From Flammulina velutipes (taxonomy: Eukaryota > Basidiomycota > Agaricomycetes > Agaricales > Physalacriaceae): DNA of 64,000 bases. The position numbers and the translations under genes were made by a program. The stretch is taken from contig JAALGH010000011.1 in NCBI GenBank assembly GCA_011800155.1, positions 1,426,001 to 1,490,000 on the forward strand. The letters run 5' to 3'. Positions 1 through 64,000 of this stretch are shown one piece after another. How positions within the stretch are numbered: the stretch's first letter is position 1; the number at the start of each line of letters is the position of its first letter. The notes under the pieces were generated by a model that worked only from the letters and a program-made list of their open reading frames with translations, searched no databases and was not told the DNA's origin.

Positions 1-227
1 TAGCAATGATCGAACGGACTCACCGTCCCGGCCGAACCACTTGCTCGACGTCGAAGCGCTATGCCTTGATTGGATATGTTCTAAACATAGACCGCCACCG
101 TCAGCCAGCCCCAGGCCCAAATGAAACATTGGCGCCGGCTATATAGGCGTGTACTCGCCGTCTGGAAAAAACCTGTCCATTCCCCTCTTTCTTCTTCATC
201 GGTCCACCCCATCTTCTTGTCTCAGTC
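1..227. promoter_or_regulatory. Upstream region with TATA-like box
   Basis: No gene is visible here. A TATATA string at 140-145 lies about 85 bases before the start codon of the secreted protein that follows, a plausible core-promoter position. This is inferred from sequence and spacing only. Confidence 0.35.
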
Positions 228-1719
228 ATGTTATTACCCTTTGTCTCCTCCCTCTTTGTAGGTGCTGCATGGGCGCAATACAGTGCCACCTACTTGCCCG
301 ACACTGCTCCAGAAACCTCCGAGGAAGGTCAGACTGGAACGAACAGGTGTGGAGATGGCTTCAACCAGACTTCCAATTGCCAAAATGCCTACCGTACGTG
401 GATTTCGTTGTCTCACGTCCTTCAGTTGCTCATCATACCCCCCCAGTCAACGGCCTCGACGATTTGTAGGTTTTCTCTCCCCCTCATGATGCTGTGACAT
501 GCTCAGTCCTGGCGCTAGCTGTCTTTGGGCGCCTCCTGAACCTGGTCCTGATTCCGTCGTCGGCAATACAGAGGTCGGTTAAAACCCAGTTGCGTTTGAC
601 ATCTGCAACATGCTGATAACAATTTATAGCGAATTGAAGTCTCCTGGTGTATCAAAGTACGTGGAGGGCGTCTTTTTCTCCGACGTACACGGCTCATTGT
701 GTATTGCAGGAGGGTTATGGTACCCGACTCATCCCGAACGGAGCTATTAAAGGAGCTCACTTTGTCAAGACGCCCAACTTTGTGCAGATTACGGGTGTTG
801 GCGATCTTACGCTGTTGAATATTCCTGCGGGTGATGCTGGAGGGGAGTTGGATCCTCACGGTGCGGATGGGAACGGTGCGTATCGCCTGCATAGTGAAAT
901 ACCGCACTGAGTCGATCGTTGATAGGAAATCCGATTGGCGGGCTGGTCTTCTCGTCGGCCTTTGGAGAGCTCCAACAGATTCACGAATGGACGGTAAGCT
1001 TGAAGATTTCATTGCAACGACACGTTCCTCAAAGCCCCTCTAGAATTTCATGTCGGCGGATCAATTTTGCTTCCGTGCTTGCAATCCCGCTGGAGAGGAT
1101 CCTCCCGCTTGGTGTACGTGGATTTCTCCGCCCTCTGTATGTCTCTTTGACATAGTATGTTTAGGCCAACACATATACGATGTCATGGGATGCGCATGGA
1201 ACATGCCTGCCAACTACGCGGCAGACGTATTTGAATCCTGTGATGGAGAGAGCGGTGCTGAGGTGCGCTTATACACATCTACATTTATATTGTTGACCAA
1301 CCAACTCATACATCTTTCAGCCGATGGGCGTATACGGTGGATCCACCTTCCATCAAGGCGAGGGAGCCACCCCGGCTCCGCACGACGCACCGTCTTCATC
1401 TAATTGTAAGACCTCATCAACTATTGGGAATACATTCTCGATATCGGGAACGAGGGTTGTGACTAGCGTCAGTGCTACGACTACAAGAACTGTAAGTGAC
1501 CACTCATACCACTGCCACCTTTCTCATCGCTCTTTCTAGGGCTCCTCCCCATCGACCACTACTGGTTCCAGGGGAACGAACGCCGCCGACGTCACTGGAG
1601 CGTCAAACACTGACGCTTCGGACTCTGCTCTGGCATTGTCGGATAACCTGGATTCGATCGTCCTTGCGATGGGAACGACGTTGGTTTTCAGCATGCTCGG
1701 TGCTGTTATGATCATCTAA
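228..1719 (+). CDS. Secreted macrofage-activating-glycoprotein-like protein
   Basis: The protein starts with a signal peptide (MLLPFVSSLFVGAAWA, cleavage expected before QYSATY), then a Cys-rich extracellular domain and a Ser/Thr-rich tail that ends in a short hydrophobic segment, as in GPI-anchored proteins. I spliced about ten exons to roughly 340 residues. The exon joins restore conserved stretches such as DDFCLWAPPEPGPD, ERIEVSWCIKEGYGTRLIP, GAHFVKTPNFVQITGVGDLT, ELDPHGADGNGNPIGG, EWTNFMSADQFCFRAC and HIYDVMGCAWNMPANY. These are hallmarks of the basidiomycete family usually annotated as macrofage activating glycoprotein. It probably acts at the cell wall or outside the cell. Its biochemical role is not known to me. 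The family call is firm because all introns fall between conserved blocks in frame. Confidence 0.88.
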
Positions 1720-1859
1720 CGAAATTTCGATGCGGACTTTTGGGACTTGTATATCCTATTCTTGATGACTTGAGTAGATGCATTTATTTAGGGATATACA
1801 TATGTACTACTTGCTACATAGACACGGACTTTTATGAACCTCATTTTCAGTGGGATGGA

Positions 1860-2655
1860 CTAGTGTATCAACTGTTGTTCCTCTCCCTCCTCAGGCCAAA
1901 ATGCAGCCTCGAGCTCAACGACACGACGAAACACGTCCTCTGCGCGCCTCCACAAGAATGACCCAGGAGTGATTCCCAGACTGTCCACTACGATGGCGAT
2001 CCTATCGACAAAATCTACGAATTCCGGACAGCTCCAATTCTCCGATAGAGCGAGTAACGCGGACTGTGTTTCGTTCGGTTTCAAGCTATTATTTGCGATC
2101 CGGGCATCGTGAACTCGCGTCCATGCGTCGAGGTATACCTATGTGGCGTAACATGAGTTATGATGCACCCAAAATGACAAATAAAAATGCTTAGACCTTT
2201 TCCATAGCCCATAGAAACACAAGCCCATCGACAAACCCCGACCCCGACCCACCTGTTACCCTAGCCATCTCAGCCGTATAATCCCTCGTCCCCTTCCTCT
2301 CCCTCCATCCCTCAATCTTCAAATTCCACGCCCTCGCAGTATCCTTGAAAAAGTCCACTTCTCTGATGACATTCGTCAGAGCAAAGGTGAGGACGTCGAG
2401 GATTTTATTGGTGTCGTTTTCTTCTTCGGAGCCGATGGCGTGGGAGGCGTGGAAGGGGATGAGCGAAATGAGAGATCCGATGAAGCGAGGGTAGGCGTGT
2501 GCGGCGTATAGTCTGTCTTGGGCGAGCCAGAGCCCTAGGAGGTCGTGGTTTACGGTACCGAGGCTTGCGTTCTGGAGGAATGGGTGGTCAACTGCAGCTG
2601 AGTATCCTACAGAGGTCTTTAGTTCCAACAGATGTTGAGTGAGTGAGGGAGTCAT
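1860..2655 (-). CDS. TenA/THI-4 (haem-oxygenase-like fold) family protein
   Basis: Two exons joined by an intron of about 55 bases give some 240 residues. The start MTPSLTQHLLELKTSVGYSA, followed by HPFLQNASLGTVNHDLLGLWLAQDRLYAAHAYPRF, matches the fungal TenA/THI-4-like helical-bundle family. Bacterial TenA and fungal Thi20 C-terminal domains act in thiamine salvage by hydrolysing aminopyrimidine. Many basidiomycete single-domain relatives lack proven activity, so only the fold and family are claimed. The second exon ends in an acidic helix (WPEEGEEQQLIH). The gene runs opposite to the P450 at 2882, and the two starts are about 225 bases apart, so they may share an upstream region. Confidence 0.8.
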
Positions 2656-2881
2656 GATAGATTGGTTCGGGAATTGCCGGGAATTTCTTTAACGCGGCAT
2701 CGATATCAAGCAGCTGCCTGCTGTCAGTGCGTCGAATTCTTTCGTTGCCCGTTTCCGTCGCGCATGCATCTTCCTGCGAGGGAAACGTTCATGGGGGTCA
2801 TATACGTGACTACTAGACGGGTATTGCCGACAACCTAGTATAAGACAAGGACGCGAATGCGGTTCAGCTGTAGTTTAAATC

Positions 2882-4747
2882 ATGGATATCCCTACCCTGC
2901 CAATGTCTTGGACTACGGCGACCATTCTTGGTAGCCCCCTCATCTCTGTCTTTCTCGTCCATTTCCTTCTGTATCTCTACGACCCACATCTCATCCATGC
3001 TTATTCTGGCCCGTGGCTTGCGAAGTTCTCTGACCTGTGGCTCGCATGGGTATCGTATCATGGTCATCGCTCCGAGGCCGTGCATGAGCAACATCTGAAA
3101 TACGGTAGGCGGTAGCGACATGCCACAAATACATTATCTTGACGTTCCGTACTAGGCCCCTTCGTCCGCCTCGCTCCCAACCATATCTCCGTCGCCATCC
3201 CAAACGCCATACCCATCATCTATGGCCACGGGAACGGCGCACTCAAGTCCTCCTTCTACGACGCCTTCGTATCCATCGAACGCGGCCTCTTCAGCACCCG
3301 CGACCGTCAAGACCACACCCGCAAACGCAAAATCATCTCCCACATCTTCTCCCAAAGGAACGTGCTAGAATTCGAACCCCAAGTGCGGACCTACGTCGGT
3401 CAACTGATTGGGCAGTGGGAGAGCCTGGCCAATAAAGGTGAATCTGGGTGGGAAGGAGAGGGTTGGTCAGGTCGCGATGGGCGTGTGTGGCTTGATTGCC
3501 TTCCATGTAGGGGCCTTCAGCAGTCTGCTTCGTCTTCATTGTAGCTAACCACTGGCAGGGCTAAACTACCTCGCATTCGATATCATTGGCGATCTCGCGT
3601 TCGGCTCTCCTTTTGGTATGATCATGGCCGCGAAAGACTCTGCTATCGTCCCCAAGAACAACGATGAAGGGCTAAAGTCATACGGGCGCTCGGAGGCCTC
3701 TTGTGAAGTGACTGAAATGCCTGCTGTGAAGATTCTTAATGACCGAGGAGAGTTTTGCATGACCTTGGGTGTGCTTCCCGCGTTGTGGAGGCCTATAGTG
3801 CGTAGATTGCCTATATTCGCGGTTGGGGGGAAAGCGACGCAGTCTGTGGCTGGGATAGCTATTGTGGCAGTTGGAAAGCGACTGGTGACGCCCACGGACC
3901 GCAACGATTTGCTTAGCAAACTTCAGGCTGGCAAGGATGACAAGGTAAGGAAGCTGCTTGCCACTCGCGATCTCTGAATCATTAACGGAACGATGCAAAG
4001 GGCAATCCGATGGGAACCGCTGAGTTGACTGCCGAGGCACTCACTCTTCTTATTGCTGGTTCTGATACTACATCCAAGTCAGGACTACTTATTCTCCGAT
4101 ACTCGCACATCTACTTACCTTACATTCCTTATAGCTCCACTTGCGCTATCATCTACTACCTGGCTCGCAATCAACATGCACAGGAGAAGCTACATCGTGA
4201 ACTCGATGACCGACTGAACGATTCCGTAGCGACCGCTGAGGACGTCAAGCACCTCCCTTATCTCGATGCCTGCATAAACGAGGGTTTGCGTTTGCACTCG
4301 ACATCCGGTCTAGGGCTCCCTCGTATCGTGCCACCTGGTGGACTCACTATATCCGGACAACACTTCATCGAAGGGACGATTCTGAGTGTACCCACTTTCA
4401 CCGTCCATCGGGCTCCCGAGGTCTGGGGAGACGATGCGGAGGAGTATAGACCTGAAAGGTGGTTCGAGCAAGATCCGACGGAGATCCAGAAGACGTTCCA
4501 CCCGTTCTCGTTTGGACCGAGGGCGTGTGTGGGGCGTAATCTCGCGACGTTGCAGCTGCAGATTATCGTTGGGTCGCTTCTGCGCCGATTCCATTTCGTA
4601 TTGGAGGATCCTAAGGAACCGGTAAGTCTTTGATACTATATTACTTAGTAGTGGTTGTTGATGTGTTGATAGTTGGCCACGCGTGAAGGATTCCTAAGAA
4701 AGCCTTTGGGATGTCGTGTTGGTATAAAGAGACGAGATTTGCTCTAA
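2882..4747 (+). CDS. Cytochrome P450, CYP53 (benzoate 4-monooxygenase)-like
   Basis: The spliced protein is about 520 residues. It has an N-terminal membrane anchor (ISVFLVHFLLYLY), the I-helix motif AGSDTTS, the K-helix EGLR, the PERW motif and the haem loop FSFGPRACVGRNLA with the cysteine ligand. The N-terminal half (YGPFVRLAPNHISV, HGNGALKSSFYDAFVSI, RKRKIISHIFSQRNVLEFEP, LDCLPWLNYLAFDIIGDLAF) is typical of the CYP53 family. CYP53 enzymes para-hydroxylate benzoate in fungi and feed the beta-ketoadipate pathway; they sit on the endoplasmic reticulum and need P450 reductase. No broken exon was seen. The family assignment is strong. The substrate is inferred from the family. Confidence 0.88.
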
Positions 4748-5553
4748 CCTATTATTCTTTCTAACATGTATCTGTGTATGTCAACTTTCACTCAACATTG
4801 CTGACATTCGCGACCAGGGTCTCAAACTCTCTTTCCCTTCTACAACTATATCGTCTTTACACAACCTTTGCAATTTTCTCTGACACTGGAAATGCATTTA
4901 CAGTGGTAGTACAGCATGTTCTGATTTATCGCATCGGCAGAGAAGAGCGATAAATACCTTAAAACCCTCTCTCGGCTCCGACCTGACCATGCATGACTGC
5001 CGACCTTTCACCATTGGCATTACGTCCGAGATGGGAGTGCTTTCATCGGTACAAAGAGACTGGTCTGGTGCTCCTTTCGTTACACTCTACAATGTCTTTT
5101 CTTTTCCTCTTGCTATTCAGCTTTCTCCTATGCATGCTCGGAACTGCGTACGTCGTCTATCTGCTCTTATTTAAATGTCAAGAATGCGCCAAAGTGACAG
5201 ACGTGATAGTGTGACGAAGAAGGGTATGGCGAGTAAGTGGCGAGTGGCGGTAGACGTTGGTTGTATTTGGCTACTTCGTTCGTTTGTCGGAGAAACGGCA
5301 TCGCCCTTATATGATCCCCATCATTATAAAGACTTTATTAGCGTATCGGCATGTATTTAAGGCGACGAAAAGTGTTCCGGTCAGGCCGTGTAAATCATGT
5401 GTTATTATAAGGTACAGGCACTGCTGATTAGTTATGTGGCGTACATTATTTGGCTAGACTAAAAGGTCGTTATCGAATGTACGCTATTACAATAACATGA
5501 GCCTCAGAAACTCAAACTATAGGAATCTATCCACGCAAAAGAGAGGAAAGTAT
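4748..5553. other. Intergenic region with a dispersed 40-base motif
   Basis: No convincing gene is present. A hydrophobic reading frame at 4993-5214 has no recognisable family. Positions 5176-5215 hold a motif that recurs on the other strand at 37412-37451 (see the repeat entries). Confidence 0.5.
5176..5215 (+). repeat. Dispersed 40-base motif, copy 1
   Basis: The segment starts TGTCAAGAATGCGCCAAAG and matches the reverse complement of 37412-37451 at 36 of 40 positions; the first 25 bases are identical. The distal part of copy 2 forms a perfect GTGAC-AGC-GTCAC hairpin, which is partly eroded here. Neither copy lies in a recognised gene, so a piece of a mobile element or a structured repeat is likely. 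Confidence 0.6.
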
Positions 5554-6653
5554 TCAATTAAGGCGAAGAGACGGCCGAGGAACGGCTGAACCTCCCAGAC
5601 TCTTCTCCCTCTGCACACCCGATGCTGGAGTAGCCAAGCCAGGGCTCAACGCACCCCAGCCCCATGTCGACGTCGACGAGTTACTCCTGCCTCGCTGGAC
5701 GCCGTAGTCAGAGTTCTCCCGTATATGCGCGGTCCGTCGTATGGGATGGACGTCCTCGCTCTCGTATCCGTTTAAGAATTCGTCGACCTCTTTTCTCTCC
5801 ATCGTCGTCATCGTCGCCGACTTGAGAGTACACCGCCATCGAAATCGGAGTCTTTGTAGTGGCATTCCTCGATAGCAGTTTCCTCGACGATACGCGTTTG
5901 GCAGGCGGTGAAGGCGAGAGGAACGATTCCTTCTCCATGTCTGCCCACGGGGGCGCCTGAGTTGGGCGTGATTGTAATCACCGATAGAGATGACGAAGGG
6001 CGGGTGGATGAAGAGGGTGAAGGAGATGATGGGTCGCTGGATGTCGATGCGTCATCTGTGCTCGCGTCTGAGGTTGGAGGTTGCGGAATTGACTATCGGA
6101 CGCTCTATGATGGCGACATAGCGGTTTATCAGTGGTGGCCGGGCTGCCACTGGACTCGTAACGGGAGGCCGGACGATTGGGGAAAGACCAGGCTCGCGAG
6201 GATGAGGAACTGGTAGAGGGGAACTGGTTGCAGTTGGACGTCGCCATAACGGGGTTGCGCGTCGCCTGCGATGGGCTTGGGGCTGAAGGATGGGCTGCAG
6301 TCGGAGACGTCGTAACGCGAAGAGACGATGGAGAACGATTGGAACTTGATTGCCAGACTTGCGAACACGCTAAGGGCGGCGAAGCCTTTCCTCGCGATCT
6401 TTGAAGAGTAATCAACCGCGCGATTCGGGTACGACGAACGCGCCGCTGAGGACGAGAAGGCGGTTGTGCTATCTGCAAAAGTCCCAAGATCGTACGCGAA
6501 GACCAGACTTTTGGAGGCAAAAATTAACGGTCTGTATGTCTGGGCTCTGGAAAGACGCACCTTTGGGCAGCCAACACCGTCTAACAGATGTGCGCTGGCT
6601 AATTGAACGCGATCTATGAAGGAGAGATCAGGAGAGGTGAAGTTAAATTGCAC
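5554..6653 (-). CDS. Uncertain Ser/Pro-rich hypothetical locus
   Basis: Several minus-strand frames look locally coding but do not join cleanly. One frame reads Ser/Thr/Pro-rich sequence through about 6500-6100, another around 6050-5950 (SSDPSSPSPSSSTRPSSS), a third at 5938-5790 (EKESFLSPSPPAKRVSSRK), and a last one ends at 5554 (SSTSTWGWGALSPGLATP). The acidic plus-strand frames over the same bases look like shadows. I could not find GT/AG introns of normal size for every join, so this is either a poorly resolved disordered protein or a decayed gene. No function can be given. The limits are those of the frames, not of a proven transcript. Confidence 0.3.
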
Positions 6654-6794
6654 CTTGAATACTAACCATCACCATCACCATCGCTCACCAAACTCGAACC
6701 CTAAAATCACACAAAAGGTGAGCGATAGAAAGTTGTTCGCAGTTTGACGCTTACCTGTCGTCCAATAATTTACAGTCCCGGCCCAAACACTGCC

Positions 6795-7236
6795 ATGCCA
6801 CAACAAAACGCTGGTGGTACGCCACGACACCTGCGTCCAAGCAACTTGCGCATATACCTAGGCGCCAACTACTACAATTACCGGAGACGGCGTCGCGGAA
6901 GTTGGATTGAATCGCAACGACGCTGGGCTATGCGCTGCATTATAGCACAGGTGAACGAGATGTATTTGGAGTTGGGATACATTCCCCGTACGTGGTATAT
7001 TCTGTACGTTGTCAGTCATCCTTTCCATCGTCCAGACTGACTTGAGCCTCTTTCTAGAGGATTGTCCACCCCTACCCACCCTCACCGCACCCTCAAGGCC
7101 TTCGACAATGCTGATCGCCTCGTCTGGGGCGCCCATTGCAACGAGCCGACCTTCGGTGACCACCGATTTTGCCACCAGACCGCCTGGCGCCAGCGAAACA
7201 GCGCCATCACTGTCGCCAATTATCGTGTTCGGCTAG
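6795..7236 (+). CDS. Small hypothetical protein
   Basis: Two exons joined by a GT/AG intron (about 6990-7057) give about 124 residues. The N-terminal half is basic and aromatic (LGANYYNYRRRRRGSW). The C-terminal half is Ser/Thr/Pro-rich (SRPSVTTDFATRPPGASETA) and ends at a stop at 7236. No family is recognised. It lies just downstream, in the opposite orientation, of a transposase gene and could be a chance frame. Confidence 0.3.
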
Positions 7237-7355
7237 TGCAGACCGCCTAAAATTTCCCTAAGAAATGCTGATGAGAGAAAATGTAGAGGAGAAAAAGATT
7301 TTACGTACCGCTGTCTTGTTTTCGTAGCCAAATCGCGAGTTGTTCGAATATATCT

Positions 7356-10300
7356 TCAAGGCTTGCGATGAATAACGACTTGTCCGACGTACGAAAGTTC
7401 TTGCATCCGTAAAAACATATCGGCGTCGATGTCATCGACGACGAGACAATCCATCGGACTCTTGATCCCGTCTAAGTATCCCTCGTCCATGAGTTTCACT
7501 CTTTCCTCTTTAGTTTCCGCCCGGAGAAGTTGAGGAGAGACTGGTTGCCGAGAGAAATCCGGAACGAGTAGAGCACCTCTAATGATACAATCGACGGGAA
7601 CGATGACGGTGTCTGCTCTGCGCTTGGAACGAACCCGATAAAAGCCTAGGTCGCGATCTACTTGTGTGTGCCCCCTCGATGGCCTCTCAGAATACGGATG
7701 AATATGAGCAAGAAGTAACCTTTGCTTGCCCATGTCGAGATGGAAGATGGTAACGAGCCGCGCAAAGTATTGCCCGTCATCGGAGTTGATGATAACACTG
7801 TCGTAGCGCGGATGTTTGTAGAAGAGGGGGGAACACTTCAAATAATCTGTTGTAGCCTTCCAATCGACCTTGCTTTCGTAGTGGACCTTGAGTGATCCGT
7901 AGAGCTGGATCTAACGGACATTGAGTTTGAGTTTGAGTTTGTATTGAGATTAGCGTAACGTACCTTTTGCGTCTCTTTGCTAAACCCATCGAAGTTTTGA
8001 GAACCGTGGGGAAATCGTTCCAGATTCGTGTCCATAAAGCCTTTGCAGAATCGTTCTAATTTGAGGGCAAAACCTCTGTAAGCGATGTCATTTTCCTTGC
8101 GAGCTTCCAATTCCGCAAGGGTGAAGATACCGCCACCTTTCCCTTTCTTGCCGTGAGCAGTTACATGGCCAAACACTTGTTCTGGCTCATCCTCATCCTC
8201 AGAATCTGACTCCTCATCCTGAGGTTTAGCGCTTTCCATTTGCTCGTCACGGAGATCGATCTGCTGCCGAATGAAACTCGAGGTGTTAAACCAGTGGTCA
8301 AGGCGAAGGATCTGATACAGAACCCTGGTCAGCTGATGTCGATGCAAAACTAGCTGAATCACTTACTTGTTCATCTGTTTCCTTAAAGTTAGTCTGTAAC
8401 TGGTACGACTGCTTTAAAGGACCATGCATCTTCTCGTTAGGTTTCGTGTTCATGTTTCTGGTCACCCCTTTCGCAAGTATGTCGTCGAACAAATGGACAT
8501 GCGAGTGCATCTTCGGGAAATTCCAACGATATGCACTATCAGAGTCCTTTTCCCGGCCGATTTCATCGTATTTCTTTGATACATCAGTCTTGAGCCAATA
8601 CCGATAATAGAAACTCACGTACCTGCATGAGTTTCGAGAATCTCTGCTGCTCCCGACGTCCAGCTGCAAGAGTATCCTCCGTATGCACCCATAGCTCAGC
8701 GTACATATCGAGGGATATGTAGCTCCGGATACACTGGAGAAAGAGATAGCCATCAGGATCGTCGTCGCGTGTTAAGATATTATGAACACAGAATAGGATT
8801 TGCTAATTGATTATTAGTTGGCGCCAGCGTCGGTCGTTGAAATAGAGCGACATACCTTGGACAGGTCCTCGAACTTCCCTCCATCAGTGAATCTGGTACT
8901 CATAAACCCTTTGAAATAAGACAGGTTCCTCCATCGCGGAAATAGAGCCATTCTACGGAGTCGAACTTTGGTAAGTACGCGAAACGCTAATAATAACAAG
9001 TCATGCCATACTGTGTGTCTGCTAACTTGCTCAATACACCCTTCTTAATTCCAGGTGTTTTCTTTTCCAACGCTTCGATAAGTTTGATCAGGTGGGGGAG
9101 CTGATGTTTGCCCCACAGTCCGTCGTGGAACGCGTGTAATCGATCGAACGAAAGGGCTTTGTGCAGATCGAAGCGCTGCAACTGCCAGAAACAATTCTGT
9201 TAGAGTACTATCAGCATGCAACTCGTGAGCGTGGAATTTGATCATACCTCGATGGGGCGGAGGGATTCAGCCTTCAAGATTTCCTCTTTTTCGGTACCGG
9301 TCGTCGCTTCCATTGCCTTGGCCAATAATTTCTTGACGCCATCCGCTGTTCGCATGGGATACCGTTCGTGCATTTTGATCTGCATGGTATTTGGGACTAG
9401 GCATGTATTACACGGAAACAGGCCTCGCACGCCTCTAATCAAAGACATCATAGCCCTATGACAGAATATAAGAAACATGGCCCGACGCAATGATAGAACT
9501 TACTGCTCTTCGTAGTCTGCCGAAAGAATAAGCAGCGTAGGAAAGAGTAGAAGAACGTCGCCGTGCAGTGTCTTCCAGAAGACTCCGGTTTTCACAGACT
9601 CAGTGATAGTCTCGAGCAAGAAACTCATGGCTTTATGCCAGACGAGACGCTTGTGGGAGGCATTAGCATTGTCGGAAAATCGAGCGTCATCCTGAGGCTA
9701 ACATTGTATCAGTCATCTTGCATCGGATGATTAAATGGTTGCAGCTTACTATCGGAAGCCATCCGACAACTCTTCCACCTCCAACGCCGTTTCCATTCCG
9801 AATCTCTACTGGGAGATTGGCACACCGGACAACTACTGGGTATCCTTGAACCGTCCCGAACGAAGAAAGACGAGTCTTATCTGCGTAGAGGATGAACGCT
9901 AATGGCTTTCCAGAGGCGTCAGGAAGTTCGGACTATGTCATTATCAATAATATAACGTCGATTTTACTTTGATTCACCGCACCTGTGCTGTCCAAAAGTC
10001 ATCGGCGGTCCAGGGCTCGTGTATAAACCTATGGAACTGTTCTGTGTTACTGTCGAACTTGGACAGTTTTTGAGCGTCCCAGACAAAGTGCGGGGCAAGA
10101 GTTGGATCATTTAACAATTCTTCGAACCAATCCCAAAGCGAGCGATAGTGTATGGTGTATTGGAAACTGAACTTATCGTCCATTGGGACATTAAACGTTG
10201 CTTGGGAGAACTGCGTAGGTAGAGTCAGGATCTCTGAATACTGATAGTATTGCATTCGCATACCTGGGCGCGAAGGTGGGACGCTGATTCCCAAGCATTT

Positions 10301-11009
10301 GCCCATTCCTTCGAGTTAGTAATACTCATCGCTTCATCACCATCCTTGCGACGGAGGAGCAAGGAGTATAAGCGATCAATCTCGACTCGATTCAGTCTTG
10401 AATCTAGAATGAATTCCGCTGTCTCGAAGTCGAACAATGAGTGAAAAGGGGAGAATGGAGTTGGGTCGATTGGGGTCTGAAGAGGGCGCGTGTTGGACGC
10501 GTAGTCATCGAAATGACACGTTTCCGTGGGCTTTTTTGCAGACGGATGGTACTCTGTGCGGATGTCGTCTTCTTCATATGGAGCGGGCTGGTTGTTTGCG
10601 GCGCGACTCGCCCTTCCGCTGCGAGTTGAGCCACTTCGAGCCTGCTTCTGTGGTTTGTTGGCTACAGGAACTAGCTCGTCTGTAAACAATATTTACTATG
10701 TATGAAAGCAAAATAAAACACAGCACATCACCTTTCTGACTACTTTCCTTGTCTTCGTCGAGTTTTCTGAGAGTTTCTGTGTTATCTAGTACACGCTGCC
10801 TGTGCGCAGTAGCTAGTAGAATAGTGAGCACAGATTCTACACATCGATTGATACATACCATGTATGGTTCCGGAGGATGGTATGGGAAGGTCTGACGTCG
10901 GCAGTCTACCTTCAATATTCTTCTTCCTGCAGGCGCGTTCGTGGTTTGAAACACCTTTAGGCGTAGAGAAGCACGAGCTGCAGTAAGCACATTGTATCTG
11001 GTGTGACAT
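7356..11009 (-). CDS. Plavaka-type (CACTA-like) transposase
   Basis: About 14 exons join in frame to roughly 1000 residues. The start is MSHQIQCAYCSSCFSTPKG, a C2H2-type finger typical of these transposases. It is followed by a disordered linker, then the core blocks HEPWTADDFWTAQ, LAFILYADKTRLSSFGTVQG, GGGRVVGWLPI, LLILSADYEEQAMMSLIRG, DLHKALSFDRLHAFHDGLWG and PNEKMHGPLKQSYQLQTNFK. The C-terminus (DCLVVDDIDADMFLRMQEL) is the usual end for this clade. The family is the basidiomycete Plavaka group of CACTA/EnSpm-like DNA transposases, whose RNase H-like nuclease core cuts at element ends. No internal stop or frameshift was seen, so the enzyme may be intact. It belongs to a different clade from the transposase at 17501. 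Confidence 0.85.
7356..11009 (-). mobile_element. Plavaka-type DNA transposon, coding part (ends not located)
   Basis: The coding part of the element is given. I could not identify its terminal inverted repeats. The stretch 11010-11585 upstream of the start is gene-poor and may be its 5' non-coding end. Confidence 0.6.
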
Positions 11010-11585
11010 TTCCGAAAGTAAGAATATGTTGGTTCTGGTCAATGGCTACCTTTATCCGACGCAGAGACGGAGGTCGATATTGTCTAAACCGTTCACCGTT
11101 TTTATAAGGTACACATTTATATGAATTCAAGCGGTACATTATCTTACGCCAAACGACAAAATTGGTATTCGACTGAATTTATCCGGTCTGAGAGCTGCTC
11201 AGAAAATTAGTATGATGTGAGACTATCAGTTCGAGGGCGCGTACGATTGACTGTGATTGCAGAAATTACACATGACGATGGTGGCATCAGGTGGTGGGGC
11301 GGGGTTCGCTGCATCAGTCCCAAGACGAATAATGCGAACCATTGACTAGCCGAGATTAGGGAGCTATTACTGGTAGATAACGGATGGCTCACGATTGAGC
11401 CGTCTTCGGTATCGCATTGCGTCGAACAATCTATCGTAACAGAAGATGAGTATTGACAAGACGTTACGTTGGACTTGGAACATACCTTCGCATGGGACCT
11501 CGGGGCTTTTGAGTAGAGACTCCATTCTCGGATGATGGATGAATCGTTAATGTTGTCAAAAACCTGTATTTAAAAGCATTCCAGT
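11010..11585. other. Gap upstream of first transposase
   Basis: No certain gene is present. On the minus strand a possible three-exon reading frame runs from an ATG at 11523-11525 to a TGA at 11226-11228. It gives a short cysteine-containing peptide (CEDCSTQC, then MCNFCNHSQ). It could be an upstream exon of the transposase or chance. Confidence 0.3.
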
Positions 11586-11641
11586 AGTCAACCCCGGAAT
11601 TGAACCGGGTCAGCCTTCTTGTTAGCATTCAGACATTCCGG
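11586..11641 (-). tRNA. tRNA-like 3' half (Pol III B box), partial
   Basis: Reverse-strand sequence contains a perfect T arm, CCCGG-TTCAATT-CCGGG, followed by a 7-base acceptor-like strand (GTTGACT); the B box is GGTTCAATTCC. A possible anticodon-loop remnant, ATGCTAA, precedes it. No good D arm or A box is found upstream, where the inverted repeat of the large transposon begins at 11642. It is either a truncated tRNA gene or the head of a SINE. The amino acid cannot be assigned. Confidence 0.35.
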
Positions 11642-11652
11642 TACATCAGGAA
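11642..11652 (+). repeat. Left terminal inverted repeat (candidate)
   Basis: TACATCAGGAA here is the exact inverted partner of 21242-21252. Beyond 11 bases the match continues only loosely (GGTCCATAGC against GGGTATGGC). Confidence 0.5.
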
Positions 11653-11689
11653 GATGGTCCATAGCTTTAGTCTACATTAACTCATTTTA

Positions 11690-12422
11690 AGGAACTTAGG
11701 TTTCCTTAAAGAAAGTAAGTCACCAAGTTGCTCGAGTGTCCTTAAGTCAAAGTCCATAACATAGCCAATACACAAGTCATCTTAAGTCATATCTAAGATA
11801 GATTTAAAGCTCACTAAGATGATATAGGGTAAATAGAAGTCATACATAAGATAGTTGTAGGATAATCTCAAGTTACATGTAAAGCTTGATCAAGACGCAC
11901 TAACAGATACTTAATATGTTCTAAGGCTGTCTAAGGTAGCGACAAGTTATACACAAGATAGCTGCAAGATGATGTTAAGTTGTACATGAGGTACTGTCAA
12001 GGTATACTTACATGAGCTTAGAATACTGTAAGTCTGTCTTGACACAGTTTCAAGTTCAATGTAATTCAGTCTCAAGTAAAATCTAAGGTATAATCAAGCT
12101 AGATACAAGACAGTTTGGGAAAGAACTGAGAGTTACATATGAGATGTTTAAGTCATATCTCAGTCAGCATCAAAGTAAGCTTAAGCTATACTCAAGTAAA
12201 TCTAAGTTGAACTTTGTATCTCTACCAAGCAGATCCAAGCTATCTCAAAAGCAAATCTAATTAATTTTAATATAGGTTCAAATCAACTCACACCGAAGAA
12301 ATCAATGCGGAATATCACGATTTATTAAAGCCAGGAATACAGTAATGATGACCAAAAGAGTGATAAAAGCAGGCAATAGTTAAAATGATGATATGATAGA
12401 TATAGATGCAAAAGAGAGAAAA
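11690..12422. repeat. Left subterminal repeat region
   Basis: About 700 AT-rich bases without a gene contain many degenerate copies of short motifs such as AAGTCAT, CTAAGATA, AAGATAG and CAAGTT. The right end has the same kind of words in the opposite orientation. Such subterminal arrays are transposase binding regions in CACTA-like elements. Function is inferred from position and family. Confidence 0.55.
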
Positions 12423-14311
12423 TCAAGCATTATGATAGGCCAGGGCCTCAGCCTCAAGACCGTCCTCTAGACGAGCCTCATCCTCAATAGCTTCAAAGTT
12501 GGTCAAGGTATACTCATCAACGACTTCGTTGAGCATGTACGACAGGTTCGAATTTGTCCTATTGCAAAGTTAGATAGCAGAGATACTCAATACGAAAGAA
12601 CTTACAACATATGTTCGAAGGCACTCTTCATGAGCCTAGCAGTGTACTTCGGGGCTTTCTCTTGAAGTTTGTTGAATGTCGCCAAGTGATGGTAGTAGCG
12701 CGGGGCAACAGCAGCAGTGAATTCCTTCTCGACACAAATACCCTCGCTCCAGAGACCGATGGCAAACTCGTACTAGAAATAGAGGTAAGACATCAGTAAC
12801 AAAGTTCAATAAGAAACGTACCACTGTCGCAGTCAACGCAAAGGTTGGTGCAGGCAACATGCGGGTCCGAAGCATCTCTCTGAAAATCTCCGAGTTGGCG
12901 GGAGCCTTGGAAATGAAAAACTCAAGGCGAGGGAGTGTGAGGAAGATCGACGACCCAAAGGGTTCATTAGCGTTGAACGTGAGAGCCTAGATAGTGGTGA
13001 GAAAACGTATCAGATAGAGAGAAGACCGTACATTTGGATCAACTGAGCCGTACTTGAAATGGCCAGCTTCAATGAGCCAATTGGAACGCTTCTTGACAAC
13101 GCCGGCCGGCGTCTTGTCATCGAAGCCATAACGAGTTGGAGTATCAGTCTTGCCTTTGCCAGAGTAGCTGTTGATGAAGGCATCACCGCCATAACGGGAC
13201 TGGGAATGATGAGAAAAAGTCAAAGAGACAAGAGCAGAGACGTACGTATGTGCAAACCTCGTGGAACTTCTCCTCGTCGTTCAAGAGGCGGCCGTATGCA
13301 GCTTCCAGATGAGGGGACGCAAACGAGGATTCCATGGCAGCTTGGCGGACACTCTCCTTGTAGAAGTCGTCCTTGTCCTCAAACGAGGGGTAGGCATTCT
13401 CGAGTGCAGCACGTTTGCGAGCGACCTTCTTCGCAGCTGCGGCGAGAACTTTCGTGGTGGGGGAAAACATGCTCGTGGTGATCTTTCCAGAGCGACGGCG
13501 GAGAGAATCGTCGTAGCGTGCGCGAGCATTCCTGAGCCTCTTGTCGGCAGCAGTACGGGCAGTGGAAACTCTGGAGGAGGAGGCACGGGGCAAACCTTGG
13601 CGGGAGACGCGGCGTAGAGGAGACCCGTCGTCATCGTTGACAGAGCGACGACGCCTGCGTGGAAGGGGAGTAACTGGTGTGTCATCCTCAACATCCATCT
13701 GGGAGGATATGAGATACAAATTTTGAACGATATGGGCACGTACCTCGTCACTGGTCTGAGCAGCACCGGCTGCACCTTCGTCGTCGGTGTCAAAATGATT
13801 GTCTTGAGGGCTGCTCACATCCGAGTTGTGCCCGTTGTTCTCCTCATCAGAGGGGTCTTGAATTTCGGTGTCTAGAAGGTCAGAATGAGATTGGTGTCAA
13901 AGAGAGCAGCCTAATATGTACGTACCATTGTCAACATTGCGCCCCTTGTTGACGACAGGCTCCTTGTCAACAACGCGCCCCTTTCCAAAGAAGACGTCGA
14001 GGTCATCATTGGCCTGCGCTGCGGGGGAGGAGGGAGTGTTCTCGTTCTCGTCCTCGTCGTTCATGGCATCAGCACGAGCACGAATGTCTGAAAGAAGATA
14101 AATGTTGGTACAACAAGATGAGTTATTGCGTACCAGCTTGACGCTGCTCTTCCTGAGCCTTTGCTTCGGCACGCTGGCGACGCTGAAGCTCAGCCAATGC
14201 CTTCTTCTCTGCACTGGATAGCGACGACTTGGTAGTAGCGTCCTTGGTAGGCACAGAAATCTGGCTCTGGCGGCTAGAGCGAGTGGTACGGTCCGTGCGC
14301 GTGGGAGCCAT
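12423..14311 (-). CDS. Transposon-borne DUF6532-like protein
   Basis: About nine exons give a protein near 490 residues. It starts MAPTRTDRTTRSSRQSQ and has a coiled region rich in Ala/Glu/Arg (KKALAELQRRQRAEAKAQEE). Acidic and basic disordered linkers follow (RRRRRSVNDDDGSPLRR). The globular C-terminal half contains SRYGGDAFINSYSGKGKTD, ALTFNANEPFGSSIF, FALTATVYEFAIGLWSEG and HHLATFNKLQEKAP. This half resembles the DUF6532 family that is very abundant in agaricomycetes; the family call is from memory of its pattern. The last exon is acidic and ends AYHNA. It shares its orientation with the TET/JBP gene 218 bases upstream, so both may serve the element. A TATA-like TTTATAA about 95 bases before the start fits a promoter. 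Confidence 0.6.
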
Positions 14312-14528
14312 GAGAGACGACGACAAGAGAATAATTAGATGGATGAGCAAATGAGTGAGTGAAAAAGAAAAGAAAGGATGAGTGGCAGCAATTGTCGAAC
14401 ATGATGGTTATAAAGGAAGTTGATGTCCGGAGTTCCCAGACTAGTGTTACATCGTGTTCAGGGATTCGGAATTAAAACAAAATCATTAGTGCAGTTCGGC
14501 GTACAGCGTCAAAGGCATCCCTAGTACT

Positions 14529-16373
14529 CTACACTTTCCAAACAGGAAAATAAACTAAGCAGTCCTCTAGACGGGCCTCACGATCCCTCTTCCACGCCTC
14601 TATCTCCTCTGGAGTAGCGTTCTTCTCCCAGTTTTCCTCCGACTGGCATCCCCGAAAGGCCCAACGGAATAAACCTCCCGCTGAGTAGGATGTCACAGAG
14701 TACCGGGTCTCGCCATCCTGAATGGCCACGTTGGAGTGAACTAATAGCGCTGACGGTAGCCAGATCGTCGCGCCGGGCGGAAACTCGATGGCTAGACCAA
14801 GATCCCAAAGTACAAGATGTCCGCCAAGCTTAGGGTTGAATTTTCCTGCTGCCGTGACCGCACACCAACCGTGAGGCAGGTTGTTGGCGTCAACATGGTC
14901 ATAGGATACATGATGGGGGCCGTAGTTTACAGTAAATGCGGCCATGGGAAGGTTTGGGAACGGCATAATCAATTTCCCGTCCCACTCATTCAGGAATTTG
15001 AGGACCTCGCTATAATGTGCATGCATCCAGGGATTATAATTGCGCCACGTTGCTGTAGCATGTTAGCTGTAGCCCTGTAAAAGTAGGCGGCCGACTCACT
15101 GTTTAGATGTCCCGCTAACCGAATGAAATCTGGATCTTGGACTAGACTTTCCAGAGCGCGAGTATTGACCTCGCTGTTGTCTACAATACCAGGCGCCTGC
15201 AGAAACATTCAGCATAAGGATACCAACCTGAAAACACCTTACCAATCGACCCCCGCCATGCGAAAAACCATACTGCATAGCAGGGTTGGGGCTTCGCGGG
15301 TTGATAAGATGTTTGTCCAAGAATGAGCACCTGTTGCGCGCATCCTCAATCTTGGAAGCGAGTCTGTCCGTGAGGTGTGGCCAGTCCGCAGCGTTGGGCA
15401 TTCCACCAAGCAGCATCATAACCCGATCGTCGCATGCAAGGAAAGGGTGGGTAGTAAGGCCGTCCCAGCTGATCACCTTCAAATTCGCGTCCCGCACATC
15501 TTGCAAAGTGCGCCTAGTACGCATAAACCGCTGACGACGCGCCACCCAGGCCCCCTTCGCATATGGAAGCTTCCCAGAGTCGAAATCGGGAAGTTGAAAA
15601 GGCTCTGCCTCGCGCTTTCTCTTGTGTGAGACGCCTTTGACACCGCCGTGCTCCGCTAAGAACTGCTCGCGAGCTTCCCGGCGGTTTGCTCGTTTCTTCG
15701 CGTTGCGCCTGTGTTGCTGTTCAGCGGTTTTCTTCTTGCACGGCTTGCGCTGTTTGGGAGAATCCGATTGGGCAGGGGATGGCGCCTGGTGAGAGCTGGG
15801 AGCGGTTTGAGTCGGAAGGATCGGTGATCCTGGGGGAAGGGAAAATGAAAATGAAGCGAGCGAGGGGATTGGGTTGACAGTAGGGGCCTGCGCCCGTGGC
15901 TGAAGACGGGTGGGCTCTAATGATTCGCCGCGCGCAGGTTTTCGACGTGAGACCTGGCGACCAGTCGGCTTCTTTCGCAAAGTTTTGCCAGTAGGCGCGT
16001 GAGCCGGCGTCTTCGCTGAATGCTGGTTTCGCCGTGATGCGCTGGGTTGGGTGGTGCACGACGTCGCGCGGGGAAGGGACTTGGAGTTGGAAGGGTGACC
16101 AGCGGTGTGCGCAATTCGGATACGCTTCGAGCGGTGTGAACCAGTATTTATGGCAGGGGAGTAGTCGGAGTCGGTGTCATCTGCGCTGGTGGTGGAATCC
16201 AAGTCAGTCAAATCAGAGAGCGCGTCCGACACGCAGTCGCCTCCGTCCGAGAGCTCTGAGAGGTCTGAAAGTTCGGATTCGGCCTCTGATCTCTCATTGG
16301 CGCGTCTCAGAAGCTCCTTTAGATCTACACCCACGCGAAAGACGCGTCCGGGGGGTGTTTGAGAATCAGACAT
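14529..16373 (-). CDS. TET/JBP-family 2-oxoglutarate/Fe(II) dioxygenase
   Basis: Three exons give about 580 residues. The N-terminal 250 residues are disordered: an acidic SELSDLSELSD region, then Ser/Pro-rich and strongly basic stretches (KKKTAEQQHRRNAKKRANRR) that could bind DNA. The dioxygenase domain follows the second intron, which removes 48 bases and brings TTWRNYNPWMHAHYSEVLKF into frame. It contains SYDHVDANNLPHGWCAVTA with the HxD iron ligands, GGHLVLWDLGLAIEFPPGA, the distal iron histidine in LVHSNVAI and the 2-oxoglutarate arginine in ETRYSVTSYSAGGLFRW. TET/JBP enzymes oxidise 5-methylcytosine or thymine in DNA. All catalytic residues are present, so activity is likely. It is transcribed away from the transposase gene and lies within the same element. 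Confidence 0.85.
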
Positions 16374-16829
16374 CTAGGCAGATAAATCGTCAGCTTCAGA
16401 TGCAACAGCGAAATAAAATGCAGTGTAAATGTACAACGTCGCAGCACAGACCTCACGTTCGCGATATCCATAGCCGGACCGCGTCAATGGTGTCTGCTTT
16501 GCAAAAGGTGGAGCGAGAGATTTCGCGGTGTCCACGGCCGGACCACGTCCTCTCTCGCGCCATAGAAGAGTAGAAATATAGAATATAGAATAATGGGTAG
16601 AAGGAAAGACAAATCGCGCACCTGTAAGAGCACCGCACCGCCGTCGTCGTAGTTTGGTATCAAGAAGTTTGACGGTCGGCGCTTAGTGCTTCTTAGGCAG
16701 GCAATAGGGCAGACACAGCCACCTATTCGTTGATCACCTACCACCGTCGCTCTGCTGTACTCACTGCTCTTGCCAAGGATGATGGACCGATGAACGATGG
16801 GCGATGGATGCTGATGTCGACGAAAATGG
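16374..16829. promoter_or_regulatory. Upstream region of TET/JBP gene with paired repeats
   Basis: No gene is seen. Two similar 19-base boxes, TCCATAGCCGGACCGCGTC at 16467-16485 and TCCACGGCCGGACCACGTC at 16531-16549, lie in tandem. The second is enclosed by the inverted arms GCGAGAGA (16513-16520) and TCTCTCGC (16551-16558). The layout suggests protein-binding sites between the divergent genes of the transposon. This is inference. Confidence 0.4.
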
Positions 16830-17244
16830 TTGAGCCAATGTGAGTCTGTCCGTAATGATCTTGTTCATGTTGACGAAGCCCTCTTTCTAGCTACATTACA
16901 AAATGTACCACATCTCTGCCTGGCCGTCGTAGGCCGAGAATTCTACGAACATCGATGCAACGCTCCTATACGATGGCATCCTCGACTCTCTGGTCTTGAC
17001 GATCACCCCACAGATTCTTCCCACCTTGGCTCCACAATCGACGCAAGATTCATATATCTATACGATGGTGCCTTCGACTCTCCGTATTTCTATCCTCGTG
17101 TCCCGGCTGGGCACTGCTTTAGCGCCGCCAAACGTCGAGCCTTTCTGGACATTTCTGGGCCAACCTCAGTACAACAGGTGCTTCGCCGATGAGCGACTGC
17201 GCGCGGCATGGCGGTTCCAACGTGGACACTTTCGGCTTCCATAG
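16830..17244 (+). pseudogene. Unassigned coding-like segment inside the transposon
   Basis: Two overlapping frames read as protein-like sequence (LFLATLQNVPHLCLAVVGREF, then LRISILVSRLGTALAPPNVEPFW) and end at a TAG at 17242-17244. A phrase near CTATACGATGG followed by CTCGACTCT occurs twice about 80 bases apart. No family is recognised. It may be a decayed third passenger gene or a chance frame. Confidence 0.25.
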
Positions 17245-17500
17245 GAGGTTGCAGCTAGAGAGCTGATGCGGATTCTTATGACGACTTTGAATTGATATTG
17301 GTGCGTGCATGTGCTGGACTTGGGAGACGTACACTTACGAGGCTGTACATCCCATATAATCCTCTAAATAATGTAGCTGTCTAAAATATCATGTATGCGC
17401 ATACTTGTTGCTACGGCAGTCGAATGCAGTGCTATTCTTATGCTGTGTCATTGTATAGGTCGTTTCAGTGATCCGAATCAAACTGTCTTTGCTATCTACC

Positions 17501-20500
17501 ATGCATCCCGTTTTCTGTCCGGCTGGCTGTGGGCGCCATTTCACCACCGAGAAAGGCTGCAATCTTCATCTTCGCCAGGCCAAATCATGCAAATGGTACC
17601 GCTCGTACGAGAAGCAGCCCGCCGACACAGGGAATTTGCAAGCTCAGCCAACCGAGGACGACGTCGAGGATGATTTCACCTTCGCTGACTACGGTCACGC
17701 TGATCCACCTCGCAATGACCGGGACTCAGACGATGGCGGTAACAGTGACGAAGAGGACGAGGACCCCGCGGAGGTGATGCAAGAATATGAGGAGGAGAAC
17801 GATGTCTTCCATTTCGTTGACCTCGAGCCACCGGTTGATGAAGCTCAGCTTGGAGAGGCTGGACCGGGACCTTCCACCCTCAACAGTCGACGGATAGGCG
17901 CTATGCTGGGGATGAAGCGAAGGATACTCGACGACGATGACGATACTCGAGTGGATGTTGCCAACACCACTGCTGGAAAAGTGATACGGATGGACGAGTC
18001 ACTTCTTGCTCGATGGCAGAACATTTTCGGCACTGGTGAAGGGGATCCGAAGAATAGCACTGCCGATTCAAACCGTTTTGCTCCCTTCGCATCCGAGTTG
18101 GATTGGAAGATCGCTCAGTGGGCGGTTAAGGATGGCATTGGGCATAATTCATTTGATCGACTGCTAAACATTCCAGGAGTGCGTCACACTTTCTTTCTTA
18201 TACTCGCACTAATCCTGAACAGGTGCGAGAGAAGCTTGGTCTTTCTTTCAAGAACATACGGGGCTTGCACCAGAAGGTCGACGACATTCCTACTCGCGCT
18301 GGAAGCTGGAAAGTCAAACGGCTGAGCTTCCCAGACCGCCCCAATGATAAATTCACTCTACGCCATCGTGACATCCTGCAGGCCATCCGAAGCCTCTGGG
18401 GGGACCCGTCATTATCACATCACCTTGTATATCGCCCAAAGGCGGTTTTCTCCGATTCAACAAAGACGGTCCGGGTATTCAATGAGATGTGGACATCCCG
18501 TTGGTGGTCCTACATACAAGTACGTTCTGGGTTACTGGGTTCTTTTTTTTGTCTCATGATTATCCAGAGCAAACTCCCAAAAAAGTCTTCGACAGTCGCT
18601 CCCGTCATCCTTTCGACGGATAAAACGCAGCTCACGCAATTCTCGGGGAGCAAGCAAGCATACCCCGTCTATCTCACTCTCGGCAATATCCCTAATCATC
18701 TACGTCGCAAGCCCTCGCAACAAGCTTGCATTCTCGTTGCCTACCTTCCAGTCGAGAAGTACAGCAAAGGCCAATTCTCGAAGCAAGAGCACAGTGCGCG
18801 CTACCAGCGCCTATTCCACCGTGCTATGCGCATCATCGTCGAGCCGTTGATCGCTGCAGGCAAAGATGGTGTCGAGATGGCAAGCGGAAATGGCGAAGTT
18901 CGTCTCGTCCACCCGATACTAGCCAGCTATGTCGCCGACTTCCCTGAGCAGTGTCTTGTTACCTGCAGCAAGTACGGAACCTGTCCAAAGTGTCGCGTCG
19001 CTGCCGACTCTCTCCAGGACGCCTCTGCGTCGCCTTTACGAACTCAGGCCTGGACGCTGGGCGTCATGCGCGCCGCGCGTGAGTCGTCTGATTCGGAGGC
19101 CAAATACTTCAAGAACTGCATGCGCGAGGAGGTATCTGGTTATGTACACCAACCGTTCTGGGCCGACCTTCCATACACCGACATTCACTTCTGTATCACT
19201 CCCGACGTCCTCCATCAGCTTTATCAGGGTGTATTAAAGCACCTTATTTCTTGGTGCCAGATTCTTTTGACGAAGGAGGAACTCGATCGGCGAATCCGTT
19301 GCCTACCATACGCAGTGGGGCTGCGACACTTCAAGAACGGCATATCAGCTCTATCGCAGATCAGTGGTACAGAGAGGAAGAACATGGGGAAGATTCTCCT
19401 GGGCTGTCTCGTTGGGACGCGTATCAGTGGCAAGGGCATCGCTGCGTGCCGGGCCATTCTCGACTTCATTTATCTGGCGCAGTACAGCACTCACGACGAC
19501 GTTACCCTCTCCTACATGCAAGACGCACTCGATGCTTGGAACACCAACAAAAACTACTTCATCACCGTCGGCGTCCGCGAGGATCTCAACATCCCAAAAT
19601 TCCATTCTTTGCAACACTATGTCGACTCTATCCGAAACCTGGGCGCCACAAACAATTTCAATACTGAAATGTTCGAACGGTTACACATCGACTTTGCAAA
19701 GAAGGCGTGGAGGGCGACAAATAAACGCGATGAAGTTCCTCAAATGACCAAGTGGATTCTCCGCCAGGAGAATGTCAGTGCGTTCGAGCGCTATCTAGCA
19801 TGGGCGAAAGAGGAAACGGAGAAGCAAGCACAGCGTGTTGCAGCAGAGAAGGCTAAGGCAGCAACGTTGAGAGCAGGTGTTTCGGGATCGTCGACCGCAG
19901 GACCGTCGTCGTCTAACGCAGCAGCATCATCGTCGACCATGGCAGTGCCGTCGTCGACCGCAGGACCGTCGCCGTCGTCTAATGCAGCAGCATCATCGTC
20001 GACCATGGCAGTGCCGTCGTCGACCGCAGGACCGTCGTCGTCGTCGACCGCAGGACCGTCGTCGTCGTCGACCGCAGGACCGTCGTCGTCGTCGACCACA
20101 GGACCGCCGTCACCCACCCCGGCAAGCACCTCAGACCCTCCCTCCAAATTGCCGGCCTACTCTGTCCCTCAGACTATTTCACTACCCATACACCCAACTT
20201 GCCCCAATAAACCGCTTCTGTCTGTTCAGAAGCAACACAACGCTCCCATGTTTTCTACGCACCTCAAGGAATATCTCGCTCTTTACCAGAAGCCATCACA
20301 GGACAACGCCGCCGACTTCACCCTTCCTTTTACTGGCCTCGACATCTACCATTCCTTCAAACTCAGCCTCGAAAGTCTCCACGATAACTCAGATGAGACA
20401 AATACAGTCAAGGCTTCTCCTTTACACGACGGGCGTTTTGATACTGTCATCGTATACACAGGCGATGATGCTGAGGCTACGGGGCTGGCAGGTACATTTC

Positions 20501-20929
20501 TTATGTGGCGTTCATATAATTACAACTCAACTTTTGATAGGAACACGTGTTGGGTGTGTTCGTGTTGTCTTTCGTCTACCAATCGAGATCAATCTTGGAG
20601 GCCTCGGCAAGTATTCAGCACCAGCAAATTGGCCGCGCGAACCACTAGCCTACGTTCATTGGTATACGCCGCCGAAGCTCAGTACACAGGACGCGAAAAC
20701 GCACAACATGCCATCTGTTCAGAAGGCATACTTGCGGGATGGAGTGACGCCCGCTTGGTCAATTGTCCCTTTGGCAAATGTGCGTCAAGCATGTCAACTT
20801 ATACCTCACTTCGGTAAAACACCATGTGGCGATGACTGGACACCTTCGAATGTATTAGATAAAGTAGATACATTACTTGTGAATAATTGGCTTAGTTTAT
20901 ATACGTACCAGACAGTATATAAATCATAG
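17501..20929 (+). CDS. Plavaka-type transposase with N-terminal zinc finger
   Basis: Four exons give about 1090 residues. The first residues form a C2H2 finger (FCPAGCGRHFTTEKGCNLHL), then an acidic linker. The transposase core shows FNEMWTSRWWSYIQ, VILSTDKTQLTQFSGSKQAYPVYL, RKPSQQACILVAYLP, GVEMASGNGEVRLVHPILAS with CxxC-type metal ligands in KYGTCPKC, ITPDVLHQLYQGVLKH and MFERLHIDFAKKAWRA. These are Plavaka signatures. A Ser/Ala/Gly/Pro tandem repeat (19889-20106) follows, then the C-terminal block GCVRVVFRLP, PLAYVHWYTP and WTPSNVLDKVDTLLVNNW, brought into frame by a 49-base intron near 20491-20540. No disruption was seen, so the transposase may be active. It is presumed to mobilise the TET/JBP and DUF6532-like genes beside it. 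Confidence 0.85.
19889..20106 (+). repeat. In-frame Ser/Ala/Gly/Pro tandem repeat in transposase
   Basis: Repeated TCGTCGACCGCAGGACCG-type units encode SSTAGPS blocks with interspersed SSNAAASSSTMAVP blocks. The repeat forms a flexible linker between the nuclease core and the C-terminal domain. Unequal recombination could change its length. Confidence 0.8.
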
Positions 20930-21241
20930 TATCTTGACACATATTAGACCTACTTGAATCAACCTGTGGCTCTTCTACTGTTCATCATATACCTGGTTTT
21001 CCTTGAGATATCTTATTGGACCTTAACACAGGTCAATATCTTAGCTCAACTTGGTCTGCCTTATTATTCCTTAATACATGCTCTAATCTCAGTTGACCTT
21101 GGGCCTGCTTTATTATGCCTTAATACACACTGTATTCTTGAGTAAACTTGAGTGACTCAAGAACTTTCAATATAACCTCAGAGAGTCAAGATGCTTCAAT
21201 ATATAGGTGTACTCTTGAGGTGAATAAATGCCATACCCTGT
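20930..21241. repeat. Right subterminal repeat region
   Basis: This gene-free AT-rich stretch has repeated words (TTGACCTT, CTCAACTTGG, CTTAATACA, CTTGAG). Read on the opposite strand they resemble the AAGTTGA and AAGATA words of the left end. Confidence 0.5.
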
Positions 21242-21252
21242 TTCCTGATGTA
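21242..21252 (-). repeat. Right terminal inverted repeat (candidate)
   Basis: TTCCTGATGTA is the exact reverse complement of 11642-11652. Confidence 0.5.
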
Positions 21253-21873
21253 GGGCGATCGATAATGGCCAGTAGCGAGAAATTCCCAGACATACCCGAT
21301 CCTTTGACGTGATAGAATCCTGGACGCGCAAGCTTTAGAAGAGTGTTGCGCGCTGTAAGCTGCCGTTAGGCTGAAGAGTGTGTGGATTCTATCCCCATGA
21401 AGATTCGTCCACGTATGCGCTGGGAGGGATGGCCAAGTAGTCCAGGATTCAGAGATGATGATTCGTCCGGCCTCCGGGTTTACTACCGCAGCTGCCGCTA
21501 CAGTGGTGGAATAAACTGCCGTTCATTCCTTCGACGTCGACGAATCGGTCTTTGAGGCATGTTCCGATATGAGTGAATTCTGAGCTGTGTGGTTGCATCA
21601 CGGCGAAAGACAAGAAGTTTTATCACGCGCGCATCACGATCGTTGTTGGCAGTCCGTTTCAAGTCCGATTATTATTCAACTTGTCACTTCCACTACTGAA
21701 TGGCCCTCTTAAATGATCAATCCTTCACAATCGCCGTCCTCTTTGCCCCCCAGGTTTTGGGATTCACATCTCGTTCAGGCTTCCGTACAAACCCGCCTAC
21801 CCGACTCCTCAAAGGTGTCACCCAATCCCGTCGCACCTCGTCCGCACACCGTCGCCACTCTCTATATCCTAAT
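21253..21873. other. Gap right of the transposon
   Basis: I see no gene here. The end of this stretch is the leader of the coiled-coil gene that starts at 21874. Confidence 0.5.
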
Positions 21874-22740
21874 ATGCCTGCACACGAGCCCTTCCCTACC
21901 TCTGGATACGCCCGAAGCATAGCCAAAGCTATTCTTGACGCCGGTGGCGTCGACTCCGATTCGGACAGGTACTTGTTATCATATCTTCAGTCTATCTCTG
22001 ATAATAATTAATCTCGTCTTCATTGAAGGTCTTCCGATAGCCAAATGAGCGTTGACCCAGCGCCTTCCGTTGCCCAAGCGCCTTCCGTTGCCCCAGCGCC
22101 TTCCGTTGCCCCAACGCCTTCCGCTGCCCTAGCGCCTTCCGTTGAAATCATTAATACCGTAACTTCATTGGCAGCTGCGTCGGGGTACACCAGCGACGTC
22201 TCCATGGCTGGCAGTGCTCCTACGGAGTCTAGCACCAGCCCCAAATCCTTCCGTGGTGTTGGTCTGTCGAGGCGCCGACTCTCGTCCATCGGCTCTTCAT
22301 CTTCCGATAGTCCGTTGTTGTCTCTTCGTCAACAAGTCGAAGTGCAAGGTAAGTTTTATGTCGTTTCCACCGATTTCACTCTCACTCATGAACCAATCCA
22401 GCCCTTCGTATCAGTGACCTTGAACTTATCATCGCAAATCTGGAAACCAATGTCAAAGAACGGGACGTCAAGATCGCCAGTCAGGATGCCACGATCGCCA
22501 GTCAGCAGAACACCATCACCGTTAGAGACTCCACCATCGCTGCGAGAGATCTCACCATTGCCAATATGGATTCACTCAAGCAGAATTTCACTAAAGCAAT
22601 TCTCTTTTCGGAGAAACTGCTCGCTGCTGAAGAGGAAGCCCAGACCGAGAACTTCAAGCATGTCGCCAATCGTGCTATGTCGTTGGAAATGGTCAAGACA
22701 GGAGGCCCGTCTTCTAGCGCTGCGTCGGGGGGACTTTGAT
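21874..22740 (+). CDS. Coiled-coil protein with PAPSVA repeats
   Basis: Three exons give about 250 residues. The start MPAHEPFPTSGYARSIAKAI is followed by an intron that joins DSDR to SSDSQMSVD. A proline-rich repeat (five APSV-type units, DNA 22058-22144) and a Ser-rich region come next. After the second intron a long heptad-like helix reads ISDLELIIANLETNVKERDV and then near-repeats of RDxTIAxxDxTIA, ending in a Gly/Ser tail. The helix predicts a dimeric coiled coil. No family or function is recognised. Confidence 0.6.
22058..22144 (+). repeat. 18-base tandem repeat encoding APSVAP
   Basis: Five copies of a unit near GCGCCTTCCGTTGCCCCA lie in frame in the coiled-coil gene. Confidence 0.8.
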
Positions 22741-23187
22741 GCCGGAGATGGCTGGCAATGGTGACTGTTTTTGCGGCGCGATTTTGGAATGTTTGTATAT
22801 AGCACTTTGTAGCATGAAAAAATATATGTATCCTTTGTCCGTTTTTTTTGCGTGACTGACTATGTAATGGCACGAAGATGTAAGTTGAAAAGAATATTCT
22901 AGACGTCACCTTGTTATGAATGTAAGGGTGCCAGATATAAGAACATTGGGGCTAAGTGATTAATGACAATGAAAAGCGAACTGTTAGAGGTATAGCTCAG
23001 AGTTTTATTAGATTTTTGTAGTGAGTGCAGCGGGAACGGTGAAAGTCAGCATCAAAATCACAAGTCCATAGTCAAGTCGGTTTGGTACGAGCAAAAAATG
23101 GACAGCACGATTACTAGTACTTGGATTCACATGGCAGAGGCCTCTTGGCATATAATTGAATCTATTCCTGTCTAAATAGTATGAAAT
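22741..23187. other. Intergenic gap between convergent genes
   Basis: No gene seen. It holds the 3' flanks of the coiled-coil gene and of the minus-strand gene ending at 23188. Confidence 0.5.
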
Positions 23188-25941
23188 CTACAACGGCTTC
23201 CAAAATCCAGGTGCGCGGGGAGGTCTTTGTTGTACGTCAGGTGGAGTAAAGAAAATGCGAGATGGTTTAGGTATATGCGAAAGCTGTAATGGAAGCGTAG
23301 GAGGGCGCCGAAACCAAGTAAAGAAGGTTTGAATATAATGCTGCGCCACAATAATCTCGAGCTCCAAAAACTTGTCCATGCTGTAACCTAATTCGGGACA
23401 CGGAGCGTCAATCGAAGATGGCCGATCTCCGCTCCATCCCACTGCTAACTGCTTGAGAGACCAAACGAAGGGTGCCCGAGTCATCCAATCTACTTCGGCG
23501 AGCCCTGTGTTTGCCATGCCCAAGTCGACGCTCGCAAGTGATCGGTCACCTGTTCTGAAACAGCCTTGCAAAATGCGATGATGCTCTGGGGTTGCCCCCA
23601 GGGTGGAAAGTTTGCTGTCCAGACACATAAGGTCCAACCGGAATCCCATTTCCCCTACGTCCCAGAGGATCTCCCGATAGGCCTCAATATGGTCGGAGGG
23701 GTTGTCCATAACTTCATCGTGCCATTTCGGACCCACGGAGCTCGAGATAATGTCGATGTCGGGATCACCTGCACGAAGCTCAGCAACCTTGGAAGCAATC
23801 TCGTCTCGGAAACGCCCCTCCTTCTTTCCCGTCGAGGTATTAGGGTCAGCTCTCGCAGGAGCTGCATCGAGACGACCTTCTAGGAGCCACGTTCTCCAAG
23901 CTTGATGGCTGATCGCCAATCGCCTCCAAGCAGGTATGACGTGTGGCCCTTCGTAGGTCGAAAGAATTATTGGGCGTAATCGGAGCCACGAACGTAAGAA
24001 CAATCCCCGCTTCTCGTCGCTTTCTCCGGACACGAATATCTCCGGACGCGGGACAAGATATCCGGCAACGGTGTCCACCTTGCATAGTTTGTAGTCCTCT
24101 TCCGTCGATTCAAGAGCTTTCACCCAGGAAGGAACCGGATTTGGGAGGAAACGATGGTACGATTGTCTGAACACGTTGGACTTTTTGTACGGTCCCGATG
24201 AAGTTCCTACTGATAGAATTCCGTTTAATCAGTACACTACATTTTTAACAGCAAGAGTAGCTTTCCGAACCTTTTTTCCCTTTGCGCTGTGAAGACGAGC
24301 TCCCCAGCTGAACGGGGCGAGAAGAAGTTGACGGCAAGGGGAGAGGACCGGTGGGGCGGGGCGCTAGACTGAGCGAGCGAACATACGGGTCCTCAAAGGT
24401 GACGGCATGGTTCGAGGTCCACATGTGCATTCGATGATATTTGTCGCGACTGCTGGGTGAACCGTCAAAGATTGGTGGGAAGCGACCATGCCTCCGCTCG
24501 TGTTCGTGGAGGATGATACCGCGTTCACCTGGTTCCTGAAGTGGAAGGACCTTAAGGCAGCGAAACGAGCGAGCATGCTTAGCTTCACGTATCAGCCACA
24601 CCGGACATCCACTCATGAAGAGCTTGTGGGCAACTCCACTGTGGGACGTGAAAGCTCCCATCCACTGAGTTTTGGCTGGTATCGGTCGCGTCGGGAGGCT
24701 GACCTTATCAGCGAGAATGGGCCAGACGTCTTTCATATAGCATTGGTACGCTCTGAGTTCCAATGCGGTGCGTTGATAGAGTCGTAAAATGAGAAGGGTG
24801 CGAAGGTATGGCAAAGGAGTGTGTTGCAAGCTCGTTTCGAAGTACGCCAGAACGGCACGATATCGGTTGAACAAGACGCTGTCCGCTGGAGCGTTGAAGC
24901 CGGCGTGTTCGTCGCAAGCCTCCTGGACAGCTGTCTGCACTTCTGCGAAGAACCGCGTGGACAAGAGACCTATGCCATGGGCGACGGCATGATCAATCTT
25001 GAAGTCAAATTCTTTCGAGGGTGTGGACCAAAGTCCCGCCAGGGGACCTTCATCGTTGCGACGCTCGATGCAGAGATGGTGCCCGTATTCTGGGATGAAA
25101 GTTTGCGGCCACTGGATGTGATCTTCCGGGCCATAACGATAATCTGCTCTCAAGTAAACCGATTGAGTATTACCCAAGAAAGGGGCTGGAATGTACTCTG
25201 CATTCGCAGAGGTGATTACAAAAGGGTAGCTTCTTGAGACACCGCCTACGCGGGCATCTAGGGAAGTTGGGGCTACGAAGAATGTCAGCAAGGTATTAGA
25301 GCTCTGATTCATTGAAGACGCTTACGATGAGTTTCACTGAATGGGGTTTGGACACCCATGATCAGCATAATACTGGGATCATCGAGAAGTTCTTTGTGGT
25401 ATACGTTGGACATCAAGACGAGCGCTACGTAGAAAGTCAGTTATTGGCTATTAGATCCTTACTTTGACTTGGATTTTCCCAATACTCACTAATCTTTTTT
25501 GGATGGAAGGAGATGATATTGTAGCGCACAGATATTCTGGAAAGGATAGTGTCAATAGTGTCTCTTTGGAACGTGAAAGAGTATAAGAGGTGAAAAAAAG
25601 TTGAGGTAAGACTTTCTTTTCCTCCGCGCACGTTCCAAGCATCCTCGAAGATCCAGGATCTGAAGCGAAAGGCCAATTCTGTATACGACGGCTTCAAAGG
25701 CTCGATCTGGAGTCTGAATCGACCCCGTATCAACAGTAGAAAGGTATGGTTGGGGTCTCCTCTCTGCCGAGAAGAGACTGCGCCCGTCTGCACGGCGGGC
25801 GCATCCTGGAGCTATACGAAAACAAAGGCATTACTTACCCGGATGGTTCAAGCGACGCGTTTTCAGACCGCGTTTGCAACGTGATAGTACAGTCGAAGCA
25901 CACGATCGGAATTTGAATCGTTCGGATGATTCGGTCCGCAT
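23188..25941 (-). CDS. Large agaricomycete-specific protein of unknown function
   Basis: Six exons join in frame to about 840 residues. Exon 1 starts MRTESSERFKFRSC at 25941. An intron of about 28 bases leads to LQDAPAVQTG, and later exons restore ITLVLMSNVYHKELLDDPSI, then ETHPPTSLDARVGGVSRSYP. The fifth intron joins GKKVGTSSGPYKKSNVF. The C-terminal half (SWLRLRPIILSTYEGPHVIP, HIEAYREILWDVGEMGFRLD, SVDLGMANTGLAEVDW, HYIQTFFTWFRRPPTLPLQL) is like a repetitive protein family seen in many copies in agaricomycete genomes. The family has no assigned function that I know. No catalytic motif is evident. The high copy number of relatives may mean it is linked to mobile DNA. Confidence 0.65.
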
Positions 25942-27021
25942 CCTACTACCTTTCTCTCATGGCGACGACGACAAAATCTATTAACAACGGACGAGCGTGC
26001 AGCTTGTCTTGCTAGGCTGCGGCAGCATCCTAGTAACTTTTAGGTCTCCTACGGCTGGTATCCAACCTCGTACTTCGAACGCGAAAACTATGGATACTTA
26101 TCCCATTGACAAGAGGGACAGCACAGTATACTACGGTTCAAGGTATGGTTCTCCTGAGAGATTCAATTACCTAACATAAGACAGATACCCAAAGAAACAG
26201 TCGATTTGAACCGCCCTAGACATGAATCGTGAGGACCCGCACCTTGCGCTCACAATCGCTAAGTACGTTTTCTGCATCAGATATCAGGATTTTGCACTAA
26301 GTGCTATCAGTATCAGTCTTATCTGAGCGCCCAGTAAACTCTTAGTCGTAGAATATTTCTTTCGTTGCAGAATGCTTGATTTACTTGATTTGTTATCCCG
26401 AGAATTCTACTATCGATGATAAAAACGCGCTGCACACGCCATTAATGATCCCGTTCACCCTCGTGTAGGTTCTTCATTGGTTGAGGAAGCAAGGCGCCCG
26501 TCCAGATGATGCTTAGTTCCCCAGCTTCGACGGAAAAGGATGCTCTTCTTTCCAAATCGCCTGCGTGTTCTTCCAGGGACGTCTGCCTATGTCGAACCTC
26601 TCCGACTTGAAGGTAATGGACAATCCAGATTTTACGTGGACTTAGGTCAACGCACTTTCCTCTTAGGATGATTGAGGTCAGTATCTGTTCATCTTTTCTA
26701 TTCGGGGCTTTGGATTGACACTCACCGACTAGGTACTATTACGCGCGGTCGATAGAATTACGATATAATGATACCGAATTACGGGTTTTCCGTATGTTGA
26801 ACGAAGCGGCGGCGATAAAATTTGGGGCATTACCTATCTCAATCCATAGGTGGACGTCCACGAGTTTAATGTCGATGAAACCGATGACTTCGAATCTGTA
26901 GGATTCTGGGGTACGTTTGACATGCAAAATCGAGCCTAACCTGACGTTTGACCACCAGGACGCCTGTGTCTACTCTCTTTTATTGACTCGACCACCTCTT
27001 CTCATCGTGTCGACGAACACC
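25942..27021. other. Intergenic region
   Basis: About 1.1 kb with no supportable gene on either strand. The short frames are interrupted and show no family pattern. Confidence 0.5.
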
Positions 27022-29403
27022 ATGTCGGAAATCCCAGCCGGTCTCTTGCCAACAAGTATCGAAGATCTAGACAATGCCCTCGATGTAAGTATTGCAACGT
27101 TTCGAGATCAACGCTGATTCTGACTTGTCATATAGCGATTACAAGCATTGAAAGCGTCACAGCTCAAAATCCAGGAGCTACGGAAGCAGAACTCAGAATT
27201 GAAAACGCAGGCCGCTCAAGCTTCTTCGATCTCACTCAAAGAAAAAAAATCAGCGTCGAACGTGGACACGATTTCTCAAGCTCGCGACGACGAATCTCTT
27301 ACCGTGGAAGAGAAGAAAGAGATCACATTAGTCGGGAAAAAGCTTGTTGTTACGAGCCACATTTGGTTTGATAGTTTCGACTTCTATAACCTCCAGCTCC
27401 GGGAGGTTATCAAAGCACTGGATGGGCGACATCAGTACGGTAACGCTGAGATGCCTTTGCAGGAACCGAAAGACGACGGCGAATATTTGCGCCTCCAAAT
27501 TGCTCTGGACGTTTACCGTGCTCTACGACCAGATCTACATTCCTTTGTTGAGAGGAAGTACGCGCCGTTAGCGCAAGCTGTAAGCCTCTAGTTCCAATCC
27601 ATTCTCGCGTCGCTAACTGTTTGTTGACCTCCAGTTGAAAGATGGCGCGTCGGCTTGTCGTTCATCCCTGATGAACAGACTCAAGGCCCTGCGAACCATT
27701 ATTTTCAAGGATATCCTTCCTGCAGATGTCTTTGAACCGAGTTACGACCGCTCACAATGCGCAGACTGCCGCAATCTTCGTGGTCAGACGAAGAAAGGGC
27801 GCGATACGTTCCCTCCGATTCTCTTCCCTCAGGGAATCATAGACTTCAAAAACCTGTTCAGGAGTGTGGTACTCGTACGAGTGAGTCTTTCGATGACGAT
27901 TCTTCTTAATTCACATTAATTCAATATGCAGATCCTTATCGCGGTCCTTTACGGTCCTCAGCGTCTATCGCCGTCTTCGAAGATAGTTACGACGAAGAAG
28001 ACAAATGGTGACTTGTGGGCCGTCAAGGAGACATCCAGTGGTCTCATCGCCTTTGCGGCTGTCACTGTAAATATTTCTCTATTGTGCATATCTTCATACC
28101 ACTCAAGTCGTGTTTCATAGGCTTTTTTCCTCCTCGGCCCCGAAAACGACCAATTTTCTCCCCGTAGTCGGGAAAACGCTCGGAGTTTCATCGATGACTG
28201 CAGTCGTTATAAACTTGTCATCATCGCCTCTCTCGAAGGTGACGAGGATGGGACCTCCGTCATGCATCAAACCATCCGATTCTTCAATGAGAAGGTGTTC
28301 GATTTGCGCTACAGGCCAAAGGTTACACCTTCTGCACCCCCTCCCATTTCTGAAGAGGAAATCACTCTTCGTCGGACCATGCTCGCCGCCTTGAAGGGGA
28401 AAGCGGTTTCCGACTCTCATCAGCCTGCCAACTTCTCACAGCCTGATGATGGATCGTGGACCTTTTTGGCCAGCGACTCGCCGAAAGATAGCGTCACCGC
28501 TCTAACAGGCAATCTGGACGGCTTGCATATAGGGAACGAGGGTGCTCAGCTTTTTCCTCCGACGACTTTCGAATATCTCAAGCCAGCATCCCATCCCCCC
28601 CCAGCCAATCCGCCCAAATTGCCCGTTGTCCAAACAGCTTCACCTCCCGTCGACCAGTCCAATGCGTCGTTGGCGCGCGCAGACATCGTCGACGATCTTT
28701 CGGATCTTACCGAGCCTGAGGATGAAGCACCTGCTCAACGTGTTTCTGCACTGGCACTGGCCCGTCAGCATTCTGCACTTCTAAATGACGGTCAGTTCGC
28801 AAAATAATCTGTTATGTCGTAAATCATATTGATTTTTGAGCTTAGTATCTTCGGACGATTCAGAGGCAGGTCCAGGATCTGGTTCTCAATCGGATGACGC
28901 TTCTTTTCATTACGATGAAGCGACTGGTGAGTACATATACACCTATCAATACGGATGTTAATCTTCCCAATATCTCAGGGTCCATCTCGGAGAAGTTGCA
29001 CGATGGTACCAAGAAAGCGAAGGGCAAGCGGAAGGGCGAGGCGTCAACAGGGAAAGATTTGGGCAATGTCCCCCCTCGCCAGAGTCCTTCTACGACAAAA
29101 GCAGTCTCGCCTGGCGTGGCTTTGGCACAGGAGGCGCCGAATGTCCTTTCGAAATTTCGACCACGCACACGTCGGGCTCAAGCATCTCAGGACACCACAC
29201 AGGGATATGAACCAGAACCGTCTCAGGCGCTACCCGTTGTTCAGCCTACAAAGCCACGTCCTCAACCTCGCCAGTTCAAGCGAGCTCCTGCAGCTACAGT
29301 CGAAGCCCCCGTGGGGCAGCCATCTGAAGTCAACCCAGACATTGCTGCACCTGCCAATGACAGTGTCAAACCAGCTGTTCGGCGATCCAGTCGTCGGAAC
29401 TAA
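27022..29403 (+). CDS. Agaricomycete-specific protein of unknown function, about 660 aa
   Basis: The gene has about eight exons. The N-terminus (MSEIPAGLLPTSIEDLDNAL) leads into a coiled coil (RLQALKASQLKIQELRKQNS). The central globular region contains WFDSFDFYNLQLREVIKALD, LRALRTIIFKD-like and FPPILFPQGIIDF segments. The blocks ILIAVLYGPQRLS, LWAVKETSSGLIAFAAVTAF and TIRFFNEKVF are shared with a multi-copy agaricomycete family whose pattern is a 'YGP..., LWG/A..., TPGLIA...' series. The C-terminal 250 residues are disordered, Pro/Ser-rich and basic at the end (VRRSSRRN), which suggests a nuclear protein. No function is assigned. The orientation is opposite to the previous gene. Confidence 0.6.
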
Positions 29404-30081
29404 CCTCGGTTGGGTGTCAGACTCTGAGTGCATCGGAGTGGATATACTATTGAGTCAGATCAGTATTGAATAGCATTGTACTGTCGTATCAATTCAAATG
29501 CTCTTTTTCTGGCTTGTCCCCCATGTCCTCACTCGAATTCGAAGGCAATACGGTCCGGAAGTGTCGAGAGGATATTGACTGCCGGCGACAGTCGGGACCT
29601 CTGCATCCTCCATAACGGCGTTGTGAGTGTTTTCGCAATTCTAGTGTCGGCTTCTACTGATGTACCGATATCAGTTCTCATTCATGTGGTTGAGAGTGTC
29701 CATGAGCTTGAATTTGGAGCTGAGGCTGGCCGCCACAAGGGGTTCTCATTTGTCTTGAGCGCAAATTGAGTATACCTATATTTCTGCTTTCGACTCATGT
29801 TCTCGCAATACGTTACTTTCTCGAACTATTTTCTTTCCGTGCGCATTTGTTATGTCTACCTCTCCCGCGCGCAATTGCTTTTTTCAATCAAACCTCTGTC
29901 TTCTTCGAATTGTGTAGGTGTATATATGTTTATCCGTGTTCTCTAACAACTGATTCGCCATAGCTAAACTGTTAAATCTCTTCGAGTCAAGTAGGTGTAC
30001 TGAGCTATATTCGTGTGCGCTAATTGACTCGTCCTGGTAGGTATGCGCTCCATCTTCATCAATCGTTTTCTACCAGCGCAC
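29404..30081. other. Intergenic region
   Basis: No gene is supportable in this 0.7 kb. Confidence 0.5.
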
Positions 30082-30528
30082 ATGAGCGCTCCCCGCCCAC
30101 GAACGGGCATCAGCAAGGCGAAAGAAATTGTAAAGAAGGCGATAGAGGAATACGGGGAGCAATTCCAGGGAAGGGATGAGTACTGGGTTCTAACGTGTGT
30201 AATTAAGTTCTTTCTCATTGTTATCTTTATTGACTTAGTACTTGGTTTCAGCAAAGGATTTCATGCCCCCCGGAAGACCAGTGCTGTTCGTGAATCACAC
30301 GCGACCATGAGGGTGTATCGAGCGGATGGGGAAACAATTGGGGCAGTAGAATGGGGAAGTGCGAAGCGCGCTCGTGCTGAGCGCCCGGACGGCAAGCACT
30401 ATACATTCATCAAGACCGTCTCGGATTGGTGGGCCTATAGCGAGGATACCATGCGAGTATTGCGCACCAAGCCGCGCACCATCGCCACGTTCTTCGATCC
30501 ATCCAATCCATCATATTTGCGGGTGTAG
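30082..30528 (+). CDS. Small hypothetical protein
   Basis: Two exons with a GT/AG intron (about 30195-30251) join WVLT to KGFHAPRKTS and give about 130 residues. The start MSAPRPRTGISKAKEIVKKA was chosen over an upstream ATG at 30043 because it begins the hydrophilic domain. The sequence ETIGAVEWGSAKRARAERPD and the C-terminal SDWWAYSEDTMRVL look like a small basic globular protein. No family is recognised. Confidence 0.4.
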   Translation: MSAPRPRTGISKAKEIVKKAIEEYGEQFQGRDEYWVLTCVIKFFLIVIFIDLVLGFSKGFHAPRKTSAVRESHATMRVYRADGETIGAVEWGSAKRARAERPDGKHYTFIKTVSDWWAYSEDTMRVLRTKPRTIATFFDPSNPSYLRV

Positions 30529-30896
30529 GTAGTATGATATGTGTTGCCTGTTTGTGATTATTCTTGATTTGTACGCTATCCTTTGCATTGTTACTATTAT
30601 CCTTTCTTTGTACCCTGTCTGTTATCCTTCTGATACATTCTCAATCTTGACACTATCCTGTGAGTTCTTAATCCCATTCTCTTGATCTATGCTGATATGT
30701 TCTAAAGATTCGTGGTTCTGTCTGTGTACCGAGGCCGACCGGAAGACGAGAGTAGTGACACACCGTCTGCAAGTCCTGGCGTTAGTCGCCGTGCTTTCCC
30801 CGCTCGCGACAGTTCGCCAACCCTTGCCCCCGATTCAATGACGCAGAAGAGCTACGAGTACAGCAACGACGAGTCCGACTATAGACCCGCCTCCCA
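30529..30896. other. Gap before the kinesin fragment
   Basis: This stretch holds T-rich sequence. A Ser-rich frame at 30712-30896 (SNDESDYRPASQ) is unrelated to kinesin and may be a remnant of another gene. Confidence 0.4.
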
Positions 30897-32690
30897 GTCT
30901 GAATGGGCGCTTTGGGCTCGAATCATCCATTGTCAACGCGCTTACGGACGCCAAGGTGTGTTGCGCACTCTGCGTTGAATTCGGCCATTGAACTGTCGCC
31001 CTCTTCAGGTCAAATATGTCCCCTATCGGGACTCCAAGCTGACTCGTATTCTGCAAGAGTCACTAGGAGGTAACTCCCGCACGACTCTTATCATCAATTG
31101 CTCGCCGGCTGCGTACAACGAAACAGAGACTCTTTCGACGTTACGATTTGGCATCCGTGCTAAGGCCATCAAGAATTCGGCTCGTGTCAATGCTGAACTA
31201 TTGCCGTTGGAGCTCAAGGGCTTGTTAGCAAAGTCTCAGGCCGCCAATACATCCTATCAGAAGTACATCGCTGCTCTCGAGGCAGAGATAGCCATCTGGC
31301 GTTCTGGTGGGAAAGTAGAAGAGGCTGACTACGCTGTCCCTGGGAAACATGGCGCACCCGCTGCATCTGCTGCCGCTGCCGCGCCGCCCAAGAAGACTAC
31401 CGCGTCACCATCTGTTTCTTCGCCCGCCTCTCCGAGGAGTCAGACTCCAGTTCCCGTCAACCCGGCTATCGAGAGTTTACGCACGGAGGACAGCAGACCT
31501 CAAACACCTATTGCTGGCCTCGAGAAGGACGAAAGGGAAGACTTCTTGCGTCGCGAGAACGAGCTAAGCGACTCTCTCGCAGAAAGAGAAAGTAGTCTTA
31601 AGTCGGCCGAGAAGCTCGTCAAAGAGCTCAAGGAGGAGCTCACCTTCTTGAAAGAGCAAGAGGCCTCAGTCAGCAACGTAAGTTTTGTCACGGAACAAAA
31701 GCACGCTCTGACATATATCTTGTTCACAGGAAAACAAGACAATGTCGAGTCAAATCAATGAATTGAGGCTACAAGTAGAGAGGTTGGACTACGATAACAA
31801 GGAGGGTGGCATCACCATCGATATTCTCAAGGAGCAGAATGTCGACGCCAAGACCGAGTTGGAAGAACTCAGGAAGCAGATTGCTGAGCTGAAAACTGCT
31901 CAGAAGGAATCATCTGCCGAGGACAAGGAGAAGCGCAAACAAGAGAAGATGGCTCTCATGATGGCCAAATTCGACGCTGTAAGGCTTTACACTCACACCC
32001 TCAGTCACGTTGTTGAAACTCTATCCAGCAGGGCGCGTTCTCTGAGAAGGATGAACAACTTCGGCAAATTCTTGCCAAGCTTGACTCCTCTGACGAGTCG
32101 TCTACGTTGACCGCTGACGATCTCACTGCCATTAGACGGCAACTGGCCGAGGGGCAGAGTCTTGTCAGAGAAACTGTAGACCGTCTTCGTCAGAGTCAAG
32201 AGGAGAACGAGATGATCGTCCGCCGTCGGGATGAACTAGAAAGCCGAGTGGCTACGTTAGAGGCGGATTACGAGGAACTGCTAGGTAATCTGCCTATTCG
32301 ATTATGTGTTTACCTGCGCTCATTCCCGATGCAGAGAAGACCATTCATGAAGAGGAGACCAGTAACATTGATATCGCGGAGTCCATGGCGGATCTCAAGG
32401 TAGGGAGACTAATATTCTTCTTGTTTCGATCTTCGCGTTACTAATCATTCTAAAGAACAAACTTGAAGCTCAATATGCCGCAAAGCGAGATGCTCACCTA
32501 AGCGAAGCGTTAGATCTTAAGCAGCAGTTGGACATGAAAGCGAATGAATTGCGGAACCTCAACGCGTCAATTGATAGCTTGAAGAGCGTCAACGAAGAAC
32601 TCAAGGTTTGTGCCCTTAATCTAAGTTCCTGTACACAAGTAACCGTGCACCTAGCGCGCATTTGCCGTCACATCCGCTGGCATTGTACAT
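30897..32690 (+). pseudogene. Truncated kinesin-1 heavy chain fragment
   Basis: Spliced exons encode the end of a kinesin motor domain ([60 protein letters not shown]). A stalk with long coiled coils follows ([20 protein letters not shown]) up to NEELKRAFAVTSAGI. The first part of the motor, with the P loop and switch regions, is absent, and so is the tail. Upstream (30712-30896) and downstream (32690-33007) sequence is unrelated. The introns are kept, so this is a DNA-level copy rather than a retrocopy. The 5' edge (SLNGRFGLESSIVNAL) already looks degenerate against the usual SLxALGxVINALT. It cannot make a working motor. It may be a captured or rearranged gene fragment. Confidence 0.75.
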
Positions 32691-33007
32691 GTCGATGTTT
32701 GGCTTCCAGTTCCCCGTCCTATACCATTCGGACACTATCTCCTCTTTCGTATCTCATCATACAGCTCTTTCGACGGATACTCCACCGCTTCGTCCACGAC
32801 CTCGCATCCACAACGTTCAACAATATCGGAGTCCCGTTCAGCACATTCTTGAACAATAGCGCCTTCAACAGCAACGGGCCTGTTCTTCGTGGCAATGCAA
32901 TACATTTTGGCATCCGCCTCTTCTCCTTCAAGACGACAACTCCCTCAGTTCCCTCATTCCCCGATGTTGCCACAGACGGAGGATTCGCCGATGGATTACA
33001 AGACTGA

Positions 33008-33177
33008 AAACTTCCCTCATCCCGACGAGGAGAACTTGTTCAACTCACTCCTGCACTCGCCGATGACCTTACCCGAGGATGGACGCCGTCGACGCACAGG
33101 GCCTTGCCCTCACCATGGTCAGAGGGCGGTGCACTGCCATATAATAACCTCGCAATATATATTTCCAACGGCGCCGT
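33008..33177. other. Sequence between kinesin fragment and tRNA-like promoter
   Basis: A short protein-like frame (PHPDEENLFNSLLHSPMTLP) crosses into this stretch from 32889. It has no recognised family and may be another gene fragment. Confidence 0.3.
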
Positions 33178-33240
33178 GGTCCAGCTGGAACTATCGCCAA
33201 CTAATGATGGAACCTTTTATAGGGTCAAGCGTTCGATTCC
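33178..33240 (+). other. tRNA-like Pol III promoter (possible SINE head)
   Basis: TGGTCCAGCTGG at 33178-33189 matches a Pol III A box, and CGTTCGATTCC at 33229-33239 resembles a B box. The stretch does not fold as a tRNA: the acceptor and T stems do not pair. A tandem repeat follows directly. A tRNA-derived SINE or a decayed tRNA fits best. Confidence 0.35.
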
Positions 33241-33273
33241 CGGTGAGTGCACAATATCAAAGAAATTAACAAT

Positions 33274-33404
33274 CTAACTAACTGACTTACGAACTCAATA
33301 CAGAAGCTAACTAACTGACTTACGAACTCAATACAGAAGCTAACATACTAACCAACTCAATACAGAAGCTTAACGAACTAACCTTCTCAATATAGAAGCT
33401 AACG
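33274..33404 (+). repeat. Minisatellite, 33-base unit
   Basis: The unit starting CTAACTAACTGACTTACG occurs twice without change (33274-33306 and 33307-33339). Two shorter diverged copies follow, each ending in CTCAATAYAGAAG. There are no spacers, so it is not a CRISPR-like array. Confidence 0.85.
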
Positions 33405-34135
33405 CGTACTAGGGAGTGGGTTACTAACCCAAAGGTTCAGAACATGATCTTCTTTTTTCCCATTTTTGCGATAGATTTATGGGCCTACTATACACCATGT
33501 CAGACATCAGACTAAAAGCATACACAGTATAAGAAATCATGTAAGTAGAATAGTAGACAGTGTACATACGCATATAAGCAGGCATTCAAGGTCCGTACCT
33601 TGATCGTTCTTATATGAGATGTGTGACACCAAATAAGGTGCCAATCTTGGCACAACAACATAAATGAAATATGTCTATCATAACCAGCCATTCGTGGAAA
33701 TAGGACTGGTCCCAGCCTTTCTTACATTGATCCTTTTGATGAAGAACACCGAAACGGAAATGATGAGCGTCAAAACGTGTTATTATCACAGAAACGGTAA
33801 CTATAGGGGAGTTGGTTACAGGGATTATTAGGATTGATGGCCAGAGACTCGAAATGACCATTAAAATATGCCTTAGGGTGGCAACCTCACTGAAACGCGA
33901 GCAAGCTCTGATTTTCGTCGTCACCAGGGACCTTATATGTCTGGCCACTCGTATTACCATCACAACTGCTTGAATTATCATCACGGCCCCTCAGGTTATG
34001 GTCACAGCAGAAGGAATATATGGTAAAATCCAAGTCGTTTAATGAGATATAACCCATGCAGGAAAATGACGGCGTTATTGGCGATTATTTGTATATATCA
34101 TCTCGGATCCGTTTGTCCGACATTGCTTTTTACCC
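33405..34135. other. Intergenic region
   Basis: No gene seen. A small inverted repeat (AAGGTGCCAATCTTGGCAC, near 33636) is present. Confidence 0.45.
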
Positions 34136-37100
34136 ATGTCCACCATGACCATCCCTGCTGAGCAGGCTGTGAGGCTCAGTGCCATTGTCATAAAAACAAT
34201 GAACGAGAACGATTGCTCTCTTCTCAAACTCAACAATGAGGCCTGGTTCAATATGGCTCTGGCCTATTTCCAAGTCCTTCAAATGGATTCGGACGCAACA
34301 CGCATTGCAAACGCGCTTGAATGCTCTCCTGGTTCACCAAAGCGCAACGCCTGTGCGAAACTCTTCACTACGTATGATATTTCTGGTCTTATTGATCAAG
34401 GTAAGGAGTACTTTCGTGGCTCCTTTCGCTCAGCATTCTCATCTTCTTGCAGCCAACTCACCAGACCAAGATGTCATCATGGAAGATGACACATCATCTA
34501 ATGCTCTCGCAATCAGTGCGTTAATTTCTTTCTACACGCTGACATGTCTGAACATTTGACAGTGGCTTGTTCGTCTGCCCATATTATCTCTGGTTCTATC
34601 TGACTTGACGTTCCAGCTGTGGCAAAGTCATTCGCAGTGCCCTACCAGGGAGACACTGCCGTTCTCTTCCGTCAAAACCTTGAAATGATCCCTACTAGAC
34701 CGCATTTTTACTCCAATGTTGTGCCAGTCTGTCAGACCTCCGCGGGTGGTAAGTCGAGGCTGGTGGACGAGCTCGCCAAGCTGGTCACCTCAATTCCGAT
34801 AAATTTGCTTGACATACTCGAAGAAGAACATAGTATGTGTTACACAATTCCCTTTCACAATCTGTACATCCTTACATGGCATAGATTTCTCGTATCCACG
34901 GAGTGACCGTGCCTTGGTGGCTTTCTTCGCCAGGCTCAAGGATTTCACTTCCACACAAATCGTTGCGGGAATCCATCAACTCCTGCGCTCAATATTCACC
35001 CTAGTTCTGGAGCTCATCTTGCACCCCGAGGGTCAGAAACAAGAACTCTCGCAGCCCTCCGTGTGGAGAGAATTTCTCGAAACCCCTGCCACCGCCATCT
35101 TCTCCGATTTCAAGGACATCTGCAGTCATGTCAACATCCTGCCGGAACAGACAGTTCGCAATGTACTATACAGTGAGGCGGCAGCACAGGCTTTAACTGC
35201 AATATCAGTACAGCGCCCCCTTACGAATCATTGCCAATTACCAGGCTACTTATGCATCACTTTTAGGACGACGTTGACCACAAGCAGCTAGCTAGAACAG
35301 CTGCCAAATTGCTTTTAGAAAGCCTAGCCAAACTCCCAGGGAATATGGAAACAAAGAGGGTCAAGATCGTAATCTATTTTGACGAAGCACATACACTTTA
35401 CAGTCGGCAAGACGGCAACAGCGCGTCCCAGAAGGACCTCTATGACCATTTGCAATCCTGTGTCGCAGATCTCGCACCACATGCCATTGTCACTGTTTTC
35501 TTATCCACTACCACTCGGATTCATTGCTTGGCGCCCCCAGCCGCCTGGTCTAATTCTGCTCGAGGCAGACTGTCAACAGGACTTACACCACCTATTACAG
35601 AACTCCCCTTTGATTGTCATCCTAAGCTCTCAAACGGCAATGGCTTGCAACTCCATGAGCTCACACTCAGACGTACCTCATCGTACGAGTTTATCGCCAT
35701 GTTTGGTCGACCTTGGTGTGTTTGTGTTTTCTTCACTGTAAGTGTTGACTAATATTCAAACAGGTTTTGGTCCTACCTTCAGGCGAATAACGATAATATC
35801 GAACTCGCGGCAGATCAACTCCTCATCACTGTCCAGAGAAAACTCATCAACAGTGGGGACGCGCCTGTATCACTCCCTATTGCGACGCCGGACCGCATAC
35901 ACATTGCTACCTGTTTAGCCCTTTTGGATCCCATTATCAGCTTGGATTATGACCTGCGAAGGGCAAGCACATCCCACCTGCAAGCTGACCTCGTCGCGAG
36001 CCACATGATGTGGGTGTGGTCGATCTCGGATGATCGTTCATATCTTCAATGTGGCTACCCTTCCGAGCCTTTCGTAGCGGAGGCCGTACTACAACTCGTC
36101 GCCGATCTCTCCACAGCAGAACAAGAAATCGACGTATTGGGTACCCTTCTACGCAAATGTCTAAATGGCGCATGTATCGACGCCGGACAGAAAGGCGAAA
36201 ACATCGCGAAGGTGCTCTTGATCAAGGCGATGATGGCGGCCGTTCTGAAGAAACCTCCCAGTCCGCGCACAACTGATGCTAGATTTAGCCGAGGGTGTAG
36301 CGTCATCGATTTCCTCACTGAGCTGCTTGGAGAAGAGCATGCTAAAACCGTTTTGGATAGTATACCCGCCAACATCAATAATGGTAAGAAACCCGGTCAG
36401 CCTCTCAAGGAGGTCTTCGCCAACGCCTGGATCCGCTTCACCCACTTTGTCAAGCTCTTCGATGACTCCGGGTTTACGACCCATGCGGCCGCTGCTGCCT
36501 TTGCGCGCGGAATGGCCTTCATCGGGTTCCATTCTCAATATCTTCTCGACTTTGGAATCCCTATCTTCCTTTGCAACGACTCGTCGGACAATATCATCGA
36601 GGCGAAGATGACGATGTTGCTGATTCAGGTCAAACTTAAAAAATCCCCTAGCACTAAGGTGACTTTGGTCATGGACGCAGAGGAACTTCGTATTTTCCCC
36701 ACTACCACCGACAACAAACCACGACCTTACATCACATTGGTCATGGAGCTCGGTGTCGATGGGAGCACAGGTCGTAGCCCTTGTCGGCATGCCCCCAGAC
36801 CACGTGACCATCCTCCCAAACCCCCCACAACAAAACAGCCGAAAGATGTGGAATATGTCAAAGTTGGAAAACCTCCTACGCGCGGGGAGTTCAAGGGGCA
36901 GACGAAATTATATCCACGATACTACATCGGGGTGTTCGGGTGCTCTTCAAAGGTCTACAAAGTCATCAAGCCACAACACGACGAACTATATCGACTACTT
37001 TTACCGCCCCCCTTCCTACTCCATGATCATCCTCGTCAGGACGCAGACTCGATTTCTGCAGTCACGAGGGCGAAACCAGCTTGGGGATTGGGGAAAGACA

Positions 37101-37150
37101 TCTGGCATTGGGTGGACGATGGATATCTTCAACAGCGCCAAGGGTACTGA
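34136..37150 (+). CDS. P-loop ATPase with nuclease-like C-terminal segment
   Basis: About six exons give roughly 880 residues. A Walker A-like loop lies in VCQTSAGGKSRLVDELAKL and a Walker B in KIVIYFDEAHTL. The later blocks LKEVFANAWIRFTHFVKLFD and ARGMAFIGFHSQYLLDFGIP, followed by EAKMTMLLIQVKLKK, fit a large agaricomycete family of P-loop proteins. The E-x-K followed by LIQVK is like a PD-(D/E)xK nuclease core, as in Crinkler-type NTPase-nuclease proteins. This last link is inference. The C-terminus (KLYPRYYIGVFGCSSKVYKV) is typical of the same family. Two introns near 34400-34620 are approximate. The function is unknown; a role in conflict or mobile-DNA biology is possible. Confidence 0.6.
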
Positions 37151-37957
37151 GTTCGAAAACCGCCCGTTACTGTCAAAGTCGGAATGTGTGTTATACTTAT
37201 CCCAGTGATCATGGACCACTCCATAGGCCTTAGTTTTCGTGTTTGCTATCGCAATGTTTTCTTACTGCTGTCTCTACTTAATGGTGTGTCCGTGTCTACT
37301 GAAGGGCGCAGGGAATGTACGATATTGTTATATCGAGGGTACGGATATGGTGAGGCAATCGATAATGTCCTTGAAGGAGTCCTTGCAGGTCCTTGCGCGT
37401 CGCCATATATTGTGACGCTGTCACGCCTGTCACTTTGGCGCATTCTTGACAAGAGGTGGACCACGTTCCCACGATACCCCCCCCCTCGAAAAGGAAAGCA
37501 CAGCTTTCGGCAGGCTGAACGGCAATGGCTCAGCCATGTGCTGTGACCTCAACGTACGTCGTGGCGCGTTTCTATCGCGTCCTGTATCTGAGGTCGTTCA
37601 GCCTTTCTTGTCTCTATAAACCAATGGTACATGACCACTGATGTACTTCGACGCTTTAAACGTTGATTTTTGAAACAAATAATGTGCTTCTGTCGACTCC
37701 GTCGTGTCACGGTCTCTGACTTTCCATTCCACCCTTGGAAATATTGAAAACCTCTTTATAAGAGAAAGTTTACATTCTATAATCATGCACAAACTACATT
37801 ATCGATTTTACGCTCGATGCGCCACATAAGATCGAAATTGATCGCAGTGACTGCCGTAGAGTTCTCGCGTGGCTTGATCGAGGTCCGAGATCCAGAGATC
37901 TGCCACCTCTTGATTCTTGACATTTAACCACTATTATCTCTAATACGACTACGTTGA
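37151..37957. other. Intergenic region with dispersed motif copy 2
   Basis: No gene is supportable. The minus-strand frame at 37246-37464 reads through the repeated motif and is not a gene. Positions 37412-37451 match the motif at 5176-5215. Confidence 0.5.
37412..37451 (-). repeat. Dispersed 40-base motif, copy 2
   Basis: The reverse strand starts TGTCAAGAATGCGCCAAAG and carries a perfect short hairpin GTGAC-AGC-GTCAC at its end. It agrees with 5176-5215 at 36 of 40 positions. Confidence 0.6.
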
Positions 37958-39533
37958 ATGACCACGACGACGACGACGACGACAGCGACGACTCAACTTC
38001 AACCCTCAGCACCTATATTTTCCAACGAAGAACTACTCAACTACACTAGTCTGCGCCACGAGCAATGTTGGATACGCGATATATTCTCTATGGAGCCCTG
38101 TGAGTCTCAGACCCAGTACTATTTGCTCTATTAACGAGCAAAGACAAAGAGCAGCCTAAAGAGTACTACATGCTAGGGAGGATACCGTGCAGGAATGTTC
38201 AGATCGTCGGCATATGTGTCGGTGCGCAGGAGTTTGAGAAGAGGTGGAAGGTCATAGGTACGGATCTATGTATCCTTGCATCCAAAGTAATTCGCCTAAC
38301 TGCTCCCAGTGGACGACGGAACGGGCGTTATCGAATGTGTCTATCGTATCGAGCCGCAATCTCCATCCAAGCGTACAAGAGAACCTGCGCGATCCATGAC
38401 TATAGCCGACGTTGGATGGCCCCTCCGTGTTACAGGAAAGGTAGCCCAGTGGTTTGAAACACGCGAACTCCACAATGTTACTATAGGTGTGTTGTGGTTG
38501 TGGTTCGTGAAAGCAAGGCTGAACGGTATCTAGAAAGGGTGAACTACAACGACGAACCTCAGCACTGGAAGCAGGTTCGGCATCTGCACGATACGCACTA
38601 TGATATCGACGAACCGTTCATAATACCTGCGAAACCTGTGTCGTCGCGGGAGAAAGAGCGCACGCAACGACATCACCAACACCTTGCGCCTAATTCTACC
38701 ACCACCATTACTACTATGCAAGCCCCCGCAGTGAAGGATCCTATAAACGAGGTGTGCCACTCACTTCCCTTCTTTATCCGGAAACTGAGTTTGCGTAGCT
38801 CCCTAGGCTTCGCCATCCCTCTCGTCTGCATACAGATCAGCTCACCGAGAATGTCCTCGCCATCTACGTCCTCCATTATCTACATCACTCCTGGAACACA
38901 TTCTCGCCCTCCTCAACGTCTTCTGAGAAACGCGGATACCCCCTCTCATACCTCCGGCGCATCCCAGAGCTATCTCTCCTAGCCCAGCGAGTGGTGAAAG
39001 CAGAAGCAAAACGTCAATACCGGCTGAAGAAGCAGAAGGACTCGACGCAACGACGATACCGGCCCACCGGGAGCGACCTGGCACGAAAGATGAAGAAACT
39101 CTTCGACAATGCAGTCATACGGCTGATGCGGGATGGCAACCTCGTCGTTTGGCAGGGACCGGTTCATCGAGCGCCTACGACAATATTGCCTGTAGATGGG
39201 CCGTGGAAGACGCAGAAGAGCGTCGATTTGACGATGTCGAGCACGATGACTATGACGCAAGACGATGAAGAGGTCGAGCTTTCGGATCCTGAGGATGAGG
39301 AGGAGGCGTATGCCCCTACTAGCGGATGCTTGCCCATTGTCTTACGCGAACGACTGTTCGGACTGCGCGGATTGAATTTTAAAGACAAGAATGTGGTTAT
39401 GACCGAGGCTATTTTGAAGGAGTTGAAGCGCGACGAGCAGTGGAAGTGGATTGGGCAATGGCATCTTGAGGAGGCGTTAAAGTCGTATGATGGTGTGTAC
39501 TATGTGAGGGGAGGCTGGCGGGCGACTGGGTGA
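37958..39533 (+). CDS. STN1: CST complex subunit STN1 (OB-fold telomere protein)
   Basis: About five exons give some 450 residues. A poly-Thr start, MTTTTTTTTATTQ, is encoded by an ACG run. After the first intron, PYKEQPKEYYMLGRIPCRNV opens an OB fold: IVGICVGAQEFEKRWKVI, then VDDGTGVIECVYRIEP and VGWPLRVTGKV. The 'VDDGTGxIxC' strand and the preceding 'GxIxxxxxxxxxxxxxI' pattern are characteristic of Stn1 and the related RPA2. The C-terminal half carries a winged-helix-like region (MTEAILKELKRDEQWKWIGQ). STN1 works with CTC1 and TEN1 to cap telomeres and help fill in the lagging strand. The gene converges with the MYND gene, whose stop is 46 bases away. Confidence 0.75.
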
Positions 39534-39578
39534 TTTCAATCTATCCTACATACATTTATCTACATGTTATGATATCTT

Positions 39579-40693
39579 TCAGTAAATCGTTTTGAAACAT
39601 AGTGGCTTGTGGGATGGGCCTGTAGCGTTCTTCCAATGCGCTTTTTGATGTTCTGGGGAACACTGAGGGAAGAAGTCAGTTGAGGTTCTCAGAGACATGG
39701 ACTGCGCCTCACATAAGTGACCGTTTTGCAACTATGTGAAAGATGGAATCAGTAGGGGTGTTCATCGGTCGCGGAATAGACATACCGCGCGCAAGTTTTC
39801 AGCTCCTTGGTCTTCTTACAGCCCGGATAGGCGCATGTGTCCCAGTTCTTGAGGATGTTCCTCATACCCTTGACTTCAATCTTGAACTCCGGGTCCTTGA
39901 GAATCGAATGCATACGTGAACAGACAGTCCCGAATAAGTTTCCGCTATACATGTTACCCCACTTCTTCATCCACGGCAACAACTTGGCCTTGGTGGTGCT
40001 CGGCAGAGGCTTTGTCTTTCTGAAAACCGCGCACAGCGTTCCGAGGAGTTGGACGGCGTCTGTAAGCGTCTCGTGATACTGCGGTTCGGAGAAGTCGCGT
40101 TTGGGATGTAGGATCCGTTCATGCCACTGTGGCGCCACAGATACTATGCGATCGGCGAGGACTGTGGGGAGACGCTTGCCTGCCTCCGCGACGGGGCTGT
40201 CAGAGCGGAAGTAGTGGATGAAATATGGGACGTGCTGCACGGCGACGAGCATGGCGAGATATGCGTTATGCAGAATCATATCCGCTGCGATTTCTTTGGA
40301 GACGCCTGGGTGTGTGATCGGCGGTGGATCGATGAACCTCTCGACTGTTTTGGGCAGATATGATGCGCAGAATTCGGAGAAGGGTGGGTCTTGTTTTTCT
40401 TGGGGCTCTTGGGCGTTTCGTCCGACCTGGGCTTGCGTTGACGGGGAGTGTGGCGCAATGGGAGGGATTTCCTTACGTAGATTTGTAGTTGGTTCATTTT
40501 GCTGAATTCATCCTGGCCGGTTCCGTCTAGCAGGTTGACGCCTGGGTGGATCCGTGAGTATTGGCAGTTGCCAAATGTGTATGTGCTCACCTAGAGCAGT
40601 GGCGAATTCCTCAGCAGTAATAGTGTTGGGACATGTCTTTAGAAGGTAGGCTTTTTGGGCAGCTTTGTTGGCGTCGGTGTAGCTAGTGGCCAT
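39579..40693 (-). CDS. MYND zinc-finger protein
   Basis: About five exons give some 300 residues. The start is MATSYTDANKAAQKAYLLKT. The middle is helical (MILHNAYLAMLVAVQHVPYF). The C-terminus carries a MYND finger with its ligands split over three exons: DTCAYPGCKKTKELKTCARC, then KTVTYCSPEHQKAHWKN, an H and a final C. The pattern C-x4-C...C-x2-C...C-x3-H fits MYND. Such fingers bind proline-rich peptides; without another domain the role is unknown. Its start lies 58 bases from the start of the CUE-domain gene on the other strand, so both share a compact two-way promoter. Confidence 0.7.
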
Positions 40694-40751
40694 TCAGGTA
40701 AGAGGGAAGTTTGTTGTTTGCCATCAACAGGCTTGATCAGTGACCACAACG
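40694..40751. promoter_or_regulatory. Compact bidirectional promoter
   Basis: Only 58 bases separate the start codons of the MYND gene (minus) and the CUE-domain gene (plus). The leaders and start sites must therefore overlap or be very short. No TATA box is seen. Confidence 0.5.
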
Positions 40752-42927
40752 ATGGCGAACATCGTCCCTCTGCCCAATTATCCGTCAACGGCTGCCCGCA
40801 AATCCTTGTCTGCATCGCAGCTGGCTACACTCTACCAGACCATCTCAACGCGTCTCGCAGAAACAATCTCACTTCCGGCGGCCAAGCGCGACACCGATGC
40901 AACTCGCAGCTTCATCGCTTCGTATGCCCAAGATACAGCCGTCCAAGCCCTGCAGCCTCTCATATGGCCATCTAAATCAACATCGTCCAAAGCAGAGCTC
41001 ACCGTTCGCCAGCGCGCACTGACTCTTTCCGAAAAACTCGCCCTGTCATCTCCCGGCCTTTCTCTGCAGACACTGCTCGACCTGTCCATTATATACGCCC
41101 CAATACGCCCTTTGCAGATGCGCACCGTCGTCGAGACAGCCCTCAAGACTGCCCCAGCGCTCATCGACGCCGTCCGCACAGAACTCGTCCCAGCCTTCAC
41201 CCTCCTCCTCGGTGACTCCACCGGCCTGTACGGCGTGCGCAAATCCGCGTACTGCATTCTCTCCTTCCTCAAAGTCGCCACGCACGATATCATACGCGCA
41301 TTCAGCACCAAAGAGTTTCTCATTTCGCTCGCAAAGTGCTACGATCAAGGCATGGCATCCGTGGCTACCTCGTACGGGGGTCTTGCGAGCCTGCGTGGTG
41401 CGGAAGGCAGGGAATTGGACGACTGGGAGCGGATTTGGGTGGAGACCAAGGTTGATTTGTTGGATGCTTTCCACGTTATTTTCTCAACTATCGTGCGAGA
41501 CATGTCCAGCGCTTCGGGGCGCGCCCTAGGCATCGAGGCGGAGAGGGCCTTCGACGTGGTCTTTGCTTTGATCGAAATATCATACTCCGCATCGCACTCG
41601 ACACCCTTCCTCGACCGCTCATTGCTCGCCGACTACCAGCAGTCATACAACCTCGCCAAGATCCTCTCATCGGCGCTGAAACACGCGGAAGAGAAGGACG
41701 CTCGTTTGGACCTCCTGGAGGACAGCCTGCGTGAATTTGACGACGGCAGGAAAGACGCAGGCGTGTTGAAGCTTATCATCAAGTCTTCGGGTGTCCCGCC
41801 CAACCTACGGCGGGCTACCACTTCCAACGCCAAAGGAAAAGAAAGGGCTCATTCCCCTCCTCCTCCTCCTGCATTGGACCCCGACATTGACTTGAAAGTC
41901 TCGCAGGTGCTCGACATCTTCCCAGACCATTCGCCCTCTTACATCCGCGCACTCTTGGGACAACCGTCATATCCCACGGCTGAGAGAGTCATTGAAGCGT
42001 TATTAGAAGGTGCCGCCCCGACTGAGGATGAACTGCTCCGGCCCAAGGCAGAGCCAATTGAAAGACGGAATGTGTTCGACGACGAGGTTATTGATGTTTC
42101 TACGTTACATGTTGGCAAGAAAAGGTACGCCGCCTCTGTATCTACCCTCCATACCCCCTGTCTAATTCTGGCTCAGTGAAGACGCGTCTGTCGTTCTCCG
42201 CGATAGAACCTTCATCGAACAGATGAAAGCGGACATTATACGGCGCGCGGAGATCATATCCATATCGGATTCTGAGGAAGAAGATGACCGTGCAGGAGAG
42301 GTTACTGTGGCCTTCGACGAAGAAGCTGACCTTCAAGCCGTCAAGGTTGGCGGAGATGGAGAGGAGAGTGACGCGGACGATGATGAGGAGGAGGAGCATG
42401 CTGCACCTACGCCGTCTATAGAGACAATTTTGGAGTTGGCGTATATCCGGGATCCCAAGCTCTTTGATAGGGATGCGGCGACACGAAGAAGCAAGACAAG
42501 GCAGGACTTGCGGTCTCAAACGGGTACGTACATTAGTACCTTTTGAAAGTGGAAGCCTAACTTTCACTACAGGCTGGGATGATAACCAGATTGAAGGATG
42601 GAGGATCATGCTGGAGAGAAATGTATGTATCCTCCCTCCCTTTTCTCCGCGTTATTTGACAATGTTCCGTTCCAGCCTAAAAAAGACAAGATCCTACAGA
42701 AGCATGAGTTTTCTGGGAACCAGCCGATTATCCAGCCCGAAGCTGGTTCGTCCAGAGGTGGGCGTGGTGGTGGAAGAGGGCGAGGGCGAGGTGGACGCGG
42801 TGCTGGAGGCAGTAACGATCCCCGCGAACGGTCGTTGAAAGATAAGCATAAGGCAAGCCGGGGGAACCATAATCGAAAACGGGGGCATGATAAGAAGATG
42901 GCGAGAGCTGGCCCTCCCCCTTCGTGA
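40752..42927 (+). CDS. CUE-domain protein, ASCC2/Cue3-like (RQT complex)
   Basis: Four exons give about 670 residues. The ATG at 40752 begins MANIVPLPNYPSTAARK. A long helical region includes RELDDWERIWVETKVDLLDAF. The CUE domain reads VSQVLDIFPDHSPSYIRALL with the following ERVIEALLEG helix. Towards the C-terminus, RDPKLFDRDAATRRSKTRQD and GWDDNQIEGWRIMLERNPKKDK, with an RGG-rich tail, match the ASCC2/Cue3 layout. In yeast Cue3/Rqt3 and in human ASCC2 the CUE domain binds ubiquitin on collided ribosomes, and the complex splits them. Three short introns restore the frame. The function is inferred from the homology pattern. Confidence 0.75.
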
Positions 42928-43887
42928 AGGTGTGTACTAGTGCCGCTGGCGAGTTATAGGATTTGTTTGTGAATAGGGTATTGTACTTCCTTTAATAGTA
43001 CTTCGGCTTCCTCGCAATAACAAGCAGCTTATCCACCGCGTCAACAACACCCAGACTGAGTCGGAGTCGTCTAGGGAATACACAGAGGAACTGTGGGTAA
43101 AGTGAGAATACACCAGACGTGTAGGTTGGGAAAGGGATGTCCGTCAAGCGTCATCTCGACGGTGCGAGACTCGGCAACATCGGGTGGCGCATCCTGCCAG
43201 TCTATGGTACATCAGCCGTTGACGCACCACTGGTGCGACTTCAATACAAGCGGTGTTCAATAACCATGACAAGTCTCCGTTCGGATCTGCGCATAGTTGC
43301 TCGGTCGTTAGGAGATCTAACATCTCGCGGGTGTGTGTCTGGGGCATCCTGACACCTAGATCTCATGAAAGTGGACTTGGGCTCATCATGCTGGGGTAAA
43401 CCGGGCGGATACAAGGGTAGGACTGGGAAGCTCTATTTCTACATATAAAACGGACGGAGTTTGTGCCACATGATTTCCCTCGTGTCTTCCCGGGAATATG
43501 GGTGCTGACAGGGATGTGGCGCAGATACGAAGCCAGTTTGTACCTATTTGGCCAGGCACTGTTGTACGCCACACTTGAATATCGCTGACATTGTAAGTCA
43601 ATCGCAAGCTGCTTGCAGGCAGCCATTCAAAGCTGAGATAGAATTATTATTGCGACTCACTAACTGCTCACAAGTTGGAGTCGTATGCTGTTTAGCTACT
43701 ACATAACTCTTGTCAACGGCATTGGAGCTGTACGTTATATTCTGACATGGCGTTGATCCAAGTGGAAACAAGTGACGATCGACCAGCGTTGAACTCGTCC
43801 TGATGTCATGCACGCGGTGGTATATGTATCTCCATGCTTCCAGTACCAATGATTCCCTCATAGCGCCGTTCATCACCTTCAAATTCA
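42928..43887. other. Intergenic region
   Basis: No supportable gene; the frames around 43137-43626 on both strands are short and show no family pattern. Confidence 0.45.
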
Positions 43888-44199
43888 ATGTCAGAATCCC
43901 CTTCGCCCAGACCCCAGCGCACCCGTCGTGGACGTTCTCGCACCCCACGCGGCCTCTCAGAAGGCCCCTCTGATAGCGAGCAGCAAGCCAACCAGCCTCG
44001 CTCACGCCGGAACGACCGGCAGGTGCAGCGCCGACACGAAGCCCTTGGCGGGCTCCTTCAGAAGGGAGGACACCAAGATCAAGTTGGCGGTGGCAGCCAG
44101 AAGAAGGACGCCCTCAAACTTCGCCTCGACCTCAACCTGGATATCGAAGTCACTATCAAAGCCAAGGTGCACGGCGACGTGACGCTTTCTCTATTGTGA
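43888..44199 (+). CDS. Small conserved basidiomycete protein
   Basis: An uninterrupted frame of 103 residues is present. The first half is basic and disordered (PQRTRRGRSRTPRGLSEG). The C-terminus DALKLRLDLNLDIEVTIKAK, then HGDVTLSLL, is an amphipathic strand-like motif that I have seen in many small basidiomycete proteins. Function unknown. Confidence 0.6.
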   Translation: MSESPSPRPQRTRRGRSRTPRGLSEGPSDSEQQANQPRSRRNDRQVQRRHEALGGLLQKGGHQDQVGGGSQKKDALKLRLDLNLDIEVTIKAKVHGDVTLSLL

Positions 44200-45032
44200 G
44201 TCGCTATTGGTCGTTATTCTTATTTTTGAACGGATCCTCAGTGCTTGAACAGGAACTGATACTTATATTGTTTGACGACCACTTGATGACGGACTTGGAA
44301 ACGGGGATGAATTACTTGTATTTTGAATGGACCTGAGACTGGTAGTAATGAATTAGTACGAGCTTTGATAAGGTACTCGGTGAATAGACATATTTGCCGT
44401 TGGGGGTAGCTTGTTTAAGGCTCCGTGGAACCATCGCGGAGGACCCGTGGGCCGTGGCGCAAATACGCGTGATCGTGTGATCATGTGAAAAAGTTTGATG
44501 TGCCCGGTGCCGGCCAAGAGGAAAGCCCGATCCAGATCTTGGACACTGATCAAGCCACGCGAGCCAAATGCCGATCAGGCGGCTGGCCACTGAAGGGAAT
44601 TTTAGTGGCGCAAGCCGTCGTCCATCTACCTTAGTATTCCGATCTCAATTAGTAGTGCTCTCTCATGAAACAAGGTTTTCTGCGAAGACATGTAACTTTC
44701 TGTGACCGATTCTTGCATAACATACTGGAATCCTTTCACTCAGATATCTGGTATATTCTCACAGGTTGGGAGACCTTCTATTAGATGTGAGGTGAGATGA
44801 TATGGCATACAAATGGCTCTAAAAATTGTGTTTTCTTGTGTCATGAGAGTGGTAGACGAACTCGATAAGTGGCGCAGCGGTTGTAAGGACCGGAATCCTT
44901 GATCCATTGATGGCCGTGAAGGTCACGAGATCTTCCTCCTTCCTTTTTCTGGGGGTGGGTGGGTCGTGGGAATCGTTTCCAAGATCTGAATCGGGCTTTC
45001 CTCTTGGTGCCGGCCTTTGGCTTCATACCACG
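44200..45032. other. Intergenic region with tRNA-like A box
   Basis: No protein gene is seen. AGTGGCGCAGCGGTTG near 44869-44884 is a good Pol III A box, followed by a short stem AAGGA...TCCTT and a weak B box (GGTCACGAGATC). The stretch does not fold as a complete tRNA and may be a SINE or decayed tRNA. Confidence 0.35.
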
Positions 45033-46271
45033 ATGAATACGCAAGATGGCCTTCGAAGACGGCTTTCTAACGCAAAAGACACCTTGACGGACGCTATAGA
45101 CGTCTCGACATTGTCAAAAACCTTGCATTGGCACGATGCAGATTTCCCGGACTGGATGCGCGACAATGAATATATTACATCTGGCTATCGGAGGTGCGTT
45201 TCTGCTTGAACTATACACATTTTAGAGTAACCCGTCGTGCAGGGTGCAGAACCACTGGCGCGGAACGTTTCACTCTGTTTTTGGATGTAAGTTAGCATGT
45301 TTGGATTCGCGGTGCCTATAATTTATGACATTCCCCAAAGATCTACATAACGAAACAGGTGCGAGGATCGTTCTCGACCGAATACACCGCTTACCGCATG
45401 CAGTCAACATCCACAGCCACCTCTGGGGCGCCGTCCTCTTTCTCGTCCTATTGCTAACAGTATACCCAGTTCATATACAGTCCTACTCAACCGTCACTTG
45501 GGCTGATCTCATCGTCTTCCATACCTTTCTTCTATCTGCCGTTCTCTGTCTCGCGGCCAGCGCCTTCTTCCATACGTCTACATGTCACTCTCACGAGGTA
45601 GGTAAAATTACACTTCGCGCACCTCAAGTTTTCACTTTTCTCACAGATGGCCGTGCGCTGTCAAGTGTTTGACTATTCTGGGATCATAACCCTCATCCTC
45701 GGATCCATGTATGGAAGCATCTACTACGGCTTTTTCTGCCACCCCCACTACCAATTAACCTACATCCTCGTCCTCACCTTTGCGGGCATTGGTAAGTTGT
45801 CCTAACCACCGGCCTCCGTGAGCGTCAGCTCTTCCTAATAGATATACAGGCGCTTCCTACGTAGTTTTACAGCCAGAATACGGAAAAGCCACACACAGAG
45901 GCCTGAGAACTACTGTATTTTGCTTACTAGGCCTCACCGGCGTCGTCCCCGTCTGTCACACAATGTTCACTCACGGACTATCTACAATTCTACACGACAT
46001 GGGAACAAAGTGGCTCCTCTTGTCTGGAGCGCTCTACCTCTTTGGCGCGACGCTCTAGTACGTCTCTCTTTCGTCAAATTGAAATGTTTTGAAAACATGC
46101 TACAGCGCGAACCGTATCCCGGAGCGTTTAGCGCCTGGGAAATTTGACTACTTCTTTTCGAGCCACCAAATTTTCCACTTCTGTGTGGTCCTTGCCGCGC
46201 TGGCTCATTTTGTACACATTTCCACCGGCATGGACTTTTGGCACTCCGAGGGCGCAACATGCACTGTATGA
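45033..46271 (+). CDS. PAQR/haemolysin-III family membrane protein (AdipoR/Izh-like)
   Basis: Several introns are removed to give about 320 residues. The N-terminal cytosolic part includes SKTLHWHDADFPDWMRDNEYITSGYR, joined to VQNHWRGTFHSVFG. It is followed by seven predicted membrane segments. The family signature is clear: AVNIHSHLWGAVLFL, AASAFFHTSTCHS with zinc-binding histidine, and at the end HQIFHFCVVLAALAHF with the two paired zinc histidines. AdipoR/PAQR proteins are zinc-dependent hydrolase-like receptors; yeast Izh proteins affect zinc and sterol homeostasis. The exact ligand here is unknown. An in-frame upstream ATG at 44907 exists, but the MNTQDGLRRR start fits the family better. 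Confidence 0.8.
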
Positions 46272-47261
46272 CGCGTAACTTTGATATTACACGTTGCGAA
46301 GGACTAGACGCATGCCCTTCCTTCTGTGTGTACATTGTTGGTGTACACAGTTGGGTGATATATTGCCAAATAGATTTGTACACCTTCCATTGTTCAACTG
46401 CTCATGATCCAGCCAAGTTCCAGCCTGATCCAATACATGCAGCTGTCAAGTTGCACGAAGGGAGCGTGGGATCTCGGAACCGCCTCGAGGAACATACATA
46501 CACTTTGTCCGTGGATCTTTTCCATCTACTTCTCCGGTCGTCTTGCAAGATCAATTGACTTCATCCTTGGTGGTTAGGAACATGTCAAGTTCAGATCTAA
46601 CCGAACTCCTTCCTGTGTTCCATCGACTACGAACATTTCGACCATGCTCGGATGTTTCCTGTTCCTTCTTCTTCGCAGTATCAGACATGTTCTTCTTGGA
46701 ACACTTGCCGCGAATCGCCTCGGGTAGTAAGTACCGAAGAGATTGTCACTCGCGCTCACTAACCCTTCCGGAGACAGACGGACGAAGCTAAGAGACTATC
46801 AAGCAAAGTAGCGCAACGTGTAATCGAACTTGTGCCAAGGTACGGCGACTCATTAACGTTACGAGGCGAGCTGTGAGGAGACCAGGCCACTTCGGAGCCG
46901 ACTCTTTCGAAGCAGACCGGTTTGTTAGTCCATACCCACAACATACATTCATTTCCACATTTGCTCATACTCCAATTAGAAAAGAACGCGTCCGAAGCGT
47001 GTACACGAAACACCATTGACTTCAGGCGATCATCTCCGTAACCTTTTCTCGCGTAGCAAGTTTGGGACTTGGGGCCCATTTTAGACGCCGAAAGAAAGAA
47101 AATATCTATTTGGTGATTTTCCTGTCAATCCACGCTTCGGGTCCAGCCTGCCGCCACGCTGGGGTATATATAATGTCATCTGGGTGGGTGGTGGGGGGGA
47201 CTTCTTTCTAAAGATTCATCTCCGGTTCACACACTCTTACCACGGTATTTGACATTTGAGG
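46272..47261. promoter_or_regulatory. Intergenic region with TATA box before second P450
   Basis: No gene is supportable. TATATATAA at 47165-47173 lies about 90 bases before the ATG at 47262 and is a likely core promoter for the P450. Confidence 0.4.
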
Positions 47262-49180
47262 ATGCCATACTCTGTGGGATTACAGGCGGCGAGCATTGCT
47301 CTGCTCTCCGCGGGCTTCGCGACTCAAGCTACTATCGCGGTCGTGCTACTCATCCTTATTATCCTAGTGGCCTCTTCCCACTCCGAGGATGCCTCGAGAA
47401 AGGAAGACGCGCCCGTTTCTCTCCCTGTCCATTCTGTTCTCGCTATCACGCCTTTCTTCCGTCGACGATTCGACTTTCTCAACTGGGGCTTCCAAGTCAC
47501 TGGACAGTCGATGTTCCAGTTCAAGCTCCTCCAGGTGCGTGGCATTTTTATTTTATTTCGATGGACCCTAATACTGAGGATGGCATGTGCAGCATAACGT
47601 CGTCGTCATGTCGGGCGAATCAGCGAGGCGCCATTTCTTCACTGCCAAACACTTTGACTTGACGGAAGGGTTCAAGATTTTGTCTGGGGCGGTGGGTGCT
47701 TCGTGATGAACAGTGGCCTGGGATACACACTCATCTTTGACCATCTAGATACCGATGGTCAAGGGCGTAACGTCTGATCTCCAATCCAAAAGGATCGCTT
47801 TAATTCATAAACGCCTCGCGGCAGTACAGCGGAACGAGCATCTCACCCAACGTATGTCTCGCTCGCTCTCACTGATCGCCTCATCGCACTGACGCTGCCC
47901 CCGCCCCAGTGATACCACTCATCTTGGAAGATTCTCGGCGAATGATGGAAAGCTGGGGCCACTCCGGGAGCTTTGACCCCTTCGACAAGGTGTACGAAGT
48001 AAGGACATCTCCTTCTGATAGTTCCTGTCTGTCTGTCATTTCTCACCTGTTTCCGCCTTGCAGCTCACTTTCCAAACCACCGTGCGGAGTCTGACGTGCT
48101 CCGAGATCGCTGACGACCCGCTCCGGGTGTCGCGCTTGAACTACCTCTACAACCGGCTCGACGAGGGAACGACCCCTGCTACGGTTCTTCTCCCCTGGCT
48201 CCCTACTCCCGCCATGATCGCGAAGCTGTGGGCGACGAAGGAGATTTACGACATCGTCACTTCCGCGATTAGGCAACGCGAAGAAAGCGGACTGGAACAT
48301 AACGATGCACTGCAAATGCTTCTTGAGAACAAGGACGAGAAGCTCGTTGTTGTTGGTGTGGGTACACTTGTTTCGCCCATTGATGTTTTCTCACATGTCA
48401 ACAGTTCATCATGGGTTTGCTCATCGCGGGCGCTAGAGCTACTGGGACCACTGGTGTGTTTCTCCTTCGGTTCGATATGGCAGCCATTGACCATCCTTTC
48501 ACTTTACAGCCTGCTGGCTCTTCCTATTCCTCGGGGCGCACCCCACCTGGACCTCCCAGATCCGCGCCGAAGTCCAGAGCCTCCTCGCGTCCTATGCACC
48601 CTTGTCCGACTCCGCCCCCTTGTCCGCGCAACTGGCTACAGTCCCCCTCGAAGCCTGGGAATCCTCAACACCAGTCCTCGACTCGGTCATCCGGGAGACG
48701 CTGCGCGTCGCCCAGCCGCACACGGCCATGCGGCGGAACATAGGCCCCGAAGCGTACATCGACGGCAAGCGCGTTCCCTCCGGCGCGTACGTGATGTATC
48801 CATTCAGCGACGTCCATCTGGACGAATCCATCTATCCCGATCCGTGGAAGTTCGACCCGTCGAGGGAGCACACAAAGGTGCCGTTCGGGTATGTTGGATG
48901 GGGTGGTGGTGCGTTGTTTTATATCTAACTTTGTCTCTGTGGGCTGCTGATCCGCTTGCGTTTTCAAGGGAACACCACTTGTCTTGGGACACGTCTGGCG
49001 AAGGTTGAGCTGAAACTGGTGGTAGCGCTGTTCGTCCTCGGATTTCAGCATGATATTGTCGATGCTTCTGGGAGTGTCGTTGGGGAGTTGGCTCTGCCCA
49101 ACTGGAACGATATCCTTAAATGTCGACCCCCGAAGGGCACGTCCAACGTGCGGTACACGCGTACTGACCTCCCTCTCTGA
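47262..49180 (+). CDS. Cytochrome P450, E-class group IV-like (CYP51/CYP7-type)
   Basis: About eight introns are removed to give roughly 490 residues. An N-terminal hydrophobic anchor (IAVVLLILIILVA) is followed by a P450 fold. The I helix reads GLLIAGARATGTTASWL, the K helix RETLR, then DVHLDESIYPDPWKFDPSRE, and the haem loop YVGWGGGNTTCLGTRLA with the cysteine ligand. A tryptophan stands before the glycines where most P450s have phenylalanine. The haem loop is split by an intron between GWGGG and NTTCLG. The frame is kept throughout, so the enzyme looks intact. The family subclass is suggested only; the substrate cannot be told. Confidence 0.75.
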
Positions 49181-50059
49181 TTTCTCCTTCTAATTAAGTA
49201 CAATTGCATACTTTTCGCTCTTTTACCTATTACTCACCAGCAGTCTATCCTTATTCTTGTTTACGTCGTTGAATCGACCACCACTACATATTACTATTTA
49301 AAACCAGGTTATCTATAATTATGTAGTGTATTTCTTTCCTCCACGTTACGCGTTTGCGTCGTGCTTTATTACTTGGGTAGATTGTTACAAATTAGATACA
49401 TGACGAGAATGTCAGTTTTTCGAGAGCGCTTGGATTGGACATTGAACATTATACTGGGTTGGTTACTAGATCAGTTGCCTGCATGACCTCGTCGAGAAGA
49501 GGATTGATACTCCGCGGACAGCCTCTATGACGATGATCGAGGGGCAGGAACATGAATGTGGCGTTACGTGTTTGCGGCTTTCCATTTGAGAGCCGCGCAA
49601 AATTAGCTCGGGAGCCAAGGCGTTCCAGGCGGCATGCGAGACGACTCGGTACTCACTCTCAGTGAGCAGCTTAATGCGCACTTTCATAAACATGGCAGTG
49701 TCGGAGTCTTCAAGTTATTTACTTGTTACTATGCCTCTCGATCATTGTGGCGGGTTGAATGGGAATCAACGTTCAATAGAAGCTAGTAATACATTCGAGC
49801 CAATTAATATCACTGTGGGACCTGGAGAGGTGCACCTTTTGAGTGTCGAAGAGCCCCAATTGGGCTGGAAGTTTGCGACCTACGCACCCCAATCGAATGG
49901 GCGCACTCTGTCGGGCTTGTAAGCATACATACACTGACAGCAAGGAAACTACGTTCAGTTACATGCCACACAGACGGAGCTCGAGGTTTTTGAGACCACT
50001 AGTACTACCAAGTGAAAGGTGGCAGTAAAAAATTACAATCGCGTTTTGTCCCCATGTAT
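49181..50059. other. Intergenic region
   Basis: No supportable gene. The frame at 49692-49922 (VHLLSVEEPQLGWKFATYAP) has no family resemblance. Confidence 0.45.
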
Positions 50060-50131
50060 TGCCCATTGGCTGGATTGAACAACCGACCTCACCATTACGA
50101 GTGGCGCGCTCTACCACTGAGCTAAACGGGC
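50060..50131 (-). tRNA. tRNA-Thr (CGT anticodon)
   Basis: The reverse strand folds as a standard tRNA: acceptor GCCCGTT with AATGGGC, D arm GCTCAGTGGTAGAGC, anticodon arm CGCCA-CTCGTAA-TGGTG with CGT at positions 34-36, T arm GGTTG-TTCAATC-CAGCC and an A discriminator. It is 72 bases with no intron. A T6 run follows downstream. The copy at 51009-51080 is identical. Confidence 0.93.
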
Positions 50132-50331
50132 GACAACAGGCCAAGCGACTGGGCAGATAATATCTGGAGCCAGCGGTGTTTGAAATTGTGGGAAAAGGCC
50201 CCTAACACCAATCGACGACAACGGCCACCATCTGTGAACTGTCGAACACGTCTCTGGCGCACGTTTTGTGGCCACTTTTTGCGCATTTCTGGTGGACGAG
50301 GCCATATTCCTTCAATAATTAAGCATTCGCC
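50132..50331. promoter_or_regulatory. Upstream region of coactosin gene
   Basis: This 200-base interval separates the tRNA from the coactosin start. No specific element is recognised. Confidence 0.3.
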
Positions 50332-50930
50332 ATGGCCGATCTAACAGACGCAGCGATAAACGAGGCGTACATGGACGTCCGGAACGACAAGACAGAGACG
50401 ACTTGGATGGTTCTGGATTATCTGGTGAGTCCTCTCCGACCTCGCGCTCGTCGTTGCTAACGTTCCCAAAGTCAGACCGCTCCGACAAGCTCGTCCTCAC
50501 CTCTACTGGCTCCTGCCCCGCGACCGACTCCCTCGCAGCGCTCAAGGACGTCTTCGACGACTCCAAAGCCAGCTTTGCCTATGCCCGCGTGCAGTATGCG
50601 AACGACAAGGAGAGCACCAGGGAGAAGTTCGTCTTGGTGGTGAGTCGTGTGTCCAGGTGAATCGGTGGGTTGTGAAGCCTTACGACGCGCGCGCAGATAT
50701 GGATCGGTCCATCGTGCAAAGTCATGCGCAAGGCCAAGATCTCCGTGCATGCCGCCGACGTCAAGCAGGCCTTGAGGGTACGCCTTTCGTCTCTATATAC
50801 CTAGCCTTGGTTGACACGGTTTTAGGTCTATTCTATCGAAGTCGCTGCGCGCGAAGAAGGGGATTTGGACTACGAGACGGTCGTCAAGAAACTGAGGAGT
50901 GCTGGTGGCGCGAGTTACGATGGTGTTTAG
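50332..50930 (+). CDS. Coactosin-like actin-binding (ADF domain) protein
   Basis: Four exons give about 148 residues. MADLTDAAINEAYMDVRNDK opens a single ADF-homology domain. TTWMVLDYL, FAYARVQYANDKESTREKFV, IWIGPSCKVMRKAKISVHAA and a final AGGASYDGV follow; the last matches the coactosin tail AGGANYD. Coactosin binds actin filaments and, unlike cofilin, does not sever them. The gene is enclosed by two identical tRNA-Thr genes. Confidence 0.85.
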
Positions 50931-51008
50931 AATGTGTAGTTATGTGCAAGTGAGCAGGCTGCAGTACAGCCAAATAATAAGAGTGTGCAGCCACGCTAGT
51001 ATGTCTAC

Positions 51009-51080
51009 GCCCGTTTAGCTCAGTGGTAGAGCGCGCCACTCGTAATGGTGAGGTCGGTTGTTCAATCCAGCCAATGGGCA
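51009..51080 (+). tRNA. tRNA-Thr (CGT anticodon)
   Basis: This is identical in all 72 bases to the copy at 50060-50131, in inverted orientation. The same folding holds. TTTTTG follows at about 51100 as a Pol III stop. Confidence 0.93.
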
Positions 51081-51151
51081 GTTTCATTGGTTAAACACGT
51101 TTTTGTCGGTTCAAGCGGTCGAGAGCATGTACTCACTCCCTACGTACTAAT

Positions 51152-51828
51152 TCACCCACTAATCTGAGTATCAGACGGGGAAACCGTAGTCTGCACCGGC
51201 ACAGGCGGAGCAACCCACTCAATATCCACGCCTGGGATGAACTCCCCCAGGTGATGGCGCCACCCTTCCAAGCACGTCAACGTCCTCCCACCCTCACTCG
51301 TACTCGCGAACCGCATCCCCATCAGCTCCAATATCTTGCTCATCGCTTCGACGTCCCCCTTGAACCTCTCGACTTCCCCTGCTTGTATCGTATTCGCAGC
51401 CTGTCCATATCCAATGTTACAAAAGATACATTAATCAGATTAATACACACACCTGAACGCGACTCGCCTCTCCAATGGCATTTTCCAAGTCCTGCGTTTT
51501 GGTATGCAGCTCGATCTGAGAGTTCGCGCGTACATGGGCACTTCAATACCTACAACAAGATACACAGACGTACCTGCACGCGCTTCAATTCCTCTTCCAG
51601 TTCCTTGGTCCGTCTCACCACCGATGCACGACTTTGCGCGACTTGTTGCTCAATAAGCCCTAGGATCTTCTCCGTTCCCGCAGCAATAGCAGGAATGGTA
51701 GTGCTCCGTGGCGGCTTCGTAAATGGGTTCCCAGGATGCAATTTTGCACTAGGACTGCAACTGGGTCGTTGAGCCATGCTCGTTAGAAAAGACGCTGTCG
51801 AACCGTGGGAAGATCCGCTACCATCCAA
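51152..51828 (-). CDS. Small coiled-coil hypothetical protein
   Basis: Three exons give some 180 residues. I kept the ATG at 51828, but MAQRPSCSPSAKLHPGNPFT at 51777 is an equal candidate. IPAIAAGTEKILGLIEQQVA and RRTKELEEELKRVQ form a coiled coil; the second and third exons continue the heptads (DLENAIGEASRVQ, AGEVERFKGDVEAMSKIL). The C-terminus (GMRFASTSEGGRTLTCLEGW) is globular. The family is not recognised. Confidence 0.5.
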
Positions 51829-52064
51829 GAACTAGCTCAGGCTGTGCGAATCAATGCCAGAAGCCATATATGTATGTCTATCGATAACACGCGTGCCATT
51901 CTCCTTACCTACAGAAGCAGAAAAACTGACAACACCATACCAAACTAGCTAAGGATACGTACAGAAAAGAGTCCACAAAGCGCGGTAAGTACAGCGTTCG
52001 AAATTCCAGTGCTAGCTTATCGTCCATTCTATTCCACTTGTCGTACAATTCGTTTCATTCCCCT

Positions 52065-54518
<2,454 letters not shown>

Positions 54519-55034
54519 CGTGAATCAAGAAGAGGGATCTGGGTGTTTAGTTAGCAACTGCGCGGTCGACGAACGGGAAACTGACCAAGGTGGGGGGATA
54601 GATGGTGGGAGGAAGGAAAGGAGGAATTGAAACAGCGCGTCTTTATATCGGCAAGATGGTGTCGGGAGGAAGGTTATTTGCACATGTTTCCCTGGGCACC
54701 GCAACAGACAGGATGCACAGCCGCCTCATGCTAGAATGCTACTTACGGCGTAGACTTGCCTGTGCAATCTCATCAGTTCCCAGCGATTCTGATAACCATG
54801 ATACCCAGGCGACTGAATACCGTGTTAGCGCTCACGCCATGACCCTACTTTACAAGCGCCCGACAATAGTGGGAGCGAATTTCAATACCATTGGGCATGT
54901 CAGACCGTAGCGAGTTCACAAATAGCCATATTCTGTGGCCGGGTCATGCCAAACGCGAGGATTGAAAATGCTTTTTGTCAGTTGCAAGGAATCATGGATA
55001 CATCTCGCTACCACCCCATCCATCTACGCGTCGC
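54519..55034. other. Intergenic gap
   Basis: No gene seen; this is the GFA1 upstream region and the NAC-beta 3' flank. Confidence 0.45.
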
Positions 55035-55629
55035 CTAATCCAGCTTCGCGCCCTCAACGTCAAAGTTGTCGACCAAGTCCGGGACATCATCATCGTCGTC
55101 GTCGTCAGCGGCGGCAGAAGATGACGGGGGTTGTTGACCTGTTCCAAGTAAGCTATCATAACATCGAGACACTGCAGCACTACTCACCCTGTGGCTGAAT
55201 AGCTTGGTAGCTCTCAGCGAGCTTCCTCAGCGATGCCAGGGAATCCGGGCCGAGCTGGTTGAGGATACCGGGCACGAGCTCAGTCAGCTCTTTTTGCTGG
55301 GCAGTACCGTACACCGCGAGCGTGTTGGCAGGGAGCGCAGCATGCACTGGTAGTGCAGTTTAGTTATGCGCCGATTAAACCACGATGGGCTACACACCCT
55401 TTGGTGCCGTGAAATGCAGAACATTGCCATCTTCCAAGAACATGTTCACTTCCTCAACACCGGTGATGGGCTGGACGTTCAGCTTCTTCAACGCAGCCTG
55501 GAGCTTCTTGTCGTCCTGTTGCGAAGCGGGTTTGGTGCGCTTAGGGAGCTTGCGTCGTGGCGTGCCCTTGCCACCTAGTCTGTTCGCCGCCGCCGCCGCC
55601 TGCAATTTTGCCACTTTTGCTGCGTCCAT
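55035..55629 (-). CDS. EGD1: Nascent polypeptide-associated complex subunit beta
   Basis: Three exons give about 160 residues. The start [20 protein letters not shown] is followed by the ribosome-binding motif region [15 protein letters not shown] and the NAC domain ([51 protein letters not shown]). The C-terminus, restored by the last intron, is acidic ([20 protein letters not shown]). The beta subunit pairs with NAC alpha at the ribosome exit tunnel and protects new chains. The call is firm. Confidence 0.93.
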
Positions 55630-57072
55630 CTGAGAAACAAGCGCGTTAGGACGATAGATGGATGGACATGATTCCGAGATGGAAAGCGCGCTATATCACG
55701 CTCCCAACATAACGTTTTTCTTTCAAACTCGCAAGGGCCATCTAAGCGCAGCGATTGGACGGTCGAACGCACCTTGAAGATTCGTAGATATGGATACCCT
55801 ACGCTAGGGTTTTTTCTGTCGTGGTCGTAAGAGGAAACTGGACGATTAAGGTTCAGGAGGTGTTTGGTAAATACGTGTCAATACTCCTGCGACCTACCAC
55901 CACGAACGGCCTGCTCTCCAGCGCATTGAATGACCATCGCTTGCTCTCATAAATAGCCAATAAACCCACCTCACACAATGGCATCTTATATTTCTGTCCA
56001 TTGCATGGGCGGCGATTCTTTGCGCCACACTGGCTGTATCGACAATATGGTGGCAGCGTAGCTCAACATCCTAGCTTTTAGGTAACTTGCGAAGGAGCCT
56101 ACCTCCTAGACCACTTTCTGAAACATATTCACGCGATCGCGAAACACATAGCACGCCACACTTCAATATCCGCCTGATGGCAAATAATTGTGTCCTCTTA
56201 CTTCATCCGGATGGCGCACTGAGTATTCATATGGATCAAAATATCATCGCGGCGATTGCTTTTCCTCCGAGGCTCGATTCTCTCTGTCTACTTCTTAACG
56301 TTATATCATTAATTAATGTTCCTTCCAAGCTCTGACATCCGAGTCAGTGTCGGTCAACGTTCTTCCGGCATTGGGTCTTAGAATTGAATCAGCTACCGTA
56401 CTCAATGTGCTACGACATGAATAGGATCCGTATGAATTACGAAGGGCTCGAGAACTGTCCACATCTGTTCTGTTCATTCCGATGAGTCATCGACATCGTA
56501 CGTCTACTTACGAGCTACGAACCGCGAGGAAACTACTTCCACTAAAATTAGCGTTCTAAAGTTATATGTCGTTCGGATGTATTAATTTAGTTATCATGAT
56601 GGTCTACCCTCGATCTAACTTATAGCGACCGCTAATCAGAGAGCATGAGATCTTGTGCATGAGCGCCGACCACATATATTTCAGGGCGCTGGAAACAACA
56701 TGGTAAGGTACGTCCATTAAATACCTGCCCAGTCACATCGTTGAATTATTTATGTGAATAGAATTCCAGAGTGGGTCTTCGAGCTTCAACGAAGACGTCC
56801 AAGCCATCCCCAAGGACATACTACATACTGTGAGAAGATCAGATTGATCCGGGCACGATCACAGCAAGAACGCGTCCAATGGGCGTGTTCAACACAACTT
56901 AATAGTCCGAGTCGATGCCCTTCCAAACGATAGGGTGACCGACTGTATTGTGATTTTCTCAGGCTATACTGACGGTCCGATTCCCTTGTGTATACACCAA
57001 CCAATCGCGTGCACAATCAATCAGGACGTCCACAGATTGCCACTGGGATCTAAATATCAACTCGATCAGTAT
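55630..57072. other. Intergenic region
   Basis: About 1.4 kb with no supportable gene. Confidence 0.45.
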
Positions 57073-57982
57073 TCAGACATGCTGGTTCAGGTTAGCGGGC
57101 GTACTAGAAGGAGAGGATGCTATCTCTGCCAATCTCTGTTGAACCACTAGCTCCGCCGCCGTCCACGTACTCTCCAAGCCACGCATCGACGCCGCCCAGT
57201 CTAAAGTGATCGCATCCGGATAGAGAGAAAACACGATTCTGGGATCCTCCGTTGGGACGAACTCTACATCATCATCGACAAGAACTGAAAGGACGCGTAA
57301 CGACGCGCACTGACTCGACAGAGCGAGAAGGTATTCCCTTGAAAGACCTGAATGTATCCGGATCCCGAGATACGCGAGATTTGGGAGAAGAGTGAGTTGT
57401 GGGACCTGTGGCGTATCGGACCACTCCCAGTAGGTCAGATCGAGGTGGTCTATGCGAGGAAAGAGTGTGGCGCGACATGTATGATCCTGAGAGATCTCGA
57501 GGAAGAATTTCAGAGGTATGGATAGCTTCCGGAGTGGGAGTGACCGGACGAGAGGTGCAAGGGGGATTGTGTTTTGGCCTCTCCAGAAATTCACCCATAG
57601 GGCCAGACCATCCACACCCGTGCATACAGATAGAATGCGGACCGCGTCGCGAGAATCGATGGATATAGTCAGACACAATTTCTTGACGCTTGTGGCGAAG
57701 AACGGTGCTGGGAGTTCATCCATCGTGCGCAGGAACAAGGGACCGTCATAATCTCCGAGAGTGACTAGCTCGTAGATTAATGGTTGTATCCTGATAACTC
57801 CAACGGAATCAGAGGAAGGACCGGGATGAAATCATCGATACAACTCACCAATCTCTGACGCGGCGTGCGACTAGGACAAGGTCCAATGCGGATGGGGGAC
57901 GCATACGGGCTGCTGTCTCGAAGATCTCGCGCTCTAGCTCAACTGGCAGATCCTGGATAGGAAAATATGAGGGCGACACCAT
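57073..57982 (-). CDS. F-box-like protein
   Basis: Two exons give about 283 residues. MVSPSYFPIQDLPVELEREI begins an F-box-like helix pair (LPVELEREIFETAARMRPPS) and VARRVRDW is joined through a 58-base intron to IQPLIYELVTLGDYDGPLFL. The rest is leucine-rich-repeat-like (PLRKLSIPLKFFLEI, FPRIDHLDLTYWEW, SLRVLSVLVDD). Agaricomycetes have hundreds of such genes; they presumably act as SCF ubiquitin-ligase adaptors with unknown targets. Confidence 0.65.
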
Positions 57983-59067
57983 GGTGTCAGATTCTGTAGT
58001 GGCATGAAGGCCTGCCATTTAATAATGCGATGGAAATTCAAATTTTCGGAAGGAGTTATGGCACGTTGCCACTCCGACAGGGCGGTATCTTTGGTCTTCG
58101 TCATCCATCGACGAACTCTTGTCGTCTTGTCGCGTAGCTGGAAAGGATTTAGTACGTACAGGGGGACAGTCGGGAAGCCATTTAATTTAAAGGCCGTCTT
58201 TGCGGCTTCTTCTTTACTTGTAGTTATCAGGAATGACTTCGTTGAGCTCCCAGATGGGGCGGATATCGCCGGCCAATAAGGTACTCGTGAACGAAGCTTG
58301 GTGTGAAGGATGATCTGCCTCGATGATTAGAAATTACAAAGTGGGTCGAATGTCAGCATGAAGGTGCACTCACGTCGTTGAGGAGAGAAACTCCAGTGCA
58401 CGTGGATAAGAACAGATGTACATCGGCCTGGACTCATATAAATGAATCAGTGCTCCCCAGAAGCTGTATTCAACCATGAATCTTACTCAAAGATACTCCT
58501 GCAGCATTTCCGAGGATCTACACCGCGAGATCTTTATATTGAATACGTGAAGCTCATAGATGGTCTGGAAAAGTTAGACGATAATCGGCGATTCATAGAC
58601 TCGGAGAACACTCCCTTCAATTGGGCTTCGCCTTCTCGTTCAACACGCTGGAGAGTACCGAAACGGCAAGCATCACCGCGTCGGCTAATCCGTTGGAACT
58701 TGGCTCCTGCGACATGCTTTGTGAACGTTTTAATTCGTCGATAGAAGAGAAAAACTTACGCGTGGTATTTTGAAGGAGTAGATCGGATACTTGATTAGAA
58801 CTCCACTTAAATTGCCTTACTCATGCGCGTTGCAGCCTTGTCGAGGGTCATTTAGAGCTCAGATGCGAGAAAGCCAAGACTGAAGGTGTTATTTGAAATT
58901 CATCGAAGATTCGTGCGATATAGATGATTTTCATGCCAGGCATCAGAAGACATGGGAGTGAGAAGAAGGGAGTTGAAGAAGACTCAGAGGTGGCGCTGTG
59001 GCCTGCCCACGTGCAGACACGTGGTACAATTGATAGGTTTTTGGCAACCGACCACAACGTACTCTCT
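57983..59067. other. Gap with a coding-like minus-strand stretch
   Basis: No standard gene model is found. On the minus strand from about 58440 to 57950 a continuous frame runs through one plausible intron: VHLFLSTCTGVSLLND, then LHTKLRSRVPYWPAISAP, SKEEAAKTAFKLNGFPTVPL and ALSEWQRAITPSENLNFHRI. It overlaps the start of the F-box gene in another frame. Codon-like order suggests an exon of an unrecognised or decayed gene. Confidence 0.3.
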
Positions 59068-60442
59068 ATGCTCCTCTCAGTGTTCCGTCTTGCAAGCAGG
59101 AAGAGAAACACATTCAGATACTTTTCATGTTCTGCTCGCAAAGAAAAGAAATTCGACGTCCTGTTTCTGGGCCGTGACGAGTTTTCTTGTCGCGTATTCA
59201 ATTCATTATACGGCGCCGATGGTGAGTGTTCGGCGTTGCTTGATTCGTGTCTCATCTTAAGACTCTAGACCTTTTTAGCAGACTCGAAGTCGTAACAAAT
59301 CCAGATGAACGTGTTGGCCGGCGCGGTTCTCAGCTTTCCGTGTGTAAGTAAGAGCTGAAGTAACGCGTCGTAACAGCGACTGACGGCCTTCCAGCCCCGC
59401 TAAAGACTCTGGCTGAATCTCTCGACATCCCGGTTCACTTGATCCCTCGGGCCAAGCGCGATTTCAGGAAATGGGAGGTGCGTAGCCTAATTGGCCGGAA
59501 TCGACATGTCTGATGCATTTTTCAGCTTCCGACACATTTCACAACGGCAGACGCGTCGGACCGTCTTCTTGTCACCGCGTCCTTTGGGCGTATCTTGCCT
59601 TCTACGATGTTGGACCACTTCGAGCCGCTGCATCGGCTCAACGTGCATCCCTCTCTAGTTCCCAAATACAGAGGACCGGCCCCCATCCAGCATGCTATCC
59701 TCAACGGAGATTCCGAGACCGGTGTCTCTATCTTGAGTATGTTGAAGAGAAGTGAAGGTATCGATAGCGGACGTGTCCTGGCGTCCAGAAGAGTGGTCAG
59801 TCCAACAGTATCTTTGGTATCGAGCTGAGTTCAAACACTTTCTGTAACGCAGGCATTACCCACGAACGCTACTTATCCGCAAGCCTTGGAAGATCTGGCT
59901 ATTCAAGGCGGCAAGCTTCTCGTATCGGTCCTCCGAGATATGCAGGCCGGAATTGTGAGTATCTCGTCACGCGCGTCCCATTCCCATTCCGACCATCCGA
60001 TACAGGTCAACGCAGTCGAGCAAGAGGGCGACGTTACGCATGCGCCTTTTATCACACTTGAAGACTCGGTTGTTGATTTCAAGACCATGTCCGCGGCGTC
60101 TATTGAAAGACGCCATCGAGCCATTTCTCACCAAGTAAGCACGTCTAGCATGCCATAACTGTATCTAATGGCATCCTCTAGCGGCCCCTCACTGCGCGTA
60201 CTTCCAACGGGTCCACTGTACAACTACATTCCATCACGACACTCCAAGATATTCCCGCTTTCCTACCGCAAGAGAGCGGTGCTGCCGTATACTCCAAGCC
60301 CCAAAAGAGCATCCTGATCAGGTGTGCTGATGGCTCGGCCGTATCTATCGAACAACTCAAGGCGGATGGAAAGGCATTAGTTGCTGGGCGGGAATGGTGG
60401 AATGGCGTTGACAAGGAGGACGGCAAGTATTATTTTGTGTAG
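59068..60442 (+). CDS. FMT1: Mitochondrial methionyl-tRNA formyltransferase
   Basis: About seven introns are removed to give roughly 340 residues. A basic presequence (MLLSVFRLASRKRNTFRYFS) precedes FDVLFLGRDEFSCRVFNSLY. The formyltransferase core shows LNVHPSLVPKYRGPAPIQHA and NGDSETGVSILSM, the SLLPKYRGxxPIxxAI family signature with formyl-donor binding residues. The C-terminal OB-like region includes KSILIRCADGSAVSIEQLKA and ends EDGKYYFV. The enzyme formylates Met-tRNA for mitochondrial translation start. The call is firm; the ATG at 59068 was chosen because it gives a typical presequence. Confidence 0.88.
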
Positions 60443-60592
60443 GTTTGCTAATTACAGACGCGTCTTGTATTTGCGGAGCGTTGGAATTATAAAGGGGGGC
60501 CGCCACGATCATGACGGCCAACAGCGTCACCGATTGCTTCAGCTGAGGTCTAGCACTCCATCAAGTGGGATAGCGTCATGGCTCGCCATTGG

Positions 60593-60599
60593 TATAAAA
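60593..60599 (+). promoter_or_regulatory. TATA box of Gly/His-rich gene
   Basis: TATAAAA lies 77 bases before the ATG at 60670 and just after an inverted CCAAT (ATTGG at 60588-60592). Confidence 0.5.
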
Positions 60600-60669
60600 C
60601 AACGATGTCTCTCAGCATGTTAGCTTACTTTCTCACAACACTCCACCCAACCACAACATCTCAACAACC

Positions 60670-61588
60670 ATGCCTCTCTTCGGATCCAAGGTTTGGGAAC
60701 TCGATCTGCAATATGGTCAGCTAGCTAATACATAGCCTTTAGAAACACGATGAGCGTGATACCCTCTCGTCGTCTACGCACGGAAATACTGGACTAGGTC
60801 ATAATGATCACTCTGGCGGCCTCACTGGAGGTACCGGCCACACTGGCAACCACACCGGAACCGGCCTCACTGGCAACCACGCCGGAACTGGCCACACTGG
60901 CACTCATACTGGCACTGGATACGCCGGTGAGACCACGGGGCTCACCGGTGGACACCACAACGACCACGGACGTGCTCAAGGCCAAGGCCAAGGTCTCGGA
61001 CACACAACTGGCGGACCTACTTCAGGATTGCAGCAGTCGGTATGTCCCTCATTCCCATGTAATCAGTCCATTGCTCATGATGACCCAAGAACCATCACAA
61101 CAACGCAGGCCAACACCACGGTACAGGCCTAGGGAACACCACCGGTCAAGGATATCCTGACCAGTCAGGAGGTGGTGGCTACGGTAACAACCACGGTACT
61201 TCCATTCCGCCTGCGGAACAACTCTCCACTGGCTCGGGGCGTGGACACACCGGTGGACATAGCACGTCTGGCAAGATTGAACACGCCATTGGTTCAGCTC
61301 TGGGAAGTGAGAGTTTGAAGGCGAAAGGCGCTCAAAAGGAGCGGTAAGTCGTTACAGCCGCCTTTTTGCCAGCTTCTCATCTTGTATAGGGAGGCCAACG
61401 CACTTAAGGTGCAGAGTGCGGAGATTCAGGAAGCTGAGAGACTTGAACATGAAGCGTCTATCCGTAGGGAACGCGCTGTCGCACACGGTGAGCACAATGT
61501 TTCCATGTCTCGCATGCTCCATTTACTTACTATTTCAGCAGGTGCTCATCCTTCGCATGGACAAGCAGGTGCTGGAACAGGCTATTGA
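60670..61588 (+). CDS. Gly/His/Thr-rich repeat protein with conserved C-terminal helix
   Basis: Five exons give about 230 residues. MPLFGSK joins KHDERDTLSSSTHGNTGLGH. A low-complexity array of GHTGTHTGTG-like repeats follows (HTGNHTGTGLTGNHAGTG, then HHNDHGRAQGQGQGLGHTTG). The C-terminus, SGKIEHAIGSALGSESLKAK then EREANALKVQSAEIQEAERL, is an amphipathic helix shared by many fungal stress-related small proteins of this pattern. The hydrophilic repeat and strong promoter suggest an abundant intrinsically disordered (LEA-like) protein; this is inferred. The acceptor at the AAG before AACCATCACAAC was chosen because the other one gives a stop. Confidence 0.6.
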
Positions 61589-61858
61589 TTTGTCCCATCT
61601 TAATCATCGAAATATCAAATTGTATTCTTAGTGCTGTATAAATAAGCGCCACAATCTACTTTTTGCCGGCTATTGCCGAGCTTCCTCTAAATGGACTACA
61701 TCATTCAACGTTGTCCGCCGTACCGTCAGACAAGAACCCATGATGATGTTCAGGCTTCTTGAACTAAACGGCAAAGCTATCGGCTGACCATGGTACTTAT
61801 GGACACTGGCGACCCGGAATCTTTGTAGCTCCTCGCATCTTGTCTCCCTTTCGCCACT
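61589..61858. other. Intergenic gap
   Basis: Nothing recognised. Confidence 0.4.
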
Positions 61859-64000
61859 ATGACCACCCTGCATACGCAAAAGGATGTGGGCGACGACGAT
61901 GTCAAAGAGCGCTCTCACTCCTCTCTATGCGATTTCGCAAGTACTATAACTGTCGCTGAAGAACGTCGTCTAGTACGCAAACTGGACAGATACATCCTGC
62001 CGATTACTTGTCTGCTCTATCTGTTTGCTTGCAAGTTTACACCATTGTTTTCGACGATTATTTGAGATGCTAACACGACATTCAGACCTCGATCGCTCTA
62101 ATCTTGGCAATGCGCGCCTTCAAGGCTTACCTGAGGACTTGCTAGATGGCGACCCGACTGGCAGTTACTTTGACTGGGTTAATTCGGCATTCTTCTTCTC
62201 TTACGTGCGTATATGGTATCGCTACAGCTGAGTCTTGATATTAATACATACTTTAAGATCATCTTCCAAATACCCGCAACGATCACGTCCAAATTATTTG
62301 CGCCACACCTCTGGATCGCGACCGCAGCCGTCGGATGGGGTGTATCTTCCACTTTCATGGTCTGTCATTTTTTCAGATTACCCTGTAAAGCTGATGGGTG
62401 TCATGCATAGTCTTTAGCTAAGAACTTTGCTGGACTAATGACAGGAAGAATATTCCTCGGAATATTCGAAGCGTGTTTCGCGCCTGGTATTCCATTGTAT
62501 TATTGTAAGTCCAGCACACTGCATTGCACAGCAGGGCTTAAATATTGTCAGCTTTGTTTTACACCAAGGAGGAGCTGGGTTTGCGTGTAAGATCTCTAAG
62601 TCGATGTTCAGCTCAGGTTTTTACTGATTGCCCTCGTATAGATGGCGTATTGGTTCGGATTTGCTGCGGTTGCAGGGGCGTTTGGAGGGCTTATTGCGTT
62701 TGGTATCCAGCATGCGAGCAACATATCCGTTGCCCATTGGCAGCTTCTCTTTATTCTCGAGGTGTGACCATTGCATCTCCTAACTTCGCTTATATCTGAA
62801 CGCACCGCCAAGGGAGTACCTACGGTGCTACTAGGATTACTCACCGTTATCATACTTCCCAATCGACCGGAAGCGACTAAGATTTTCACTGATCGAGAGC
62901 GCCAGATCGCTTTGGTCAGGATGAATAGATCTACGACTGGGGACGTTGGACATACTATCAATAAAGGTAATTTCTTCTCAGAGTACGCTGCATACAATTC
63001 TCTAAGAGTTATCTCACGTAGCACACATATTCCTGGCATTCAAGGATTGGCGTGTAAATATCCTTCTGGACAAGTTGGTTTACATCCCTCTCACTCTGCT
63101 CAGATCTACACCGCTGGCGTTATCTATTTTGGCATGAACTGTGCGTTGGCGAGCATATCCGCTTTCCTTCCGACCATCATTAAGACTTTTGGTTACTGTA
63201 AGTTTGTCCTCTCGACATGCCCTTCGCCTTGCTGAGTACTTCTGACAGCCAATGCTCGAGCACAACTGCTCACGGTTCCTCCCTACGTCGCGGCTGCCGT
63301 CGTAATGACTCTATTTTCGTACACCACTGATCGTCTGCAAACCCGTGGACTCTTCATGGCTGCAGCGTCGTTGATTGGTACGCTCGGATACCTGTAAGTC
63401 TGAATTTCGGTCGCGATACTAGCGTGTACTAATCCGACTTTCCTAGAATTCTGCTGACAGTACAAGAAAATCATGGCGCTCGGTACTTTGCGACGTTCTG
63501 TATAACGAGTGGGACGTATACGACCATTGGAATAATCATCGCTTGGTGTAAGTGCAAATTATCGATGAACATGATTGCGTATTGAATAGATTTACACAGT
63601 TGCACACAATCTTGGTTCCGAGACGAAGAAAGCCACAGGGATACCGATGTTTATGGCGATTGGGCAATGTGGCAGCATCCTGGGCTCGCATATATACCCA
63701 AAGACCGATGGCCCACATTATATGTGCGTGTTGTTGAGCAGATGACGCGATGAAACTAATTGTACAACAGCCGTGGATTTGCTAGTGAGTGACGATACGG
63801 CATCCAAGTTGTCAATTAATGCTCACTAACACGTATAGTATGCTGCGCTTTAGAATGTCTGGCAGCCATCTGTTGCCTGATTCTACATGTAGGCATTTTA
63901 TTTGTCATGGTTTCGTTGTTGATAACCTCTGGGTGTAGCTCTCATATAAGTATGAAAATCGAAAAAGAGACGCTCAATATGGCGTTCCAGAACACAACGC
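61859..64000 (+). CDS. Major facilitator transporter, Dal5/ACS-like (3' end cut)
   Basis: The gene continues past the window. The cytosolic N-terminus (MTTLHTQKDVGDDDVKERSH) leads to VRKLDRYILPITCLLYLFA, joined to DLDRSNLGNARLQGLPEDLL, the usual TM1 and loop of the anion:cation symporter family. Further segments are FFFSYIIFQIPATITSKLF, FAGLMTGRIFLGIFEACFAPGIPLYYSFFYTKEELGLR, GAFGGLIAFGIQHASNISVAHWQLLFILEGVPTVLLGLL and LPNRPEATKIFTDRERQIAL. The C-terminal half is spread over small exons (IYFGMNCALASISAFLPTII, VPPYVAAAVVMTLFSYTTD, YENRKRDAQYGVPEHN near the end). These fit fungal Dal5/allantoate- or nicotinate-type transporters. The substrate is unknown. About 11-12 segments are seen; the stop lies beyond 64000. 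Confidence 0.8.

Follow-up and report, generated by a model that had tools for sequence, protein, structure and literature searches.

A complete PlavakaB-type DNA transposon of 9,607 bp has been confirmed at positions 11644-21250 of the window (the whole 64-kb stretch of DNA that was analysed), with further copies and target duplications. It carries three genes, encoding a DUF6532 protein, a dioxygenase of a family supported by fold searches as TET/JBP, and a Plavaka transposase. We think it fairly probable that this is an autonomous cut-and-paste element whose dioxygenase oxidises 5-methylcytosine (5mC) placed by the host and thereby keeps the genes of the element expressed. The host is presumably a mushroom-forming fungus, to judge by the distribution of the dioxygenase homologues. 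The features are as follows.

11642..11643: left target-site duplication TA, beyond the sequence shared with the other copies, where CG and TG are found
11644..21250: complete PlavakaB-type DNA transposon, 9,607 bp; two more full-length copies share both ends exactly
11644..11652, + strand: left terminal inverted repeat CATCAGGAA, from end comparison between copies
11644..12422: left subterminal region, rich in AT and depleted of CpG (6 CpG over the first 780 bp, an observed/expected (o/e) ratio of 0.27)
12423..14311, - strand: DUF6532 gene with 8 exons, encoding 518 aa (residues 244-453 match Pfam PF20149 at E 6.8e-20)
14529..16373, - strand: TET/JBP-like dioxygenase gene, 3 exons, 583 aa (homologues, Pfam Tet_JBP in relatives, fold searches)
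14529..15052, - strand: dioxygenase catalytic exon (exon model pLDDT 89.2)
14895-14897, 14889-14891, 14736-14738 and 14703-14705, - strand: dioxygenase residues H462, D464, H515 and R526, inside the catalytic exon
16374..17500: intergenic region between dioxygenase and transposase, presumed promoters; normal CpG (o/e 1.11), aligns poorly between copies
17501..20929, + strand: Plavaka transposase gene, 4 exons, 1095 aa (Pfam PF18759, E 4e-109)
19888..20111, + strand: in-frame repeat array of 24/66-bp units inside the transposase gene (Tandem Repeats Finder)
20930..21250: right subterminal region, AT-rich, zero CpG within 321 bp
21242..21250, - strand: right terminal inverted repeat CATCAGGAA, from end comparison between copies
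21251..21252: right target-site duplication TA, on the same basis as the left

Ends and copies of the element

The initial annotation placed the boundaries at an 11-base inverted repeat. This repeat is present, at 11642-11652 and 21242-21252, and the boundaries drawn from it were 2 bp off on each side. By itself such a repeat is weak evidence: with one mismatch allowed, at least two matches were obtained in 29 of 100 shuffles of the 64 kb. This frequency is what could be said for three unrelated genes having come to lie by chance within a chance repeat, a reading with next to no probability that is refuted by the three copies, whose ends are identical while their 2-bp duplications differ. Searches of the genome with the left 100 bp and with the right 152 bp each gave at least three scored matches, and three full-length copies were found at separate sites with both ends exactly in common. 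In copies C6 and C21, the left-end match begins at base 3 as CATCAGGAA, and the bases directly outside the ends are TA/TA in the window copy, CG/CG in C6 and TG/TG in C21. Because the matches start at base 3 and the outer bases differ between copies, the element extends from 11644 to 21250; the same comparison shows that the terminal repeat is perfect over 9 bp and that the outer TA is a target duplication. The boundaries are thus settled by the other copies and not by the inverted repeat. The termini CATCAGGAA..TTCCTGATG are present in 3/3 copies, and the copies with short target duplications for which the initial annotation proposed a search are real.

The three genes expected between the repeats were all recovered as open intron models of 518, 583 and 1095 aa, built from the letters alone with introns set by eye at GT..AG. 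All three are under purifying selection, with dN/dS between copies of 0.09-0.11 for the DUF6532 gene and 0.15-0.17 for the transposase, and similarly low values of 0.09-0.10 for the dioxygenase domain. No RNA family matched at gathering score within 11000-22000.

Transposase and DUF6532 partner

The transposase, predicted to be unbroken and of Plavaka type, proved to be both: the model is open, and it matches the full Pfam Plavaka domain (PF18759) at 365 bits, with zero match to the KDZ domain (PF18758) at E 0.1. PlavakaB elements are characterised by CATCA..TGATG termini, a 2- or 3-bp duplication, and two motifs that lie between the second D and the last E, C(2)C and H(3-4)H (Kojima, 2025; PMC12730594). 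In the window transposase a candidate for the C(2)C motif, CPKC, lies at residue 464. Target duplications of Kyakuja/Zisupton elements are 7 or 8 bp (PMC12730594). A KDZ origin of the transposase was ruled out on the Plavaka match, the lack of a KDZ match and the 2-bp duplications.

The accessory gene, described earlier as DUF6532-like, encodes a true DUF6532 protein, which scores 72.2 bits against PF20149 (Pfam cut-off 24) over profile positions 1-193 of 194. In this genome 9/10 DUF6532 loci lie within 10 kb of a Plavaka locus, and DUF6532 is a regular Plavaka partner, including in elements without the dioxygenase. A protein search with residues 215-518 yielded 6,122 candidates, 0 of them at E 0.001. 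Copies thus exist, with the 9-bp repeat at their boundaries, a transposase outside KDZ and a DUF6532 gene, and the outcomes that the initial annotation had named as counting against it did not occur.

The dioxygenase and its putative substrate

The HxD, distal H and R residues reported as kept are indeed present: H462, D464, H515 and R526 are conserved in 51, 50, 53 and 51 of 54 aligned rows, respectively (94 homologues were found), and R526 is presumably the 2-oxoglutarate-binding arginine. The window protein has no match to Pfam Tet_JBP (PF12851), which is matched by 15/54 family members at E 0.01 (best E 5.4e-7). In fold searches, the predicted model of a close homologue displayed the TET fold, and the closest folds among the matches listed were 5mC oxidases, which supports the TET/JBP assignment made earlier. 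The enzyme belongs to neither of two described types. The PE type was ruled out on HxD instead of HxE: the motif is HVD in the window dioxygenase and in both other copies, the acidic column of the 54 rows holds 50 D, 2 N, 2 gaps and 0 E, and 23 family sequences read from this genome, including that of the window, comprise 22 HxD and 1 HxN. The AG type is marked by G/S and D at +5/+11 from the HxD histidine, G331 and D337 in CcTet (PMC12730594). The window enzyme has N467 and C473 at these positions, each found in 52/54 rows by a gapless count that ignores loop indels. A further ground against the AG type is the low identity to CcTet, the sole AG sequence used: 13% for the homologue model in its best structural alignment, and 17-19% for the window exon alone. 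At E 10, a sequence search with the family profile did not pick up any CcTet chain.

The departure from the CcTet residues can also be read as a sign that the enzyme modifies DNA without being a 5mC demethylase, acting instead on 6mA, on thymine (JBP-like), by adding a side group (CMD1-like) or by leaving a stable oxidised mark. CcTet is active on 6mA too, and CMD1 has the same fold and a different product (PMC12730594). With 5mC oxidases as the nearest folds listed and candidate C5 methyltransferases in the host genome, we regard this as rather unlikely.

The dioxygenase gene is placed between the DUF6532 and transposase genes, which are common to the complete PlavakaB elements examined. Two-gene elements at C10:1340465-1347203 and C3:3124066-3130475 resemble the window element in their ends, 2-bp duplications and a DUF6532 gene divergent from the transposase, but lack the dioxygenase (tblastn, E 0.01). 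Such complete elements would allow the dioxygenase to be a chance passenger, useless to the transposon. This is very unlikely: the gene is open in 3/3 copies and occurs in 10 of the 15 members of the transposase group, with 3 more unclear, and its low dN/dS, like that of the adjoining genes, largely refutes the reading. It is extremely unlikely that the gene was brought into the Plavaka element by the insertion of a KDZ (Kyakuja) element. Although 7/33 dioxygenase-family loci lie within 10 kb of one of the 91 KDZ loci among the matches listed, this proximity is not above chance, since random placement gave a mean of 3.9 and a maximum of 10 (with the largest coordinate seen taken as contig end and transposon clustering ignored). 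The nearest KDZ locus among those listed is 480 kb from the window dioxygenase, the transposase lacks a KDZ match, and neither KDZ ends nor a KDZ transposase were seen within 11644-21250. The gene also holds the same position in the three copies and in two divergent elements, and the DUF6532-dioxygenase segment is swapped between copies by recombination.

CpG-poor ends and known anti-silencing systems

CpG-poor ends were found in 8/8 of the clade members measured (clade n=15). In an initial contrast, ends of elements with the dioxygenase gene were CpG-poor, whereas those without it (C10, C3 and, for the left end only, C8:848.6 kb) were not; for C10 and C3 this refers to measured stretches of 780 and 330 bp. 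By family, the contrast between elements with and without the gene was small: 3/3 vs 0/3 at the left end (p 0.10) and 4/4 vs 0/2 at the right end (p 0.07). A direct effect of the dioxygenase was dropped as an explanation, because dioxygenase-free members of the same transposase group are CpG-poor as well. The near-identical copies C15 and C21:120 kb, and like elements on C22 (outside the tree), have CpG-poor left flanks (o/e about 0.3-0.7) without the gene, and the CpG-poor flank is therefore characteristic of the group. In C3, which lacks the dioxygenase, CpG is also scarce in the terminal 200 bp on the left (o/e 0.28), and in a Kyakuja-like insertion it is scarce in the terminal 200 bp on both sides (0.36). 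There was no clear excess of TpG/CpA in the CpG-poor ends, so plain deamination is not supported. The ends, initially described as repeat-rich, contain no arrays by Tandem Repeats Finder; motifs at or just above the shuffle limit weakly uphold the description (AAGTCA, 6 copies on the left, shuffle 95% limit 6; CTCAAG, 5 copies on the right, limit 4). A motif search for a DUF6532 or transposase site found none convincing in common between the two ends.

In the reading we prefer, the transposase would recognise the CATCAGGAA ends with their AT-rich, CpG-poor flanks, and DUF6532 would be a core accessory protein, its role a guess. The dioxygenase would oxidise host-deposited 5mC, chiefly in the genes, where CpG is normal, and in the divergent promoter region; this oxidation would keep the element genes expressed. 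As judged from sequence, self-protection from methylation by a putative 5mC oxidase is plausible. In maize En/Spm, a relative of the CACTA/CMC group, a second protein, TnpA, binds to subterminal repeats and opposes the methylation of the transposon; to our knowledge En/Spm encodes no DNA-oxidation enzyme. Unlike the window enzyme, the VANC protein of Arabidopsis VANDAL elements is not known to be a TET-type dioxygenase. VANC is DNA-binding, and VANDAL/VANC elements are similar in that the transposon encodes its own anti-silencing protein (PMC10398659).

TET-bearing PlavakaB transposons have been described in Agaricus bisporus and Gymnopus confluens, with a Plavaka transposase, CATCA..TGATG ends, 2-bp duplications and an internal TET/JBP dioxygenase gene as in the window element (Kojima, 2025; PMC12730594). 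The earlier suggestion of a distinct element type therefore went too far: such elements were already published, and DUF6532 is the neighbour of Plavaka at most of its loci. What is new relative to the text of that paper is that the Plavaka-borne enzyme is of the HxD type and not of the reported HxE (PE) type. The regular partnership with DUF6532 is also new; the name is absent from the main text of PMC12730594, where published elements may carry the gene unnamed (supplements were outside the search), and no link to TET-bearing Plavaka elements was found in the literature searched. The TET-bearing Kyakuja/Zisupton (KDZ) elements of Agaricomycetes carry AG-type enzymes near CcTET that share HxD, the TET fold and a transposon-borne setting, but differ in transposase class and in their longer target duplications (PMC12730594); the window enzyme family lacks the G/D pair said to mark AG. 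It is distinctly unlikely, in our estimate, that a PlavakaB sublineage combines DUF6532 as a DNA-targeting protein with a non-PE, non-AG TET-like effector in an exchangeable anti-silencing cassette between CpG-purged transposase-binding ends. If true, escape from host methylation would have two layers, with cassettes swapped among element copies and ends at which methylation would be unable to block transposase binding.

The published picture is widened: in addition to the HxE enzymes already described, an enzyme of the HxD type has been acquired by a Plavaka element. DUF6532, a domain of unknown function, gains a firm setting as a usual transposase partner. The genome also offers matched test material, in PlavakaB elements that either carry or lack the dioxygenase and have the same ends and the same partner gene. 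With a transposon-borne TET enzyme, a mobile element seemingly carries the eraser of its own silencing mark, and the dioxygenase may help the element to escape silencing.

Boundaries and copies of the element

The window lies at C12:1426001-1490000 of a genome of 38.1 Mb in 23 contigs, which the searches covered. The leftmost 100 bp and the rightmost 152 bp of the Plavaka transposon each gave at least three scored matches genome-wide: the window and two copies on other contigs, C6 and C21. In both copies the left-end match starts at CATCAGGAA, two bases inside the repeat first proposed, and the flanking dinucleotides differ (TA/TA in the window, CG/CG in C6, TG/TG in C21). The element therefore spans 11644-21250, with perfect inverted ends of 9 bp and a 2-bp target duplication. 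The initial annotation had placed it at 11642-21252; the true ends lie two bases further in on each side. Copies with common ends and short target duplications, which it had named as support for the boundaries, were found at C6 (CG) and C21 (TG), and the element is real and well bounded.

The C6 copy (9,920 bp) carries all three genes in open form. The C21 transposase is broken because about 25.9 kb sits in its first exon. Inspection by eye gave this insertion CA..TG ends and a 7-bp duplication (GTTGCCA), and it holds two Kyakuja/Zisupton (KDZ) matches among those listed, at C21:64537 and C21:82913. These features fit the published description of Kyakuja, and the insertion may comprise more than one element.

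Copy and related elements on other contigs of the same genome
C21:52197-88601: copy spanning 36.4 kb, with the ~25.9-kb insertion inside transposase exon 1
C8:2609078-2622022: element, TA duplication, perfect 15-bp ends starting CATCAGGAA
C2:376457-385830: element, CA duplication, perfect 15-bp ends starting CATCAGGAA
C10:1340465-1347203: two-gene element, 6,739 bp, TG duplication, transposase and DUF6532 (Pfam profile), no dioxygenase
C3:3124066-3130475: two-gene element, 6,410 bp, CA duplication, transposase and DUF6532 (Pfam profile), no dioxygenase

At 9491-10168, immediately to the left of the window element, another Plavaka transposase is weakly matched on the minus strand in three pieces, one with an internal stop. 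They are perhaps the remnant of an older element.

The three genes and their partnership

All three genes are under purifying selection between copies. For window-C6 and window-C21 respectively, dN/dS was 0.09 and 0.11 in DUF6532, 0.10 and 0.09 in the dioxygenase domain, and 0.15 and 0.17 in the transposase, the last value being for exons 2-4 alone. Constraint is weaker towards the dioxygenase N-terminus, over residues 1-259 (0.37 and 0.19). Net indels preserve the frame in every exon compared.

Genome-wide, Plavaka gave 68 matches in 38 loci, DUF6532 11 matches in 10 loci and the dioxygenase exon 34 matches in 33 loci. A Plavaka match lies within 10 kb of 9 of the 10 DUF6532 loci, and in all nine DUF6532 sits divergently upstream of a transposase; the exception, C8:553511-553875, has no Plavaka match within 15 kb. 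Plavaka lies within 10 kb of 9/33 dioxygenase loci (random mean 0.9, maximum 5, in 2,000 trials), a count from which the C21 copy is absent because of its insertion. KDZ matches, among those listed, were near 7/33 (random mean 3.9, maximum 10). The closest named dioxygenase homologue is from Hymenopellis radicata (45% identity), and the named homologues are from mushroom-forming fungi, to which the host presumably belongs as well. At C8:251806-253109, where Plavaka has no match within 15 kb, a pair of dioxygenase-like genes belonging to this family run in opposite directions about 0.2 kb apart. A KDZ-adjacent dioxygenase relative at C19:95070-95588 has HTN replacing HxD and, judged by this motif, may be inactive.

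The C8 and C2 elements each have transposase, dioxygenase and DUF6532-like genes, ordered as in the window element. The DUF6532 call in C2 comes from resemblance to the window protein (E 5e-9); the first open frame there has no DUF6532 match. The C10 and C3 elements hold transposase and DUF6532 without the dioxygenase, which therefore looks like an addition between two standing genes; the window DUF6532 protein itself had no match in either (tblastn, E 0.01). Three near-identical Plavaka loci (C15:51147, C21:126660 and C22:10768; two on small contigs) have no dioxygenase nearby. Their Plavaka and DUF6532 matches contain stops, some of which may be introns, and their probable left end is altered to CATCTGGAAA.

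A probable mosaic history

In a midpoint-rooted transposase tree built from 18 of the 38 Plavaka loci, a supported branch sets 15 apart from C3, C8:853 kb and C10, which have no dioxygenase. Among the 15, ten have the dioxygenase inside the element or no more than 10 kb away, three are unclear (at 9-26 kb) and two lack it. In a tree of 23 of the 33 own-genome dioxygenases and 32 of 94 outside relatives, the Plavaka-linked genes require at least three label changes, reflecting either repeated uptake or exchange, or a single uptake with losses. Judged by eye, loci pair up alike within groups in both trees.

The closest pair among the three copies differs from segment to segment.

Informative sites supporting each pair (window+C6; C6+C21; window+C21)
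Left subterminal stretch: 15; 90; 11
DUF6532 gene: 102; 39; 40
Dioxygenase gene: 432; 58; 52
Transposase gene: 43; 162; 22

Over most of their length, the transposase genes of C6 and C21 are 96-100% identical, falling to 90% at the repeat array, but the dioxygenase genes only 52-84%. The dioxygenase domain has a synonymous distance of about 0.9 between the window and C21, versus 0.24 for DUF6532 and 0.16 for the transposase. On these comparisons, the simplest reading would be that related elements swapped the DUF6532-dioxygenase segment, with a distant one as donor of the dioxygenase part.

CpG content and relation to described elements

CpG-depleted stretches of the window element
11644-12422 and 20930-21250: CpG-depleted ends, with normal CpG inside the element

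CpG observed/expected (o/e) over the left 780 bp was 0.27 in the window, 0.44 in C6, 0.38 in C21, 0.29 in C8 and 0.36 in C2; over the right 330 bp it was 0 in the first three, 0.31 in C8 and 0.20 in C2. The C9 right end gave 0.20. The window element's interior is near 1.0. Outside the element, all 492 overlapping 330-bp bins had at least two CpG, and the mean o/e of 12 AT-rich bins was 0.97 (lowest 0.65). Left and right values were 0.93 and 1.35 in C10 and 0.83 and 1.10 in C3 (0.28 in its outermost left 200 bp), both without the dioxygenase; the left end at C8:848.6 kb gave 0.94.

Of the 15 transposase-group members, 8 were measured at one or both ends and all are CpG-poor there, C15 and C21:120 kb (left end) among them. 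These two have no dioxygenase match within 15 kb, so CpG-poor ends characterise the transposase group and are not demonstrably due to the enzyme. Between the window and C6, CpG transitions are commoner than GpC ones (0.31 vs 0.18, poorly aligned stretches included), an excess that would fit methylated CpG. The host genome has C5-methyltransferase matches at four loci.

In the available text of Kojima 2025 (PMC12730594), TET-bearing PlavakaB elements of two Agaricales have CATCA..TGATG ends and 2-3-bp duplications. Plavaka-borne TET is placed there under the PE type (HxE), whereas the window enzyme is HxD; the AG type (CcTET-like) is reported there solely for Kyakuja and Zisupton. The main text of that paper does not mention DUF6532. 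One paper, PMC8955403, names Plavaka and DUF6532 in the same Pfam comparison and draws no link. A published link between DUF6532 and a Plavaka element was not found in the literature searched, which was largely open-access. The results of greatest use are an HxD enzyme within a Plavaka element, DUF6532 as a standing partner, the apparent exchange of the accessory segment and the CpG-poor ends.
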